Below, piece by piece: positions 1 to 64,000 of a DNA stretch of 64,000 nt (within the stretch, counting starts at the first letter, position 1; each line of letters begins with the position of its first letter). The stretch covers positions 3,410,001 to 3,474,000 of the forward strand of contig NZ_CP097291.1 in NCBI RefSeq assembly GCF_027595165.1, in the 5' to 3' direction. Position numbers and translations under genes: made by a program. The notes under the pieces are model-generated. The model was given only the letters and a program-made list of their open reading frames with translations. It searched no databases and was not told where the DNA came from. The stretch is from Providencia sp. PROV188 (GTDB taxonomy: Bacteria > Pseudomonadota > Gammaproteobacteria > Enterobacterales > Enterobacteriaceae).

Positions 1-458
1 GCGCAGGCAATGTCTTCGCAGCTTATAGGTAAATGCAGACGTAACTCCACCCAATGAACTAGCTCATCAACCCAACGGTTTTCTGGTTTTAACTGGGCTA
101 ATAACAGGCGAGCAACGGCAAAGTTTTGTTCCGGTGCTTGCGGAAAGCGTTGCAACCAATTTAATAACCCCGCCGCCGCTGGCGTCAGCGTGAAATGCGT
201 CATTTTTTCATTTAATGACCATTGCGCCGTTGCAGGCATTTCCAATACATAATTTTGATTCCCATCTTGTCCACTAAAAGCATGGCTAACACTCGGCGGG
301 ATCACGACACCCTGACCTGCATTTAGCAGCCAGTGTTGACGATGCATATTGATTTCCATCGCCCCTGATAACGCAAATACCACCTGCCATTGCCCATCAT
401 GTTGATGAGAAATAACCTCTTGAGAATATTGGCGATAGTGCAATTCAGGTAATAACAA
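1..458 (-). CDS. AraC-family transcriptional regulator, partial (3' end outside window)
   Basis: Open frame of 152 codons running off the left edge, so the C-terminus is missing. The visible part is an AraC-type N-terminal cupin sensor domain: short beta-rich segments such as QWQVVFALSGAMEI and AGQGVVIPPSVSHAF. A linker and the start of the first helix-turn-helix (HLPISCEDIA) lie at the truncated end. The start is taken as TTG at 458 because AGGAG lies about 7 nt upstream and the next in-frame ATG would remove part of the cupin. A competing ATG-started frame at 323-634 on the same strand has no family resemblance and is a shadow. The inducer and target genes cannot be told from the sequence. 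The AraC assignment rests on the cupin plus the HTH onset only. Confidence 0.75.
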   Translation of the reverse strand, partial: MLLPELHYRQYSQEVISHQHDGQWQVVFALSGAMEINMHRQHWLLNAGQGVVIPPSVSHAFSGQDGNQNYVLEMPATAQWSLNEKMTHFTLTPAAAGLLNWLQRFPQAPEQNFAVARLLLAQLKPENRWVDELVHWVELRLHLPISCEDIAC

Positions 459-530
459 GGCAAGCTCCTACTGGGTGGCATACAGTAGGAGTATACGGTT
501 TTAATCAAAAAAATGCAGCCTGACAGCTTA

Positions 531-598
531 GGTAGAGGGATAAAAGCGTGGTTTTTCCCTCTTTGTGTTATTAGGCGAAAATCAATAAATTGATTTTC
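531..598. terminator. Hairpins between csaA and the AraC-type gene
   Basis: Two inverted repeats lie in the 212-bp gap. One pairs AGAGGGA with TCCCTCT (about 531-562). The other, at 577-598, is a perfect 10-bp stem GAAAATCAAT/ATTGATTTTC with a 2-bp centre. They lie downstream of csaA on the minus strand and could end its transcript. Neither is followed by a clean T-run, so the terminator reading is tentative. Confidence 0.35.
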
Positions 599-670
599 CT
601 CGTTAATTTTACAACCCAAACGAGCCATTTCCAAACCTGATGGGTTTGTCTATGGTCTGCGCCTTACGGC

Positions 671-1006
671 TTAAGCTAGGCGAGAACCATTCGGCACAGG
701 TAGATTAAATTCAGCTAATACAATTGCACCTGTTTCATCAGGAGCACCTGTAATTAACACTTCAGATTTTATGCCAGCAATACGTTTAACTTCAAAATTA
801 CACACACATAAAACCTGTTTACCAATTAAACTTTCAGGGGTGTAATGCACGGTAATTTGAGCGCTTGAACACTTAACTCCCAATTCCCCTAAATCCACTT
901 CCATCACATAAGCGGGCTTTTTTGCTTTACTGTTTACTTCTGCACGAATAATCGTACCAACACGCATTTCCACTTTCGTAAAGTCGTCCCACTCAATAAT
1001 TTGCAT
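671..1006 (-). CDS. csaA: CsaA-type tRNA-binding / export-related chaperone
   Basis: A protein of 111 aa consisting of a single EMAP/Trbp111-type OB-fold tRNA-binding domain. Family landmarks are the N-terminal FTKVEMRVGTI, the central SSAQITVHYTPESLIGKQV, VCNFEVKRIAGIKSEVLI and the C-terminal PVPNGSRL. Length and motif order match the homodimeric CsaA family (Bacillus CsaA about 110 aa) better than E. coli YgjH. CsaA proteins are cytoplasmic; Bacillus CsaA has been linked to protein export and the fold binds tRNA. The physiological role is not certain in any organism. The gene stands alone, downstream of the two SMR genes on the same strand, separated from them by a strong hairpin. Confidence 0.85.
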   Translation of the reverse strand: MQIIEWDDFTKVEMRVGTIIRAEVNSKAKKPAYVMEVDLGELGVKCSSAQITVHYTPESLIGKQVLCVCNFEVKRIAGIKSEVLITGAPDETGAIVLAEFNLPVPNGSRLA

Positions 1007-1104
1007 ATCTTTATTCCTAAATTAAACGATGGTAGTGGCTTAAATTAACATAGGATAGATAGCGGCTCTTAGCGTCAAACATTCATTTTATGTTGTGAAA
1101 CAGT

Positions 1105-1143
1105 CATTGATTATCACCTGATAATGGCAGGCAATAATCAATG
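1105..1143. repeat. Long interrupted hairpin between SMR genes and csaA
   Basis: Exact 10-bp inverted repeat CATTGATTAT (1105-1114) and ATAATCAATG (1134-1143). Inside it, CCTG pairs with CAGG around a 7-nt loop, giving an almost continuous 16-bp stem. It sits just past the end of the microcompartment operon. No T-run follows on the minus strand, so it may act as an mRNA 3'-end stabiliser, a Rho-linked end or an interspersed repeat rather than an intrinsic terminator. Confidence 0.55.
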
Positions 1144-1168
1144 GGTACAAGAGAGATAAAACGTGAAG

Positions 1169-1495
1169 TTACATATTTGAAAAAGTATTCATAATGATGC
1201 CGCCGGAGATAATTAATCCCATCGCGAAGACGGCTGGTACGTCTGGTTTTTGTTTATATAAAATCATCGAAACTAACGTCACACCGACAATACCAAACCC
1301 ACACCATAAAGAATACGCAACCCCAACAGGGATATACCCCATTGCACGTGTTAACGCGAAATAGCACAGGCAATAAGCCACAATCACTAAAATTGATGGG
1401 CCTAATTTGCTAAAGCTATTGGTTTTTTTGATCATCGATGTACCCGTGATTTCTGAACCAATTGATAATGCCAACCATAAAAATCCAGTAAACAT
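1169..1495 (-). CDS. Small multidrug resistance (SMR) transporter subunit, second of pair
   Basis: A protein of 108 aa with four predicted membrane helices in the EmrE/Sug family arrangement. The essential membrane glutamate is Glu15 in helix 1 (LSIGSEITGTSMIK). Other conserved features are YIPVGVAYSLWCGFG (the Trp and Gly stretch of helix 3) and a C-terminal ISGGIIMNTFS helix. It ends the choline microcompartment operon and lies 18 bp after another SMR gene. SMR genes recur in choline-utilisation clusters and closely paired SMRs often form heterodimers. Export of trimethylamine or of quaternary amines, or choline movement, are reasonable guesses, but substrate and direction are not determined by sequence. 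Confidence 0.85.
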   Translation of the reverse strand: MFTGFLWLALSIGSEITGTSMIKKTNSFSKLGPSILVIVAYCLCYFALTRAMGYIPVGVAYSLWCGFGIVGVTLVSMILYKQKPDVPAVFAMGLIISGGIIMNTFSNM

Positions 1496-1513
1496 AATAT
1501 TTCTCTCTTCTTA

Positions 1514-1927
1514 TTAATGAGCAACTTTGTTGGTTGAAGACAGTGACGCATCCGAATTTTCAGCCGGTTCCGCCTCATCCGAGCCCATTTTAGAAAACAG
1601 GTTCATAATCACGATCCCAGAGGCAATAACCCCCATCCCAATCATTGCCGCCATATCTGGGTGCTGCCCATAAAACAACATACCTAAAGTTGACACCATC
1701 AAAATACCGGTACCTGACCAAGTCGCATATGCTAACCCAACTGGAATATATTTTACTGCGCGAGAAAGAGAGTAATAACAGATAACATAAAGAATCACTA
1801 TCAGACCTAATAATAATGATTTAGTTGTTCCTTCACTATTATCGAACATTTTCAATGTGGATGTTGCTGAGGTTTCAGAAATAATAACCGCTAGCATCCA
1901 AAGCCATGATTTTGCTTTAGAAGACAT
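1514..1927 (-). CDS. Small multidrug resistance (SMR) transporter subunit, first of pair
   Basis: A protein of 137 aa with four membrane helices. The active-site glutamate is Glu18 in VIISETSATSTLK, and helix 3 carries YIPVGLAYATWSGTG. Compared with the usual length of about 105-110 aa it has a polar C-terminal tail of roughly 25 residues (SDEAEPAENSDASLSS), which its partner gene lacks. That asymmetry fits a heterodimeric SMR pair. It follows the flavoprotein-like gene by 52 bp and precedes the second SMR by 18 bp, so it is probably co-transcribed with the choline microcompartment genes. The substrate is unknown; an amine linked to choline breakdown is the contextual inference. Confidence 0.83.
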   Translation of the reverse strand: MSSKAKSWLWMLAVIISETSATSTLKMFDNSEGTTKSLLLGLIVILYVICYYSLSRAVKYIPVGLAYATWSGTGILMVSTLGMLFYGQHPDMAAMIGMGVIASGIVIMNLFSKMGSDEAEPAENSDASLSSTNKVAH

Positions 1928-1979
1928 AGATAATACTCCTACATAGATAGATGTTTAAAATATTAAATTGAAATAAAAT

Positions 1980-2663
1980 TTATTTTTTTAGAGACTTTAA
2001 ATAATCCATTGCCGAATCTGTTAATTTATTTTTATTTAGGGAATATTCCTTTGGGTCATTCATTACTTCTCTCAAAGTAATATAGCGATTCTGGTTTATT
2101 TTATTTTCACTCGATATCTCATCATTTTTAATGAGCATTTTGTTTTCAATATTATTAAATGTATCGAATTGAATACCTAATGAGATAGCCTTATTTATAT
2201 TCTCTTTAATAAGGCGGTTATAATGTTCATTTTTATTCAAACCTAATATTTGGTTCAAATCACTGTCAGGGCAGCAATGATATTTCAATGCCATAATAGG
2301 AATATTTCGAGAAAGTGTTTGGATAATAATTTCGCTCTCTTCGCTAATTGCCAAGCCATTCACAACTTCATTCAGTACTTTAGTTCCTATAAAAGGGAGA
2401 AAAACCCCATGAAACTCTGCGAGTTTTTCCATATTAAAGGTATAAATATCAAAACATTGCCCAATTTCTTTCCATTGATTTATCGTCGATTGCGTTAGCA
2501 TCTCCTTGGTGGCATAGAAAGAAAAAGACATTGAAGGTAACTGCAATAAACGCTGATAAACCGCCTGTTGATAATCTTGGCTTGGTGACAATAACACCAA
2601 TACTCGCCGTTTCAGCCGTTGCAGTACCTGTAATACTATCTGCTCAATCATTTTTTCGTTCAT
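1980..2663 (-). CDS. Microcompartment-linked flavoprotein-like protein, function unknown
   Basis: A protein of 227 aa that I cannot assign to a characterised enzyme. The N-terminus (MIEQIVLQVLQRLKRR) is an amphipathic helix of the kind used as an encapsulation peptide for microcompartment cargo. It is followed by a beta strand VLVLLSP, an alternating alpha/beta pattern, and a segment FLPFIGTKVLNEVVNGLAI. That segment resembles the flavoprotein-like proteins that accompany glycyl-radical microcompartments. The C-terminal 70 residues are Asn- and Lys-rich and lower in GC than neighbouring genes. It sits 22 bp after the phosphotransacylase gene and before the SMR pair, in the same operon. A lumenal accessory role, perhaps flavin-linked, is inference only. 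Confidence 0.55.
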   Translation of the reverse strand: MNEKMIEQIVLQVLQRLKRRVLVLLSPSQDYQQAVYQRLLQLPSMSFSFYATKEMLTQSTINQWKEIGQCFDIYTFNMEKLAEFHGVFLPFIGTKVLNEVVNGLAISEESEIIIQTLSRNIPIMALKYHCCPDSDLNQILGLNKNEHYNRLIKENINKAISLGIQFDTFNNIENKMLIKNDEISSENKINQNRYITLREVMNDPKEYSLNKNKLTDSAMDYLKSLKK

Positions 2664-2685
2664 ATTGCCACCGCTCGTTTAGTCC

Positions 2686-3330
2686 TTAGCTGACAACAAA
2701 CACGCTGTCACTGTTGAGTAACCCTGCCGCATTTGCTTCATCTGTATCAATATGAAATTCCAGGGAAAACCTTGCATCCACTCGAACAACCACCTCATCA
2801 AATACGAGGCTACGTTCCCCTTCAGTGCGAACACATACTCGCTGTCCATTGGAGACATTTAGCGACCTTGCATCCATTAAATTCATGTGGATATGGCGCT
2901 GAGCACAAATGACTTGTTCACAAAGATTAACGTGCCCAGCAGGACCGATTAACAGCGCACTCCCCGATTGGTTTAAATCTCCAGATTCACGCACTGGCGC
3001 TTTAATACCTAATGCAAAACAGTCTGCTTTCGAGACTTCCAGTTGAGTGGTTGGTCGTGTTGGTCCTAACACTCGTACTTTACTGATCGACCCTTTAGGT
3101 CCAACCACCATCACACACTCTTTTGCCGCAAATTGGCCAGGTTGCTTCAAATCTTTAAATGGCGTCAGTTGATAGCCTTCACCAAAAAGCGCGGTAACAT
3201 CTTCTTGCGAAAGATGGACATGACGGTTCGAAACACCCACAGGGATAGCAATGGGGCTATCAATCATTGAGGCTGGGTTTGACATAGCTAAGCGAGACAG
3301 AATTTTTCCCATCAGCTGCTGGTTTATCAT
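2686..3330 (-). CDS. cutH: PduL-type phosphate acyltransferase (acetyl-CoA to acetyl phosphate)
   Basis: A 214-aa PduL-family phosphotransacylase, unrelated to Pta. The family converts acyl-CoA plus phosphate to acyl phosphate plus CoA; here acetyl-CoA from the aldehyde dehydrogenase, regenerating CoA inside the compartment. Two duplicated beta-barrel halves carry the zinc-binding signatures SNRHVHLS and CAQRHIHMN. Residues 1-20 (QQLMGKILSRLAM) form an amphipathic helix followed by a short linker, typical of an encapsulation peptide. The start codon overlaps the stop of the upstream shell gene by 4 bp (ATGA), suggesting translational coupling. No acetate kinase gene is present here, so the acetyl phosphate is presumably used by a housekeeping AckA. 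Confidence 0.88.
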   Translation of the reverse strand: MINQQLMGKILSRLAMSNPASMIDSPIAIPVGVSNRHVHLSQEDVTALFGEGYQLTPFKDLKQPGQFAAKECVMVVGPKGSISKVRVLGPTRPTTQLEVSKADCFALGIKAPVRESGDLNQSGSALLIGPAGHVNLCEQVICAQRHIHMNLMDARSLNVSNGQRVCVRTEGERSLVFDEVVVRVDARFSLEFHIDTDEANAAGLLNSDSVFVVS

Positions 3331-3719
3331 GATTTTTTCCCTTTACGCACGTCAGCTTTTGGCTCCACAACGGCAGTCTCGACAGTCATCGTCACAGGCG
3401 CCTCAACGGCCGGTTTTTCAACATTGTTCTCTTCTTCGCTCGCTTTATTCTTAGTGGATAACAGCTGGGTGATCACTCGCTCTTCTGGGCGAGCAATGAC
3501 TAATGTGCCTTTTAATAGGTCTTGATGGCTGATAACCGATGCACCATGATCAACGGCGGTTCTTACTGCACTAATTTCCCCTTGAAAACAAACAGAAACT
3601 AAGCCAGAACCGATTTTACGGTAGCCAACAATCTCGACACTCGCCGCTTTGCATGCAGCATCCGCAGCTTGTATTGCTGATGTCAGCCCGTAAGTCTCAA
3701 TGACGCCTAAACTTTTCAT
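3327..3719 (-). CDS. cmcE: Microcompartment shell hexamer (BMC-H) with C-terminal tail
   Basis: A 130-aa protein with a single BMC domain (about residues 1-90). It has the typical N-terminus MKSLGVIETYGL and the pore-lining loop RKIGSGLVSV. The pore loop differs from the three shell paralogues at the operon start, so it should form a distinct hexamer. A tail of about 40 residues rich in Val, Glu, Pro and Lys (from KNKASEEEN) is absent from the other shell proteins and looks disordered. Such tails may face the lumen or bind cargo. It lies between cutD and the phosphotransacylase gene, overlapping the latter by 4 bp. The symbol follows Klebsiella GRM2 naming by position and is less certain than the function. 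Confidence 0.85.
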   Translation of the reverse strand: MKSLGVIETYGLTSAIQAADAACKAASVEIVGYRKIGSGLVSVCFQGEISAVRTAVDHGASVISHQDLLKGTLVIARPEERVITQLLSTKNKASEEENNVEKPAVEAPVTMTVETAVVEPKADVRKGKKS

Positions 3720-3732
3720 TTTTTTCTCCTAC

Positions 3733-4686
3733 TTAGTGACGAACCAGTCGAATATCGAAATCGAATTTTTTAAAGAAAGCCTCTAATTGATCTAACTCTT
3801 CCGCGCTGTAGGTTGGGTCTTTCTTGATGGGATAAATCATGTCGAGTTTGTCGTATTTTCCGCGACCAAGCTGGTGATAAGGCAGAATATCAATTCGACT
3901 TAAATTGCCGCGTTTCGACAATTCCATGGCGTATTCAATTGCGCCTGTTATTGCATCAAAAGAATCGTTATATCCGCGAACTAAAGGCATACGCATCACC
4001 ACATTTGCCCCTAGTTCCATTAATCTTTCGAGGTTACGACGCACATTTTCATTACCAATACCAAACAGGCTTTTGTGCTCAACGGTATCGATATGTTTAA
4101 CATCAAACAGGAATAGGTCGACAACTTCGGCTAACTTTTCATAATTCGCTAATGACGTTGTACCTTGTGTTTCAATCGCCGTATTGATCATCATTTTTTT
4201 GCATTCACGCAAAAGCTCAACGGCAAAATCTGTCTGTAAACTCATTTCACCGCCACCAATCGTGACACCACCACCAGAGGAAATATAAAAATCGTAGTCC
4301 TGCATGATGATCTCCATCATTTCAGAGACCGTGACATCTTTTCCCATAATGTCTAGCGCATCAGAAATGCACACTTCCTCACATTTGCGGCAACCGATGC
4401 AGTCAATACTACGATTCACGCGGTGGACTGCTTCCCCTTGTTCATTGGTGGTCATGTAATGGATCCCCGCAGGGCAAACATCCACACATTTCCCACACCC
4501 AACGCATTTATCGTGGGAAAACATCACTTGGAACTGGCTACTTAGCCCTTCAGGGTTAGCGCACCAAGGGCAACGAATATTGCATCCTTTAAGAAAGATC
4601 AGGGTTCGAATGCCATCACCGTCATAAATTGAGTATTTCTGGATATTAAATATCCGCCCTCTGATTTCTGCCGCTGTGTTCATCAT
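3733..4686 (-). CDS. cutD: Choline TMA-lyase activating enzyme (radical SAM)
   Basis: A 317-aa glycyl-radical-enzyme activase. The radical SAM cluster motif CX3CX2C is at Cys35, Cys39 and Cys42 (GCNIRCPWC). The SAM-binding GGG stretch is visible as SSGGGVTIGGGE. Between them is a ferredoxin-like insert with two CX2CX2CX3C clusters (CVGCGKCVDVC and CIGCRKCEEVC), as in activases of CutC and glycerol dehydratase. It cleaves S-adenosylmethionine to abstract hydrogen from the conserved glycine of CutC, an oxygen-sensitive reaction. The gene follows cutC by 80 bp. The first ATG has GGAG 5 nt upstream; a second ATG follows immediately, so the start is uncertain by one residue. Confidence 0.95.
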   Translation of the reverse strand: MMNTAAEIRGRIFNIQKYSIYDGDGIRTLIFLKGCNIRCPWCANPEGLSSQFQVMFSHDKCVGCGKCVDVCPAGIHYMTTNEQGEAVHRVNRSIDCIGCRKCEEVCISDALDIMGKDVTVSEMMEIIMQDYDFYISSGGGVTIGGGEMSLQTDFAVELLRECKKMMINTAIETQGTTSLANYEKLAEVVDLFLFDVKHIDTVEHKSLFGIGNENVRRNLERLMELGANVVMRMPLVRGYNDSFDAITGAIEYAMELSKRGNLSRIDILPYHQLGRGKYDKLDMIYPIKKDPTYSAEELDQLEAFFKKFDFDIRLVRH

Positions 4687-4766
4687 TGCATCTCCAAAAC
4701 AGTTTCAAACTTATTGTTTTTATTATGTACGGTGGGAATAGCAGCCTATCCCCACCCAGATTTGGT

Positions 4767-7700
4767 TTAGAATTTCTCAATCACGGTACGGCTGATGATT
4801 TCGTCCTGAACCTCTTTACATAACTCAACGAAGTAAGCACTGTAGCCAGCAACACGAACGATTAAGTCACGATATTTCTCAGGTTCTTGCTGTGCTTTTT
4901 TCAGCATTTCGTTATCAACGTAGCTGAACTGCATTTGACCGTTACCCAAAATAGATGCCGTTCTTAACAACGTGATTAACCCATTGCGACCTTCTGGTGT
5001 ATCCAATAAGCCTTTTAAGAACTTAAAGTTATGCACCATACCGATGTTCATCGTTTCCACGTTCATCTTACTGATGGATTTAATAATTGCCGTTGGACCT
5101 TGTTTATCTGCCCCTTGAGTTGGGCTGATCCCATCTGACAACGGCATCCACGCTAAACGACCATTCGCAGTCGCTGCGGTTAGCTCGCCAATCGGTGTGT
5201 TGTTAGAAATGGATAATGTGCCGTGACTCAATGTGGAATACAGCATGTCGTACTTACGGCACTCGCGTTCCGTCCATTCAGTAATATCCAATGCATATTG
5301 GTCGACATAGTTGTCATCATTACCGAACTTAGGTGCATTCAGGCAATCACGACGTAACTCTTCATAACCTTCAAAGTTAGCAAGCAGACCATCACGCACT
5401 TGCTCTAAGGTATAGCGCCCCTCTTCATAAACCACTTTGCGAATAGCCGCCATTGAGTCAACGTAAGTTGCTAGACCAGAGAAAATCAGCCCCGGACCGT
5501 GGTTAATCATTGCACCACCCGCCGCAACATCTTTTCCTTTCTCCATACAACCTTCCACCAGCAAAGACATCAATGGTTTTGGCGCGACATCACGGTGAAC
5601 ACGCTGACTGATGACCGTACCAATCGCCGACAGGCGAACAATATGGGCAATTTGCGCTTTCACAGCATTATCGAAATCTTCGAAGGTTTTCAGGTTACGC
5701 AGATCCCCGGTATCTAAACCTTGGTGGCTATCAAACAGCACCATCCGACCACGGTTCAGAACAAACTCAATGGCGATTGGCCACTGGGTGTAACCCGTTG
5801 ATGTCCACTGATAAATTCGACCTGATTTTTGTGGTTCCACGCAGCCCATTAAGCAATAGTCGCGAGCATCTTCAAAATCAAAGCCTTTACGCAGCATCAT
5901 TTTGATATGGGAATCGTCAAAGTGACAGGCAGGGAAGCCCATACCGGCTTTCACTACATCCACGATTTTTTCCATATATTTTTGTGGAGATTGGTTATGA
6001 ATACGGCATGCTAATGATGGCTGGTAAACTTTAACGAAACGGACTGCATCCATAATTAAGTACGTTAAATCGTTACACGCATCACCACCCGAGCGTTTTT
6101 GACCACCCACAGTTAAGTTGATAAATGGCTGATATCCAGCGAAATATTTAGCGCCCAGCTCACTGGACATCCACATTAATTCCGCACATTTGATGATAAA
6201 CGCCTGCATCATTTCCAGTGCTTGGTCTTGAGTTAAACGACCAGATTGAATATCGCTTTCATACATTGGGAAACAGTATTGGTCTAAACGACCTAATGAT
6301 AATCCTGTTTGGTTTTCTTCAATTTCAAACAAGGACTCCACAGTCCAAATACTTTGCAGCGCTTCTTGCAATGTTTTTGGAGGGTTCGCCGGTACATTTT
6401 CGTTCACTTGAGCAATTGTCAGTAACTCTTCACGTCGTTTCTGATCTGTCTCTTTAGAAGCCAGTTCACGAGCATGTTCAGCAATACGATGAGCATAAGC
6501 CACCACACCTTCACAGGTTTCAATTGAGGCTTTATAGAAATAGATGCGGTCGATGTCATCTGGATTTTGCATGCTTAACTCAGCCAGTTTTGCCTGAGCA
6601 TCCGCTTTAATGCCATTCATGCCTTTAGTGAAAAGCAATACGTCATAACCAGGGCAAGTATCGCCTCCGCCATTGATTTGGTGATAAGACAAGTCACTCA
6701 CAAAGGTTTCGCCGCTGAATTCCCAAACCCCGGCTTCACGATATTGCGCTTCACAAATTTCATCCAGAGAACGACCTTCCCAGAATGGCGCGATTTCTTC
6801 ACGAATCACTTTTTTATCTTCTTCGGAGATCACAAATGGATCTTGTGGGCGGGTGCTCATTGTATCGAGCTCGTCCACCACCCAGCGCCATGCAATATCA
6901 GGTGAAAATGCACCTGCTCGCGCTTTACCACATGGATGACCGACAATCAGCTCTTCAGGCTGAATCAAGATAGGCGCAGTTTCACACGCACGACGGAACG
7001 CTTTTGCACGTAATAAAATCGGCGGTAAACCAGGGTTATTCTTCACCACTTCCGTAAAGGCTAATGCGCGATAGATAGACACGCTTGGACGCGCTTCTAA
7101 ATAACGGTTACGCAAACGCTGTAAGCGAGGCGTTAACCCTTCCATCACTTTGACTTCATTATCTTGTTGAGCTGCTGGTGTCACATAACTGGCTGAAGCC
7201 GCAGAATATTGAGGCTGCGTGCTTGCTTGACCGCAATATAAACGGACTTTTAACCCAGCATTAATTGCACTGATATTTTCATGAGCAGAAAGCATCATCG
7301 CGGAAAGTTCGTTGATGCAGACTTGCGGATCATTAAGGTAGACTCCACCTTTAAGTGCATCAAACATTGGATAACCATCAATGGCGCGCGTTGCACGCAC
7401 TTCTGACAACTCAGCCAGTTTTAGCCATAAGCTTTCAACAATCTCGTAAGCCTGTTGTTGAGTTAATCGACCTTGCTCAATATCGCGCTGATAGAATGGA
7501 TAAACGGCTTTGTCGAAGCCCATTGGGTTCACGGCATAGCTGCCATTTTCTAAATGCAAAATCAGTTGTAATAGGTAGAACGCTTGGCAAGCTTCTTTAA
7601 AGGTTTGTGCAGGTTTTGCAGGAACTTGGCGTAATACTTCCGCGCTTTCTTGTAATTCAGCACGACGATATGGGTTAGCTTCTGTGGCCGCAAGATTTTC

Positions 7701-8198
7701 TGCTCTTACTGCTAAGGCGTTTGCAAAATGGATAGCAGCATCACAGGCATAAATTGCCGCACGGCAGTTGTTTGCCTCATCGATACTATTACGGCTAACG
7801 GCACTACCAATATTTCTGACGCGATTTTCTAGCTGATTTTTAATTTCTGCAAACCCGACATTCAGAACGACTAAATAATCCGGTGCGGCGATTGTGCTAT
7901 CCCCCGCTAAAAACTCATAAATACTCTGGCTGTGTACTTCATCTTCCGTATGGAAGATTGCACCGCGAGGTGTTGAAGATTGGCTACCAATAATCAATTC
8001 ATCTTGTGCAATAAAAGCGGGGAAATTACGAATAAACTCATAAAAACGCTGAGCGGGTTTAATCGCTTGAGGCGCCCCTGTTAATTGATTTCTGACAGTT
8101 TCAAGAATGTTGGCACGTTCGGTAATGATTGAGCAATTGCGAGCACTTAAACGTTCAGCCAGTGTTTTTACACGTGGGGTCAAAGCATATTTGGCCAT
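4767..8198 (-). CDS. cutC: Choline trimethylamine-lyase, glycyl radical enzyme, long type II form
   Basis: Cleaves choline to trimethylamine and acetaldehyde through a protein radical. It has 1143 aa from the ATG at 8198, chosen because AGGAGAGG lies just upstream; the frame extends 14 codons further without a ribosome site. The catalytic PFL-like domain (about residues 360-1143) holds the thiyl Cys786 and Glu788 in MGCVEPQ. Asp513 lies in the choline-contacting loop [10 protein letters not shown], and radical Gly1118 in RVAGYSA. These residues separate it from glycerol and propanediol dehydratases. Residues 1-340 are an extra region that repeats parts of the catalytic domain without a radical loop, the mark of type II CutC. 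It is flanked by cutO and cutD, in a shell-encoding operon. Confidence 0.96.
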
Positions 8199-8257
8199 GT
8201 TAGCCTCTCCTGATGTTCTTTCTAGTTCGTTATTCATCACATAAAAAGCGTTAACTA

Positions 8258-9388
8258 TTAAAAAGACTGTCTGTACAGTGCTTCTAGCTGCTTTTCATTT
8301 ACGTCCCGTGGATTAGTCGGAGTGCAACTATCGCGTAACGCCTGTCCAACCATTTCCCCTAAACGGGCATTAAAATCAGTTTCATTGACGCCTGTAGCGT
8401 GAATGCCTTTCGGCATATTCATTTCATCTTTCAATACGTTGATTGCCATAATTAAGCTCTCAACGCCTTCACGTATATTTGAAGCCGGTAAATTAAGTTT
8501 TCTGGCTAAATCGGCATAACGCTTCGCCGCGTTGGTTTCACAGCACCCTTCCAGGCCCGCGTTAAACGCCACCACTTGAGCCATCAATAGCGCATTCGCG
8601 CGACCATGTGGAATGTGGAACACGCCGCCAAGTGCGTGCGCTAAGCTATGGGTGATCCCAAGGGATGCGTTGGTAAATGCCATTCCTGCAATACACGATG
8701 CGTTATGCATTTTTTCACGAGCCACTAAGTTACTGCCGTCGCGATAGCAATCTATTAAGTGAGCAAACACCAACTGAACAGCTTTCTCGGCAAGCGCATC
8801 TGAAAAATCAGAGGCACTGCGTGAAACATAAGCTTCTAGGGCATGGCATAGCACATCCATTCCCGTATCTGCCGTGATAGCGGCAGGGACTGACTTCACT
8901 AAAACAGGGTCTAAAATCGCCACATCGGGCAACATAAATTCATCAACCAACACCAACTTCTCAGAGTGAGACTTGATCACTGAAAAAGACGTGACTTCAG
9001 AGCCTGTTCCGCTGGTTGTCGGAATAGCCACAAAATGAGGTTTGGCTCTATGGCTGTCTTGGCGGGTATGCCATAGGGAGTAAATAACCGCTTTTGCCGC
9101 ATCAATCACCGAACCACCGCCCAGTGCAATCACTAAATCTGGATATTGGCTATCCATGATTTTCATGCCTTTTACGATGGACGAGATTTCCGGGTCAGGC
9201 ACGACATCGTCATACAGAGAAAATGAAATTCCCTGTTGAGATAATCGATGAATCACCTCGTCGGCTAACCCAAATTTCACCATCGCTTTATCGGTTACGA
9301 TAAACGCGTGCTGGGCGTTAACCTGAGATAAATAATCCAAAGCATTCGCACCGAATTGCACCCTTGGTTTAATCAAAAACTGGTTCAT
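8258..9388 (-). CDS. cutO: Iron-dependent alcohol dehydrogenase (acetaldehyde to ethanol)
   Basis: A 376-aa group III iron-containing alcohol dehydrogenase, related to EutG and PduQ. It shows the nucleotide-binding [16 protein letters not shown] and [11 protein letters not shown]. Metal-binding histidines lie in [14 protein letters not shown] and [10 protein letters not shown]. In this operon it would reduce acetaldehyde from choline to ethanol, recycling NADH to NAD+ for the aldehyde dehydrogenase inside the shell. No obvious terminal encapsulation helix is seen, so how it is packaged is open. It is the next gene after the pentameric vertex gene (7 bp gap) and precedes cutC by about 60 bp. 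Confidence 0.9.
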
Positions 9389-9395
9389 GCGTTAT

Positions 9396-9659
9396 TTACT
9401 CCCTACCGTCTCGATACACTTTTTCAACAATGGCAACCACGGACATAGCTTTGTATTTGTCTTTATTCAATGCGAAGTACTCTTCCGCCAGAACAAGGTC
9501 ATTAATACCTGCGCCTACACTGTCCACCGCAACATACGTTTTGTCCTTCAACGGTTTGAGATCATCGCCAAGCGCCGTGATCATCAGTAAATTACTGCCA
9601 CTAAGCTCTTGGCATTTCTGCGTTGCGACAACATGCCCTATTACCTTTGCCAAAATCAT
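9396..9659 (-). CDS. cmcD: Microcompartment vertex pentamer (BMC-P, EutN/CcmL family)
   Basis: An 87-aa protein with the EutN/CcmL fold that caps the vertices of icosahedral shells. Landmarks are the N-terminal MILAKVIGHVVATQK, the central segment ending YVAVDSVGAGINDLVL and the closing strand SVVAIVEKVY. It is the only pentamer gene in the cluster, as expected for one shell. It lies between the aldehyde dehydrogenase and alcohol dehydrogenase genes on the same strand with short gaps (25 and 7 bp). The symbol follows Klebsiella GRM2 usage by position. Confidence 0.92.
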   Translation of the reverse strand: MILAKVIGHVVATQKCQELSGSNLLMITALGDDLKPLKDKTYVAVDSVGAGINDLVLAEEYFALNKDKYKAMSVVAIVEKVYRDGRE

Positions 9660-9684
9660 GATTTACCCGCCTTATCTCAATGAA

Positions 9685-11322
9685 TTACTTATTTAGGCGT
9701 CCGAGAACGGCCTTAATAATCTGCTCGACATTCTCTTCCGTGATATCCCCATGAGTGGCAACCGCTTCAACAACATCAGCATGACTCACTGCATTAGCAA
9801 ATCGGTTATCCGCAGCGCTATTACTCTGAGCTTTTACTGGTTGAGCCTGACGAAAACGGTCATCATCGAGAATGCTGACAGACGCTTGATTTCCATGCCC
9901 AGTAGATGCAATTGGCGATGTTGAGTAAGCCGGAGCACTCACTGGTGCGGGTTGTCTCAAATCATCAATGGAACGCACGCCATAACCGACTTTACGGATA
10001 TTGAGCAAGTTCATCGGACCGACGTTGTCAGAACTAGAACCACCTCCAATCGCTCCACATCCTAATGTCAGCGCTGGCGTAATATTGGTGGTTGCACCAA
10101 TTCCACCCAGTGCAGCTGGCGTATTAATCAAAATACGGTTAACCGGTTTTTCGAGAGAAAACTGGCGAATAACATCTTCATTTTGAGTGTGGATCACCAG
10201 CGTGTGTCCTAAGCCTTCGTTAGTCAGCAAATCAACAACGCGGTGGCACGCAGAGCGCCAATCCTCTTCAACATACATACCTAAGATTGGGCACAGTTTT
10301 TCCCGTGAATACGGGTTTTTCGGTGAGACAGTGTCTTGTAATGCAATTAATACTCGAGTGTTAGCAGGAACACTAAAGCCTGCACGTTGGCTCAACGTAA
10401 TCGCGTCTTTTCCTACGACTTCAGGGTTAATCGTGCCATTCGCTCTCAGTAGCATGGAAGCCATACGTTTCGCTTCATCTTCATTCATGAAGTAAGCGCC
10501 TTGGGCTAATAATTCGCGGTGAACATCGTTGTAAATACAGCGTTCAACAATGATGGATTGCTCTGATGCGCAAATCACACCGTTATCAAACGTTTTGCTG
10601 GTAATAATGTCACTGACTGCTTTTTTGATATCCGCGCTACGTTCAATGAAAGCAGGACCGTTACCAGGGCCACCACTGATGGTTGGTGTGCCAGATGCAT
10701 AAGCGGCGCGTACCATGCCTTCCCCACCCGTTGCCAGAATGAGAGAAACATCTTTGCTGTGCATTAATTCTTTTGTCGCTTCCAGTGTCAGCATCGTCAC
10801 GCCATCGACGATACCTGCTGGCGCACCCGCTTCAAGAGCCGCTTTTTTTACGATATCAAGCGTTCTAAAACTACATGCTTTCGCGTTTGGGTGGGGGGAG
10901 AAGACGATTGCGTTACCGGCTTTCAAGGCAATCAATGTTTTATAGATAATGGTTGAGGTTGGGTTAGTCGAAGGCACCAGTGCCGTGATCACCCCTAACG
11001 GAACACCCACATCCATAACTTTATTGATTTTGTCATCATTAATGATGCCAACTGTTTTCAGATCTTTAATATGTTCATACACACGAACTGAAGCGAACGT
11101 ATTTTTCAGGACCTTGTCTTGCCACTTCCCAAAACCCGTCTCTTCATTCGCCATTTTTGCTAACTCTTCTGCATGACGAGCAGATTCTGTCGCAATGTGT
11201 TTAACAATACTGTCGATTTTCTCCTGCGAAAAAGTCGCAAAGATTTTTTGTGCTTGTTTCGCATTTCTAACCAGCTCTCTAGCCAGTTGTCTGGATTGCA
11301 GATCTTTATCTAATGCAACCAT
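9685..11322 (-). CDS. cutF: CoA-acylating acetaldehyde dehydrogenase with encapsulation tail
   Basis: A 545-aa aldehyde dehydrogenase of the EutE/PduP group. It oxidises acetaldehyde to acetyl-CoA with NAD+ and CoA. The catalytic Cys251 is in NGVICASEQS. The cofactor region VPSTNPTSTIIYKTL and the glycine-rich ATGGEGMVRAAY are present. The core ends near residue 458. After it come a Pro/Ala/Ser-rich linker and an acidic then amphipathic C-terminal helix (ITEENVEQIIKAVLGRLNK), a classical cargo-targeting peptide at the C-terminus rather than the N-terminus used by PduP. It follows the three shell genes and precedes the vertex gene. Confidence 0.93.
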   Translation of the reverse strand: MVALDKDLQSRQLARELVRNAKQAQKIFATFSQEKIDSIVKHIATESARHAEELAKMANEETGFGKWQDKVLKNTFASVRVYEHIKDLKTVGIINDDKINKVMDVGVPLGVITALVPSTNPTSTIIYKTLIALKAGNAIVFSPHPNAKACSFRTLDIVKKAALEAGAPAGIVDGVTMLTLEATKELMHSKDVSLILATGGEGMVRAAYASGTPTISGGPGNGPAFIERSADIKKAVSDIITSKTFDNGVICASEQSIIVERCIYNDVHRELLAQGAYFMNEDEAKRMASMLLRANGTINPEVVGKDAITLSQRAGFSVPANTRVLIALQDTVSPKNPYSREKLCPILGMYVEEDWRSACHRVVDLLTNEGLGHTLVIHTQNEDVIRQFSLEKPVNRILINTPAALGGIGATTNITPALTLGCGAIGGGSSSDNVGPMNLLNIRKVGYGVRSIDDLRQPAPVSAPAYSTSPIASTGHGNQASVSILDDDRFRQAQPVKAQSNSAADNRFANAVSHADVVEAVATHGDITEENVEQIIKAVLGRLNK

Positions 11323-11391
11323 GTCTTCCCCCGTACCGGAGTCAAAAGATTAAACTTACTAATTTGTTGTTTTATCTAATACTTCTAATGA

Positions 11392-11670
11392 TTAAGCTTT
11401 GTGCTGCTGCGCAATTTTGCCGATATCATTGTGTGGTCTTGCTATCACACGAGAAGTCACTACGGTGCCAACACGCTTCGCAGCTTCGACACCGGATTCA
11501 ACCGCAGCATTAACGGCACCCACATCGCCTTTTACCATGGCGGTGACGAGCCCAGAACCGACATTTTCATAGCCGATTAGCTCGACGTTAGCGGCTTTAC
11601 ACATTGCATCAGCAGCTTCGATACACGCCACTAAACCTTTGGTTTCAATTAAGCCAAGAGCTTCTTTCAT
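11392..11670 (-). CDS. cmcC: Microcompartment shell hexamer (BMC-H), third of tandem triplet
   Basis: A 92-aa single BMC-domain protein. Its sequence is nearly the same as the two genes upstream ([20 protein letters not shown] and [17 protein letters not shown] shared). Differences cluster at the surface helix ([15 protein letters not shown]) and the C-terminus (GKIAQQHKA). The pore loop GSG is unchanged. Shell hexamers of this type tile the facets of the microcompartment. It follows its paralogue by 15 bp and precedes the aldehyde dehydrogenase gene by about 70 bp. The letter in the symbol is positional. Confidence 0.92.
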
Positions 11671-11685
11671 AAGTAAATTTCCTAT

Positions 11686-11970
11686 TTATTCTGCGACTTT
11701 ATACTGAGAGACAATTTTCTGGATGTCGCTATGTGGACGAGCGATAACCAGAGAGGTCACGACGGTGCCAATGCGAGATGCAGATTCAACGCCAGAATCA
11801 ACTGCCGCTTTAACTGCGCCAACATCCCCTTTCACCATGGCGGTGACTAACCCAGAACCCACATTTTCATAGCCAATCAGTACCACGTTAGCGGCTTTAC
11901 ACATCGCATCAGCTGCTTCGATACAAGCAACGAGTCCTTGTGTTTCAATAAGACCTAATGCATCACCCAT
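11686..11970 (-). CDS. cmcB: Microcompartment shell hexamer (BMC-H), second of tandem triplet
   Basis: A 94-aa single BMC-domain facet protein with the same N-terminus and pore loop as its neighbours. It carries unique changes NVVLIGYEN (Val for Glu), ESASRIG and a slightly longer C-terminus ending YKVAE. A purine-rich GGGGG lies a few bases before the ATG. Gaps of 15-16 bp to both paralogues indicate tandem duplication within one transcript. Whether A, B and C form mixed hexamers or separate tiles cannot be read from sequence. The letter in the symbol is positional. Confidence 0.92.
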
Positions 11971-11986
11971 ATTTCCCCCGCAAACG

Positions 11987-12265
11987 CTATGCTTTATGTT
12001 TAATCACGATTTTGTTGATATCGTTATGTGGACGGGCGATGACTAACGATGTCACCACTTCACCAACACGCTGTGCAGATTCAACACCGGAATCTACTGC
12101 CGCCTTTACTGCGCCAACATCACCTTTCACCATGGCAGTCACGAGACCAGAACCCACGTTTTCATAGCCGATTAGCTCGACGTTAGCGGCTTTGCACATT
12201 GCATCAGCTGCTTCAATACAAGCCACCAAACCTTTTGTTTCAATAAGTCCTAATGCATCACCCAT
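11987..12265 (-). CDS. cmcA: Microcompartment shell hexamer (BMC-H), first gene of the choline operon
   Basis: A 92-aa single BMC-domain facet protein. The start is placed at the ATG at 12265 ([10 protein letters not shown]), preceded by GGAGG about 8 nt upstream. The frame stays open 16 codons further upstream, but that extension has no counterpart in the paralogues. It shares the pore segment [17 protein letters not shown] with both downstream copies. As the first gene of a run of thirteen same-strand genes with short gaps, its upstream region should hold the operon promoter. No BMC-T (tandem-domain) shell gene is present in the cluster, a known trait of GRM2-type choline compartments. Confidence 0.92.
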
Positions 12266-12885
12266 TGTTGTTTCCTCCAAGGAAGCCGTTACGTTTTTCT
12301 CTACCCGCAGCACCTAAGAGCCATGTTCCAGAACGTTGATGCCTCTTAACTGTGAGTAAACATTTATGCCAATTGAGTCTGCGTGGTGATTAATTGAACG
12401 CAGCTTTTGGCTTCAAAATCACTATAATCCCCAAAAAATAAAACAAAATATAAATCCATGAAGTGAAGATAATTAGAATAAAAATCCAGAATTTATAATT
12501 AACAGACAGCAAATTCACACATCTATGCTAATAAAATGGAAAATTCACGTATCTATCTGGTGGAAGAAAAAACCATAAATGCGGATAACAGGTTTATTGG
12601 AGGAATGGTTAACAAGATGTGATTGAGCTGATGCGAGAAGGTAATTTGGTCAATAATAAGTGTGGTTTGCCTCACGCCCGAGCCATAAGCTAATGAGAAA
12701 TGGGAGGATCAGAATATAAGAAGAAAGGGGAATACTGTGTTTTACGAGGCACACCGCGTGATAGCACTGATTGCCAGACAGTAAAATCATATCAACGTGT
12801 TAGTTAACGTTGCCCAGTAAACCAATAGGAATGAATGTGTGGGTAAGCCCCCACGCTGTATGGACTATCAATCAAGCCCACGCGC
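12266..12885. other. Regulatory gap upstream of the choline microcompartment operon
   Basis: A 620-bp non-coding stretch between the first shell gene and the FidL-like gene. It holds a phased direct repeat (12512-12556) and a GTTC-CA-GAAC palindrome at about 12326-12335. It also has a hairpin at 12837-12856 (GTGTGGG with CCCACGC), placed where the transcript of the membrane-regulator pair would end. Short open frames here, such as one around 12620-12690, have no recognisable product. I could not fix a promoter with confidence. Confidence 0.6.
12512..12556. repeat. Two 15-bp direct repeats, 30-bp phase, upstream of cmcA
   Basis: AATTCACACATCTAT (12512-12526) and AATTCACGTATCTAT (12542-12556) match at 13 of 15 positions. 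Their starts are 30 bp apart, about three helical turns, so both would face the same side of DNA. They lie roughly 250-290 bp upstream of the first shell gene. This is the arrangement expected for an activator dimer or two tandem winged-helix proteins. The binding protein is unknown; the adjacent ToxR/CadC-like regulator is one candidate. Confidence 0.6.
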
Positions 12886-13386
12886 TTATTTAGGCGTACA
12901 GATAAACAAAGGGGAATTAATTGAACTCAAGAGTAGCGCTTTATCATTGATTTTTTGGGCATTGATAAATAAGCCATCATGGCTATCTGACATTTCCCGC
13001 ATAAAATAATCAAAAATCACATTAGGGGATTCATCAATCGAGGAAGCACTGGCTTCCCAGTGGCTAATATTATAGTGCTGTTCCGTTGGCGAAATACGTT
13101 TGCTGGTGTATTTGAATTTGACATATCGTTGTAAATAAAGCCATCCAGCGCTGGAGGTCGTATATCCCTCGACAACAATAGAGCCCTCGCCGTTCGCCCC
13201 AAAATTAAAGTGAATATTACCGTTAACGTTTTCATCTTTCATATTCTCAAAACGCATAATCCCCTTGGTTGAACACGCCATTTGACCGGAATTTTTATTG
13301 GCCAATACAACTGACTGTGTATAAATCACAACACACGCGAAGATCAGCGCACTCACGAGACATAATAGCTTTCCCGATATTTTCAT
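12886..13386 (-). CDS. FidL-like membrane-anchored partner of the ToxR-like regulator
   Basis: A 166-aa protein with a single N-terminal membrane helix (KLLCLVSALIFACVVIYTQ) and a periplasmic remainder. It contains two cysteines that could pair (MACSTKG and LFICTPK). The overall plan matches FidL and YqeJ proteins, which are encoded next to MarT or YqeI-type membrane transcription factors. The ATG at 13386 overlaps the stop of the regulator gene by 4 bp (ATGA) and has GGAAG upstream; a start 4 codons earlier is also open. By analogy with ToxS it may stabilise or tune the regulator's periplasmic domain. FidL function itself is poorly known, so this role is inferred. Confidence 0.6.
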   Translation of the reverse strand: MKISGKLLCLVSALIFACVVIYTQSVVLANKNSGQMACSTKGIMRFENMKDENVNGNIHFNFGANGEGSIVVEGYTTSSAGWLYLQRYVKFKYTSKRISPTEQHYNISHWEASASSIDESPNVIFDYFMREMSDSHDGLFINAQKINDKALLLSSINSPLFICTPK

Positions 13387-14225
13387 TGTGGCTTCCAAGA
13401 ATAATAAAAATAATTATCACAATAACTAAATGGGTTGGATTCATTGGCAGCGCAATGGGCGAGAAAGACGCGCCCTAAACCATTTTTTTGTAATTTATCC
13501 CCATAAAAGAAGACAAAACGCTCTTTATCATTACACGCCAAATTTAAATTTTTTCTAACTTTATCAAAGTTTTGTACGTAATTATCAGCAACGAAAGCGT
13601 TAATCATTTTTTCATTAGATAACACATCGCAGCTGGTATGTTCTAACGTTGGCAAAATCATTGGTGCGGAGGGCTGAGATGAGAAATAGCTCATCGTTGC
13701 CAATAAAATGGAGCAACATAAAAAAGCCGCACTGGCTAGATACCAGCAAACTTCACGTTTCTGTTTTGGTAATGAATGCGGTAATTTTTCAGAAGGAGAT
13801 TCGGTAGGTTTAGTCTCTAAAGAAGGTGCTAGAACCACTTCGGCTTTTTGTATTTCACTTAAACTGTTTAATAAGCGAGTGGTATTGAGCGTCTCTTCAT
13901 CGAGTAATTCCAATAAAATCTCAGAATTAAACTCTAAACGCCCACGTGCAACGGTGACAATAATATTTTCAATACCGTATTGTCGAAATGTTTTCCTTAG
14001 CAGGCTGAGATATTGATTTAAATTACTATTTGATGAAACCAGACCATTATCATCCCAAACCGCCTTAAGTACTTCATCACGGGAAACTACGCCTTTTTTT
14101 TGAATCAAATAGAATAAGAGTGCATTAGCCGTAATAGACAACTGAGTATCCACCTCATCTTTTTTTAAAGATAAAGTGCCATCAACAGCATCATAAATAA
14201 TGAAGGCATTGATTTTATATTTCAT
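13383..14225 (-). CDS. ToxR/CadC-like membrane-bound winged-helix transcriptional regulator
   Basis: A 280-aa one-component regulator. Residues 1-105 form an OmpR/PhoB-type winged helix: ANALLFYLIQKKGVVSRDEV, then SSNSNLNQYLSLLRKTFRQYG as recognition region and VARGRLEF as wing. A polar linker (about 105-160) leads to one membrane helix (WYLASAAFLCCSILLATMSY) and a periplasmic domain of about 95 residues with several cysteines. The family senses signals outside the inner membrane and binds DNA while membrane-tethered. The gene is translationally coupled to the FidL-like gene. It lies next to the choline operon, but regulation of that operon is untested inference; fimbrial or virulence genes are targets of relatives. 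Confidence 0.78.
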   Translation of the reverse strand: MKYKINAFIIYDAVDGTLSLKKDEVDTQLSITANALLFYLIQKKGVVSRDEVLKAVWDDNGLVSSNSNLNQYLSLLRKTFRQYGIENIIVTVARGRLEFNSEILLELLDEETLNTTRLLNSLSEIQKAEVVLAPSLETKPTESPSEKLPHSLPKQKREVCWYLASAAFLCCSILLATMSYFSSQPSAPMILPTLEHTSCDVLSNEKMINAFVADNYVQNFDKVRKNLNLACNDKERFVFFYGDKLQKNGLGRVFLAHCAANESNPFSYCDNYFYYSWKPQ

Positions 14226-14267
14226 TATCGCCTCATTGTATGTTTAGACGTATTTTCCCTTGGAAAA

Positions 14268-14840
14268 CTAACCCATTTCTTCAAACGAAATTTGTGTTAA
14301 TCGCTGAATGATGGCATTACGCTCTTGGCTCGATAATGTAGGACCTTCCGTTAACGCAGATAACCACAGTCCATCGGCGGCATAGCGCACTAAAGCCCCC
14401 AAATAGCCATTATCAAATGCATCACCTTGGGCTAGATGCCCTAACATCCAATCACGCCAGCATTTACGCAACACTGGCTCTGTGGGCATAGCCAATGATA
14501 AAAGTGCGAGCTGAAAACTTTCATCGGAGTCTTTAAGCTCGCCAACGTAGTGCAAATAGGCGCGAGAAAATCGCCCATAAGGATCGGAATCATTCGCCAT
14601 AATGGCGGCAATACGCACGTCCATAATGTCTAATAGCTGAATAAACAATGCATGAATAAGTTCTTGTTTGCTGGGGAAATGGTGCATTAATCCCCCTTTG
14701 CTCACGCCCGCTTCTCTGGCGACAGCATTCAGCGAAAGTGCCGAAATACCTTCTCGACCAGCGATTATCCTAGCTGCCTTTAGCAACTCTTCTTGTCGTT
14801 TGATTGGATCTTTTTTTCTTGGATGCGCGAGTGTGTTCAT
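14268..14840 (-). CDS. TetR-family transcriptional repressor
   Basis: A 190-aa protein starting at the ATG at 14840 (MNTLAHPRKK). The frame extends 17 codons upstream, but those codons run through the 18-bp palindrome, which is better read as an operator. The N-terminal helix-turn-helix shows the standard TetR pattern ISALSLNAVAREAGVSKGGL followed by HHFPSKQELIHALF. The C-terminal ligand domain (from about residue 70) is diverged and gives no substrate. It is divergent from the FMN reductase gene, with the palindrome between them close to its own start, so self-repression and control of the reductase are likely. Confidence 0.85.
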   Translation of the reverse strand: MNTLAHPRKKDPIKRQEELLKAARIIAGREGISALSLNAVAREAGVSKGGLMHHFPSKQELIHALFIQLLDIMDVRIAAIMANDSDPYGRFSRAYLHYVGELKDSDESFQLALLSLAMPTEPVLRKCWRDWMLGHLAQGDAFDNGYLGALVRYAADGLWLSALTEGPTLSSQERNAIIQRLTQISFEEMG

Positions 14841-15156
14841 GGGGATGAATAATACCGACCAGTCGGTATGTTCTATTTTGACTCGTATCAATGAAGATAA
14901 TATTGAGAGGAATTAAATACGAATAGTGTAATTGAGGTCACAGTATTCTTTTTTAGCCACCCTAAATCACAAAGTTAATTTGAAAATATAAACAAATAAC
15001 GCAATGAATTTCCTGCAATTTACAATTGGATAAAATTAAATTTAACTTAATTTATTTTTAATGAATTTTATTATGCTAAATTATTAAAGAAATTCCTATT
15101 CCAAAGAAAATATACGAACTCGTTGTATTTTCACAACATAAGAAGAGGTTTTGATT
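14841..15156. other. Divergent promoter region, TetR gene and FMN reductase
   Basis: A 316-bp AT-rich gap with the TetR-type palindrome at its left end. The right half (about 14980-15110) is strongly AT-rich and should hold the reductase promoter. AAGAGG at 15143-15148 is the probable ribosome site for the ATG at 15157. Nothing else recognisable. Confidence 0.6.
14852..14869. promoter_or_regulatory. TetR-type operator palindrome
   Basis: The sequence ATACCGAC-CA-GTCGGTAT is two perfect 8-bp arms around a 2-bp centre. It lies 12 bp upstream of the TetR gene start and about 290 bp from the divergent reductase gene. The core ACCGACNNGTCGGT resembles operators of TetR-type repressors. Autoregulation is the simplest reading. 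Confidence 0.8.
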
Positions 15157-15714
15157 ATGTCCAATCAGTATAATATCGGTGTGGTTGTTGGTAGTTTACG
15201 TGCTGACTCTTATAATCTAAAAGTCGCTAAAGCCATCACTAAATTATTCCCATCTAATTTCACCTTTAAATTTATCAACATTGCCGATTTACCTCTCTAT
15301 AACCAAGAAGCCGATCAAAATGTACCCGCGGTAGTCGCTAATTTTAAGAGCCAAATCAAAGCCTCAGACGGTATTATCTTCGCAACACCGGAATATAACC
15401 GCTCAATGCCAGGTGTATTAAAGAATGCGATTGACCAAGGTTCACGTCCTTGGGGTGATAACTCATGGGATGGTATTCCTGCGGGAGTATTAGGGGTTTC
15501 GATTGGTAATATTAGCACCGCAATTGCCCAACAACATTTACGCAATAGCCTTGCATTTCTTAATATGCCGACGATGAATCAACCTGAGTGTTATTTAAAA
15601 TGGTATGACGGCATGGTGGATGAGCAAGATACTATTTCCCCAAAAAGTAAGGATTTCTTGCAGCCTTGGGCAGATAACTTTGCCAAATTTGTTATCCATA
15701 ATAGTGTGCGTTAA
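15157..15714 (+). CDS. NADPH-dependent FMN reductase (ChrR/YieF-like quinone or azo reductase)
   Basis: A 185-aa flavodoxin-fold protein. Key segments are the N-terminal phosphate-binding GVVVGSLRADSYN, the FMN-contacting ATPEYNRSMPGVLKNAIDQG and a central GVLGVSIGNIS. Length and motifs match the ChrR/YieF group, soluble reductases that use NAD(P)H to reduce quinones, chromate or nitro compounds with low specificity. The ATG at 15157 is preferred over a TTG two codons upstream because of AAGAGG upstream. It is divergent from a TetR-family gene with an operator, hinting at induction by a toxic small molecule. The physiological substrate is not predictable. Confidence 0.87.
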   Translation: MSNQYNIGVVVGSLRADSYNLKVAKAITKLFPSNFTFKFINIADLPLYNQEADQNVPAVVANFKSQIKASDGIIFATPEYNRSMPGVLKNAIDQGSRPWGDNSWDGIPAGVLGVSIGNISTAIAQQHLRNSLAFLNMPTMNQPECYLKWYDGMVDEQDTISPKSKDFLQPWADNFAKFVIHNSVR

Positions 15715-15730
15715 TCACTGATTTTATATA

Positions 15731-15757
15731 TAAAAAAGGCATCACCAAGGTGATGCC
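15731..15757 (-). terminator. Intrinsic terminator of potABCD
   Basis: Perfect 9-bp stem GGCATCACC/GGTGATGCC with a 2-nt centre at 15738-15757, flanked at 15732-15737 by A's that become a U-run when read on the minus strand. It lies 28 bp beyond potD. It also sits just past the reductase stop, but the T-run orientation favours the pot operon. Confidence 0.85.
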
Positions 15758-15784
15758 TCTGACCATTTCCAAACAGAATCGATA

Positions 15785-16834
15785 TTAACGCCCTGCTTTC
15801 AGCTTTTGGAAATACTCTTCATACAGAATATTAGTATTCCCCACATCGCTTTGCCATTCTCCTTTTTTCAATACCTCTTCCGATGGGTAGAGAGATGGGT
15901 CATTGGCGATTTCCGTAGGCAGTAATTTTTTCGCTTCTAAGTTTGGTGTCGGATAACCGATAGACTCCGCCACTTGCGCCGCAATTTCAGGGCGTAATAA
16001 GAAATCAATAAGCTTGTGCGCCCCTTCCACGTTCTTCGCATTGGCAGGGATAGCTAAGCTGTCCATCCAGAAAATACCGCCCTCTTTTGGCCATACAACT
16101 TCAATCGGTAAGCCCGCTTGTCTTGCCACAAATGCCGAGCCGTTCCACAACATACCGACATCCACCTCACCTTCAATATACGGAGTGGCAGGGTTGTCTG
16201 AGTTAAATGCCAGAATATTTGGACGCAATTTTTGCAGTTCGTTATAAGCTTCTTCAATCTGCTTTGGATCTGTAGTATTGCCAGAATAACCCAGCTTTGT
16301 GAGCGCCACTTGGAACACTTCGCGGGCATCATCCATCATCAGTAAGCTGTTTTTGTATTCCGGCTTCCAAAAATCTGCCCATGAAGTAACGGACTTAGGA
16401 TCAACCGCGTCACCATTAATTCCAATCCCTGTTGCGCCCCAAATATAAGGCACTGAATAATCGTTATTTGGGTCAAATTCTTTATGAATAAGGTTTGGAT
16501 CGAGGTTTTTAAAGTTAGGCAGTTTTGTCTTATCAATCTTTTGCAGCATGCCTTCTTTGCTCATTTTGTCGATAAAATAAGTCGATGGCACCACTAAATC
16601 GTAAGCCCCTTCTTTATAGGTTTTCAATTTAGTGTACATGCTTTCATTGGATTCATAGGTGGAGTAAATCACCTTGATCCCAGTCTCTTTAGTAAATTGC
16701 TCTAATAAACCGGGGGGAACATATTCTGTCCAGTTATAGAAATACAGTACGTTTTTGTTATCGTCAGCGGCAGTTGCCGTGCCAATGCTTGCAGCCATTA
16801 AACCTGCGGCTAGCAGATAGGACCATTTTTTCAT
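15785..16834 (-). CDS. potD: Spermidine/putrescine-binding periplasmic protein
   Basis: A 349-aa precursor. The start is at the ATG at 16834 (MKKWSYLLAAGLMAAS), with a Sec signal peptide cleaved near ATA-ADD; the frame is open 14 codons upstream without signal character. The mature part aligns by eye with PotD: LYFYNWTEYVPPGLLEQFT, TYESNESMYTKLK, DLVVPSTYFIDKM and WNGSAFVARQAG, including the acidic and aromatic residues that bind polyamine amines. It delivers spermidine (and putrescine) to PotBC. It is the last gene of potABCD, 119 bp after potC, followed by a strong terminator. Confidence 0.95.
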   Translation of the reverse strand: MKKWSYLLAAGLMAASIGTATAADDNKNVLYFYNWTEYVPPGLLEQFTKETGIKVIYSTYESNESMYTKLKTYKEGAYDLVVPSTYFIDKMSKEGMLQKIDKTKLPNFKNLDPNLIHKEFDPNNDYSVPYIWGATGIGINGDAVDPKSVTSWADFWKPEYKNSLLMMDDAREVFQVALTKLGYSGNTTDPKQIEEAYNELQKLRPNILAFNSDNPATPYIEGEVDVGMLWNGSAFVARQAGLPIEVVWPKEGGIFWMDSLAIPANAKNVEGAHKLIDFLLRPEIAAQVAESIGYPTPNLEAKKLLPTEIANDPSLYPSEEVLKKGEWQSDVGNTNILYEEYFQKLKAGR

Positions 16835-16953
16835 CACTGATTTTCCCTCAACAAAGTGCTTTTTATCTATCTTCATAGGCTCAGTTAAAGCCTACCCTCT
16901 CGCCTGATGGCATGGAAAGATGGGGTGCCCAAATGACACCCACCAAGTACAAC

Positions 16954-17757
16954 TTAACGTTTTGATGACTTCGCGACAGCATTTTTACCGTGTTTATCGC
17001 GCATAACCCACTGGCTTAAACAAACCAAAACCAGCGACATCAGCAACAAGACCGTTGCCAGTGCATTCACTTCTGGGGAGACCCCTACTTTTACCATTGA
17101 GTAGATTTTCAATGGTAAGATTTCATAGCTTGGTCCCGTCACAAAGGAAGAAACCACCACATCATCCATTGATAAGGTAAAGCTCAGCAGCCACCCTGCG
17201 ACAATCGCAGGCAGCGCTAATGGCAGAATGATTTTCCGTAAAATGGTAAATTCCCCCGCCCCGAGATCCCGCGCCGCTTCCAACATTTTCACATCAAAAT
17301 CTTTCAATCTCGCGTATACCGTCACCACCACAAAAGGCAGGCAGAAGGTGATATGTGAAAATAACAGCGACCAGAAACCTAATGAGACGCCAAGGATCAT
17401 AAACAGGACGAGCAATGAAATTGCCATCACAATATCGGGAGACATCATCACCACAAACAGCATTCCGCCGACAAATGGCTTGCCTCTAAAACGATAACGA
17501 AAGAGAGCAACAGCGGTTAATGTGCCGATAATGGTCGCAAACGTCGCTGAAAGTACCGCCATGGTCAATGAATGCCCTGCGGCTTCAAGCAGGCTGTCAT
17601 TATTGCTCAGTAACTCATACCATTTGGTCGAAAAACCTTGCCACTGAATACCAAAACGCGATTCATTGAATGAGTTCACAATCAAGATAATGATTGGAAT
17701 ATAAAGATACGCGTAGATGGTGGTCATAAAGCCACCACGCAAAATACGTCCTATCAT
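16954..17757 (-). CDS. potC: Spermidine/putrescine ABC permease PotC
   Basis: A 267-aa inner-membrane permease with six predicted helices. The cytoplasmic EAA loop is [21 protein letters not shown], which couples to PotA. The N-terminus (GRILRGGFMTTIYAYLYIPI) is typical of PotC. Its ATG overlaps the potB stop by 4 bp (ATGA), showing translational coupling. It pairs with PotB to form the membrane channel of the polyamine importer. Confidence 0.94.
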   Translation of the reverse strand: MIGRILRGGFMTTIYAYLYIPIIILIVNSFNESRFGIQWQGFSTKWYELLSNNDSLLEAAGHSLTMAVLSATFATIIGTLTAVALFRYRFRGKPFVGGMLFVVMMSPDIVMAISLLVLFMILGVSLGFWSLLFSHITFCLPFVVVTVYARLKDFDVKMLEAARDLGAGEFTILRKIILPLALPAIVAGWLLSFTLSMDDVVVSSFVTGPSYEILPLKIYSMVKVGVSPEVNALATVLLLMSLVLVCLSQWVMRDKHGKNAVAKSSKR

Positions 17758-18617
17758 TCTTCATACGCCTTTTTATTCAAAAGCTTAGCAGCTCGGTAGT
17801 ACACATACAGCAGCAGCCCCATCATCACCGTGAGGAAAATACTGGTTGCAGCCCCAAACGGCCAATCGCGAATATTCAAGAACTGACTCTTAATGACGTT
17901 ACCAATCAGCAGGTTTTTCGCCCCACCCATTAAATCCGCCACATAGAACAGCCCCATTGCTGGCAGCAACACTAATAAGCAGCCCGCAATAATTCCCGGC
18001 ATGGTCAGTGGAATAATAATCTTCACAAAAGTTTGGCATTTATTGGCGCCCAAGTCCCGCGCCGCTTCTAAGTAGGATTTATCCAGCTTTTCAATACTGG
18101 AATAGAGCGGCATCACCATAAATGGCAATAAGATATAGATTAAGCCCAATACCACCGCTTCTGGGGTATACATCAATTTCAGCGGCTTATCGATAATGCC
18201 AATCCACAGCAAAAAGTCATTCAAATACCCTTTGGTACTTAAAAACACTTTTAAGCCATAAATACGGATCAATGAGTTGGTCCAAAATGGCACAATCAGC
18301 AGAAATAGCATCAGCGGTTGGATGCGCTTAGGCAGCTTCGCCAAAATAAACGCAAAGGGGTAGCCGATCACAAGGCAGAAGAAAGTGGCGATCAACGCCA
18401 TATTCAACGAATGCAGCATCACTTGGGCATACATCGGGTCTGACAGACGGATGTAGTTGTCCCAAGTAAACACCAGATCCACCAGATTCGTATCACTGCG
18501 CGTGAAGAAACTGGTGCCAATGATCATTAAGTTTGGCAGAAAGACGAAGAGTAACAGCCAAGCGACGACGCCCGTGATAATCACATTCTGCAAGATTTTA
18601 TGCTTACGAATGATCAT
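17754..18617 (-). CDS. potB: Spermidine/putrescine ABC permease PotB
   Basis: A 287-aa permease with six predicted helices and the coupling loop [20 protein letters not shown]. The segment [20 protein letters not shown] after the first helix is characteristic of PotB. It overlaps potA by 14 bp at its start and potC by 4 bp at its end, the usual compact potABC arrangement. It forms the other half of the polyamine channel. Confidence 0.94.
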
Positions 18618-19713
18618 CCAGAACTACCTCCCAGCTTTCAACCCAAGTCACAGCAACTTTTTGGTTAAGGGAGTGGTCGACATCAGGGTCATCTTCGTTA
18701 AAGAACTCGCTGACCATAATAATTTTGCCATCTTCCATCTCAACCACTGAGTCTAACGTCATACCTTTATAGTTACGTTCTCGCACGTAACCGATCAGCC
18801 CTGGGTGATTATCGGCGTCATTGACTTCTTCAACGCGTAAATCTTCAGGGCGCAATAAGACGTTTAAATGCTGACCTTCTGTGACCGGTAAATCGGTGAA
18901 AATATCACATTCATGCCCTTCAACGTTAGCACGAATACGTTGTTCATCAATACGATGCAATACTTTTGCATCAAAAATATTGATTTCACCGATAAATTGA
19001 GCAACAAACAGGTTTTTCGGCTCTTCGTAAATTTCACGCGGCGTACCATCTTGCTCAATTTTCCCTTCACGCATCACAATGATACGGTCAGACATGGCCA
19101 GTGCTTCTTCTTGGTCATGAGTCACAAAAATAAACGTAATCCCCAGCTTGCGCTGTAAGGCTTTCAGCTCATTTTGCATCTGCTTACGCAGCTTATAATC
19201 CAGCGCAGATAAAGACTCATCCAATAACAGAACCTTGGGACGATTGACAACCGCACGCGCAATTGCCACACGTTGTTGTTGACCACCTGAAAGCTGGTTC
19301 GGCATACGCTCTGCAAAATCCGCCAATTGCACCATATGCAAGGCTTGCTCCACTCGTTTTTGAATGTCCGCTTTGGGTGTTTTTTGCATGCGCAAACCAA
19401 ATGCCACATTTTCAAATACGGTCATGTGTGGAAATAATGCATAGCTTTGGAAAACAGTATTCACGAAACGTTGTTCCGCAGGAATATCTGTAATGTCCTG
19501 ACCATCAAGAATAATTTGACCGTCATCCACATCTTCTAATCCAGCAATCAGACGTAAAACCGTCGTTTTACCGCAACCAGAAGGCCCTAAAATGGTGAGA
19601 AACTCCCCATTTCGGATCGTGAGGTCAAGCTCAGAAATAATTTGTTTGCCATCAAAACCTTTATTTAAAGATTTTAATTCGACGAGTGGTGTGAGAGAAG
19701 TTGTCTCAGTCAT
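18604..19713 (-). CDS. potA: Spermidine/putrescine ABC ATPase PotA
   Basis: A 369-aa ATPase of the CUT1/PotA group. It carries Walker [10 protein letters not shown], the Q-loop [16 protein letters not shown] signature [15 protein letters not shown] and Walker [15 protein letters not shown]-terminal TOBE regulatory domain follows (about residues 245-369, [11 protein letters not shown]). Energises polyamine uptake through PotBC. First gene of the operon; its promoter should be in the large gap upstream. In Walker B, DES replaces the more common DEP, which is also usual in PotA. Confidence 0.95.
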
Positions 19714-20529
19714 TTATAATACACTCTATCCCTAGGAATAATGCAGATAGAACCGCCACCGTTAAAGACTGTTAAGCCCCCAGGAGAACCCCAGCAAAGC
19801 CCAAAACCAGTAGCGCCATTTTTAATAAAACAATAAGGGCTGCATAATAAACACTGTTAATGAAAATTGAAAGCCATTTTCAACACTTTGTTTGCCTTTC
19901 ACTATGAATTTAAAACAAATAAAAGTGATTTATGATAAAAATAAGTGACATAGCCATATTTTTCATAGCTTTGTGCTTATCTATCATTTTTCATTATAGA
20001 ACCAGAAATAAAAGAAACATTAAAAGAATATTAAATTCAATACGTTAAATAAAAAACCAAACCAAACTATCGATTAAGATAACTTACCCAAGTAATAATA
20101 AAAGTCCACTTTCCTTTTATTTTCACTCTGTATTTTATTTATTATTTCTAGAATGCTAACCAACCATAAATGATCAATTAATCCGCTAACCTATTAGAGT
20201 ATTTATGGAAAAATTGAATGCATAAAATCTAAATTAACTGCCCCTCGATAACATGAATAACAAATAGTTAAACCCAATACCCATAATTAATTTATGTGAT
20301 TAGCTTCATACTTTGAATTTGAATATTAGTTTCTTGGCAAAGTTTAACCAAAGTCATATTTTCTTTTACATCCCTTTGAATATAATGGGTAATTATTCTA
20401 ATTGCATTCAGACTATTATCCCTATAAACGATTATCCCGCCTGACAAAACAAGCGGCATTTAGAACAAAAAGCCTATAAATAATTTATTTCTTATATTTT
20501 CCGCTAAAATTAATATGTGAGTGAGCAAA
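19714..20529. other. Long AT-rich divergent region between potA and fumA
   Basis: An 816-bp non-coding stretch, markedly AT-rich, carrying the divergent promoters of potABCD and fumA. No open frame with coding character and no strong hairpin were found. The length suggests multiple regulator sites, but I could not identify a convincing ArcA, FNR or CRP site by eye. Confidence 0.5.
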
Positions 20530-22176
20530 ATGGCTAATAAAGAGTTTTTTTACCAAGAACCTTATCCGCTATCTGAGGATAAAACCGAATATTACCAAGT
20601 CTCTGATAAATATGTTTCTGTAGAACAATTTGCTGGGAAGCAAATGTTAAAAATTGAGCCAGAGGCTTTAACCCTTCTTGCTGAACATGCAATTTACGAA
20701 TCCCAGTTCTTTTTAAGACCTGCCCACCAAAAACAAGTCGCCGCGATTTTGCACGATCCAGAAGCCAGTGAAAACGACAAGTATGTCGCCCTGCAATTAC
20801 TGCGTAACGCCGAGATTTCTGCGAAAGGTGTTCTGCCAAACTGTCAGGATACGGGAACCGTTGCCGTCGTCGGGAAAAAAGGCCAACAAGTTTGGACTGG
20901 CTGTGATGACGAAGAATACCTCTCTCGAGGCATTTATAACGTTTTCCAACACGAAAACCTGCGTTTTTCGCAAAATGCCCCGCTGGATATGTTCAACGAA
21001 GTCAATACAGGCACCAACTTGCCCGCACAATTTGATATTTTTGCCACCACGGGTGATGAATACCATTTCTTGTTTGTTAACAAAGGTGGCGGCTCTGCAA
21101 ATAAATCTGCCCTTTATCAAGAAACTAAAGCAACACTGACCCCGGCTAAGTTGAAAAACTTCTTAGTTGAGAAAATGAGAAACTTAGGGACAACTGCTTG
21201 CCCACCGTATCATATCGCATTCGTTATCGGCGGCACTTCGGCAGAAACCACGCTGAAAACAGCCAAACTGGCTTCGGCAAAATACTATGATAACCTGCCA
21301 ACGACGGGTAATGAGTATGGCCGTGCGTTCCGTGATATTGAGCTAGAAAATGAGTTATTAGAAGCGTCACGCCATCTCGGCTTTGGTGCGCAATTTGGCG
21401 GTAAATACTTTGCCCACGATGTGCGTGTTATTCGCTTACCTCGCCATGGTGCTTCTTGCCCGATCGGTTTAGCCATTTCTTGCTCTGCTGACCGCAATAT
21501 CAAAGCAAAAATCACCAAAGACGGCTTGTGGCTGGAGAAAATGGAGCATAACCCAGCACAATATATCCCTGAATCGATGCGCCATCAGGCAGAAGGAACC
21601 GTAGTTCATATCGACCTCAACCGCCCAATGAAAGATATTTTGGCCGAGTTGAGTAAACACCCTGTATCGACCCGTGTATCCCTCAGTGGTCCACTGATCA
21701 TCGCTCGTGATATCGCCCATACCAAACTCAAAGAGCGCTTAGATAATGGTGAAGACTTACCACAATACTTTAAAGATCATATGGTCTATTACGCAGGTCC
21801 TGCGAAAAAACCTGAAGATATGGTGTCGGGTTCTTTAGGCCCAACAACGGGTAACCGTATGGACCCATACGTTGACCTATTCCAATCCCATGGCGGTAGT
21901 ATGTTAATGTTGGCAAAAGGTAACCGTACCCAAGCCGTGACTGACGCCTGTAAAAAACACGGCGGTTTCTATCTTGGTAGCATTGGCGGCTCCGCGGCTA
22001 TTTTGGCTCAAGAATTCGTGAAGAGCTTAAATTGCCTCGAATACCCAGAGTTAGGTATGGAAGCGGTCTGGAAAATGGAAGTGGAAGGGTTGCCTGCCTT
22101 TATTCTGGTGGATGATAAAGGTAATAACTTCTTTGATATTGTGCAGAATGACACCTGCAAGAAATGCGTTAAATAA
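20530..22176 (+). CDS. fumA: Class I iron-sulfur fumarate hydratase
   Basis: A 548-aa protein, exactly the length of E. coli FumA. It begins [14 protein letters not shown] at the ATG at 20530; a GTG three codons upstream is in frame but less likely. Iron-sulfur cluster and active-site segments include [37 protein letters not shown] and [11 protein letters not shown]. It interconverts fumarate and L-malate with an oxygen-sensitive [4Fe-4S] cluster. It cannot be separated from FumB by inspection, so the symbol could be fumB. It is monocistronic with its own terminator. Confidence 0.93.
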
Positions 22177-22205
22177 TGACCTAGTACGATAAATCTTCCA
22201 CATCA

Positions 22206-22242
22206 TTGCCTACTTTACTCACATTAAAGTAGGCAATTTTTT
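22206..22242 (+). terminator. Intrinsic terminator of fumA
   Basis: Eleven-bp stem TTGCCTACTTT/AAAGTAGGCAA with a 9-nt loop, followed directly by a T-run (TTTTTTG). It lies 30 bp after the fumA stop and just before the end of the convergent agmatine deiminase-like gene, which it may also serve. Confidence 0.88.
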
Positions 22243-22254
22243 GTTTCGCGCTTT

Positions 22255-23391
22255 TTATCTTCGGTCATTATGCACGGGTAATTGATGAGTGACACAGTGT
22301 ATCCCACCCCCTCCCGCTGCAATGACATCAATATTAAGCATGATAATGTCTCGGCCTGGGTATAGCATTTCAAGGAGCTGCTTCGCATCATGATCTGCCT
22401 GCTTGTCCCCAAATTCAGGCGCAATAACGGCACCATTGATGACAAAGTAATTAATGTAACCTGCGGCGAAATCAGAGTTATGTCGGCTAAAGCGAGTTTG
22501 TCGCAGAGTGCTAGGTGGCGACACCGTATAAATTTTCAGTTTTCGTCCGTCAGCATCCGTCGCATTTTCTAAAATGTCCATGTGCTTACGCGTGACTTCA
22601 TAGTCAAAAGAGTCCGAATCATTATCGAGATTTATCAAAATAACCCCAGGCTTCACAAAACGAGCGTAGAAATCGACATGCGCATCCGTAATGTCTTTTC
22701 CTTTAATACCTGGCAACCAGATGATTTTACGTAATCCTAATGCTTTTTTTAGCTCTTCCTCTATCTGATCTCGGGTTAAATTAGGGTTTCGATTATCATT
22801 TATCCAACTACTTTCCGTCATTATCCCTGTACCATGACCATCAACCTCAATCCCTCCACCCTCTCCAGTTAAGCGACTGATAAATGGGGTAATCACACCA
22901 AAATGCTGCGCTTGGAACTTTGCCAATTGGGCATCGTTATCATGTTGCTGCTTATTGCCCCAACCATTGAAATTAAAATCAACGGCATTGAGTCCCCCTT
23001 TTGGATTAACCACAAAATTGGCTCCGATATCACGCATCCATATATCATCGAGCTCTGTCGTGATAAAACGCGTATTTTGGCTACCACACATTTCCTCAGC
23101 TAACTGACGCTCATTTTCTCGACAAAAAACCACCACAGGCTGGTACTCAGCAATCGCTTTAGCGATACTCCCTAATGTTATTTGCACATCTGTAGTGAAT
23201 TCACCCCAAATTGCTTTTTGGGCACCGAAGGCAATGAAAGCACACTGCTGTAATTCCCCTTCATCTGGCATCATTCCCCATTTTTCACTCTGCGAACTCC
23301 CTATTGCAACTGGTGATATGCCAAAAGAGGCTGCAACGCCTATGGCACTAATGACTGAGGTTTGTCGGATAAACTGACGACGAGTCGGCAT
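22255..23391 (-). CDS. Tat-exported agmatine deiminase-family (peptidylarginine deiminase-like) enzyme
   Basis: A 378-aa protein starting at the ATG at 23391, which has AAGGAA upstream; the frame is open 7 codons further. The N-terminus has a twin-arginine signal (TRRQFIRQTSVISAIGVAA), so the folded enzyme should be periplasmic. The mature part is the PAD_porph/agmatine deiminase fold: DDIWMRDIGANFVVNP, TGEGGGIEVDGHGTGIM, AHVDFYARFV and the catalytic-Cys segment GGGGIHCVTHQ. Cytoplasmic relatives convert agmatine to N-carbamoylputrescine and ammonia. No carbamoylputrescine amidase gene is adjacent. The actual substrate (agmatine, or a terminal arginine) is unproven. It is divergent from a LysR gene. 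Confidence 0.85.
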   Translation of the reverse strand: MPTRRQFIRQTSVISAIGVAASFGISPVAIGSSQSEKWGMMPDEGELQQCAFIAFGAQKAIWGEFTTDVQITLGSIAKAIAEYQPVVVFCRENERQLAEEMCGSQNTRFITTELDDIWMRDIGANFVVNPKGGLNAVDFNFNGWGNKQQHDNDAQLAKFQAQHFGVITPFISRLTGEGGGIEVDGHGTGIMTESSWINDNRNPNLTRDQIEEELKKALGLRKIIWLPGIKGKDITDAHVDFYARFVKPGVILINLDNDSDSFDYEVTRKHMDILENATDADGRKLKIYTVSPPSTLRQTRFSRHNSDFAAGYINYFVINGAVIAPEFGDKQADHDAKQLLEMLYPGRDIIMLNIDVIAAGGGGIHCVTHQLPVHNDRR

Positions 23392-23509
23392 ACTGGGTTC
23401 CTTAATACTCATTATGATAAGTAATACTATTCAGTGATTTTCAATACACCTATCTTAATGCCCTTGATAGCCATAAAACTAACGATATAATTAGCGCGCA
23501 ACTGATTAG

Positions 23510-24394
23510 ATGAGCTTATCAAGAATGCTAAAATATTGGCCACCATTAAATGCATTGCGCGGTTTTGAAGCGGCCGCCCGATTGGGAAGTTTCCATCAAG
23601 CCGCAGCGCAATTGCATGTCACACAATCTGCAATTAGTCAGCAAATTCGTAGTTTAGAAAGCCAACTCGAGCAGCCACTATTTATTCGACAAGGACGCAG
23701 TGTCACGCTCACAGATGCCGGGCAGGATTTTTACACTAGTGTTCAGGATACATTGAAACAATTAGCGATTGGGGTACGCAGGCTCGATCAGTATCGAAAA
23801 TCTAACCAACTTATTGTGAACACAACGCCTGCATTTGCTCGTCACTGGCTATTACCTCGACTTGGACAGTTTCAACAACGACACCCTGACATTGATATCT
23901 GGTTATTCACCACCTATGACGTACCCAATATGGAAATGGAAACGATTGATATCGCGATCCGTGATGACCTAGCCATACAAAATGAATGTACTTTTGAAGT
24001 GTTATATCAGGATAGTCTCTACCCAGCTTGCCACCCTAGCCTGCTCGGTGCTAAATCGCCTTTAACGCTACACGGCGAGCGAGAAATGGATTGGAGTAAC
24101 TGGGTTATTGGCGGTGGTGAATCAGTTGGACAATCACAAAAAGGAGTGAACTTTTCAGATCCGAGTCTGTTATTAGATGCCGTCAGCCAAGGATTGGGGA
24201 TCGGATTAGTCAGTCAATTACTCGCTGCACACGCTCTAAATTCAGGGCAATTAATTCCACTCACCGAGCAGCGCGTAACAGGCGCTAAATGGGCATGGTT
24301 AATTCATAAAGACGCTGAACTCAACCCATTAACACAATATTTCCGCCAATGGTTAATAGCCGAAATGGCAACATGTTCAGCGCAAAACGAATAA
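23510..24394 (+). CDS. LysR-family transcriptional regulator (GcvA-like)
   Basis: A 294-aa protein with an N-terminal LysR winged helix: PPLNALRGFEAAARLGSFHQ, then AAQLHVTQSAISQQIRSLE. The substrate-binding domain follows from about residue 95 (QLIVNTTPAFARHWLLPRL). The PPLNALR start and WLLPRL segment place it in the GcvA-like subgroup. It is divergent from the Tat-exported deiminase gene with about 118 bp between starts, the classical layout of a LysR gene and its target. An ATG five codons downstream is an alternative start. Confidence 0.88.
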   Translation: MSLSRMLKYWPPLNALRGFEAAARLGSFHQAAAQLHVTQSAISQQIRSLESQLEQPLFIRQGRSVTLTDAGQDFYTSVQDTLKQLAIGVRRLDQYRKSNQLIVNTTPAFARHWLLPRLGQFQQRHPDIDIWLFTTYDVPNMEMETIDIAIRDDLAIQNECTFEVLYQDSLYPACHPSLLGAKSPLTLHGEREMDWSNWVIGGGESVGQSQKGVNFSDPSLLLDAVSQGLGIGLVSQLLAAHALNSGQLIPLTEQRVTGAKWAWLIHKDAELNPLTQYFRQWLIAEMATCSAQNE

Positions 24395-24395
24395 A

Positions 24396-24433
24396 ACCTT
24401 GGGCCTTTTACGTGCTGCACCCAAGGTCTTTTC
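24396..24433. terminator. Bidirectional terminator between LysR and deacetylase genes
   Basis: Stem ACCTTGGG (24396-24403) and CCCAAGGT (24420-24427) with a 16-nt loop, followed by CTTTTC on the plus strand. It lies immediately after the LysR stop and before the end of the convergent deacetylase gene. Confidence 0.7.
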
Positions 24434-24436
24434 AAC

Positions 24437-25789
24437 TTATTTATCAACGACAACGTTCTTATTCACCACATCCTGCTCGCTATTGCCTACCATCAAAGCA
24501 AATTTGCTAATCGGGTCAGTGCTGTAGGCATACAGGCGTTTTAGTGCATAAGGGTTATCACCGAGCTTGACCTTACCTTGGATGGTAGACACCGCAATAT
24601 GTAAGCCCGCTTCTTTTGCCGCATCAATCGCCGTTTGGTTATAGGCACCGAACGGGTAAGCTAAATAGCGCTGATCTCTTTCGAATTTCGCCAATGCTTT
24701 CATTGAACGTTTAAAATCCAGCATGATCGTGTGCTCTTTACGGCTAAAAATAATCGGGTTATTACGGTTATCTAAGCGATGTAAAAAGTGCGTATGGGAT
24801 TGAATGTTGAAAACATCTTGGCTCTCTTTAATTTCTTGCTTACTCATAAATTGCAGAGAATCCGGATCCCATTTTTGCGGCTGAGTTTTGATACGCGAAG
24901 AGATGACAAACAGCGTCGCCTGTTGCTGGTTATCTCTTAAAATAGGCAATGCATAGCGATAAACGGATTTAAGCCCGTCATCAAACGTGAGTACCACAGC
25001 ACGCCCGGGTAAATTCGCACTCTTATTTAAATAACCTTCCACATCTTCGAGCGATAATGTTTGATACCCCATCTCTTTGAGGTAATTCATTTGCTCACGA
25101 AAAGCATCAACCGAGGTTGTCGTCGAAGTATGGCGAAAGTTTTTATTTTCACCGTCCTCGAGAATATGGTGATAAGTAAAAATAGGAATGCCTTTATCAA
25201 TCGCCACATCATTTAAGCGAACATAACCCAGACGATCCCCGAGGCGAATGGTTAACCATGAGGTTTTGTCCCCATCTTCATCCGTTTTGATCATTCGAGC
25301 TAATACGGGATAGCGAAGATTTTCCCATAAAGAGGCGATTTGCCGCGAATCTTCATCAGTTGCACTGAATACCGGCGTTTTTTGGCTTGTAATCAAATAA
25401 TCATAAACTGGGTTTTTAAGATCGTTTAAACGGTCATCTTCAGGGATATTCCGAGGCTTCTTTTTGGATATCTGAGTGCTTTTAACATAGGCGAAATCAT
25501 TACCAAACTGTAGGGCATTATAGTCACCATTTGGACTATAGGCGTAAAAGCCATTGTCTGGATTAATTTCTCCAACAACACGCATTTGACCGCCTACAAT
25601 AGCAAAGATGTTTTCTGGCGCTTTTGTCTGAATCAATTTGGGAGGTACATCCACAAGCTCCCAATTATCAAGATTGATCGCTTTTGAACCACTGATAATT
25701 AAATTATTATTTTTTATATCCGCAGCATGTGAAACAGAAAAAAGATTAACGAAAAAGGTCAAAAATAGAAAAAGTACTCGATTAGACAT
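24437..25789 (-). CDS. Exported polysaccharide deacetylase (NodB domain)
   Basis: A 450-aa protein with a Sec signal peptide (NRVLFLFLTFFVNLFSVSHA); the start is taken at the ATG at 25789 rather than 8 codons upstream. An N-terminal region of about 190 residues has no recognised fold, though RLGDRLGYVRLNDV may be an SH3-like strand set. The C-terminal NodB domain has FTYHHILEDGE, the metal-binding VVLTFDDGLKSVYR, and QSHTHFLHRLD with two zinc histidines. The family removes N- or O-acetyl groups from cell-wall or extracellular glycans. No biosynthetic polysaccharide genes are nearby, so the substrate is open. PgaB is an alternative relative but lacks the same N-terminal region. Confidence 0.8.
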   Translation of the reverse strand: MSNRVLFLFLTFFVNLFSVSHAADIKNNNLIISGSKAINLDNWELVDVPPKLIQTKAPENIFAIVGGQMRVVGEINPDNGFYAYSPNGDYNALQFGNDFAYVKSTQISKKKPRNIPEDDRLNDLKNPVYDYLITSQKTPVFSATDEDSRQIASLWENLRYPVLARMIKTDEDGDKTSWLTIRLGDRLGYVRLNDVAIDKGIPIFTYHHILEDGENKNFRHTSTTTSVDAFREQMNYLKEMGYQTLSLEDVEGYLNKSANLPGRAVVLTFDDGLKSVYRYALPILRDNQQQATLFVISSRIKTQPQKWDPDSLQFMSKQEIKESQDVFNIQSHTHFLHRLDNRNNPIIFSRKEHTIMLDFKRSMKALAKFERDQRYLAYPFGAYNQTAIDAAKEAGLHIAVSTIQGKVKLGDNPYALKRLYAYSTDPISKFALMVGNSEQDVVNKNVVVDK

Positions 25790-25884
25790 GTCCTTTCCAC
25801 TCAGTATCACCAATACACCGCGCCAGTTTAAACCGACTTACAATTTAACCCTATACCCTGATAAAAATATTTTTGCATGGCAAA

Positions 25885-25906
25885 GCCACGATAATACGTC
25901 CGTGGC
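25885..25906. terminator. Hairpin downstream of the AraD-type gene
   Basis: GCCACG and CGTGGC pair around a 10-nt loop, about 170 bp past the AraD-type stop on the minus strand. The following T-run is weak. It may end that transcript or belong to the deacetylase promoter region. Confidence 0.4.
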
Positions 25907-25911
25907 TGTTG

Positions 25912-25953
25912 TTATAGATAATTTGCTATAGGTAATTTGTTATGGATAATTGT
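25912..25953. repeat. Three 14-bp imperfect tandem repeats
   Basis: TTATAGATAATTTG, CTATAGGTAATTTG and TTATGGATAATTGT follow each other without gaps at 25912-25953, upstream of the deacetylase gene. The gap 25790-26075 otherwise holds only AT-rich sequence. It could be a protein-binding array or slippage product. Confidence 0.6.
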
Positions 25954-26075
25954 ATATGGCATTCAATAGACACTGAGCGAGTTAAAACCTTTCAATTAAA
26001 TGAAAAATAAATTTATCAACTTATTAACAATAAAATGAATAGTCTTAAAATAACGTATTTAAAAAGAAATAAACT

Positions 26076-26774
26076 CTACTTTTGCCCGTAATACGCATTT
26101 TTTCCATGTTTACGTAAATAATGTTTATCCAGTAATTCTTGCTGCATATCGTCAATTTTAGGTGTCAATTGACGCGTAAATAAATTCATATACGCAATCT
26201 CTTCCAATACCACTGCATTGTGTACCGCATTATGAGCATCTTTGCCCCAAGCGAATGGACCGTGGCTATGGACTAATACCGCGGGAATATCCTTTGCAGA
26301 AATTCCGAGCTGTTTAAATGTTTCAATAATCACATGCCCAGTTTCTCTCTCATATTCACCCGCTATCTCACTTTCTGTCATTTTACGGGTGCAAGGTATT
26401 TCACCATAAAAATAATCGGCATGTGTAGTACCTAATGCACTTAGTGGTAGGCCAGCTTGTGCCCAAATAGTTGCATGGCGCGAATGGGTATGAACGATAC
26501 CACCAATCTCGGGAAAAGCTTGATATAGCGCTAAATGGGTATCAGTGTCAGAAGAAGGCTTATATTTTCCTTCGATGACTTCACCAGTGGTTAATGAAAC
26601 AACCACCATGTCATCCGCTTTCATGGTTTCATAATCCACCCCGGAAGGCTTAATCACCATCAAACCGGCTTTGCGGTCTACTCCACTTACGTTACCCCAC
26701 GTAAACGTCACTAGCTTATGTTTGGGTAATTCAAGATTCGCCTCAAATACTTGCTGTTTTAATGTTTCCAGCAT
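26076..26774 (-). CDS. L-ribulose-5-phosphate 4-epimerase (AraD/UlaF/SgbE family)
   Basis: A 232-aa class II aldolase-fold enzyme that interconverts L-ribulose-5-P and D-xylulose-5-P. Visible family features are [23 protein letters not shown], the zinc histidines in [13 protein letters not shown] and the distal [10 protein letters not shown], and the C-terminal [11 protein letters not shown]. It is closest by eye to AraD, but no araA or araB is nearby. The divergent DeoR gene and downstream pentulose genes suggest it completes the L-xylulose pathway after the UlaE-type 3-epimerase. The gene stands alone on the minus strand, separated from the regulator by a 538-bp control region. Confidence 0.9.
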
Positions 26775-26964
26775 GATTACCTCCCTAGGTGTAAAAAGAT
26801 GGCGTGAATACGATATGAAAATAGCGAGTCATATCAACGACAAGGTTCTCTTTTATTCTCTATTTACTGTCGATGAATAGACGTTGTTCTTATTATTAAG
26901 GTAAACAGATTTAGCTGAATAAAAAAGTCCGACGCTTTACAAATCATTAACAAAACAACATAAA

Positions 26965-26994
26965 TCAGTCATACTCGGTCATAATCGGTCTAAC
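26965..26994. promoter_or_regulatory. Three tandem 10-bp repeats, candidate DeoR-family operator
   Basis: TCAGTCATAC, TCGGTCATAA and TCGGTCTAAC occur back to back. A period of 10 bp puts each copy on the same DNA face, the spacing seen for DeoR-family regulators binding short direct repeats. It lies about 190 bp upstream of the AraD-type gene. Confidence 0.6.
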
Positions 26995-27226
26995 TAAAAC
27001 AAAAATACGCCTAATAAAAATGCCCGAATATGTGAAAGTTGATTAATGCTTCGTCTAGTTTCTGTCTATATACCGCCATATTTAGTGATCTAATTAACGA
27101 TAAAAATGAAAATATAAATGTTTGTTTCATATAAATGTGATCAATAACTCTATAAATAGCTTTGTTTGTTTCTATCCGTTATTACATGAGTCGAATCACG
27201 ACAAAAAAAATTCAGCGCTGGCACAC

Positions 27227-27274
27227 TGTTTATCGTGGAAAGAATGTTTATCGCGGAAAGAGTGTTTGTCATAG
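27227..27274. repeat. 18-bp tandem repeats just upstream of the DeoR-type gene
   Basis: TGTTTATCGTGGAAAGAA (27227-27244) and TGTTTATCGCGGAAAGAG (27245-27262) differ at 2 of 18 bases, and a third degraded copy begins TGTTTGTCATAG. They end about 40 bp before the regulator's start codon, so they could be an autoregulatory operator in the 5' leader. Confidence 0.65.
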
Positions 27275-27312
27275 ATAATAATAAACGCCATGGGCTGAAT
27301 AGGAGTTTTGAG

Positions 27313-28125
27313 ATGCTACAAGCTGAACGCCACCGATTAATTTGCTCCCATGTTTCTCAACATGGCTCAGCGTTAGTGCGCGATTTAGCTCAACTTTGTC
27401 ACGTATCTCAAGAAACTATTCGCCGGGATTTAACGGTACTAGAACGTGAAAAACGTTTAATTCGTAGTTTTGGTGGTGCGGTTGCCACTGAACAAGATGA
27501 AAGCCCGGTACTGAATGTAATGCCCTCTTCGGTCAAACTCAGTCAAATGGTCGATGGTGCAGAATCCTTTCGTAAGAGAACGGAAGAAAACCCAGATGCG
27601 AAAATGAAAATCGCCAAAGCAGCGTTGAAGTTTATTCAGCCGGGTGACTGCATCATGATGGATAACAGCAGCACATGTTGGTTTCTGGCTAGGCAAATAC
27701 CCGATATCGATATTACGGTGGTCACCAACTCCGTCAAAATCATTCAAGCATTAGCATGCCGAGATCGCGTTCGCGTCATTGGCATTGGTGGAGAATATTC
27801 AGAACGCCATGATGATTTTCATGGTCCTATTTCTGAAAGTATCATCCGTAGCTTTCAAATTAAAACGTTATTTTTATCATGCCAAGGATTCAATATTGAA
27901 ACTGGCGTTCGAGATGGCAGTGAAGTTAATGCCAAATTAAAAAATATTATGATTCAGGTTTCTGAGAATTGTGTGTTATTAGCGGATAATAATAAATTAG
28001 ACCAATATGCTTTTAGCCAAGTTTGTACCTTAAATGATATTAACGTGTTAATTACCAATAAACTTAATGATAAAAACTTCAAACAAGTATTTCCGAAGTT
28101 AAACATTATTGAATGTGATAAATAG
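27313..28125 (+). CDS. DeoR-family transcriptional regulator of the pentulose module
   Basis: A 270-aa protein starting at the ATG at 27313 (MLQAERHRLIC). AGGAG at 27301-27305 decides this over an upstream in-frame start at 27235 that would overlap the 18-bp repeats. The N-terminal DeoR helix-turn-helix reads VRDLAQLCHVSQETIRRDLT, followed by a wing containing RSFGGAVA. The C-terminal DeoRC sugar-phosphate sensor domain has MMDNSSTCWFLARQ, VTNSVKIIQ and VLLADNNKLDQ. The inducer is probably a phosphorylated pentulose. It is divergent from the AraD-type gene and 233 bp upstream of the ABC importer, so control of both is likely. Confidence 0.9.
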   Translation: MLQAERHRLICSHVSQHGSALVRDLAQLCHVSQETIRRDLTVLEREKRLIRSFGGAVATEQDESPVLNVMPSSVKLSQMVDGAESFRKRTEENPDAKMKIAKAALKFIQPGDCIMMDNSSTCWFLARQIPDIDITVVTNSVKIIQALACRDRVRVIGIGGEYSERHDDFHGPISESIIRSFQIKTLFLSCQGFNIETGVRDGSEVNAKLKNIMIQVSENCVLLADNNKLDQYAFSQVCTLNDINVLITNKLNDKNFKQVFPKLNIIECDK

Positions 28126-28358
28126 TATTCAGTGTAATAAAGAGTATTTATATCGATGATAGTCGCAGCGTAACTAAATGAGTAAATTAAGCAATTTGTT
28201 TTTATTTTAAATAACCGAATTACACCAGGCAGCAAAGAAACCTATTAATTAAATTAACGATTAATAGAAATTAATTATATCTATCCGATTAAACAAAACA
28301 TTAACCCTATGTTGATGAGCATGGCTGTATATGCACATCATCTCTGAGGAATATAACG

Positions 28359-29357
28359 ATGAATATGAAAAAATTAGTTTTACCTTGCTTAATGGGCGCC
28401 GCACTGTTTTCCAACATGGCGATGGCTGAATCACAGAAAGCACAAAAGCCATTTACCATGGGTGTTGTGGTGAAAGTGGGGGGGATTCCTTGGTTTAACG
28501 TCATGGAGCAAGGGATCACTGAAGAAGGTAAAAAACTCGGCGTTAATGCATTCCAAGTGGGTCCAACCACCGCTGACCCTGCAGAACAAGTTCGTGCAAT
28601 TGAAGATTTAATCGCGAAGAAAGTCGATGTTATCGGCGTCGTTCCTAACGATGCAAAAGTCCTTGAGCCGGTATTAAAGCGCGCCCAAGAAGCAGGCATC
28701 AAAGTGATTACTCACGAATCCCCAGATCAAAAAAATGCGGATTGGGATTTCGAATTACTGGATACCCAAAGCATGGGCGCTAACCATATGAAAGATATGG
28801 CAGCATGTATGGGTGAAGAAGGTAAATACGCCATGTTCGTGGGCAGCCTGACGGTACCTTTAGTCAACGAATGGGCTGATGCGGCAATCGCTTACCAAAA
28901 AGCACACTATCCAAAAATGCAAATGGTCGATGACCGCTTTGGTGTAGCAGAATCCGTTGATGATTCTATGCGTACTGCAAACGACCTGCTGTCTAAGCAT
29001 AAAGATCTGAAAGGTATCATGTCATTTGGTTCTCAAGGACCTATCGGTGCGGGTCGCGCTATCGACAAACGCCGTAAAAACGCTGAAACCTGTGTATTCG
29101 GTACATTCACGCCGGGTCAAGGTATCAAACTGTTAGAAAAAGGCGCAATTGACGGCGGCTATATCTCTAACCCGAAAGTGGCTGGTCAAGTTTTCGTTCA
29201 AGTCGCTACGGCAATGATGAATGGCGAAGAGATCAAAACTGGCGTCAGCATCGGTGATATGGGTGAGATAAAAGTGAGTGGCAACACCATCCTCAGCGAC
29301 AACCCAGTTAACCTGAATATTGAAAACACCAAAAAGCTGGTTGAAGTCGGTCTGTAA
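28359..29357 (+). CDS. Periplasmic sugar-binding protein of an ABC importer (RbsB-like)
   Basis: A 332-aa precursor with a Sec signal peptide (MKKLVLPCLMGAALFSNMAMA) and a type I periplasmic binding fold. Typical strands are TMGVVVKVGGIPWFNVMEQG, KVDVIGVVPND and IKVITHESPDQ. GAGGAA lies 9 nt before the ATG. The relation is to the RbsB/LsrB/rhamnose-binding cluster, so it could bind a pentose, a pentulose or a polyol. The downstream L-xylulose enzymes favour L-xylulose, L-lyxose or a pentitol, but the ligand cannot be read from sequence. A strong hairpin between this gene and the ATPase gene should raise its expression over the rest of the operon. Confidence 0.88.
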   Translation: MNMKKLVLPCLMGAALFSNMAMAESQKAQKPFTMGVVVKVGGIPWFNVMEQGITEEGKKLGVNAFQVGPTTADPAEQVRAIEDLIAKKVDVIGVVPNDAKVLEPVLKRAQEAGIKVITHESPDQKNADWDFELLDTQSMGANHMKDMAACMGEEGKYAMFVGSLTVPLVNEWADAAIAYQKAHYPKMQMVDDRFGVAESVDDSMRTANDLLSKHKDLKGIMSFGSQGPIGAGRAIDKRRKNAETCVFGTFTPGQGIKLLEKGAIDGGYISNPKVAGQVFVQVATAMMNGEEIKTGVSIGDMGEIKVSGNTILSDNPVNLNIENTKKLVEVGL

Positions 29358-29413
29358 ATTCGCGCTACATAATAAAAATACGACAACAGTATTATTTTGT
29401 TCCACATAGTTTA

Positions 29414-29462
29414 AGTGACAACAGCACCCTATTTAGGTCTGATAGCGGTGTCTGTTGTCACT
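29414..29462 (+). repeat. REP-like hairpin between binding-protein and ATPase genes
   Basis: Perfect 11-bp inverted repeat AGTGACAACAG/CTGTTGTCACT, extended by CACC/GGTG after a one-base bulge. No T-run follows. Such elements in ABC operons protect the upstream binding-protein mRNA or partly stop transcription, giving excess binding protein. Confidence 0.7.
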
Positions 29463-29499
29463 CTGAATCTGACGACACAGTCAACACCAGGACTCCACT

Positions 29500-31005
29500 A
29501 TGACAGCCGAAAAAAACTCCCCACTGATTACGTTACGGGATCTTTCCAAAAGCTTTGGTGGTCATCGTGCATTACGCAATATCGACTTGACGCTAAACAA
29601 AGGTGAAGTTCATTGTTTAGCGGGCACCAATGGCTGCGGAAAAAGTACGTTAATTAAAACCATTAGCGGCGTTTATGCTCCCGATGAAGGTAGCGAAATT
29701 GAAATAGATGGCAAACGATACTCTCGCCTGACCCCAGACAAAGCGCGAGAGCTTGGCGTTCAAGTTATCTACCAAGACTTATCCTTATTTCCTAACTTAA
29801 CCGTGGCAGAAAACATCGCCTTTGAACTGAATTTAAACGGTTATTTTGGTTGGTTTCAAAAAGGGAAAGTGAGGGAAAAAGCGTTACAAATTCTCAAAGA
29901 ACTTGAGTTCACCATTGACCCTGATACCCCAGTGCAGTTTCTCCCCATTGCCCAGCGTCAGCAAGTAGCCATTTGCCGCGCACTGGTTGCGGATGCACGC
30001 TTAGTGATCATGGATGAGCCAACGGCCTCGTTAACTCGCACCGAAGTTAATCAGCTACTTTCTACCGTGAACTACTTAAAAAACAAAGGTATCACCGTTG
30101 TTTTTGTCAGCCATCGGTTAGAGGAAGTAAAAGAAATTTCTGACCGCATTACCGTTATTCGTGATGGGCAAAAAATGGGAACATGGCCAGCAGAAGACCT
30201 GACAACGCGCAAAATCACTGAGCTGATGACAGGGCTTGATATTGTTCATGAACGCAAATCACCCAATAACGCAGAAGAAACTCACACGGTCTTAGAACTG
30301 AAAAACCTCAGCCGTGCTGGGCAATACCAGAATATTTCCCTGTCATTAAAGCGCGGTGAAGTACTGGGACTTTGCGGATTATTAGGCTCTGGTCGTACCG
30401 AGCTTGCCCTTTCTCTGTTTGGGATAACCCGCCCTGACAGCGGCGAAATGATCGTCGAAGACAAGCCAATTATCTTCAAAAATAATGCCCAAGCTATCAA
30501 ACATGGTATTGGTTACGTGTCTGAAGACCGCCTGACACTGGGGGCAATTTTGCAGCAGTCTATCGCCGACAATATGGTGATTTCGATTTTAGATCGCCTG
30601 AAAACCCCTCTTCATCTGATTGATGAGCAAAAATGCCAGCAAATCGTCCAAGAGTGGATCGCGGATTTGGATATTAAAGTGACCGACCCAAACAATGCTC
30701 TCTCCACCTTATCAGGGGGAAATCAGCAGAAAGTGGTGCTCGCCAAATGGATCCTGACGCGCCCTAAAGTGCTGATCCTTGATGCCCCTACCGTGGGGGT
30801 CGATATCGGTGCTAAAGACAGCATTTACAAGCTGATACATCGACTTTCTGGTGTTGGGATCGCCATTTTATTGATCACCGATGAAGCCTCTGAAGCTTTC
30901 TACAACTGCGATCGCATTTTACATATGAAGCAAGGATCTATCGTCAAAGAAATTGTGACGGATTCCATGACTGAGCAACAATTGGAGGAAATCATCAATG
31001 GCTAA
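29500..31005 (+). CDS. Sugar ABC importer ATPase (RbsA-like, two nucleotide-binding domains)
   Basis: A 501-aa ATPase with two fused ABC domains. The first has Walker A GTNGCGKST, a diverged signature region with LPIAQRQQVAICRAL in place of LSGGQ, and Walker B LVIMDEPTAS. The second has a degenerate Walker A (GLLGSGRTE), the intact signature LSGGNQQKVVLAKW and DAPTVGVD. This asymmetric pattern is standard for RbsA/MglA-type ATPases. It overlaps the next permease gene by 8 bp. It energises the adjacent permease pair for import of the presumed pentulose or polyol. Confidence 0.92.
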   Translation: MTAEKNSPLITLRDLSKSFGGHRALRNIDLTLNKGEVHCLAGTNGCGKSTLIKTISGVYAPDEGSEIEIDGKRYSRLTPDKARELGVQVIYQDLSLFPNLTVAENIAFELNLNGYFGWFQKGKVREKALQILKELEFTIDPDTPVQFLPIAQRQQVAICRALVADARLVIMDEPTASLTRTEVNQLLSTVNYLKNKGITVVFVSHRLEEVKEISDRITVIRDGQKMGTWPAEDLTTRKITELMTGLDIVHERKSPNNAEETHTVLELKNLSRAGQYQNISLSLKRGEVLGLCGLLGSGRTELALSLFGITRPDSGEMIVEDKPIIFKNNAQAIKHGIGYVSEDRLTLGAILQQSIADNMVISILDRLKTPLHLIDEQKCQQIVQEWIADLDIKVTDPNNALSTLSGGNQQKVVLAKWILTRPKVLILDAPTVGVDIGAKDSIYKLIHRLSGVGIAILLITDEASEAFYNCDRILHMKQGSIVKEIVTDSMTEQQLEEIING

Positions 31006-31987
31006 TTGGCAAAAACTTCGTCCGCAGTCTGTTGAAGGCTGGCTAATCTGGGTGATCCTCATCATGGTGGTGTTTTTCACCTTAATGAGCCCACAATTTC
31101 TCACTATTCAAAACTTGCTCGACTTAAGCGAAAGCTATGCGGTCACCGGTATTTTTGCACTGGGATTATTTGTGGTACTCGTCACTGGTGGTATTGATAT
31201 CTCTTTCGCCGCCGTTGCCTCGGTTGTCCAATATGTGATTGCCACTTTCTTACTGCAAGGATTACTCGAAAGCCCAACCCTCAGTATCGCCCTTGCGATT
31301 GTCATCGGGATCACCTTTGGGTTGATCAACGCAATTTTGATTTACTCCCTCAATGTGGTGTCGATCATTATCACTATTAGTATGCAATCTTTGCTGTTCG
31401 GCATGCTGATGTGGCTAACCAACGGACACAGTATCTACGACTTACCGGATTGGTGGGTTGATCCTGTCACCATCCTGCCTTTTGAAGTGGATGGTGAATA
31501 TTATCAAATTGGTTTGCCATTGATCGTGATGTTAGGGATCGCGTTTTTAACGTGGATCTTAATGAACAAAACCCACATTGGTCGCCAACTGTATGCGGTA
31601 GGCGGCAGCCAAGAATCAGCTTCACGTATTGGTATTCGCGTCTGGGTGATTTATCTGTTTGCTTACGGTTATCTCGGTGCGATGGCCGCTATCGGCGGCA
31701 TGCTGCAAACCTATCGCATGAGTGAAGTGGTGCCTAGCGCCTTAGTGGGTGGCGAGCTTGATGTTCTCGCAGCCGCGGTATTAGGTGGCGCGAGTTTATC
31801 CGGCGGTCGCGGTAGCGTTATCGGTACGCTTATGGGGGTTTTCCTCATCGGTATCTTGAAAAACGGTCTGAACTTGATCGGGGTGTCTAACTACTTCGTC
31901 AATATCGTCATCGGTATGGTCATTCTTATCGCTATTTGCATTACTCACTACAAAAAGCGTAAAGAAACGGACGTAGGCTTTGTTTAA
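30998..31987 (+). CDS. Sugar ABC importer permease (RbsC-like), first subunit
   Basis: A 329-aa BPD_transp_2 family inner-membrane permease, largely hydrophobic, with about eight to ten helices. Motifs include LVTGGIDISFAAVASV near helix 2-3, RQLYAVGGSQESASRIGI in the cytoplasmic loop and DVLAAAVLGGASLSGGRGS toward the C-terminus, all hallmarks of the RbsC family. It overlaps the ATPase gene by 8 bp at its start and lies directly before the second permease. Two non-identical permeases point to a heterodimeric channel, as in LsrCD. Confidence 0.9.
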   Translation: MANWQKLRPQSVEGWLIWVILIMVVFFTLMSPQFLTIQNLLDLSESYAVTGIFALGLFVVLVTGGIDISFAAVASVVQYVIATFLLQGLLESPTLSIALAIVIGITFGLINAILIYSLNVVSIIITISMQSLLFGMLMWLTNGHSIYDLPDWWVDPVTILPFEVDGEYYQIGLPLIVMLGIAFLTWILMNKTHIGRQLYAVGGSQESASRIGIRVWVIYLFAYGYLGAMAAIGGMLQTYRMSEVVPSALVGGELDVLAAAVLGGASLSGGRGSVIGTLMGVFLIGILKNGLNLIGVSNYFVNIVIGMVILIAICITHYKKRKETDVGFV

Positions 31988-32000
31988 CAGGAATATCACC

Positions 32001-33035
32001 ATGAAAAAACAAGATTTTTTTAAAATTGATGGCTCTGTTATCGGACTGCTTTCAATCTTTTTGGTCGCTATTGCGGCTTTCAGTATCGCCATGCCAGGGC
32101 ACTTTTTTACCCAGAATACCTTTTTAAGTATTACCTTTCAGTTGCCAGAGCTGGGTCTTCTGACCTTCGCCATGTTTGTTCCGATGTTGAGTGGCGGGTT
32201 AAACCTCGCCATTATCAGCACCGCTAACTTGACTGGCTTGTTTATGGCTTGGGTATTTATCAATTACCTGCCTGTTGATGCAGGAACGGGCACGCAGCTA
32301 ATGTGGTTGGTCTTTGCATTAATCGGTGCCACCTTTATCGCCGTTATTATTGGCTGCTTAACAGGGCTAATGATTTCCCATATTGGCGCTCATCCTATTT
32401 TGGTCACACTTGGTTCCATGACTATTATCAGCGGTATTGGTGTTTACCTTACCAAAGGTGCCGCACTCAGTGGGATGCCGCCAGTGGTTCGCGCCATTGG
32501 CTCTGACACCGTTTTCGGTATGCCGATCGCCATGATTATTTTCATTGTGACCGCGATTATTTTGGCTCTGTTTTTAGGTCGCACCCGCCTTGGTAAAAAT
32601 ATCTATATGAGCGGCAGCAACATCAATGCTACGTGGTTTAGCGGCGTGCGTACCGACCGAGTTATGATCGCGATTTACACCATTTCAAGCCTGCTGTGTG
32701 TGTTGGCAGGGCTGATCATGATGGCGCGCTTTAACTCAGCCCGCATGGGATACGGGGATTCTTACTTACTGCTGACCATTTTAGCCATCGTATTGGGAGG
32801 CACAAACCCATTTGGCGGCGTCGGTAAAGTCAGCCGCGTCTTCTGCGCATTGCTCGTTCTGCAAGTCATTGCAACTGGTCTTAGCCTGTTGGGCGTCAGC
32901 CTGCACTTCAATCTCGCGGTTTGGGGCATTACGTTGATCCTCGCTCTCGCCTTCAAATTCTTTAAAGAAAAATGGAGCGCTAAGCGTGCAATGACACGCA
33001 ATCAACGCCTCAATAAAGCATCCGTACAAAATTAA
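32001..33035 (+). CDS. Sugar ABC importer permease (RbsC-like), second subunit
   Basis: A 344-aa permease starting at the ATG at 32001 (MKKQDFFKID), preceded by CAGGAAT; the frame is open 7 codons upstream. It shares the family pattern (MLSGGLNLAIISTANLTG, TRLGKNIYMSGSNINATWFS, VLGGTNPFGGVGKV) but is clearly diverged from the first subunit. It has an extended basic C-terminus (KEKWSAKRAMTRNQRLNK). It is followed 16 bp later by the 3-epimerase gene. Confidence 0.9.
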   Translation: MKKQDFFKIDGSVIGLLSIFLVAIAAFSIAMPGHFFTQNTFLSITFQLPELGLLTFAMFVPMLSGGLNLAIISTANLTGLFMAWVFINYLPVDAGTGTQLMWLVFALIGATFIAVIIGCLTGLMISHIGAHPILVTLGSMTIISGIGVYLTKGAALSGMPPVVRAIGSDTVFGMPIAMIIFIVTAIILALFLGRTRLGKNIYMSGSNINATWFSGVRTDRVMIAIYTISSLLCVLAGLIMMARFNSARMGYGDSYLLLTILAIVLGGTNPFGGVGKVSRVFCALLVLQVIATGLSLLGVSLHFNLAVWGITLILALAFKFFKEKWSAKRAMTRNQRLNKASVQN

Positions 33036-33051
33036 CTTACAGGGAATAAAG

Positions 33052-33921
33052 ATGACTATTTCACGAAAAAATCCGATTGGTATCTATGAAAAAGCCCTTC
33101 CAAAGCACAGTAGCTGGAGCGAAAAATTAGCTATCGCAAAAGCGGCAGGATTTGATTTTGTCGAGATGTCGGTTGATGAAACGGACGAGCGTTTAGCCCG
33201 TCTAGATTGGAGTTTGGAACAACGCTTAGAGTTAGTAGCTGCCATCCAAAAAACCCAGGTACGCATCCCTACGATGTGTCTATCGGGTCACCGTCGTTTT
33301 CCATTTGGTAGCCATGATGCAGATACCCGTCAAAAAGCCCGTGAATTAATGACAAAAGCCATTAAATTGGCTCAAGATCTGGGTATCCGTACCATTCAGT
33401 TGGCTGGCTACGATGTGTATTACGAAGAGCAAGATGAAGGCACCATTGCGCGCTTTGAAGAAGGCATGAAATGGGTCGCTGAAATTGCCGCAGCTTCTCA
33501 GGTGATGTGCGCCGTCGAAATCATGGATACGCCATTTATGAATTCGATCACGAAATGGCAAGCGCTTGCCGATAAAATTCGCTCACCGTGGTTCCAAGTC
33601 TATCCTGATGTCGGTAACTTAACCGCTTGGGGTAGTGATGTGGCTGCCGAGTTAACCAAAGGCATTGAAAATATTGTTGCTCTGCATCTGAAAGATACCT
33701 ACGCCGTAACAGACAGTTGCAAAGGTCAATTCCGTGATGTGCCATTCGGCGAAGGGTGCGTGGATTTTGTGGCACTGTTCAAACAGCTTAAGCAGCTCAA
33801 TTATCGTGGCACCTTCTTAATTGAAATGTGGACGGAAAAAGCCGATGAACCGCTGATTGAGATCATCAAAGCGCGCCATTGGATTGAAGAAAAAATGCAG
33901 CAAGCGGGCTGGGAAAACTAA
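33052..33921 (+). CDS. L-xylulose-5-phosphate 3-epimerase (UlaE/SgbU family)
   Basis: A 289-aa xylose isomerase-like TIM barrel. The family converts L-xylulose-5-P to L-ribulose-5-P. Recognisable segments are NPIGIYEKALPKHSSW, FDFVEMSVDETDERL, MCLSGHRRFPFGS, the metal-ligand regions VEIMDTPFMNS and YPDVGNLTAWG, and ALHLKDT. It lies between the permeases and the kinase gene, 10 bp before the kinase start. With the kinase before it and the AraD-type enzyme after it in the pathway, it completes conversion to the pentose phosphate pathway. Confidence 0.92.
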   Translation: MTISRKNPIGIYEKALPKHSSWSEKLAIAKAAGFDFVEMSVDETDERLARLDWSLEQRLELVAAIQKTQVRIPTMCLSGHRRFPFGSHDADTRQKARELMTKAIKLAQDLGIRTIQLAGYDVYYEEQDEGTIARFEEGMKWVAEIAAASQVMCAVEIMDTPFMNSITKWQALADKIRSPWFQVYPDVGNLTAWGSDVAAELTKGIENIVALHLKDTYAVTDSCKGQFRDVPFGEGCVDFVALFKQLKQLNYRGTFLIEMWTEKADEPLIEIIKARHWIEEKMQQAGWEN

Positions 33922-33931
33922 GGAGCTAACA

Positions 33932-35404
33932 ATGAGCACATTTTTCATGGGTGTCGACCTTGGAGGCACCGTGATCAAAGCTGGGATCTACAGCCCTGAA
34001 GGGCAAGAACTGGTGGTTGCTGAGCACCCTTTTCCCACTGAAAGTCCACAAGCTGGGTTTAGTGAGCGTAATATGGAAACCCTGTGGCAAGTCACCTGCG
34101 GCGTTATCCGTGAAGCTATCGCCAAAAGCCAGTTGTCTGCATCACAAATCGCAGGCGTCAGCTTTTCCTCCCACGGCAAAGGGCTATATTTACTGGATAA
34201 ACACGGAAAACCCGTCAGAAACGGCATTGTTTCTTCGGATTCCCGCGCACAAGCGATTGTCGATCAATGGCACCAAAATGGCACCGCAGAGCAAGCATAT
34301 CCCCTAAGCTTGCAGCAACTTTGGGCATCACACCCCGTTGCCCTGCTAAATTGGTTAAAACAATATGAGCCAGACAGCTATCGCGATGGTCGTTATGTTT
34401 TAATGGTTCACGACTATATTCGTTATCGATTAACTGACCAGCTCACTTGCGAAGAAACCAATATTTCAGGCAGCCAACTCTATAACCCAACAACCTCCAG
34501 TTACGATCCTAAACTCTGTGAATTGTTTGGTATTGAAGAGGCTAACGACAAACTCGCCCCCGTGATTAACTCCGCACAGTCAGCGGGCTGCGTCACGACT
34601 CATGCCGCAAAAGAGTGTGGTCTTAAAGAAGGAACGCCAGTATTTGGTGGGTTCTTCGATGTGGTGGGAGCCGCGCTGTCATCAGGTGTCAGCCAGAAAG
34701 ATAAGCTCAGTGCCGTCGCTGGAACCTGGACTATCTCCACGCGTGTTTTTGATAAAATCATGCCTGCCGATTACCCTTATGTGTGGGGAAAATACTGTAT
34801 TCCAGGCACCTATTTTGTTCATGAAGGAAGTCCAACCTCAGCCAGTAACCTCGCTTGGTTCACACGACACTTTTTCGACCAACGCTTGCAAGATTACAAA
34901 GTACTCAATGCTTGCGTTGCAGAAGGAGCCACACGGCAAAACGATATTCTATTTTTCCCTTGGTTATATGGTTCTAACTACCACAGTAACTTGCATGGCG
35001 GGCTACTTGGGTTAAGCTCCCATCATACTGAAGGGGATATTGCCTACGCCATTTATCAGGGAATTGTGTTTTCTCATTTGCTGCATCAAGACCGTATTGT
35101 TGGCATTGATGACTGCACTCAGGCTATTCGCTTTACTGGCGGTCCAACCAATTCGGCGTTATGGATGCAAATGTTCTGTGATGCCAGTAATTTGCCTCTT
35201 GAAGTGGTGGATGTTCAGCAGTCAGGCTGCCAAGCCGCCGCACTGTGTGCCGCAGTCGGCTCTGGATATTATTCAGGGTTTGATACCGCGATTGCATCAA
35301 GCACACCGAAAATCACCGCGTATCAACCTAACCTTATAGCTCATCAGCAGCTACGGGATAAGTTCGTCCGCTTTAAAGCGGTAGCAGATGCGTTGAGTTG
35401 CTAA
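33932..35404 (+). CDS. lyxK: L-xylulose kinase-like FGGY carbohydrate kinase
   Basis: A 490-aa FGGY kinase starting at the ATG at 33932, with AGGAG 8 nt upstream; the longer frame would overlap the epimerase gene. The N-terminal nucleotide-binding MGVDLGGTVIKAGIYSPEG, the substrate-site GVSFSSHGKGLYLLDKHGKP and the C-terminal IRFTGGPTNSALWMQMFCD are visible. The line-up with E. coli LyxK is good across the whole length (for example LLNWLKQYEPD and FLYGSN-like FPWLYGSN). It phosphorylates L-xylulose at C5. Specificity inside FGGY kinases is hard to call, so related pentuloses remain possible. Last gene of the operon. Confidence 0.85.
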   Translation: MSTFFMGVDLGGTVIKAGIYSPEGQELVVAEHPFPTESPQAGFSERNMETLWQVTCGVIREAIAKSQLSASQIAGVSFSSHGKGLYLLDKHGKPVRNGIVSSDSRAQAIVDQWHQNGTAEQAYPLSLQQLWASHPVALLNWLKQYEPDSYRDGRYVLMVHDYIRYRLTDQLTCEETNISGSQLYNPTTSSYDPKLCELFGIEEANDKLAPVINSAQSAGCVTTHAAKECGLKEGTPVFGGFFDVVGAALSSGVSQKDKLSAVAGTWTISTRVFDKIMPADYPYVWGKYCIPGTYFVHEGSPTSASNLAWFTRHFFDQRLQDYKVLNACVAEGATRQNDILFFPWLYGSNYHSNLHGGLLGLSSHHTEGDIAYAIYQGIVFSHLLHQDRIVGIDDCTQAIRFTGGPTNSALWMQMFCDASNLPLEVVDVQQSGCQAAALCAAVGSGYYSGFDTAIASSTPKITAYQPNLIAHQQLRDKFVRFKAVADALSC

Positions 35405-36385
35405 CCATAATTGCCTCCCTTAACGTTCATTAAAAGGGAGGCATAACCTATCCCCCTCACCAATTATCCCTCTCATTTTAGATATATTTATCTAATAACC
35501 AGACTTTAAATATTTATTTTTTAACATTTTATTAACCAAATTTTTTAGCTTAAAAACCAATCAAATGTTAAATTCTAAAATAAATAAAATTTTTCCCAAC
35601 TAATTAATATGAGCAAATTATCATCAAAATAAAAAAATACATTCGCTCTTTATATGAAAAATGAAAATGCAAAAAATCAGCATAAATAAAATCATTACAC
35701 TTAGTAGTGTTAATAATTACATTTATACATGGATAATTAACAACCGAATACTCTCAAGAATGATGTGGGATTTATTTAGATTAAGGATTGGAAGCAAAAA
35801 AAATTATCAAATAAATAATTAACCTATTATGCCAAGAAAATCACAGTAAAAATAAAAAATCATATTTTTCATACTGATATAAATAAAAATGCGTATAGAA
35901 CAAAAAAGAATCATCTATAACACTATCAGTAAATATACGGTGCAACTAAACGTAAATTAATTGTATGCAAATCCATCAGGTGATTATAAAATAGCTAAAA
36001 AATTTAACTTAACTTTTATTTTTTACGATAAAAACGAAATCAAACTTAATCTAAATTCAGCATAATCAACTGATATTAATTATTTGGCACTTCCTTAATT
36101 TGGGCACTGAAATATTTAACTTATCTGAAATTTAGATATTTACACCTGTACACTTTTACTGACATTCACAATTAAAATTGTCTATTTCTGCTATTGATAA
36201 AATAATCCAAATTGCGACAAACCCCCAACAACACTGACCAGATCAAATAACCCACTCAAACTTTTCACTCAATTTTATTAACAAATACTTTCGATACTTA
36301 ACAATTTCAAAATATATGATAAGATCATCATCTCAATTTGAAATTATTTACTATATAAAAAACAAGATTGTTATTGAGGTTATAG
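35405..36385. other. Very AT-rich 980-bp region upstream of the amino acid deaminase gene
   Basis: Apart from the hairpin at its left end, this stretch shows no plausible coding frame and consists of A/T-dominated sequence with many oligo-A and oligo-T tracts. It should contain the promoter of the deaminase gene. Its composition fits a bent, H-NS-bound or Lrp-responsive control region, but no defined site was identified. Confidence 0.5.
35413..35442 (+). terminator. Probable terminator of the pentulose operon
   Basis: Nine-bp stem GCCTCCCTT/AAGGGAGGC with a 12-nt loop, 8 bp after the kinase stop. No T-run follows, so it may act as a 3'-end stabiliser or weak terminator. Confidence 0.6.
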
Positions 36386-37804
36386 ATGAAAATCTCGAGA
36401 AGAAAACTATTATTAGGGGTTGGTGCTGCTGGTGTTATTGCTGGGGGCGCAGCTGTTGTCCCTATGATCCGCAGAGAAGGTCGTTTTGAATCTACGCCAT
36501 CACGCGTACCTGCAGTCGCGGGTACCGAAGGTAAATTACCAGCATCTGCTGATGCGGTTGTTATCGGTGCTGGTCTGCAAGGCATCATGACTGCGATTAA
36601 CCTGAAAGAGCGCGGCTTAAACGTTGTTATCTGTGAAAAAGGCGTTGTTGGCGGCGAGCAATCTGGTCGCGCATACAGCCAGATCATCAGCTATAAAACC
36701 TCCCCAGCTATTTTCCCATTACACCACTACGGAAAAATTCAATGGCTCGGCATGAACGAAAAAATCGGTGCTGATACCAGCTACCGTGTTCAAGGTCGTG
36801 TTGAAGTTCCTTCAAGCGAAGAAGATCTGGAAGTTGCAAGAGCGTGGATCAAATCTGCGTCTGAAAACCCAGGTTTCGATACCCCGCTGAGAACCCGTAT
36901 GATCGAAGGTCAAGAACTGGCTAATCGTCTGGTTGGTGCTCAATCTCCATGGAAAATTGGTGGTTTTGAAGAAGATTCTGGTAGCCTTGACCCGGAAACT
37001 GTTACCCCAGCAATGGCTAACTACGCAAAATCAATTGGTATTCCAATCTACCTGAATTGCGCAGTTCGTGGCTTAGAAACCGCAGGCGGTAAAATTTCTG
37101 ATGTTGTCACTGAAAAAGGTGCAATCAAAACCTCTCAAGTCGTTCTGACTGGTGGTATCTGGTCACGTCTGTTCATGGGTAACTTAGGTGTTGATGTCCC
37201 TACTCTGAACGTTTACCTGTCTCAACAGCGTATTACTGGCGTTCCAGGCGCACCAAAAGGTAACGTCCACCTGCCAAACGGTATCCACTTCCGTGAACAA
37301 GCAGACGGTACTTACGCGGTTGCACCACGTATCTTCACCAGCTCTATCGTGAAAGACAGCTTCCTGTTAGGACCTCGCTTCCTGCACGTATTAGGCGGCG
37401 GTGAATTACCATTAGAATTCTCTATCGGTAAAGACCTGTTCAACTCATTCACTATGGCAACTTCTTGGAACTTAGACGAGAAGACTCCATTCGAAGAGTT
37501 CCGTACAGCAACTAACACGCCAAACAACGACCACTTAGATGGCGTTCTTGAGCGTCTAAGAAAAGAATTCCCAGTATTTAAAGAATCTAAAGTTGTTGAA
37601 CGTTGGGGCGGCACCGTTTCTCCAACTGATGACGAGATTCCAATCATTTCTAAAGTTGAACAATACCCAGGCCTGGTTATCAATACCGCGACTGGTTGGG
37701 GTATGACTGAAAGCCCGGCGGCGGGTCGATTAACTGCTGAATTGTTAATGGACGAGAAGACATTTATCGATCCAACGCCTTATAAACTGTCTCGTTTTAA
37801 CTAA
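36386..37804 (+). CDS. Membrane-associated L-amino acid deaminase (FAD-dependent)
   Basis: A 472-aa flavoenzyme characteristic of Proteus, Providencia and Morganella. It oxidatively deaminates L-amino acids to 2-oxo acids and ammonia, passing electrons to the respiratory chain rather than making peroxide. The N-terminus holds a twin-arginine-like SRRKLLLG and a hydrophobic anchor (VGAAGVIAGGAAVVPM). A dinucleotide-binding fold follows at about residues 55-85 (ADAVVIGAGLQGIMTAI and a closing VVICEKG). FAD contacts are GGEQSGRAYSQ and the C-terminal NTATGWGMTESP. The body aligns by eye with Proteus deaminases. It is followed by a secreted RidA-family gene. Substrate class (aromatic or basic type) is not settled. 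Confidence 0.93.
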   Translation: MKISRRKLLLGVGAAGVIAGGAAVVPMIRREGRFESTPSRVPAVAGTEGKLPASADAVVIGAGLQGIMTAINLKERGLNVVICEKGVVGGEQSGRAYSQIISYKTSPAIFPLHHYGKIQWLGMNEKIGADTSYRVQGRVEVPSSEEDLEVARAWIKSASENPGFDTPLRTRMIEGQELANRLVGAQSPWKIGGFEEDSGSLDPETVTPAMANYAKSIGIPIYLNCAVRGLETAGGKISDVVTEKGAIKTSQVVLTGGIWSRLFMGNLGVDVPTLNVYLSQQRITGVPGAPKGNVHLPNGIHFREQADGTYAVAPRIFTSSIVKDSFLLGPRFLHVLGGGELPLEFSIGKDLFNSFTMATSWNLDEKTPFEEFRTATNTPNNDHLDGVLERLRKEFPVFKESKVVERWGGTVSPTDDEIPIISKVEQYPGLVINTATGWGMTESPAAGRLTAELLMDEKTFIDPTPYKLSRFN

Positions 37805-37826
37805 TTAAAACGAAACACAATTAGAT

Positions 37827-37863
37827 GGAACCTATCGAGCCCCTCACGGTCTTAATAGGTTCC
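37827..37863 (+). terminator. Hairpin between the deaminase and RidA-family genes
   Basis: Nine-bp perfect stem GGAACCTAT/ATAGGTTCC with a 19-nt loop. No strong T-run follows (TACTTTC). It may attenuate readthrough into the RidA-family gene or stabilise the deaminase mRNA; the next gene still begins only 25 bp further. Confidence 0.6.
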
Positions 37864-37888
37864 TACTTTCATATATAAAGGAGTTATT

Positions 37889-38392
37889 ATGCGCTACAAA
37901 ACTTTACTGCTTTCCTTACCTTTAGTTTTAGGTGTAGCAACTGCAAACGCAGCAGACGATGTGAAACGTGTTCCAGTTAAAGGTTTCCCAATCGCTGAAT
38001 CAGTAGAAATCAGCGCGAACAACAGCCTCATCTTCCTGAGCGGGAAAGTTCCTTCTAAAATCTCTAAAGATGCTCCAGAAGGCGTTTTAGAGTCTTACGG
38101 TAACACTGAAGTACAAACAATCAACGTTCTGAAACAAATTCAAGCGACTCTGGGTGAAATGGGTCTGACTATGAATGACGTTGTTAAAATGCAAGTTTTC
38201 TTAGTTGGTGGTGATGAAACTAAAGGAACTATGGACTTCGCTGGCTTCATGGCTGGCTACAACAAGTTCTATGAAACTGAAAAAGTGACCAATCTGCCAG
38301 CTCGTTCTACCTTCCAAGTCGCTAAACTGGCTAACCCAGCTTGGAGAGTGGAAATTGAAGTAACCGCAGTTCGCCCAGCAGCTAAAAAATAA
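37889..38392 (+). CDS. Secreted RidA/YjgF-family protein (probable imine deaminase)
   Basis: A 167-aa protein with a clear Sec signal peptide (MRYKTLLLSLPLVLGVATANA) followed by a full RidA domain. Domain features are SLIFLSGKVPS, GNTEVQTINVLKQIQATLGE, MNDVVKMQVFLVG and the C-terminal ARSTFQVAKLA, including the conserved substrate-site arginine region (LPARST). GGAG lies 7 nt before the ATG. Cytoplasmic RidA hydrolyses reactive 2-imino acids to 2-oxo acids. Here export and position straight after the deaminase gene suggest the same reaction on imino acids released in the periplasm. That partnership is inference; RidA-family members also include other functions. Confidence 0.85.
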   Translation: MRYKTLLLSLPLVLGVATANAADDVKRVPVKGFPIAESVEISANNSLIFLSGKVPSKISKDAPEGVLESYGNTEVQTINVLKQIQATLGEMGLTMNDVVKMQVFLVGGDETKGTMDFAGFMAGYNKFYETEKVTNLPARSTFQVAKLANPAWRVEIEVTAVRPAAKK

Positions 38393-38415
38393 TTTTTAAC
38401 TGACAACGAATGCTT

Positions 38416-38475
38416 AAAACGGCCGACTATTTATTTCCGCTTTGGCTTGGAAGTAAACATTAGCGGCCGTTTTTG
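38416..38475 (+). terminator. Intrinsic terminator after the RidA-family gene
   Basis: Outer stem AAAACGGCCG (38416-38425) with CGGCCGTTTT (38464-38473) and a T-run continuing into GTTTTC. The long loop contains a secondary pairing around GGAAGTAAAC. It ends the deaminase-RidA unit. Confidence 0.85.
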
Positions 38476-38598
38476 TTTTCCTTCTCTTTGTCTCCCTTCT
38501 CTTTTATTGCCATCCACATTACTATTGTTCTTCCTTGATAAATACTTGCATCGTATTCACTCCATATTTGAATACACTGAAACACCGGTAGGAAGACC

Positions 38599-40065
38599 AT
38601 GATTAAAGAATCTCTGAAAATCCACGGTAAAAAGCAGTTTGAAATCAAACAGCAAGTCTTTTTCCCTCGAAAATCAAAAGAGATCCGCTACCAAGTTGAA
38701 ACCTTCTTTTTTCTTCCGGCATCGATGCAAGTTAACCCCGATCTCTACACCCCTTCAAATCTTCAGCGCAGCTTAAAAAACTATATCCGGCTGCGAGCCC
38801 CTACGGTGCAGCTCTCTTCTATTCCCGCTGTAGGTGGGTTAGTCGATGAATTGAAAAGCTGGTTGGAACGGTTAGATCCTGAATTACCGCCAACATTAGA
38901 TGAATATGAAAACCATCTAAAACGCTTTGCACTCACCTTTAAGCGCAGCGTGCGGTTAACCCTAAAGATGGTCGCTCAAAACTCACAACGGCAAACTGAA
39001 GAGTATATAACGGGGGTGTTGGCAGACATTGAGCATGGGCTCAAACGCTATCGAGAACTCAGCGCCTATGCAGCACCAATTGAAAAGGTCATTAAATCCA
39101 ACGCTTTCGCCTATTGCGATGAGTTTATGTCCCATTACACCTTGTTTTACTTACAAGATTTATTAAAAGACAAACAACTTCCTCTACGCGATGAAATTCG
39201 CCATCTGTGGTATCAAGAAATGCGTTACTTGAAAAAGCTAGCACCAGATAGCTTTCCACACGATGAAAACGACGCGGAAATGGTCACCTACCGCCGCAAT
39301 TTACTGAAAAAATATATTAACCGCTACCTCTACTTAGAGATCCGCCACAAACGAGGTCTCCCGCTACTTTTACACTCTATTTATGGTATTGCAGCCGCAA
39401 TTTCGATGGTTTTCGCTACATTTATTGCCTTTATGTGGCAAGGTAAATACGGTGCGCTCAGCGCTAATTTATTCTTAGCGATGGTGATTGGTTATATCTT
39501 TAAAGATCGCTTAAAAGAAATTGGGCGAGAACAGCTATATCGGTTATTTCAACGCTGGATCCCTGATCGTCAATTGCGTATTTATCGGGAAGGAGTAAAA
39601 GAGCCCGTTGGGGTTTGTAAGGAGTCATTCCGCTTTCTGAAAGAAAGTACCCTATCCCCTGATATTCATGAAATGCGCCAAAAATCCCACTGGGTGAATT
39701 TGGTCAATGTGCAGCGCGTGGAAGATATTCTGTATTACCGCAAGGATGTCACCTTGCACAGCAATTCTGCGGCCTTTATGCAGACTCAATCGTCTATTGT
39801 GGATATTACGCGGGTTAATATTTCAGACTTTTTGAAATATCTCGATATTAGCTATGAAGAGTTGATGGTTAATGATGATGAACCCGTAATTATCGGTGAA
39901 AAGGTTTACCATATTTATCTATGCCGCCGCGTCATCATGAATAAGAAAGCCTACAATGAATTAGCGCGTTTAGTGGTGAATGCTGATGGCATCAAACGCC
40001 TTGAGATCCTTCAGCCACTGGATGAGCTCGACAGCGACGAAGATATTACTATCCCACCGCAATAA
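38599..40065 (+). CDS. Conserved membrane protein of unknown function
   Basis: A 488-aa protein without a recognised domain. Residues 1-250 are soluble and rich in charged helices (for example ELKSWLERLDPELPPTLDEY). Two adjacent hydrophobic helices follow at about 254-279 (LPLLLHSIYGIAAAISMVFA) and 283-301 (ALSANLFLAMVIGYIF). After them come a basic stretch KDRLKEIGREQLYRLFQRW and a soluble C-terminal half of about 180 residues. There is no signal peptide, so both large domains are probably cytoplasmic on a hairpin membrane anchor. GGAAG precedes the ATG. It stands alone between terminators. I do not know its role. Confidence 0.75.
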   Translation: MIKESLKIHGKKQFEIKQQVFFPRKSKEIRYQVETFFFLPASMQVNPDLYTPSNLQRSLKNYIRLRAPTVQLSSIPAVGGLVDELKSWLERLDPELPPTLDEYENHLKRFALTFKRSVRLTLKMVAQNSQRQTEEYITGVLADIEHGLKRYRELSAYAAPIEKVIKSNAFAYCDEFMSHYTLFYLQDLLKDKQLPLRDEIRHLWYQEMRYLKKLAPDSFPHDENDAEMVTYRRNLLKKYINRYLYLEIRHKRGLPLLLHSIYGIAAAISMVFATFIAFMWQGKYGALSANLFLAMVIGYIFKDRLKEIGREQLYRLFQRWIPDRQLRIYREGVKEPVGVCKESFRFLKESTLSPDIHEMRQKSHWVNLVNVQRVEDILYYRKDVTLHSNSAAFMQTQSSIVDITRVNISDFLKYLDISYEELMVNDDEPVIIGEKVYHIYLCRRVIMNKKAYNELARLVVNADGIKRLEILQPLDELDSDEDITIPPQ

Positions 40066-40069
40066 CACA

Positions 40070-40096
40070 CCGCTCCAATATCATCTATTGGAGCGG
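40070..40096. terminator. Convergent-gene terminator hairpin
   Basis: Eleven-bp perfect stem CCGCTCCAATA/TATTGGAGCGG with a 5-nt loop, placed exactly between the ends of the convergent membrane protein and ABC ATPase genes. T-runs are weak on both sides. Confidence 0.75.
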
Positions 40097-40102
40097 ATAA
40101 AA

Positions 40103-40858
40103 TCAGTAATACAGCGCGATCCGTTGTCCATCCAGTTCTTTGACTTCCAGCGGCGTATCGAAAATTTCCTCTAAAATCTCGGATTTCATGATCTCTTGAG
40201 GCTCGCCATGATAAGACAAACGCCCATTTCGCAGCGCCACAATATAGTCTGAATACACAGAAGCAAAATTAATATCGTGGATAACCAGAATGATGGTTTT
40301 GCCTAGCTCATCCGCCGCACGGCGCAGTAATTTCATCATGATCACCGCGTGCTTCATATCCAAGTTATTCAGTGGCTCATCCAACAGCACATATTCGGTA
40401 TCTTGGCATAACACCATCGCCACATACGCACGCTGACGCTGACCGCCCGAAAGCTCATCAAGATAACGATGGCGAAACTCAGTTAAGTTCAAAAATGCCA
40501 AGGACTCGTCGATTTTCTGTTTATCATCCAGTGTTAAGCGCCCTTTGGTATAAGGATAGCGCCCGAAACCAACCAGCTCTTCCACCGTTAAACGGCTAGC
40601 AAATTGGTTTTCTTGGCGAAGTACCGATAAGCAGGTTGCGAGCTGGTCGCTTGGTGTAGTCGAGACATCCAAGTTATTCACTTTGACATAACCGTGATCC
40701 GCCGATAATAGCCGGCCAATAATCGACAACAGCGTTGATTTCCCTGCACCATTTGGACCGATGATTGAAGTGACACCGCTATTTTTAATATTGGCTGTAA
40801 CGTTATCTAAGACCTTAGTATCTTGATAACTTTTCGATACCTGATGAATTTCAATCAT
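40103..40858 (-). CDS. Siderophore ABC importer ATPase (VctC/FatE-like)
   Basis: A 251-aa ATPase of the iron-siderophore group. Walker A is GPNGAGKSTLL, the signature LSGGQRQRAYVAMVLCQ and Walker B YVLLDEPLNNLD. The segment VLRQENQFASRLTVEELVGF is typical of VctC/CeuD/YclP ATPases. It is the last gene of a four-gene importer operon, one base after the permease stop. It powers uptake of a ferric siderophore, probably catecholate, across the inner membrane. Confidence 0.88.
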   Translation of the reverse strand: MIEIHQVSKSYQDTKVLDNVTANIKNSGVTSIIGPNGAGKSTLLSIIGRLLSADHGYVKVNNLDVSTTPSDQLATCLSVLRQENQFASRLTVEELVGFGRYPYTKGRLTLDDKQKIDESLAFLNLTEFRHRYLDELSGGQRQRAYVAMVLCQDTEYVLLDEPLNNLDMKHAVIMMKLLRRAADELGKTIILVIHDINFASVYSDYIVALRNGRLSYHGEPQEIMKSEILEEIFDTPLEVKELDGQRIALYY

Positions 40859-40859
40859 A

Positions 40860-41843
40860 CTAAAACCTTCTTAACACCATATAAATAAAGAATATTCCAC
40901 CGACAAACTCGAGTACCACAGATAAGGTACCCGCTTTATTCAATCCATATTCAAGAACCAACTGTCCGCCCACTAATGCAATCACACCGAGTAGGAAAGA
41001 AACTGGCAATAAATAGCGATGCTGGCTGCTTCCTGCGATGTAGTAAGCCAAGTTAGCTACCATCAAGCCGAGGAACGTGAGCGGCCCCACCAGCGCTGTG
41101 GAAATTGCCACTAGGACAGAAATCAGTAATAAGATTACGGTGACTTGCTGACGGTAGTTAATCCCTAAGTTCACCGCATTGGCTTGTCCCAGTGCTAGCA
41201 CGTCGAAACAGTAGCGCATACGCCAAAGCAAAACGCCTACAATCACGGTGATCACCAACGTGAATAGAATCAGCTCCGGCGTTCCTTTAGTGAAAGTCGC
41301 GAACATCCGGCTTTGCAAAATGGAAAACTCATTCGGATCCATCAAGCGTTGCAGCAAAGTCGCCACACTGCGAAACAGTGTTCCGAGGATAATTCCCACC
41401 ATCAACACTAAGTTGATATTCATTTTGACGGAGATAAACAGCCAGCGGTACAACAATACAGAGAAAATCACCAGCAGGGAGGATTCCAGCAAAAACTTAC
41501 CAATATTCAACAACCATGATACGGGAAAACTATCGGTATAAAACACAAAGATAGTTTGCAGCAGGATGAACAATGCCTCTAACCCCATAATGGATGGCGT
41601 CAGAATTTTGTTATTGGCGATAGTTTGAAACAGAACCGTCGATACCCCAGACCCAAATGCCACAATGATCATCGTCAGCACGATATAACCACGATGAGGC
41701 AGAATGTACGCGAGATTACTGCCCAAATTAATGGTCATATACAAAATTATAGACAGCACTGACAGCGCAGCCAACAAACCGATGCGCTGGATTGGCGTAA
41801 ACGTTCTTTTCACTGGCAAACTTAATGAATTAACTTTTTCCAT
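40860..41843 (-). CDS. Siderophore ABC importer permease (VctG/FatC-like)
   Basis: A 327-aa FecCD-family permease with about nine to ten helices. Family segments include LQTIFVFYTDSFPVSW, GTLFRSVATLLQRLMDPNEF, LALGQANAVNLGINYRQ in the coupling loop and GPLTFLGLMVANLAYYIAG. It overlaps the upstream permease by 14 bp and abuts the ATPase gene. Together the two permeases form the heterodimeric ferri-siderophore channel. Confidence 0.88.
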   Translation of the reverse strand: MEKVNSLSLPVKRTFTPIQRIGLLAALSVLSIILYMTINLGSNLAYILPHRGYIVLTMIIVAFGSGVSTVLFQTIANNKILTPSIMGLEALFILLQTIFVFYTDSFPVSWLLNIGKFLLESSLLVIFSVLLYRWLFISVKMNINLVLMVGIILGTLFRSVATLLQRLMDPNEFSILQSRMFATFTKGTPELILFTLVITVIVGVLLWRMRYCFDVLALGQANAVNLGINYRQQVTVILLLISVLVAISTALVGPLTFLGLMVANLAYYIAGSSQHRYLLPVSFLLGVIALVGGQLVLEYGLNKAGTLSVVLEFVGGIFFIYMVLRRF

Positions 41844-42792
41844 AACGCTGATGCTTTAACAAGAGATAAAGGAAAATAACCGCGCCTACGACACCTAAAA
41901 TGACACTCGCAGGAATTTCAAACGGATAACGAATTAAGCGACCAATAATGTCACACAGCAGCACTAAGCCGCCGCCCGCTAAACAGATCCACGGGATAGT
42001 TTTACGAATATTGTCCCCCATCATCAAGCTAATCAGATTCGGGACAATCAATCCTAAGAACGGCAGTGCGCCGACAACGACCACCACCACACCGCTGATT
42101 AAGGCGATGATAGATAACCCTATGGTCATCACTTTCTGGTAATTCAAGCCGACGTTAACAGAAAACTCACGCCCCATCCCTGCCACTGTAAAGCTATCAG
42201 CAATTAAACAGGCTGCCAGTGTTAAGCCGCCCACCAGCCAAAGTAGCTCATAGCGACCTTGTAAAATGCTAGAGAAATCGCCGCTCATCCAAGCACCGAG
42301 TGATTGAAGCAGGTCGAAATAGTAGGCGGTAAAAATGGTAAGCGCACTGATTACGGCCCCTAGCATGATACCGACTAACGGCACTATCAGAGCGGACTTC
42401 AAAATGATCCGGCGTAAAATCAGCATAAATAGCGCTGTACCTAGCAGTGCAAATCCGCTCGCCACCACCATTTTGGTCATGATAGAAGCCGTTGGATACA
42501 GGATCATCACGAACAGTAAGCCAAGGCTGGCAGATTGCGTGGTACCCGCAAGGGAAGGTTCGATAAAACGGTTTTGGGTGAGTAGCTGCATAATCAGCCC
42601 CGCGACGCTCATGGCGCTTCCTGCAAGGATCAGGGCGGCGGTGCGAGGGATACGGCTCACGAAAAAGATATCTTGCATCTCGGGGTCGGTGAAAAGCGAA
42701 ACGGGTGACACGTCACCCGCTCCAATAAACAAGCTTAATACCGCTAATACCAATAACGCGAGAATACCAAAAGAGAGATAAAGCGTTTTCAT
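41830..42792 (-). CDS. Siderophore ABC importer permease (VctD/FatD-like)
   Basis: A 320-aa FecCD-family permease. Motifs are RIPRTAALILAGSAMSVAGL near the N-terminus, MGREFSVNVGLNYQKVMTIG in the coupling loop and the conserved VGALPFLGLIVPNLISLMMG. It follows the binding-protein gene by 3 bp and overlaps the next permease gene by 14 bp, so translation is coupled through the operon. Confidence 0.88.
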   Translation of the reverse strand: MKTLYLSFGILALLVLAVLSLFIGAGDVSPVSLFTDPEMQDIFFVSRIPRTAALILAGSAMSVAGLIMQLLTQNRFIEPSLAGTTQSASLGLLFVMILYPTASIMTKMVVASGFALLGTALFMLILRRIILKSALIVPLVGIMLGAVISALTIFTAYYFDLLQSLGAWMSGDFSSILQGRYELLWLVGGLTLAACLIADSFTVAGMGREFSVNVGLNYQKVMTIGLSIIALISGVVVVVVGALPFLGLIVPNLISLMMGDNIRKTIPWICLAGGGLVLLCDIIGRLIRYPFEIPASVILGVVGAVIFLYLLLKHQRYGKS

Positions 42793-42795
42793 TGA

Positions 42796-43791
42796 TTAAT
42801 TCGTTTTTTTCTTCTCTAAAGCTTTGTTTACATCATCCATTAATTGGGAATAAGTTTGGATACCACCAGCGATATAAACCGCTGAAGAATCTAAATAAGC
42901 CACTTGGCCTTTTTCCCATGCAGAGGTTTTTCTGACCAAAGCATTGTCTAACACGTCTGCCGCAGGTTGTGCATCTTTCGCACCAATCGCGCCATCACGG
43001 TCGATAACAAATAACCAGTCTGGATTCAGTTTTAATAACAGCTCTGAGTTTACGATATTACCGTGACGACCAGTATCTTCCGTGAAGACATAAGCAGGTT
43101 CGAAACCTAATACATCGAAGATAAAGCCAAAACGAGAACCTGGACCGTAAGCAGAAATTTTACCGCCGCTCACTAAGATCACCATCGCTTTGCCCGCATC
43201 AGGGGTTTTGCCTTTAATATCATTAATTTTGTTTTTGAAGTCAGAAACGAGTTTATTCGCTTGTTCTTCTTTACCAAATAAAGAACCTAACAGCGCCGTA
43301 CGCTCCATCAGGCTATCAATGAAACGTTTGTTATCAATGTCTAGAGAAATCGTTGGTGCGATACCGCTTAATTTGTCATAAGCATCGCGAGCACGGCTAC
43401 CACCTAAAATCACATCCGGTTTTGCACTGCTAATAGTTTCATAAGCCGGCTCAAATAAGCTCCCGCCATTAACATATTCTGAGGTGCTATATTTCTCTAA
43501 AAACTGCGGAAAATGGGCGTTAGTTTGTGGAACACCAATCACCGGAATACCCAGCGCATCGATGATGTCTAAGGTTTCCATGTTCATCACAAACGCACGT
43601 TGTGGATGGCTAGGAATTTCAGTTTTGCCTTGAGCATGTTCAACGACAATCGTTTGTTTTTCATCTGCTTTTTCTGTTGCTGGCTGCTCGGTCGTTGGCG
43701 CTGCTGTTTGTGTTTGCTTAGCGTCATCACAACCCGCTAACGCAACAACGGATAATAAGGCAAACCCTGAAACTAATGATTTTGCGAACAT
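42796..43791 (-). CDS. Siderophore-binding lipoprotein (VctP/FatB/CeuE family)
   Basis: A 331-aa periplasmic binding protein with a lipobox VVALAGC, so it is membrane-anchored after signal peptidase II. A linker rich in Thr, Pro and Glu precedes the TroA-type domain. That domain carries VVEHAQGKTEIPSHPQRAFV, TLDIIDALGIPVIGVPQTNAH, PDVILGGSRARDAYDKLSGIA and GPGSRFGFIFDVLG. These match FatB/VctP/CeuE/YclQ binding proteins for catecholate-type ferric siderophores. First gene of the operon, with a Fur-box candidate about 90 bp upstream. No outer-membrane receptor or siderophore synthesis gene is in the window. Confidence 0.9.
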   Translation of the reverse strand: MFAKSLVSGFALLSVVALAGCDDAKQTQTAAPTTEQPATEKADEKQTIVVEHAQGKTEIPSHPQRAFVMNMETLDIIDALGIPVIGVPQTNAHFPQFLEKYSTSEYVNGGSLFEPAYETISSAKPDVILGGSRARDAYDKLSGIAPTISLDIDNKRFIDSLMERTALLGSLFGKEEQANKLVSDFKNKINDIKGKTPDAGKAMVILVSGGKISAYGPGSRFGFIFDVLGFEPAYVFTEDTGRHGNIVNSELLLKLNPDWLFVIDRDGAIGAKDAQPAADVLDNALVRKTSAWEKGQVAYLDSSAVYIAGGIQTYSQLMDDVNKALEKKKTN

Positions 43792-43877
43792 CTAAATTCC
43801 TCCACCTTTCAATGTGATTATCGTTAGTCACGTCATTCATGACCCGAAGATGGCGGTTATCTTACATGAAACATAGC

Positions 43878-43896
43878 GCTAATGATATTAGTTTGC
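43878..43896. promoter_or_regulatory. Candidate Fur box for the siderophore importer
   Basis: GCTAATGATATTAGTTTGC matches the 19-bp Fur consensus at 13 of 19 positions, with the ATGATA core intact. It lies in the divergent region between the siderophore lipoprotein and alpha-glucosidase genes, about 90 bp from the former. Iron repression of the importer is the expected outcome. Confidence 0.65.
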
Positions 43897-43995
43897 ATTT
43901 GCATTTCGCAAAATAATGATACATCGCACAAAAACACACATTGCCTATATTTAAAGCAACTTACTGATATCTGATTTTGATTAAGGAGAAAATAG

Positions 43996-45684
43996 ATGGC
44001 TCAAGCCTGGTGGAAATCTGCGGTGGTATACCAAATCTACCCCAAAAGCTTCTATGACCATAATGGCGACGGTATTGGCGATCTCGCTGGTATTACCGCC
44101 AAGCTAGACTACATTCAATCTTTGGGTGTAAACGTGATTTGGCTATGTCCAATTTTTGAATCGCCGATGAAAGATAATGGCTATGACATCGCCAACTATG
44201 ACAGGGTCGATCCAGTTTTTGGTAGCAACGACGATCTTGATATATTGATCAGCCAAGCTTCACAGCGTGGTATTAAAATCCTACTGGACTTAGTGCTTAA
44301 CCACAGCTCAAACCAGCACCCTTGGTTCGAAGCTGCCCTTGCTGATCCCAATAGCCCTTATGCTGACTATTACCAATTTATTGAATGGGATAAACCCACT
44401 CCACCGAACAATTTACGTACCTACTTTGATTGCCCGGTGTGGACTCAGGTTCCAGATAGCACTCGCTGGTACTTCAACTCTTTCGGACCCGAGCAACCGG
44501 ATCTTAATTGGGAAAACCCACAATTACGCCAAGAAATTATCCAAATGATCAATCGTTGGATAGCCAAAGGCGTTGCAGGATTCCGCATTGATGCTATCGG
44601 CAATATTAAAAAATCCCCTGAAGCCCTCTCGCCTTACCAATTCCCTCCCGATCGGGAAGATGGCACCGCGTCTTTAGTTCCTTGGGTGGTTAACCAACCA
44701 GGCATCCATGAATTTTTAAAAGAGCTCGCCAGCCAAACCTTCCATCCTGCGAACTCAATGACGGTGGCTGAAATCGATGTTCCACCGCAAGATCTTGCTG
44801 ACTATATCGGGGAAGATGGGACATTTTCCATGGTGTTTGATTTCAGTATTGCGGATCTCGACATTACCAAACAGCCCCCGTTCGCCATTGATCCAATCAC
44901 AGGCGAACGTTTGAAGCCTGTTTTTCTAAAAAGCCAACTCACGACCCAGCAAGTGGGTTGGAGCGCACCTTATTTAGAAAATCATGACCAACCGCGCTCA
45001 CTGAACAAATTCTTACCGAAAGGCGCCATCTCCCCTGTCGCCGAAAAAATGTTGGCAATGTTTTTATTGACTCAGCGCGGTACGCCGTTTATTTATCAAG
45101 GGCAAGAAATTGGCATGACGAACTGCCCAATGACGCTCGACGAACATCACGATTTGCATCTTTTTAAACTCTACCAATGGGGTCAAAATCACGGGTACTC
45201 TCACACCACCATGATGAACTATTTTACCCAGCGTAGCCGCGACAATGCGCGAACGCCATTTCAATGGAATAGCCAACGCCATGGCGGATTTACAACAGGA
45301 ACGCCATGGTTGAAAGTTAATCCTAACTACCGAGAAGTTAATGCCGCCACCCAACAGCAGCAACCCGATTCACTTTTCGCGTTTTACCAACAATTGATTA
45401 CCCTGCGCCGCCATTCTCCAATTAGCGATATCTTGGTTAAAGGCGAATTCTCAGAAATTAGCGCCCCTGAACCTGTTATTGCTTATCGGCGAACATTAGG
45501 TTCACGCGCCATCGATATTTACTGTAATTTCAGTGATAAACCGCAAACTATTAACCAACATTATCGCCAAATACATTTAAGCAATATCGCAAATACCCAT
45601 GACGACAATATCCATAACGACAAGCAGCAAATTGCCCTACATCCTTATCAATCAATAATTTTTGAAGTAGAGAAAAGTGAATAA
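43996..45684 (+). CDS. GH13 alpha-glucosidase (oligo-1,6-glucosidase/TreC-like family)
   Basis: A 562-aa intracellular glycoside hydrolase with no signal peptide. The GH13 catalytic triad is visible: nucleophile Asp199 (GFRIDAIG), acid/base Glu259 (TVAEID) and Asp331 (LENHDQPRS). The opening WWKSAVVYQIYPKSFYDHNG is standard for the subfamily holding oligo-1,6-glucosidase, trehalose-6-phosphate hydrolase and isomaltulose synthase. Residue 200 is Ala, where 1,6-specific enzymes usually have Val, so alpha-1,4 activity is possible. AAGGAGAA precedes the start. It faces the same way as the glycogen operon 278 bp downstream, and may degrade released malto-oligosaccharides. Confidence 0.85.
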   Translation: MAQAWWKSAVVYQIYPKSFYDHNGDGIGDLAGITAKLDYIQSLGVNVIWLCPIFESPMKDNGYDIANYDRVDPVFGSNDDLDILISQASQRGIKILLDLVLNHSSNQHPWFEAALADPNSPYADYYQFIEWDKPTPPNNLRTYFDCPVWTQVPDSTRWYFNSFGPEQPDLNWENPQLRQEIIQMINRWIAKGVAGFRIDAIGNIKKSPEALSPYQFPPDREDGTASLVPWVVNQPGIHEFLKELASQTFHPANSMTVAEIDVPPQDLADYIGEDGTFSMVFDFSIADLDITKQPPFAIDPITGERLKPVFLKSQLTTQQVGWSAPYLENHDQPRSLNKFLPKGAISPVAEKMLAMFLLTQRGTPFIYQGQEIGMTNCPMTLDEHHDLHLFKLYQWGQNHGYSHTTMMNYFTQRSRDNARTPFQWNSQRHGGFTTGTPWLKVNPNYREVNAATQQQQPDSLFAFYQQLITLRRHSPISDILVKGEFSEISAPEPVIAYRRTLGSRAIDIYCNFSDKPQTINQHYRQIHLSNIANTHDDNIHNDKQQIALHPYQSIIFEVEKSE

Positions 45685-45962
45685 CTCAATTAATCACTCT
45701 AAATAAGCGTAATTAAAGATAAATAATCACCCGATATTTCGATATCAATAATAATCGGGTGATATTGATTACATTACGCATTTAATTACGTTAAGTATTA
45801 TTAATTGATAACTTAATAATACTATTCAAAAACAAACTAACACATTGTTAAATAACGAATTTAATAGATTTTGAAGATAAATATGTGAAGCCTATCAAAT
45901 ACAAATTAAATAATTTAAGTAAAGTTTAAATTGCTCATTTCACTTTTCTTGAGGTTATTTAT

Positions 45963-47969
45963 TTGCCAAATAAAAATCGCGAAGTTATTTCTCAAATAAC
46001 TTCAGGGCGTCGTTCTGCTGAAATATCCTCCGCAGAAACCCAAGCAATTAAAAAGCGCACTGATGGCTTTGGCACTCTCATTCGAGACATAGATGGTTGG
46101 CTACTGGCAGAAGGCACCCATCTACGTCCCTACGAATGTCTTGGTGCCCACCCCGTCAACTTCGACGGTGTTGATGGGGTGACTTTTTCTTTATGGGCAC
46201 CCAATGCCCAACAGGTTTCTGTCGTCGGTGAATTTAATCAATGGGATGGGCGCATTCACCCAATGACATTACGCCATGAAGTGGGCATTTGGGAGCGGTT
46301 TATTCCTGAGGCAAAAATCGGGCAAGCGTATAAATATGAATTACAAGATAGCCGAGGTTATATGCGGGTCAAAGCTGACCCTTACGCACTCAAAAGCGTG
46401 CTATTTCCTCATGTGGAATCAGTGATAACGGCCTTGCCAGACAACCAAACTCCGCCCCCCTCTGCCAACGCAAATTCGCCACTTTCTGCGCCAATCTCAA
46501 TCTACGAAGTGCATTTAGGCTCTTGGCGCCGTCATCCACACAATAATGGCTGGCTCAGCTACCGACAACTGGCTGAACAGCTTATTCCTTATGTGGCAGA
46601 AATGGGGTTTACCCATCTGGAATTGCTCCCTATCAGCGAACACCCGTTTGATGGTTCTTGGGGCTACCAACCTATTGGGCTCTATTCCCCAACCTACCGT
46701 TTTGGTGGCGTTGAGGATTTTCTCTACTTGATTCAAACCGCCCACCAGTATCACCTCAAAGTGATCCTAGATTGGGTACCCGCCCATTTTCCTAATGATG
46801 AATATGGGTTAATCCAATTTGATGGTACCGCACTGTATGAATATGCGGATCCGCGCGAAGGCATCCATCAAAACTGGCATACCTTGATTTATAACTACAG
46901 CCGCTATGAAGTGGCAAACTTTTTGGCAGGTAATGCCCTATATTGGCTAGAACGCTTTGGTATCGATGGGTTACGTGTCGATGCGGTCAGCTCAATGATT
47001 TACCGCGATTACAGCCGCGAAGAAGGGGAATGGGTACCCAACAAATGGGGAGGCAAAGAGAACCTAGAAGCCCTCGATTTTCTGCGTTATACCAACCAAA
47101 TTGTTCAACAGAATTGTCCCCATGCGTTAATGATAGCCGAAGAATCAACCGCCTTTCCCAATGTCACAGGCTCTGTTGAAAATCACGGTTTAGGTTTTGA
47201 TTTCAAATGGGATTTAGGCTGGATGCACGACACTCTGCGCTATATGTCCCTTGACCCGATTTACCGCCAATATCATCACCAACAAATGACCTTCGGCATG
47301 TTTTACGCCCACAGCGAGCACTTCGTTTTACCCCTTTCTCATGATGAGGTGGTGCATGGCAAAGGGTCACTTCTGAGTAAAATGTCCGGCGATACATGGC
47401 AAAAATTCGCCAATTTACGGGCTTACTATGGATTCATGTGGGGACATCCCGGTAAAAAATTATTGTTTATGGGGGGAGAATTCGCCCAAGGGCGAGAATG
47501 GGATCACGACACAGAGCTAGATTGGCATTTACTGAATCCTGAATATGATGGCTGGCACACGGGTGTACAGCGCCTTGTACGCGATTTAAATCATTGTTAT
47601 CAGCAGCAGCCCCCGCTGTACCAACTCGATTATTCCCCACAAGGCTTTGAATGGTTGGTGGTTGATGATCACCAAAACTCAGTATTCGCCTTTGTGCGTC
47701 GAGATACCCATAACCATGAAATTCTAGTGGTATCCAACTTCACCCCTGTTCCCCGCGAAAACTACCGCATTGGCGTTCACCAATCGGGCTGCTATCAAGA
47801 AATCATCAATACCGATTCTCACTATTATCGCGGCAGTAATGTGGGTAATCAGAGCGCAATATCCACCCAGCAAATAGCGGCTCACGGTAAAAATCACTCC
47901 CTAAATATTACGCTTCCCCCTTTGGCTACCCTGTATTTGAAACGGGAGCGACCGAATGACACATTTTAA
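45963..47969 (+). CDS. glgB: 1,4-alpha-glucan branching enzyme
   Basis: A 668-aa branching enzyme beginning with a TTG codon at 45963 (GAGG 8 nt upstream); no ATG lies nearby before the conserved N-domain. After a carbohydrate-binding N-domain ([20 protein letters not shown]) comes the GH13 barrel. It has the nucleophile aspartate in [13 protein letters not shown], glutamate in [10 protein letters not shown] and aspartate in [12 protein letters not shown]. Length is shorter than E. coli GlgB (728 aa), mostly at the N-terminus. It creates alpha-1,6 branches in glycogen. First gene of glgBXCAP; it overlaps glgX by 14 bp. Confidence 0.95.
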
Positions 47970-49902
47970 TTTTCGGCAAGGTCATGCTCACCCACTTGGT
48001 AGCCACATGGACGAACACGGCGTCAATTTTGCTATTTACAGCGAGCGTGCCGAACACATTGACCTGTGCGTGCTGGACTCACTCGGTGCTGAAATTCGTT
48101 ACCCGCTTTATCGGGGAGATAACCATATTTGGCATGGTTATTTAATGGGCGCAAAAGCGGGTCTACATTATGGTTATCGAGCTAGAGGGAAATGGGAACC
48201 AAAAGCAGGATTATATTTTGATGAAACTCACTTACTGATTGACCCTTACAGCCGCGAACTCACTGGTAAACAGCATCCTTATTCGGTCGTCAGCCATGAA
48301 CCTTATGACTGGCAAGGAGATACCCCTCTTCATACTCCATGGTCAAAAACCGTGATTTATGAAGCTCATGTTCGCGGACTTACCAAGCAACATCCTGAAA
48401 TTCCACCCGCTTTACGGGGAAGCTATGCTGCTATCGCACACCCTTGCATAACCCAGCATTTAACGCGACTTGGCGTGACGGCACTGGAGTTGCTCCCTGT
48501 GCAATTTCATCTGGATGAGCCGCGATTGCAGGCTAAAAATCTCACTAATTATTGGGGCTATAACACGCTGGCACCGTTTGCGATTGAGCCTCAATATTGG
48601 TCTGGGCAAGCAGGCTCTACGCCGTTGAGTGAATTTCGCAATATGGTCAAAGCCTTACATCGTGCCGGCATTGAGGTTATCCTTGATATTGTGTTTAACC
48701 ACACTGCCGAATTAGACTGCTCAGGACCTTGCTTATCGTTTCGGGGATTAGATAACCCCACCTATTATTGGTTAAACGACAATGGCGAATATGCGGATTG
48801 GACAGGCTGCGGCAATACGCTGAAATTGTCTCACTCAGCAGTAAGCCAATGGGTGCTCGACTGCCTGCATTTTTGGGCGATTGAATGCCATGTTGATGGC
48901 TTTCGCTTTGATTTAGCCACAATATTAGGAAGAACGCCGAAATTTAATTCTCAGACTCCACTGCTTAAAGCTATCACCCAAGACTCGATTCTTGGGCAAC
49001 GAAAGCTGATCGCTGAGCCTTGGGATCTCGCCAACAACGGTTACCAATTAGGGCTATTTCCACCGCCTTTTGCCGAATGGAATGACCAATTTCGCAATGA
49101 TTGCCGCCGTGCTGTTTTATATCGTGATATTCCTATCGGTACCTTGGCAAGCCGCTTAGCCGGTTCGCGGGATGACTTTTCACAAACCCGCTTTTCACCG
49201 AGTCATTCCCCTTGTTTTGTTTCAATTAACCACATCACCGCACACGATGGCTTTACGCTGAGAGATTTGGTCAGTTTTAATCACAAACATAACCATGCCA
49301 ACGGTGAAAATAACCAAGATGGTAGCGACGGTAACAACAGCCATAATCATGGTTTCGAAGGGTTAAACGCCCCTGAAAAAATAATATCGGAACGCCAACA
49401 GAGTCAGCGCCATTTACTAAGCTTACTTTTACTCTCATTAGGCACACCGATGCTGCGCGCAGGGGATGAGCTAGGGCATAGCCAACAAGGAAATAATAAC
49501 GCTTATTGCCAAGATAACCCGATAAGCTGGCTTAACTGGCTGGAAGCGGATAGTGCTCTTATGGAATTTACGGCACAACTTACCGCTTTGCGCCAACAAA
49601 TCCCTGCACTGACGTCGGGGCAATGGTGGCATTCACTGCCCCCCCATAAAACCGTTGAGTGGCTAAATGCCCAAGGCTCTTCCATAACCCTTGAACAGTG
49701 GCATCAATCATGCCCCATCCAAGTGTTACTTTCTGGTCAATGGCTATTACTGATTAATTTCACTGAGCAAGCCCATTCGCTCACGCTTCCCGAGGGGGAT
49801 TGGCACCCTGTCCCACCTTTTTCTTGCCACTTAATTGGTTCTATTCCTCCAAAAACTTTCGTGGTCATGCAGCGCCACCATTTTTCGCCAAATGCTCATT
49901 AA
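47956..49902 (+). CDS. glgX: Glycogen debranching enzyme
   Basis: A 648-aa isoamylase-type GH13 enzyme. Key segments are the N-terminal [40 protein letters not shown], the nucleophile in [13 protein letters not shown] and the acid/base in [16 protein letters not shown], plus [16 protein letters not shown]. It hydrolyses alpha-1,6 bonds of phosphorylase-limit chains and releases malto-oligosaccharides. It overlaps glgB by 14 bp and is 9 bp upstream of glgC. Length matches E. coli GlgX (657 aa). Confidence 0.94.
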
Positions 49903-49911
49903 GGAATTGAT

Positions 49912-51222
49912 ATGTCAGAAAAAATGCCTTTTTACACCTACCCAAATCCCATTTCGAGGCAGCTATTATCCAAAGAACTTCCGAGCAATACAGTTGCGCT
50001 TATTTTGGCAGGTGGTAAAGGTTCTCGTCTCAAAGCCCTGACTCAGAAGCAGCCAAAACCTTCACTCCACTTTGGCGGGAAATTTCGAATTATCGATTTC
50101 ACTTTATCTAACTGCATTAATTCAGGTATTTATCGCGTCGGGATACTGACCCAATACTATTCCCATCACTTAATCCAACATATTCAGCACAGTTGGTCAT
50201 TTCTAAACGGGAAAACCAATGAATTTATTGAAATTTTCCCTGCTCAACAGAAACAGGATGCCGAAGATTGGTATCAGGGTACTGCCGATGCCATCTTTCA
50301 AAATCTCGATGTTATTAGCCAATATCAAGCCAAATACATCATTGTGTTAGCTGGGGATCATATCTACAAAATGGATTATTCCCGCATGTTGCTAGACCAT
50401 GTAGAAAAAGGGAGCCAATGTACGGTGGCCTGTATTGAAGTACCCTGTAGCCAAGCATCTGAATTTGGCATTATGGACATTAACGATGACGAACAAATCA
50501 TTAATTTTATTGAAAAACCTCAATTTCCTCCATCGATGCCCGGGAAACCTTATTCCGCATTAGCCAGCATGGGCGTTTACGTTTTTGATGCCCAATACCT
50601 TTATCAATTACTCGCAGAAGAGCAGCAACAACAGAATACACAACATGATTTTGGCAAGAATTTAATCCCTAAGGCAGTACAGCAAGGCAAGGCTTGGGCG
50701 CACCCGTTTAGCCGCTCCTGCGTCTATTCTAATTTTAATATGGGCGCATCCCCTTACTGGCGAGATGTGGGCACCATTGATGCCTATTGGAACGCCAATA
50801 TTGATTTAGTCTCAGCGAAACCCGCACTGGATATGTATGATCCCCATTGGTCGATTCGGACGGGTCACTCCCCATTGGCACCAGCTCGGTTTATTCAAGG
50901 TGAATCGCTGCAATCTCCCCAAATTACCAACACATTAATTAATGCTGGTTCTATCGTTGAAGACGCCAAAATTGCTAACTCCGTGATTTTCCAAAATGTC
51001 CGCGTGAATGCTCACAGCCAACTCGATGCCTGCGTGATCCTCCCCGATGTCTCTATTGGATATGCCTGCCGCTTACAACGCTGCATTGTCGATAGTGGCT
51101 GTGTGTTACCCAACAAATTGGTGATTGGTGAAGATCCACAATGGGATGCCCAACATTTCTATCGCTCTGAAGGTGGCATCGTCCTTGTCACTCAAAAAAT
51201 GCTCGATAATCTTGCGGCTTAA
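49912..51222 (+). CDS. glgC: Glucose-1-phosphate adenylyltransferase
   Basis: A 436-aa ADP-glucose pyrophosphorylase catalysing the committed step of glycogen synthesis. The nucleotide-binding signature is [19 protein letters not shown], and [19 protein letters not shown] contains the allosteric and substrate region. It also shows [13 protein letters not shown] and [13 protein letters not shown] left-handed beta-helix C-terminal domain follows ([18 protein letters not shown]). Length agrees with E. coli GlgC (431 aa). It lies 11 bp before glgA in the same transcript. Confidence 0.96.
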
Positions 51223-51233
51223 AGGAGATTCAG

Positions 51234-52721
51234 ATGCGCATACTTCATGCTGGCTCAGAACTATTTCCCCTTCTCAAAACAGGCGGCTTAGCGGATGTGC
51301 TCGGCGCATTACCCCAAGCTCAAATTGCCGAAGGAGCGGATGTCCGTATCGTATTACCCGGTTTTCCCGCGTTACTGGATGCGGTTCATCACACCTTAGT
51401 TGGCAACCATATCAATACATTTGCAGGCCCCATCACTCTACGTTTTGGTCATTATGATGGTGTCGGTCTCTATTTAATTGATGCCCCACATCTCTATCAA
51501 CGCACAGGCAGTCCTTATCACGACAATCGTCAACAAGAGTACAGAGACAACTATCTGCGGTTTGCCTTATTAGGCTGGATAAGCAGTGAACTTGCCTGCG
51601 GTTTTGATGCTGATTGGCGACCTGACATTATTCATGCTCACGACTGGCATGCAGGACTCTGCGCCGCCTATCTTGCCGCCAAAAATTACCCTGTTCCTTG
51701 CGTGTTTACCGTCCATAATCTGGCTTACCAAGGACTGTTTTCAGCAACCCATTTTCCTGAATTACAATTACCTAATGGCTTTTATTCCCCCGAAGGCTTA
51801 GAGTTTTATGGGCAAGTTTCCTACCTAAAAGCGGGGCTGTTCTACGCCAATAAAATCACTTTTGTCAGCCCCACTTATGCCAAAGAAGTCACTATTCCCG
51901 AATACGGTTATGGACTCGCCAGTTTATTGAAACAGCGCCAATCTCAAGAGGATATTTTAGGGATCTTAAACGGCGTGGATTACCAAGTCTGGGATCCGCA
52001 ACTTGACCCGTTGATCTCCCACAACTACGGGCGACAAAACATGCTCGGCAAAGCCATCTGTAAAATGACTCACCAGCGAGAAAACAAACTTAATGTCACC
52101 GATAAAGTTCCATTGTTCGGCGTTGTCAGCCGCCTCAGTACACAAAAGGGATTAGACCTCTTGCTAGAAGTGATCCCCGATTTGCTACACCAAGGTGGGC
52201 AGCTGTCAGTTTTAGGCACTGGCGACGCTGACTTACAACACGCCTTTGAGCAATTGGCTCACCAATTCCCAAAACAGGTTTCTGTCGTTATTGGCTATGA
52301 CGAACTTCACGCCCATAAACTGATTGCTGCCGCTGACGTCATTGTGGTGCCAAGCCGCTACGAACCTTGTGGTTTGACCCAACTTTATGGTCTGAAATAT
52401 GGCGCTCTTCCACTGGTTCGCCACACGGGCGGGCTAGCCGATACTGTCACCGATTGCTCCCTCGAAAATTTAGCAGATCGCACGGCAACGGGTTTTGTAT
52501 TTCATGACTATCACGGCTATCGCTCCCACCATGGAAAAACTACCGAACTCAATGATGCTGTGCGTCGCGCTTTCGCGCTTTGGAATGAACCGACTCGCTG
52601 GAAACGCGTACGCCGACAAGGTATGCAGATGAATTTTAGCTGGCAAGCTTCCGCCAAAAAATACCTTGCGCTTTACCGGAACTTAATTGAGCCAACGACG
52701 GAAGGTGCTGACCATGAATGA
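51234..52721 (+). CDS. glgA: Glycogen synthase (ADP-glucose)
   Basis: A 495-aa GT5 glycosyltransferase that extends alpha-1,4-glucan from ADP-glucose. The KXGGL motif near the N-terminus ([14 protein letters not shown]) binds ADP-glucose. The second domain has [16 protein letters not shown] and [25 protein letters not shown] lies about 6 nt before the ATG. It is slightly longer than E. coli GlgA (477 aa) through a C-terminal extension. Its last 8 bp overlap the glgP start. Confidence 0.95.
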
Positions 52722-55158
52722 TCCATTTACCATCCAAAATCGCGAACAGCGAATCAACACTCTAATCGACTCCATCCAAACCAAATTGAAGTTTATGATT
52801 GGCAAAGACCCCATTATTGCCACCCAACATGATTGGCTAAATGCCATCTCCTACGCTATCCGCGACTTAACCGTTGACCGTTGGTTGCGTGCCATTCGCC
52901 GTTCTCTGTCTCAATCGGATCGCGCTGTCGCTTACTTATCCATGGAATTTCTGATTGGGCGCACCCTTTCCAATACTTTATTAAATTTGGGCATGTATGA
53001 GGATGTGTCTGATGCTTTGAAAAAGATGGGCTTTGAACTGAGTGCGATTTTAGAAGAAGAGGATGATCCTGGTTTAGGCAATGGAGGTCTAGGGCGCCTT
53101 GCTGCCTGCTTTTTAGATTCTCTCGCCACCTTAAAAATCCCTTCCGTTGGGTTTGGTATCCGCTACGAATATGGCATGTTTCAGCAAAATATTATTGATG
53201 GCCAACAAGTTGAGTCCACCGACCGCTGGCTACAATATGGCAATGCATGGGAGTTTCCACGCTATAACCTTAGCTATAAAGTCCGCTTTGCGGGTCGCCT
53301 TCAGCAAGAAGGCAAAATCGTTCGCTGGGTGGAAACTGAAGAAGTGCTTGCTCGCGCCTATGACCAAATCATCATGGGCTATGGATGTGATTCCACCAAC
53401 ACTTTGCGCTTGTGGTCTGCCCATGCCACGAATGAGATGAACATCAACAAATTCAATCAAGGGGAATACTCAGCAGCCGTTGAAGAGAAAAATTTCTCTG
53501 AGAATGTCTCCCGCGTACTCTACCCTAACGATTCTACGGAATCGGGGAAAATTTTACGTCTTGGGCAAGAGTATTTTCTTGTATCAGCAACCTTGCAGAA
53601 TATCCTCGATGTCCATTACCGAATCCACGGCACGTTAAGTAACCTTGCCGATAAAGTGGCAATCCATTTGAATGATACCCACCCCGTTTTAGCGATTCCT
53701 GAACTGATGCGCTTGCTTATCGATGAGCACGAATATGAGTGGGAAGCCGCATGGCAAATGAGTGAAAAAACCTTTTCTTACACCAATCACACTCTGATGG
53801 GAGAAGCATTAGAACGTTGGTCTGTCGACCTTCTTGGGCGATTACTCCCCCGCCACCTACAAATTATCTTTGAAATAAATGACCACTTTCTCACTAAGAT
53901 CAAACAGCGTTACCCCAACAACCCAGAACTTTTAACTCGCTTATCTCTGATTGATGAATCCCATGGGCGCTATGTTCGCATGGCATGGCTTGCCGTCGTG
54001 GGCAGCTACCGAGTCAATGGCGTGTCCAAGTTGCATTCGGAGCTTATGACTCAAGAAATTTTCTCTGATTTTTCCAAAGTATTTCCTGAGCGTTTTAGCA
54101 ATATCACCAATGGCATTACCCCACGCCGCTGGCTGGCGTTGTGCAATAAACCCCTTGCGAGCTTGATTGATGAAACCATCGGTGAAGGTTGGCGGGAAGA
54201 TCTCACAGAGCTTTCTCGCCTACAGCAGTACACAGATTTTCCTCTATTTATCGAGCGGTTAAAAACCTGTAAGTTAGAGAACAAAGTTGCCCTCGCCGAC
54301 TATATCGCTAAAAACGTCAATATCATCGTCGATCCTCACGCCATGTTCGATGTACAAATCAAACGCATTCATGAATATAAACGCCAATTACTCAATATCT
54401 TGCAAGTCATTGGGCGCTACCAGCGAATCTTGCAACTTCCCGAAAAGAATTGGGTTCCGCGCGTGGTGATTTTCTCGGGAAAAGCCGCCTCATCCTACGT
54501 TAACGCCAAAATGATCATCCGGCTTATCAATGATGTCGCTAACGTGATTAACCACGACGCCCGAATCAAAAATCGTTTAAAAGTGATTTTTATCCCGAAT
54601 TACAGCGTCAGCTTAGCGGAGTTAATTATTCCCGCCACCGACTTATCCGAACAGATATCCCTTGCAGGAACCGAAGCGTCAGGAACAGGTAATATGAAAT
54701 TTGCCCTCAATGGTGCATTGACTATCGGTACATTAGACGGCGCCAATATTGAAATTCGCGAACATGTTGGCGAAGAAAATATGTTTATCTTTGGGCATAC
54801 CGCCGAGCAAGTTGACGCGATTCGTACACAAGGCTATGACCCAAGAAAGATTTACCAAGAACATGAAGACCTACACAATGTCCTCAATTCCCTTGTTTCG
54901 GGTATTTTCAGTCCCGATGACCCTAACCGCTATTACCCGCTTTATGATTCTCTGATTAATTTTGGAGACCATTATCAATTACTTGCCGATTACCACTCTT
55001 ACGTTCAATCCCAAGATGCCGTCGATAAGCTATACCAATACCCAACGTTATGGGCGCAAAAAACACTCAATAATATCGCTAACATGGGCTACTTCTCTTC
55101 CGATAGAACCATTAATGAATATGTTGAAAAGATATGGCAAATGAAACCCACTCAGTGA
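52714..55158 (+). CDS. glgP: Glycogen phosphorylase
   Basis: An 814-aa GT35 enzyme (E. coli GlgP 815 aa) that releases glucose-1-phosphate from glycogen ends. The start is taken at the ATG at 52714 (GGAAGG upstream); the frame extends 9 codons further into glgA. The pyridoxal phosphate lysine lies in [19 protein letters not shown]. Other landmarks are [28 protein letters not shown] and [15 protein letters not shown]. It closes the operon, so synthesis and breakdown enzymes are made together and must be balanced at enzyme level. Confidence 0.95.
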
Positions 55159-55290
55159 AATAAACAAAAAACATAAAATATATATTCTTGCCGTTTTATT
55201 ACTTTAATTAAAATTATCCCGTTATTGTGAGAGCCTCATTTATTCACTTCGACTGATATATGATTTAATAAAAGTTTGAATTGATATATG

Positions 55291-55320
55291 AAGGGGAATA
55301 CCTATTGTATTCCCCTTTTT
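55291..55320 (+). terminator. Intrinsic terminator of the glycogen operon
   Basis: Eleven-bp perfect stem AAGGGGAATAC/GTATTCCCCTT with a 5-nt loop and T-run. It lies between glgP and the convergent acidic-protein gene and probably serves both. Confidence 0.88.
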
Positions 55321-55324
55321 ACTA

Positions 55325-55885
55325 TTAATATTCGCTGTAATCCACTTCTTCGTCATTCAGCTCAACCATGACGTCAAAATGTTCCATGATGTCCATAAAT
55401 GGTTCGAAAATACCGGAAGGAATTAAGATCTCATGGTAAGCATCATTACCGGAAGTCAGACCCAATAAATAGTAACCAAGAGCTTGTAGTTGCTGATTAG
55501 CGCGAACAAAAATTTGGTCTGGTCTTAAATCGTTTTTAGGGTCTTTAACGGCAAAATCTAGCTGAATATCCAATCCTTCGAACTCAACCGCATTTTCCAA
55601 AAAGCCTACAGCAGACTCACTGTCTTTCCAGTCTATCCAAAAGCTGTTTCCCATATTCGACCTGACAATAAGATCTGCCATTAAATAGCCAATTTCACCC
55701 TCTTCGATACGTTCGACGAACCCCTCTTCGTCTTCACTGATCGACTCTTTTAACTCTTCCTCAAATGAAGAGATATCCGTTTCCATATTCTCGATTGAAT
55801 CTGGATTTAACAGCTTCGCCAGCTTGTTAACCACCTGCATAATATCATTGAAATGGTCGAGCGCTTCTGGGTTCATGCCCTGCAT
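55325..55885 (-). CDS. Acidic protein of unknown function
   Basis: A 186-aa soluble protein, strongly acidic (for example SSFEEELKESISEDEEG and a tail ELNDEEVDYSEY). It has no signal peptide or membrane helix. Central features are a WIDWKDSESAVGFLENAV segment and LQALGYYLLGLTSGNDAYHE. The style recalls small DUF6630-like or immunity-type proteins, but I cannot assign a family. The start is the first ATG, with AAGGAA 6 nt upstream; another ATG follows three codons later. It stands alone. No toxin gene lies next to it. Confidence 0.7.
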   Translation of the reverse strand: MQGMNPEALDHFNDIMQVVNKLAKLLNPDSIENMETDISSFEEELKESISEDEEGFVERIEEGEIGYLMADLIVRSNMGNSFWIDWKDSESAVGFLENAVEFEGLDIQLDFAVKDPKNDLRPDQIFVRANQQLQALGYYLLGLTSGNDAYHEILIPSGIFEPFMDIMEHFDVMVELNDEEVDYSEY

Positions 55886-55973
55886 CGTTGTTCCTTATTT
55901 TTAGCGTAATTATCTGTATTCTCACTAAAATAGGTGATTCGGTATATCGACTAATTCCGATATTTACAATGAA

Positions 55974-56357
55974 TTAACCCTGCACTGGCGTGCAAATTTC
56001 GATCAAAAAGCCATTTAGATCATGAACATAACCGATGGTTTGTCCCCAAGGCATCTCCTGCGCATCTTGTACCAACTTAGCACCTGCTTTAACCGCTTGA
56101 GCCAAAGCGTTTTCCACATTATCAGTCTCAAAAGCAAGTTCAAAAACAGGAGCATGCGGATTGGGAGCAACCGCGCCTTTACCTAGTTGGTTCATTAGTG
56201 CCAATGAAGAAAATGAAATCGTTGTGCTGCCAGTATCCAGCTCGCCATAATCACCACCTTCATGGAGAAAGGATTGTTTAAAACCAAAAGCTTGTTGGTA
56301 AAAATCGAGGGTTTTCTCTACATTCTCGACATACAAAATAGCATATTTGAATTTCAT
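55974..56357 (-). CDS. VOC-superfamily (glyoxalase/dioxygenase-like) protein
   Basis: A 127-aa vicinal oxygen chelate fold protein. Two beta-alpha-beta-beta-beta modules are visible: FKYAILYVENVEKTLDFYQQ with AFGFK, and VFELAFETDNVENALAQAVKAG, ending WGQTIGYVHDLNGFLIEI. The expected metal ligand near the N-terminus (His or Gln at the strand) is not obvious, so it may bind ligands without catalysis, as in antibiotic-binding relatives. It lies 40 bp downstream of a MarR gene on the same strand and is probably co-regulated. Confidence 0.83.
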   Translation of the reverse strand: MKFKYAILYVENVEKTLDFYQQAFGFKQSFLHEGGDYGELDTGSTTISFSSLALMNQLGKGAVAPNPHAPVFELAFETDNVENALAQAVKAGAKLVQDAQEMPWGQTIGYVHDLNGFLIEICTPVQG

Positions 56358-56397
56358 TATTTTCTCTCACGTCATAGGAAGTATTAGATAGGGAGTA

Positions 56398-56883
56398 TTA
56401 GGCTTTGTCGATATCAAATTGCTTGGCAATATCCACCAGCCATTTTCGGATCACTTTTTCATCAGACTCGCTCACTCCACTTAATAATCTATTTTCAGTG
56501 GATTTAACAGCACCTTTGCATTGAAGTAATAATGCTTTCCCTAATTGGGTTATTTCAATAATTTGGATCCGCCCATGCTCAGGGTGCGGCAACTTAGAGA
56601 TCATTCCCGCCTTTTCGAGGTTTTTCACAATCACACTCATGGTCTGCGGCGTTAATAATGATAGCCTCGCTAAATCAGCCCCTGAGGCTTTAGGATATTC
56701 TGCAACCATTAGCAACACAGAAAATTGAGGAAGCGTTACACCCACATCCTGCAAAACTTGTTCCATGCGAATACGATGAGCCGCGTGAGCCTGTCGCAGT
56801 AAATAGCCAATATGACCTGATTCCCCACGTTTGCCTTCCCCTATTTCAGGGATCATCGATGTATTAACTTTTGACTTGCGCAT
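56398..56883 (-). CDS. MarR-family transcriptional regulator
   Basis: A 161-aa winged-helix repressor. Landmarks are LRQAHAAHRIRMEQVLQDVG, the recognition region GADLARLSLLTPQTMSVIVK with NLEKAG, and the wing LPHPEHGRIQIIEITQLG. It is divergent from the AhpD-like gene and followed by the VOC gene. An inverted repeat just upstream of its start is a candidate operator. The family usually responds to phenolics or oxidants; the ligand is not known here. Confidence 0.88.
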   Translation of the reverse strand: MRKSKVNTSMIPEIGEGKRGESGHIGYLLRQAHAAHRIRMEQVLQDVGVTLPQFSVLLMVAEYPKASGADLARLSLLTPQTMSVIVKNLEKAGMISKLPHPEHGRIQIIEITQLGKALLLQCKGAVKSTENRLLSGVSESDEKVIRKWLVDIAKQFDIDKA

Positions 56884-56887
56884 AATG

Positions 56888-56919
56888 TAAGAATTCGAAT
56901 ATTATTATCAGAGTTCTTA
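56888..56919. promoter_or_regulatory. Inverted repeat between MarR and AhpD-like genes
   Basis: TAAGAATTC (56888-56896) and GAGTTCTTA (56911-56919) form an inverted repeat with one mismatch and a 14-bp AT-rich spacer. It occupies the short 58-bp divergent region, where a MarR dimer would block both promoters. Confidence 0.55.
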
Positions 56920-56941
56920 TATTATCTGTTTGGAGCACAGA

Positions 56942-57418
56942 ATGAAACCTGAAATTATTGGAAGAAGTGATTGGAATCAGTTTGAAAAAATCGCCCCTGA
57001 AGTCGTTGCTGCGATGGGAGAACTGGGAAAAGCCGTTAGCAATTCAGGGCTTGAAAAACCGCTCACTGAGTTACTGAAAATACGCGTTTCCCAAGTTAAC
57101 GGCTGTGCGTTTTGCTTGCAGTATCACTTAAACTTAGCCCGTAAATTAGGGATTGAAGCCGCTAAATTGGATCTTTTACCAACTTGGCGTGATGCCGGTA
57201 TTTATACTCCCCGCGAACAAGCGGCGCTTTCTTGGGCAGAATCACTAACGCTAATGGCTGCTCAGCATGTTTCTGATGATGTTTATCAAGCACTACAGAA
57301 TGAATTTACTGAATCCGAAATTGCGTTTCTAACCTCAGCGATTGGGGCGATTAACGCTTGGAACCGCATCGCGGGCGCTCTGCAATTTGCGCCACCAATT
57401 CCTAAATCGAGTTTGTAA
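56942..57418 (+). CDS. AhpD-like carboxymuconolactone decarboxylase-family protein
   Basis: A 158-aa all-helical protein starting at the ATG at 56942, with GGAG 6 nt upstream. The AhpD core is LKIRVSQVNGCAFCLQYHLN, whose CxxC plus distal His form a redox-active site. Further segments are YTPREQAALSWAESLT and AIGAINAWNRIAGAL. Such proteins act as alkylhydroperoxidase-type thiol peroxidases or stress proteins; the gamma-carboxymuconolactone decarboxylase activity of the family name is unlikely here. Divergent MarR control fits an oxidative or electrophile response. Confidence 0.87.
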   Translation: MKPEIIGRSDWNQFEKIAPEVVAAMGELGKAVSNSGLEKPLTELLKIRVSQVNGCAFCLQYHLNLARKLGIEAAKLDLLPTWRDAGIYTPREQAALSWAESLTLMAAQHVSDDVYQALQNEFTESEIAFLTSAIGAINAWNRIAGALQFAPPIPKSSL

Positions 57419-57425
57419 AATCGTG

Positions 57426-57455
57426 CATCCCAAGGTGAATATCGCCCTTGGGATG
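57426..57455. terminator. Convergent terminator hairpin
   Basis: Ten-bp stem CATCCCAAGG/CCTTGGGATG with a 10-nt loop, located between the convergent AhpD-like and ABC permease genes. Weak T-content on both sides. Confidence 0.7.
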
Positions 57456-57460
57456 GTTGA

Positions 57461-59116
57461 TTAACGGCTATACCGCTGCTGAATAAATTGCGCGCACAGC
57501 ATCAAGGTTAAGCTTATCAATACTGCCAGACAGGCCATCGCCATACCGCTGCCGATGGAACCTTGCTCAAACTGGCGCCAAACAAAAATCGACACGGTTT
57601 GCATACCCGCAGGCGCCAGTAACAACGAGGAAACCAGCTCTCGTGATGCCACCGCAAACACCAACATCATCGCCGCCACTAAACTCGGTAAAACCAACGG
57701 AAATAAAATCAGTCTCAGTGACGTCATTAACCCTGCGCCATGAACCCGTGCCGCATCGGATAAACTGCCGCCAATTTGCGTGAATGCCGCACTGCAATAA
57801 CGCACGGGATAAGGCAGTAATAAGCAACTATAAGCGAGCAATAAAATTCCCCAAGTATGATAAGGCGTGATGGGCCAAAACGGTTGATTCCACGCCAAAA
57901 TAAGCCCCACTGCGACCACAATGCCGGGAATGGCAATTGGCAGCAATGAAAGCCCATCCAGTAAGGCTGCTCCACGGATCCGCTGCGCGACGACCAGCCA
58001 TGCACATAAAAAACCCAATATCCCCGTCAATATCGCTGTTGCCGTTGCGAGAGAAACGCTCGTCAATAAGGCGTCGAGGGCTTCCGTATGGCTATTTAAT
58101 AGCCCAGAAAAATGCCGGAGCGTTAGGTTATCCAGCGTCAATCCGCCAGAAACCGTATTGGAAAATGCCGTGCCAAACATAGCCAGTAACGGCATGCCAA
58201 CCGCGCAAAGCGCCACGAAAGAAAACAAACACACCACGGGAATACGCCAAATACCCAATGAGCGTGTCACCAATGCCGCGGCTTTGCCCGTATTCGTCGC
58301 CACATTGCGCCCAGATACTAACGAACGCTGTAAGGTGTAAGCCAGTAGCGCCAAACTGGCTAATACCAATGACAGCGATGCCGCTCCCGGTAAATCTATC
58401 GGCCAATCGGCAAGACGCTGCTCGATATCCGTTGTCAGAACCCGAATACCATTCGGCGAGCCAATCGCTGCGGGGATCCCATACTCTTCAATCGCTAAAG
58501 TGAAGACCAGCAATAAACCAGCGGCAATCGAGGGCAAAGAGAGAGGCAATGTCACTCGCATAAATGCCTGCCATGCGGATGCCCCATGAACTTGCGCCAC
58601 ATCCGCCAGCCGGTTGCCATTCGCAGCCATGCTGCGAGAGACCGCAAAGTAAAGAACGGGAAATAAATTCAATGACATAATCACCACCATTCCCCCAAGG
58701 GAAAATAGCGCGCTGCCGGGGCTAATACCAAATAATTGCTGAGAATAACCATTCGGTTGCAAGGTTAACATCCATGAAAGCCCTGCAATATACGGTGGAA
58801 TTAAAAATGGGATCAAAAATAGTAAGTCCCAAATACGGGCAAAAGGCAGGTTAAATAACCCACGTAAAGCCCCTAATGGAATGGCTATCACGGCACTCAC
58901 CAGCGCCACACCTAAACCCAGTAAAAGCGTATTTTGCAGTAAATTTGCCAGTTCCGGTTCATTAAATAGATGGATAATCGGTTGAAAAATTTGGCTGGAA
59001 TCCCCTTGTCCAAAATGCGGAAATAGCGCTTGTAACACAATAAAACTCAAGGGAATAATCACTAAAATCGCCAAGGCGATTAAGATCGAGAATGGCAATA
59101 AACGACGAGTCATCAT
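57461..59116 (-). CDS. Fused ABC importer permease (FbpB/ThiP-like, two BPD domains)
   Basis: A 551-aa membrane protein with two binding-protein-dependent permease halves fused, about twelve helices. Each half has a coupling loop: DVAQVHGASAWQAFMRVTLPL and DAARVHGAGLMTSLRLILFPL. Fused permeases of this type serve Fe3+ (FbpB, SfuB), thiamine (ThiP), sugar phosphate (AfuB) and aminoethylphosphonate systems. It is the last gene of a three-gene importer operon. The substrate is not settled by this protein. Confidence 0.87.
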   Translation of the reverse strand: MMTRRLLPFSILIALAILVIIPLSFIVLQALFPHFGQGDSSQIFQPIIHLFNEPELANLLQNTLLLGLGVALVSAVIAIPLGALRGLFNLPFARIWDLLFLIPFLIPPYIAGLSWMLTLQPNGYSQQLFGISPGSALFSLGGMVVIMSLNLFPVLYFAVSRSMAANGNRLADVAQVHGASAWQAFMRVTLPLSLPSIAAGLLLVFTLAIEEYGIPAAIGSPNGIRVLTTDIEQRLADWPIDLPGAASLSLVLASLALLAYTLQRSLVSGRNVATNTGKAAALVTRSLGIWRIPVVCLFSFVALCAVGMPLLAMFGTAFSNTVSGGLTLDNLTLRHFSGLLNSHTEALDALLTSVSLATATAILTGILGFLCAWLVVAQRIRGAALLDGLSLLPIAIPGIVVAVGLILAWNQPFWPITPYHTWGILLLAYSCLLLPYPVRYCSAAFTQIGGSLSDAARVHGAGLMTSLRLILFPLVLPSLVAAMMLVFAVASRELVSSLLLAPAGMQTVSIFVWRQFEQGSIGSGMAMACLAVLISLTLMLCAQFIQQRYSR

Positions 59117-59175
59117 CAGAAAATCAGCTCCTGCTGGGTCGCTAATGCCACCCAGCGGCGAGGAAGAGAAAACCG

Positions 59176-60174
59176 TTAGCGGAAAATCCCACTAAAGCGA
59201 GATAACACGCTGCTGCGCTCTGCACTATCAGTGGTCGGTTCTGGCAACAGTGTTAACGTCGAAAAATCAGGGCGCTTACCGGCAACATCCATTCTGGCTG
59301 GCATCAACCAGGCATCTGCCACGATTTTCTGGCCTTCAGGGGAGAGCACGTAATCAATAAAAGCCTTGGCTTCATTTTGCTGTTTACTGCTATTTAAAAT
59401 CATCATTGGACGTGGTGCGATGGCCGTTCCGCTGCTTGGGAAAATCACCTCGATGGATTCACCTTCCGCGATGCTACCATAAGCCACATAGTCGACTGCA
59501 CCAAATACAGCCGCTTTTGCTCCTTGCAACACAGGCGTTAACGCTTGCGCATTCGGACCAGAAATCACCATGCCGTTGGCTTTTAATTCAGAGAATAGTG
59601 TCCATGCGGCTTCTGGTTTCGCATTCTGTAATCCCAACAATAAGTCTAACGATGCCCCTGACAATGCCGGGTCTGGCATGGTGACTTTATCCTTAAAGAC
59701 GGGCTGCGCTAAATCTGCCCAGTCCGTTGGTTTCGGCGTGCCACTTTTACTGTTCCAAACGATCCCCAATGCGGAGATCCCTTGCGCCACATAGTATGGC
59801 GTTTTAAATTGCGCAGGCACTTTTTCGGCATTCGGGCTTTCATACGCCAGTAACCAACCTTTTTGTTGAAGGTCTACCGCGGTATCCCATGAAGCAGAGA
59901 TCAAGACATCCGCACGCGGGTTGGCTTGTTCCGCCTCTAAGCGCGCCATCACTTTACCTGTCGTAGCCTGAAAAACATCCACTTTCACGCCCGTTTGCTT
60001 TTCATACCCTGCCGCTAACTGTTTTGCCATCGCCCCTGGACCTGCGGTATAGACGGTCAATGCCTGGGAAGAAACGGAAAATAGTGCACAGGATAATCCT
60101 AAACTCATTGCGATACCTTTCATGGAAAAATGGTTTGATAACATTAGCTTTTGCATAACAGAGTCTCTCTTCAT
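59176..60174 (-). CDS. ABC importer periplasmic binding protein (Fbp/AfuA-like), substrate unknown
   Basis: A 332-aa precursor whose Sec signal (IAMSLGLSCALFSVSSQA) follows a 17-residue leader. The first ATG overlaps the ATPase stop by 4 bp; starts at 60156 or 60123 are alternatives. The mature part is a type II binding fold with LTVYTAGPGAMAKQLAAGYE, TGKVMARLEAEQANPRADV and SALGIVWNSKSGTPKPTDW. The adjacent tyrosine pair that binds Fe3+ in FbpA is not seen where expected (VDYVAYGSI instead). Iron binding is therefore doubtful and a phosphorylated or other anionic substrate is possible. Confidence 0.82.
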   Translation of the reverse strand: MKRDSVMQKLMLSNHFSMKGIAMSLGLSCALFSVSSQALTVYTAGPGAMAKQLAAGYEKQTGVKVDVFQATTGKVMARLEAEQANPRADVLISASWDTAVDLQQKGWLLAYESPNAEKVPAQFKTPYYVAQGISALGIVWNSKSGTPKPTDWADLAQPVFKDKVTMPDPALSGASLDLLLGLQNAKPEAAWTLFSELKANGMVISGPNAQALTPVLQGAKAAVFGAVDYVAYGSIAEGESIEVIFPSSGTAIAPRPMMILNSSKQQNEAKAFIDYVLSPEGQKIVADAWLMPARMDVAGKRPDFSTLTLLPEPTTDSAERSSVLSRFSGIFR

Positions 60175-60923
60175 AAGGTGGTCAAACTGTCTATTTTGCC
60201 GTTTTGGATATGGGCAATTTGATGCGCCAATGCATGGGCTTCAGCCGGATCGTGCGTGACATAAACGGCGGTAATTTCTAGTGAACGAAGTAACTGCGCC
60301 ATCTCATCACACAGAGCACGGCGCAAGGCAACATCGAGGTTAGAAAGGGGTTCATCAAACAGTAAAATTTCAGGTTCCGCGATAATGGCGCGGGCTAATG
60401 CCACCCGTTGCTGCTGTCCGCCTGAAAGGTCGGCAGGTTTACGCTTAGCAAACCCCGCTAATCCAACCCGCTCTAAGGCTTGGTTCACCCTATCCTCTAT
60501 CGCTTGACTCGCCACTTTGCGCATACGTAAAGGAAATGCCACGTTCTGAAATACGGTCATGTGCGGCCAAAGTGCATAATCTTGAAACACCATACCGAGA
60601 TTGCGCTGTTCCGGCGGGACAAGTCTCTGGGAACTTGCGACCAGCTTTTTATTCAAGAAAATCTCACCTGAGCTTGGTTGCAATAACCCCGCTAACAGCT
60701 TCAATAAGGTACTTTTACCGCAACCAGAGGGACCTAATAGCGCTAAGATAGAGCCTTTTGCAACAGTCAGATCAATCCCATCCAACACCGTTTGATGAGC
60801 AAAAATTTGAGAGAGTTTGTGAATAGAAATCATCGGATGCTGCGAAGCAAATTGCGCATTCGCTGCGTTAGCTTTTTGAAAAGCATCCTGACTCCCATTC
60901 AATGAAGAGAGTGCATTTAACAT
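60171..60923 (-). CDS. ABC importer ATPase (FbpC-like)
   Basis: A 250-aa ATPase. Walker A is [13 protein letters not shown]-loop [13 protein letters not shown], signature [15 protein letters not shown] and Walker [13 protein letters not shown]. An N-terminal leader of about 30 residues (from [13 protein letters not shown]) precedes the domain; the first ATG is kept because GAGGATAA lies upstream, though the ATG before ISIHKL is possible. It lacks the C-terminal regulatory domain of full-length FbpC/PotA (about 350 aa). First gene of the operon, coupled to the binding protein by a 4-bp overlap. Confidence 0.87.
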
Positions 60924-61050
60924 ACATTGTTATCCTCTTTGGGACTTAATCGTTATCGAGGATGCTACGAAAGGAATGGGTCAGTGAGATGACAAATTTA
61001 TGATGGAATAATGACAGGGCGAATAATACTGGCGGAATTATTAATAGTAT

Positions 61051-61088
61051 AAATAAAACAGGAAAGGATGAGTCTTTTCACCCTTCCC
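61051..61088 (-). terminator. Terminator of the OlsF-type gene
   Basis: Read on the minus strand, GGGAAGGGTGA pairs with TCATCCTTTCC (two G-U pairs) around a short loop, followed by TGTTTTATTT. It starts 7 bp after the stop codon. Confidence 0.75.
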
Positions 61089-61094
61089 GTCATT

Positions 61095-62813
61095 TTATTC
61101 AGTCGTCGATTGCGCTTGATGGACTGCAATATAACGCTGATAACGCTGCGGTTTTAAGCGGCTTAAATCCACCAAAACTAAACCGTCGATGCAGTCGTTG
61201 AACGCAGGGTCGGTACCAAAATCAATAAACTGCACCCCACCTGGCTCACACAGCTCGGTGTACTGTTTATACAGCGTCGGAATAGAGCAGCCAATATTGC
61301 TCAGTAAGCTTTTTAGCTTCACCAAATCTTCTTGGTAATTATTACCATCAAACTGAGCTAAAACCTGTGGTAGTGATGCCGGGTAAGGCTTACGAGATTG
61401 CGCCATTGCCAACTCAGAGGAAAAATAGAGGCGATAAAATGCAATCAGTAAATCACGCGCAGCAACGGGCATGCTTCCAGAGATAGACACTGGACCAAAT
61501 AGATAACGATATTGCGGATACTTCGCTAAATACGCGCCAATACCTAACCAAAGATAATCTAAGCCGCGTTTGCCCCAATAGGCAGGCTGAATAAAACTGC
61601 GCCCTAACTCAATCCCTTGAGCCAAAATAGGCATCATGTCTTGGTTATAGTGGAACAGGCTATTACTGTAGATCCCCTCTAACCCTTTTTTCTCTAGCTG
61701 CTGCTCCGTCGGCACAAATCGGTATGCGCCCACCACTTCTAAATCCTCTTCATCCCATAAAATAAGATGGTAATAATCGTCATCGAAACTATCGAGATCA
61801 CGGCGTCGACCGGAGCCTTCCCCCACCGCGCGAAATGCGATTTCCCGCAATCGTCCTAGCTCACGTAAAATTGGCGTTCGCTCTTCTTGCTGACGCTGAT
61901 AAAGGTAAATAATTTTACCATCGGGAGTCACGCCTAGTTGCTCACAAGCCGCTAAAGCCTTTTTCAGTTCAATACGATCTTCGGGTAACGCGATTGGGGC
62001 TTCACAGGTAAACAGCCCCGCTTTTCCTTTACCTAGCAGATACACATGACGACGAAATCGCTCTGCCAGCTCATTATCATTCGTTCGCCCGTCATACCAT
62101 TGAGAAAACGGGATGCGCCCACCGATACGTAATTTGATGCGATTATTGCGCTGCTTGAACATTTCGTTCACCAGCATCAAAGCCGATAGTGGCTTATACA
62201 CCAAGGATGTTGTGTAGAACAGCAGGCTGTTACGAGCTTGCACATGCACAGGAACAATCGGTGCGCGAGATTTGGCGGCTAAACGTAAAAAACCCGTGCG
62301 CCAATGGCAATCACTAATGCCTTTCGTGCTCCAGCGAGATACTTCCCCCGCAGGGAAAACAACCAAAGCTCCTTGGTTATCAAGATGAGATTGCATACCG
62401 ACGACTTGCTGGCGGTTGGTGCGGTTGCCAACATTATCAACAGGAATAAATAAGCTTTGAAGTGGCTCAAGGTAACTGAGCATTTGATTGGCAACGATTT
62501 TGACATCTGGTCGAACCGTTGCGACTGCGCGTAAAATGGCGAGCCCATCAAGAGAGCCAATCGGATGATTTGCAACAAATAAGACCGGACCTTGGCTTGG
62601 GATGTTTTCTAAATCCCCGTCGCCTAATTCGCAACGGACATTCAAATCATTCATAAATTGCTCGACAAGATCGAGCCCTTTTAGATGTGGGTAATCTTCA
62701 GCAAGCTGCTGGAAATCTCTTTCATGTAGTAAACGCTTTAATAATTTCCGTTTCCAAGCGGGCAGTGTTTGCTGCGGAAAAGCACTTTCCAGTAAAGCAT
62801 CAACACTAAACAT
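61095..62813 (-). CDS. olsF: Bifunctional ornithine lipid synthase-like acyltransferase (OlsF type)
   Basis: A 572-aa protein with two acyltransferase domains. Residues about 60-270 form a PlsC/OlsA-like O-acyltransferase with the catalytic box ANHPIGSLDG and the acceptor motif FPAGEVSRWS. Residues about 290-560 form a GNAT-like OlsB domain (IAFRAVGEGSGRRRDLDSFD, GAYRFVPTEQQ, MPVAARDLLIAFYRLYF). OlsF of Serratia has this order and length and makes ornithine lipids alone: N-acylation of ornithine by the C-domain, O-acylation by the N-domain. Many databases call such proteins lysophospholipid acyltransferase or hemolysin-like. Monocistronic, with its own terminator. Confidence 0.78.
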   Translation of the reverse strand: MFSVDALLESAFPQQTLPAWKRKLLKRLLHERDFQQLAEDYPHLKGLDLVEQFMNDLNVRCELGDGDLENIPSQGPVLFVANHPIGSLDGLAILRAVATVRPDVKIVANQMLSYLEPLQSLFIPVDNVGNRTNRQQVVGMQSHLDNQGALVVFPAGEVSRWSTKGISDCHWRTGFLRLAAKSRAPIVPVHVQARNSLLFYTTSLVYKPLSALMLVNEMFKQRNNRIKLRIGGRIPFSQWYDGRTNDNELAERFRRHVYLLGKGKAGLFTCEAPIALPEDRIELKKALAACEQLGVTPDGKIIYLYQRQQEERTPILRELGRLREIAFRAVGEGSGRRRDLDSFDDDYYHLILWDEEDLEVVGAYRFVPTEQQLEKKGLEGIYSNSLFHYNQDMMPILAQGIELGRSFIQPAYWGKRGLDYLWLGIGAYLAKYPQYRYLFGPVSISGSMPVAARDLLIAFYRLYFSSELAMAQSRKPYPASLPQVLAQFDGNNYQEDLVKLKSLLSNIGCSIPTLYKQYTELCEPGGVQFIDFGTDPAFNDCIDGLVLVDLSRLKPQRYQRYIAVHQAQSTTE

Positions 62814-62926
62814 AATGAAGTCCTCTCACATGCGCGTTATTGGCAAATTTAAGTCATAATAATGACGAATAAATAACCACTTTGTGACAAGATTATGAAA
62901 TAAATTATGCAAGAACTATACGTCAT

Positions 62927-62946
62927 TGTCCGAGAAACCCTCGACA
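62927..62946. promoter_or_regulatory. Imperfect inverted repeat, candidate FhlA-type upstream site
   Basis: TGTCCGAG and CTCGACA are inverted copies differing by one base deletion, separated by 5 bp. They lie about 100 bp upstream of the sigma-54 promoter, the distance expected of an enhancer-binding activator such as FhlA. Whether the sequence matches true FhlA sites was not verified. Confidence 0.4.
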
Positions 62947-63047
62947 CTTTTGACGATTTCCTCTCCATTTAGCTTTTGTTTACTTTTCACCTAAAAATAT
63001 TTTCTTTTTATTCAGTTAATTACAAATTCAATCTCCGCTAAAAAAAC

Positions 63048-63063
63048 TGGCACAAACCCTGCA
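63048..63063 (+). promoter_or_regulatory. Sigma-54 promoter of fdhF
   Basis: TGGCACAAACCCTGCA has the invariant GG and GC dinucleotides 10 nt apart (-24/-12 elements), matching the consensus TGGCAC-N5-TTGC closely. It lies about 55 bp upstream of the fdhF start. In E. coli fdhF is also sigma-54 dependent and activated by FhlA with formate. Confidence 0.88.
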
Positions 63064-63118
63064 TTAGCTCTCTTGAAAGAGCGGGAAACCGCTACACAAA
63101 AATAGAGGAGCAATGTTG

Positions 63119-64000
63119 ATGGAAAAAGTCATCACCGTCTGCCCGTATTGCGCCTCAGGCTGTAAAATCAACCTGAAGGTGGAGAACGGGAAGATCATTG
63201 GCGCAGAAGGCGCAAATGGTCACACAAATGAAGGGGAACTTTGCCTGAAAGGTTACTATGGCTGGGACTTCATTCATGACACGAAAATTTTAACGCCGCG
63301 TTTAAAAAACCCGATGATCCGCCGTCAGCGTGGTGGCAAATTAGAGGTCGTTTCTTGGGAGGAAGCCATTGAATTTGCAAGCTCCCGTTTATTAGCCATC
63401 AAAGAAAAATATGGTCCAAAAGCCATCATGACGACAGGTTCTTCCCGCGGTCCGGGTAACGAAGCTAACTTCGTGATGCAAAAATTTGTTCGTGCAGCGG
63501 TCGGTAGTAACAATATCGACTGCTGTGCTCGTGTCTGACACGGCCCTTCGGTTGCAGGTCTGCAGCGTTCGGTCGGTAATGGCGCAATGAGCAACTCAAT
63601 TGTTGAAATTGAGGATACCAAATGTATTTTTGTCTTCGGTTATAACGCCGCGGACTCACACCCTATTGTCGCTCGCCGGATATTAAAAGCGAAAGAAAAA
63701 GGGGCACAAATTATTGTCTGCGACCCGCGTTATATTGAAACCGCGCGTATTGCAGATATTCACTTACCACTGAAAAATGGTTCGAATATCGCGTTATTGA
63801 ATGCGTTAGCCTACGTTATCATCGAGGAAAATCTGTATGACCATGCCTTTATCGAGGCACATACCGACAAATTCGACGAATATCGTGCATTAGTGGCGCC
63901 GTATACCCCTGAGTCGGTTGAAGAGATCACAGGCATCAAAGCTGAAGATATTCGCAGAACCGCACGGATGTACGCTAAAGCTGAAAATGCCACCATTTTA
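63119..64000 (+). CDS. fdhF: Formate dehydrogenase H, selenocysteine-containing, partial (3' end outside window)
   Basis: The first 294 codons are visible. The start is at the ATG at 63119 (MEKVITVCPYCASGC), two codons after another ATG; spacing to AGAGGAG favours it. The N-terminal [4Fe-4S] binding motif is CPYCASGCKI with a distal ELCLKGYYGWD. An in-frame TGA at 63536-63538 is codon 140 and is flanked by CCARV and HGPSVAGLQ, exactly where E. coli FdhF has selenocysteine 140, so it is read as Sec. The frame then stays open to the window end with FdhF-like sequence (GNGAMSNSIVEIE, FGYNAADSHPIVA). It oxidises formate to CO2, feeding the formate hydrogenlyase complex. Confidence 0.96.
63536..63575 (+). 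promoter_or_regulatory. Bacterial SECIS element of fdhF
   Basis: Immediately after the UGA lies a hairpin-forming stretch. Its apical part TTGCAGGTCTGCA (63552-63564) keeps the GGTCT loop contacted by SelB and is almost the same as in E. coli fdhF. The lower stem carries changes (GCGTTC in place of CCAATC). It directs selenocysteine insertion at codon 140. Confidence 0.9.

Follow-up and report, generated by a model that had tools for sequence, protein, structure and literature searches.

A membrane-anchored L-amino acid deaminase and a predicted exported Rid3-type protein as a recurrent gene pair in Providencia and its relatives

The deaminase-rid locus

The window considered here, a stretch of 64,000 nt from the 4.02 Mb genome of Providencia sp. 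PROV188 in which all positions below are counted, carries on its forward strand an L-amino acid deaminase (LAAD) gene (36386..37804, +, 472 aa) followed by rid, a gene for a RidA-family protein (37889..38392, +, 167 aa). The original prediction had placed a deaminase gene and a RidA-family gene 84 nt apart, and the open reading frames confirm both their order and their spacing. The first product matches the FAD-dependent DAO family of Pfam (PF01266, 5.9e-53), its closest solved structure is the L-amino acid deaminase 5fjm (755 bits, 1.7e-226), and it also matches structure 5hxw (3.3e-170); judged from these matches, it is a DAO-fold FAD protein nearest the Proteus LAAD structures. The Tat-like motif proposed for the deaminase is found as a twin-arginine N-terminus, SRRKLLLGVGAAGV. 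We assign a twin-arginine (SRRKLLL) membrane anchor to 36386..36475 (+) from this sequence, from a start of the form M-x-ISRRK that is kept in every one of the 30 LAADs adjoining a Rid in the named loci, and from the description of the class in passages of PMC5651824, by which an uncleaved Tat anchor tethers such enzymes to the outer face of the membrane. According to the same passages, the electrons taken up by LAADs are thought to enter the respiratory chain, with oxygen also usable. Of the 24 genomes of the genus, 20 also carry a second LAAD copy that is 57% identical; no Rid adjoins it in any of the seven genus loci or the eight Proteus loci examined, and one Rid could serve both copies.

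The gap between the two genes (37805..37888, +; 84 nt) holds an AAGGAG ribosome-binding site for rid and a hairpin (37827..37863, +; −17.9 kcal/mol, z −2.4) with a 9-bp stem, GGAACCTAT/ATAGGTTCC, that is a possible partial terminator. A much stronger terminator-like stem with a T-run lies 3' of rid (38416..38474, +; −31.9 kcal/mol, z −5.9 by folding) and is the likely end of the operon. With the weaker stem inside the gap and the much stronger one after rid, a single LAAD-rid transcript fits the arrangement. A simple pattern scan with a loop limit of 8 nt listed neither stem, and a pattern scan for promoter-like sites gave no more than expected by chance (11 found vs. 9.1 expected).

The intergenic hairpin had been put forward in the original prediction, and it is indeed present in the window, but it does not generally accompany the pair. 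It is absent from all eight Proteus, Morganella and Xenorhabdus gaps examined, and since in this set it is confined to Providencia gaps we reject it as a conserved element. Within Providencia, 8 of 11 gaps hold a similar stem ending 25–34 nt before rid (found by script, with no covariation test), and in the gaps of loci L070–L083 the sequence of this stem varies by species while its pairing is preserved, which may reflect selection on an RNA structure before rid in this genus.

Over five comparisons dN/dS was 0.05–0.14 for rid and 0.03–0.06 for the LAAD gene, dS being saturated in the Proteus pair. Convergent with the pair, a FecCD-type ABC system comprising an ATPase, two permeases and a Peripla_BP_2 lipoprotein occupies 40103–43791 (−); it adjoins the pair also in Providencia vermicola (L077), and it adjoins LAAD in genome G010. 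Between rid and this system lies a gene for a 488-aa protein with no Pfam match (38599–40065, +), which is missing from that place in both L077 and G010.

Family, residues and predicted signal of the Rid protein

The rid product matches PF01042 at 74 bits (cut-off 27) and is 100% identical to that of a Providencia rettgeri genome. Among solved structures it scores 116 bits against 9bka (PSPTO3006) and 95 bits against 9bkc (PFL1385), vs. 35 bits for 1j7h (HI0719) and 28 bits for YjgF (1qu9) on the RidA side, and it reaches 54.9 bits against the NCBIfam model TIGR00004, which needs 106 bits. The original prediction had given it a clear signal peptide, and its N-terminus, MRYK-TLLLSLPLVLGVATANA-ADD, has by eye the form of a textbook Sec signal; the predicted peptide spans residues 1–21 (37889..37951, +), with cleavage placed by eye between ANA and AD. 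Across the linked loci the Rid N-termini are likewise hydrophobic, of export type and conserved (by eye), and of the five PF01042 proteins of the genome only the LAAD-linked one carries an N-terminal signal (by eye).

The alignment places Arg139 of Rid (codon at 38303..38305, +) at the position of the catalytic Arg105 of RidA. This residue is Arg in 96/96 aligned relatives, as is Glu at the equivalent of RidA Glu120 (96/96). Ile35 replaces Tyr17 of RidA, a substitution that serves as the Rid3 criterion in passages of PMC4433059; Ile stands there in 32/32 sequences of the LAAD clade (two Wohlfahrtiimonas proteins included), in 59/59 oxidase-linked rows and in one further LAAD-linked protein, L243, and the four relatives for which no oxidase was found nearby have Tyr or Phe. 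These counts are not independent events, since many of the aligned rows are close kin. By its catalytic Arg, its Ile for Tyr17 and its closeness to named Rid3 proteins, Rid is on sequence grounds of the Rid3 type, a predicted exported protein and predicted 2-imino acid deaminase. A PAWR stretch, which places Arg153 at the position of RidA Lys118, marks the LAAD branch (Arg there in 32/32 of the LAAD clade, and in L243), and this position is Leu in 53 of 59 oxidase-linked Rids. An AlphaFold model of the protein has a mean pLDDT of 61.7, and no claim here rests on it.

Linkage of LAAD and Rid across genomes

At E 1e-60 or better, LAAD was found in 24 of 119 genomes (the own genome included), all of one genus, and every one of the 24 genomes sampled from that genus carries it. 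In 23 of these 24 the gene immediately downstream of the LAAD most similar to the query encodes Rid. Only G010 (L213, L212) departs from this: its LAAD is intact and adjoined by the iron-type ABC genes, with no Rid between, and elsewhere it encodes another signal-bearing Rid that is about 50% identical and carries Ile in place of Tyr17. LAAD occurs in 2 of 30 genomes of the genus of Xenorhabdus mauleonii, in both with Rid 12 nt downstream. Another genome of that genus, G530, encodes a lipoprotein-like Rid lacking the Ile, and no oxidase was found within the 6.1 kb examined around it.

A class-level set of 369 genomes yielded two further LAAD-like proteins only, at 33% and 36%, both of which match from residue 46–50 on and are without the Tat region. 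They come from G823 and G842. In G823 the gene follows, at 44 nt, a PF01042 open reading frame that has no signal peptide; in this one contrary case found, neither the LAAD homologue nor the PF01042 protein carries an export signal, so that the compartments of the two match. In G842, the 1.5 kb on either side of the gene contains no Rid.

A scan of named genomes anchored on Rid gave 65 loci, of which 30 have an adjoining LAAD (Providencia 11, Proteus 11, Morganella 5, Xenorhabdus 2 and one MAG). In the MAG locus (L098) the LAAD reading frame holds an in-frame stop. All 30 fall among the 34 loci with a Rid identity of at least 50%; the other four are Pelagibacterium and Brucella pecoris, with flavin oxidase and cytochrome c genes, and two Wohlfahrtiimonas loci with no LAAD, flavin oxidase or cytochrome c gene near Rid. 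The remaining 31 distant loci (L103–L133, Rid identity at most 39%) showed no LAAD. The survey of deaminase loci across Morganellaceae that the original prediction had called for thus agrees with it, the pair recurring in Providencia, Proteus, Morganella and two Xenorhabdus, and an absence of linkage in other genomes, which it had named as counting against the idea, was looked for and is contradicted. In seven loci inspected the outer flanks vary from genus to genus, and also between the two Xenorhabdus species, which indicates that conservation applies to the two-gene unit.

One further case comes from Pseudomonas, where L243 (in G622) has a second-type LAAD (79% to the own genome's paralog) about 77 nt upstream of an exported-type Rid. 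G622, which stands outside Morganellaceae, also holds an amine oxidase-Rid pair (L260, L283).

Oxidase partners of the wider Rid family

A profile built from ten Rids of this type and searched against 398 Pseudomonadota genomes found matches in 24 of them; with the own genome excluded, there were 24 matches in 23 genomes. Neighbouring oxidases, counted for the amine-oxidase type only, were located by tblastn with four oxidase queries (E 1e-8), and all 24 matches have a Tat-type flavin amino-acid oxidase at most 4.2 kb away. In 21 it lies within 0.75 kb on the same strand, in two, again on the same strand, at about 3.4 kb (with just part of the oxidase inside the stretch examined) and in one at 4.2 kb on the opposite strand. 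As a rough bound, a random gene would be this near to an oxidase about 3% of the time, taking 20 oxidases per 5-Mb genome. All four partners tested against Pfam belong to PF01593, vs. the DAO family of LAAD, and 22 of the 24 oxidase-linked Rids of this phylum set have an export-type N-terminus. The gene order flavin monoamine oxidase, cytochrome c, RidA is found in all three annotated plasmid records examined, out of 23 that match.

The genus of G408, which we call Pseudomonas from its PSPTO_3006-like and PFL_1385-like proteins, gave 40 matches in 38 of 149 genomes. Two of these matches were already in the phylum set, and the regions around the other 38 were examined. In 33 an oxidase adjoins rid on the same strand, in one (L243) a LAAD does, one lies at a contig end, and three have no oxidase within 3 kb on each side (for L270, less than 1 kb on one side).

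A tree was built from 65 chosen rows, which include 14 LAAD-linked Rids out of 31 (not counting L243), 21 of the 38 Pseudomonas regions and one outgroup row on a very long branch. It unites the LAAD-linked Rids and those of Wohlfahrtiimonas in one clade (support 100/100) that lies among oxidase-linked Rids and has L243 as sister (99/89). Because the LAAD-linked clade is nested in this way, a swap of partner is probable, and the simplest reading of the tree would make the amine-oxidase type the older Rid partner and LAAD the later one.

Among 60 oxidase-linked Rids, 44 have an uncharged hydrophobic segment of the kind expected in a signal, in four of them together with a lipobox; the 16 with no signal peptide all come from the genus of G408. 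The oxidases beside these signal-less Rids keep their twin arginines in all 15 readable N-termini, with 2–4 charged residues in the Tat core vs. 0–2 in 39 others. Charge content alone separates the two groups of oxidases (p 1.8e-9), in a post hoc comparison whose 15 signal-less cases are all of one genus; there is no difference in mean core hydropathy (p 0.23), and testing the oxidases for loss of the Tat signal by a hydrophobic-stretch threshold gave no significant result (Fisher p 0.33). A joint loss of export signals by Rid and oxidase is suggested by these data, but since two of the three tests separated no groups our case is not rested on it.

A proposed oxidation-hydrolysis relay and its alternatives

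We think it likely that LAAD and Rid are encoded in one operon and act in a relay of oxidation and hydrolysis outside the cytoplasm. LAAD would travel via Tat and remain anchored, its active site facing the periplasm, as published for its class, and would oxidise L-amino acids to 2-imino acids with electrons thought to pass to the respiratory chain. Rid, exported by Sec and freed of its signal peptide, would be a periplasmic Rid3-type enzyme whose conserved Arg speeds hydrolysis of the imino acids to 2-oxo acid and ammonia, before the imines could react with cell components or diffuse away. The Rid3 proteins PFL_1385 and PSPTO_3006 are described in passages of PMC5619798 as cutting semicarbazone formation from the imines of Leu, Gln, Phe, Met and His in vitro, and Rid3 proteins as also hydrolysing iminoarginine in vitro. 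Given this activity and the outer-face position of LAAD, the exported Rid3 most likely hydrolyses the 2-imino acids of LAAD in the periplasm. The suggestion that an exported RidA would hydrolyse imines locally is well supported by comparison, through linkage, export-type N-terminus and catalytic Arg; a cytoplasmic location and a lack of imine deaminase activity are disfavoured by the signal sequence and by the activity of the closest studied relatives. From these lines together we infer that the two genes share a transcript, that Rid resides in the periplasm and acts there on the LAAD product, and that the cell benefits.

The nature of this benefit is where the nearest alternative lies. The gain may be less damage, faster release of 2-oxo acid and ammonia, or both. 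Imines hydrolyse in water unaided, and what Rid adds may therefore be small. It is possible, though we lean against it, that the chemistry is as proposed and its purpose is another, with Rid raising the yield or rate of 2-oxo acid formation for iron-binding oxo acids or ammonia uptake, not for damage control. Passages of PMC11026637 and PMC5651824 report that in Proteus, Providencia and Morganella the 2-oxo acids made by deaminases act as non-classical siderophores, a role that is contested. The FecCD-type system with its Peripla_BP_2 protein just downstream is suggestive of such a purpose, but it is not beside the pair in the six Proteus, Morganella and Xenorhabdus loci inspected. Oxidase-linked Rids, moreover, occur in many bacteria for which we know of no 2-oxo acid siderophore role.

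It is improbable that Rid is instead a non-catalytic subunit or chaperone that binds LAAD or the membrane and hydrolyses no imine, since the catalytic Arg and Glu are invariant (96/96). The PAWR stretch of the LAAD-clade Rids, whose Arg stands in all 32 and also in the LAAD-linked Rid of Pseudomonas, would suit such a role, as would a LAAO-RidA complex in the Chlamydomonas periplasm that is cited in passages of PMC5053998; yet PAWR belongs to one clade and hence perhaps to one event, and whole-cell catalysts use LAAD without a partner, as passages of PMC6527072 describe. Least credible of all is that the linkage reflects inheritance by descent, with Rid acting elsewhere on an unrelated substrate. 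Wohlfahrtiimonas retains a Rid without LAAD, as would be expected if so, but the pair stays joined in varied genomic settings, and both Wohlfahrtiimonas genomes hold an oxidase-cytochrome c cluster (L281, L282) that lacks an adjoining rid, with their LAAD-clade Rid elsewhere in the genome, so that this Rid may serve that oxidase from another locus.

The relay that we prefer is itself weakened by the second LAAD copy without Rid, by G010, by the Wohlfahrtiimonas Rids without LAAD and by G842, and also by the 16 signal-less Pseudomonas Rids whose oxidases keep the RR motif where it is readable. More tentatively, Rid3 as a whole may be a mostly exported, dedicated imine deaminase that works with two flavin-oxidase families, in which the LAAD lineage swapped its partner and PAWR provides a docking surface that takes the imine straight from LAAD; on balance we would not yet bet on this extension. 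If it were true, Rid3 would gain an in vivo role and periplasmic imine damage would be a real selective force.

Relation to known systems

The original prediction supposed the partnership to be undescribed, and this stands in part. For the LAAD-Rid pair we found no paper in the open-licence literature searched, which lacks most subscription papers, but clusters of an oxidase with ridA are already published, as passages of PMC4433059, PMC5053998 and PMC10805672 attest; the first of these notes that Rid genes (“RidA or sometimes Rid3”) cluster with FAD amine oxidases. The closest precedent is lao-cccA-ridA of Gluconacetobacter diazotrophicus, in which, according to passages of PMC5053998, a gene for a Tat-type L-amino acid oxidase of proposed periplasmic location is clustered with ridA. 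Its oxidase, however, is an amine oxidase-type LAAO (PF01593), whereas the enzyme here is a DAO-fold membrane-anchored LAAD (PF01266); it includes a cytochrome c gene, where the present pair has an 84-nt gap and no cytochrome gene; and those passages mention no signal peptide on its RidA. In Chlamydomonas, LAO1 with LAO2/RIDA likewise brings a periplasmic L-amino acid oxidase and a RidA into the same compartment, although in a eukaryote and with an H2O2-forming LAAO (passages of PMC10805672).

The Rid protein shares with the published Rid3 subfamily the catalytic Arg and Glu and the Ile for Tyr17 (passages of PMC4433059 and PMC5619798), and its closest structures, 9bka and 9bkc, are of that subfamily. 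In contrast to what we find here, the words “periplasm”, “secreted” and “signal peptide” are absent from the main text of PMC4433059 (2015), as are “periplasm” and “signal” from that of PMC5619798 (2017), and the passages concerned describe no LAAD partners. The in vivo role of Rid1–3 is stated to be unknown in passages of PMC4433059; linkage, residue marks and export signals now indicate for Rid3 both a definite source of substrate and a definite compartment. Should the relay be right, imines outside the cytoplasm matter enough for a dedicated enzyme to be kept.

Passages of PMC5651824 on the membrane-bound LAADs of Proteus, Providencia and Morganella agree with the present case in enzyme family, Tat anchor and outer-face placement, but mention no accessory Rid. 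If our reading is correct, LAAD from these genera, widely used as a biocatalyst, has an overlooked natural partner that might raise the yield of 2-oxo acid.

Two signal-less Rid genes of the own genome also have neighbours of note, one (L004) lying directly beside a DAO-family gene and the other (L002) directly beside a PALP-family gene. By eye we take the former neighbour to be DadA-like and the latter threonine dehydratase-like, both makers of imines.
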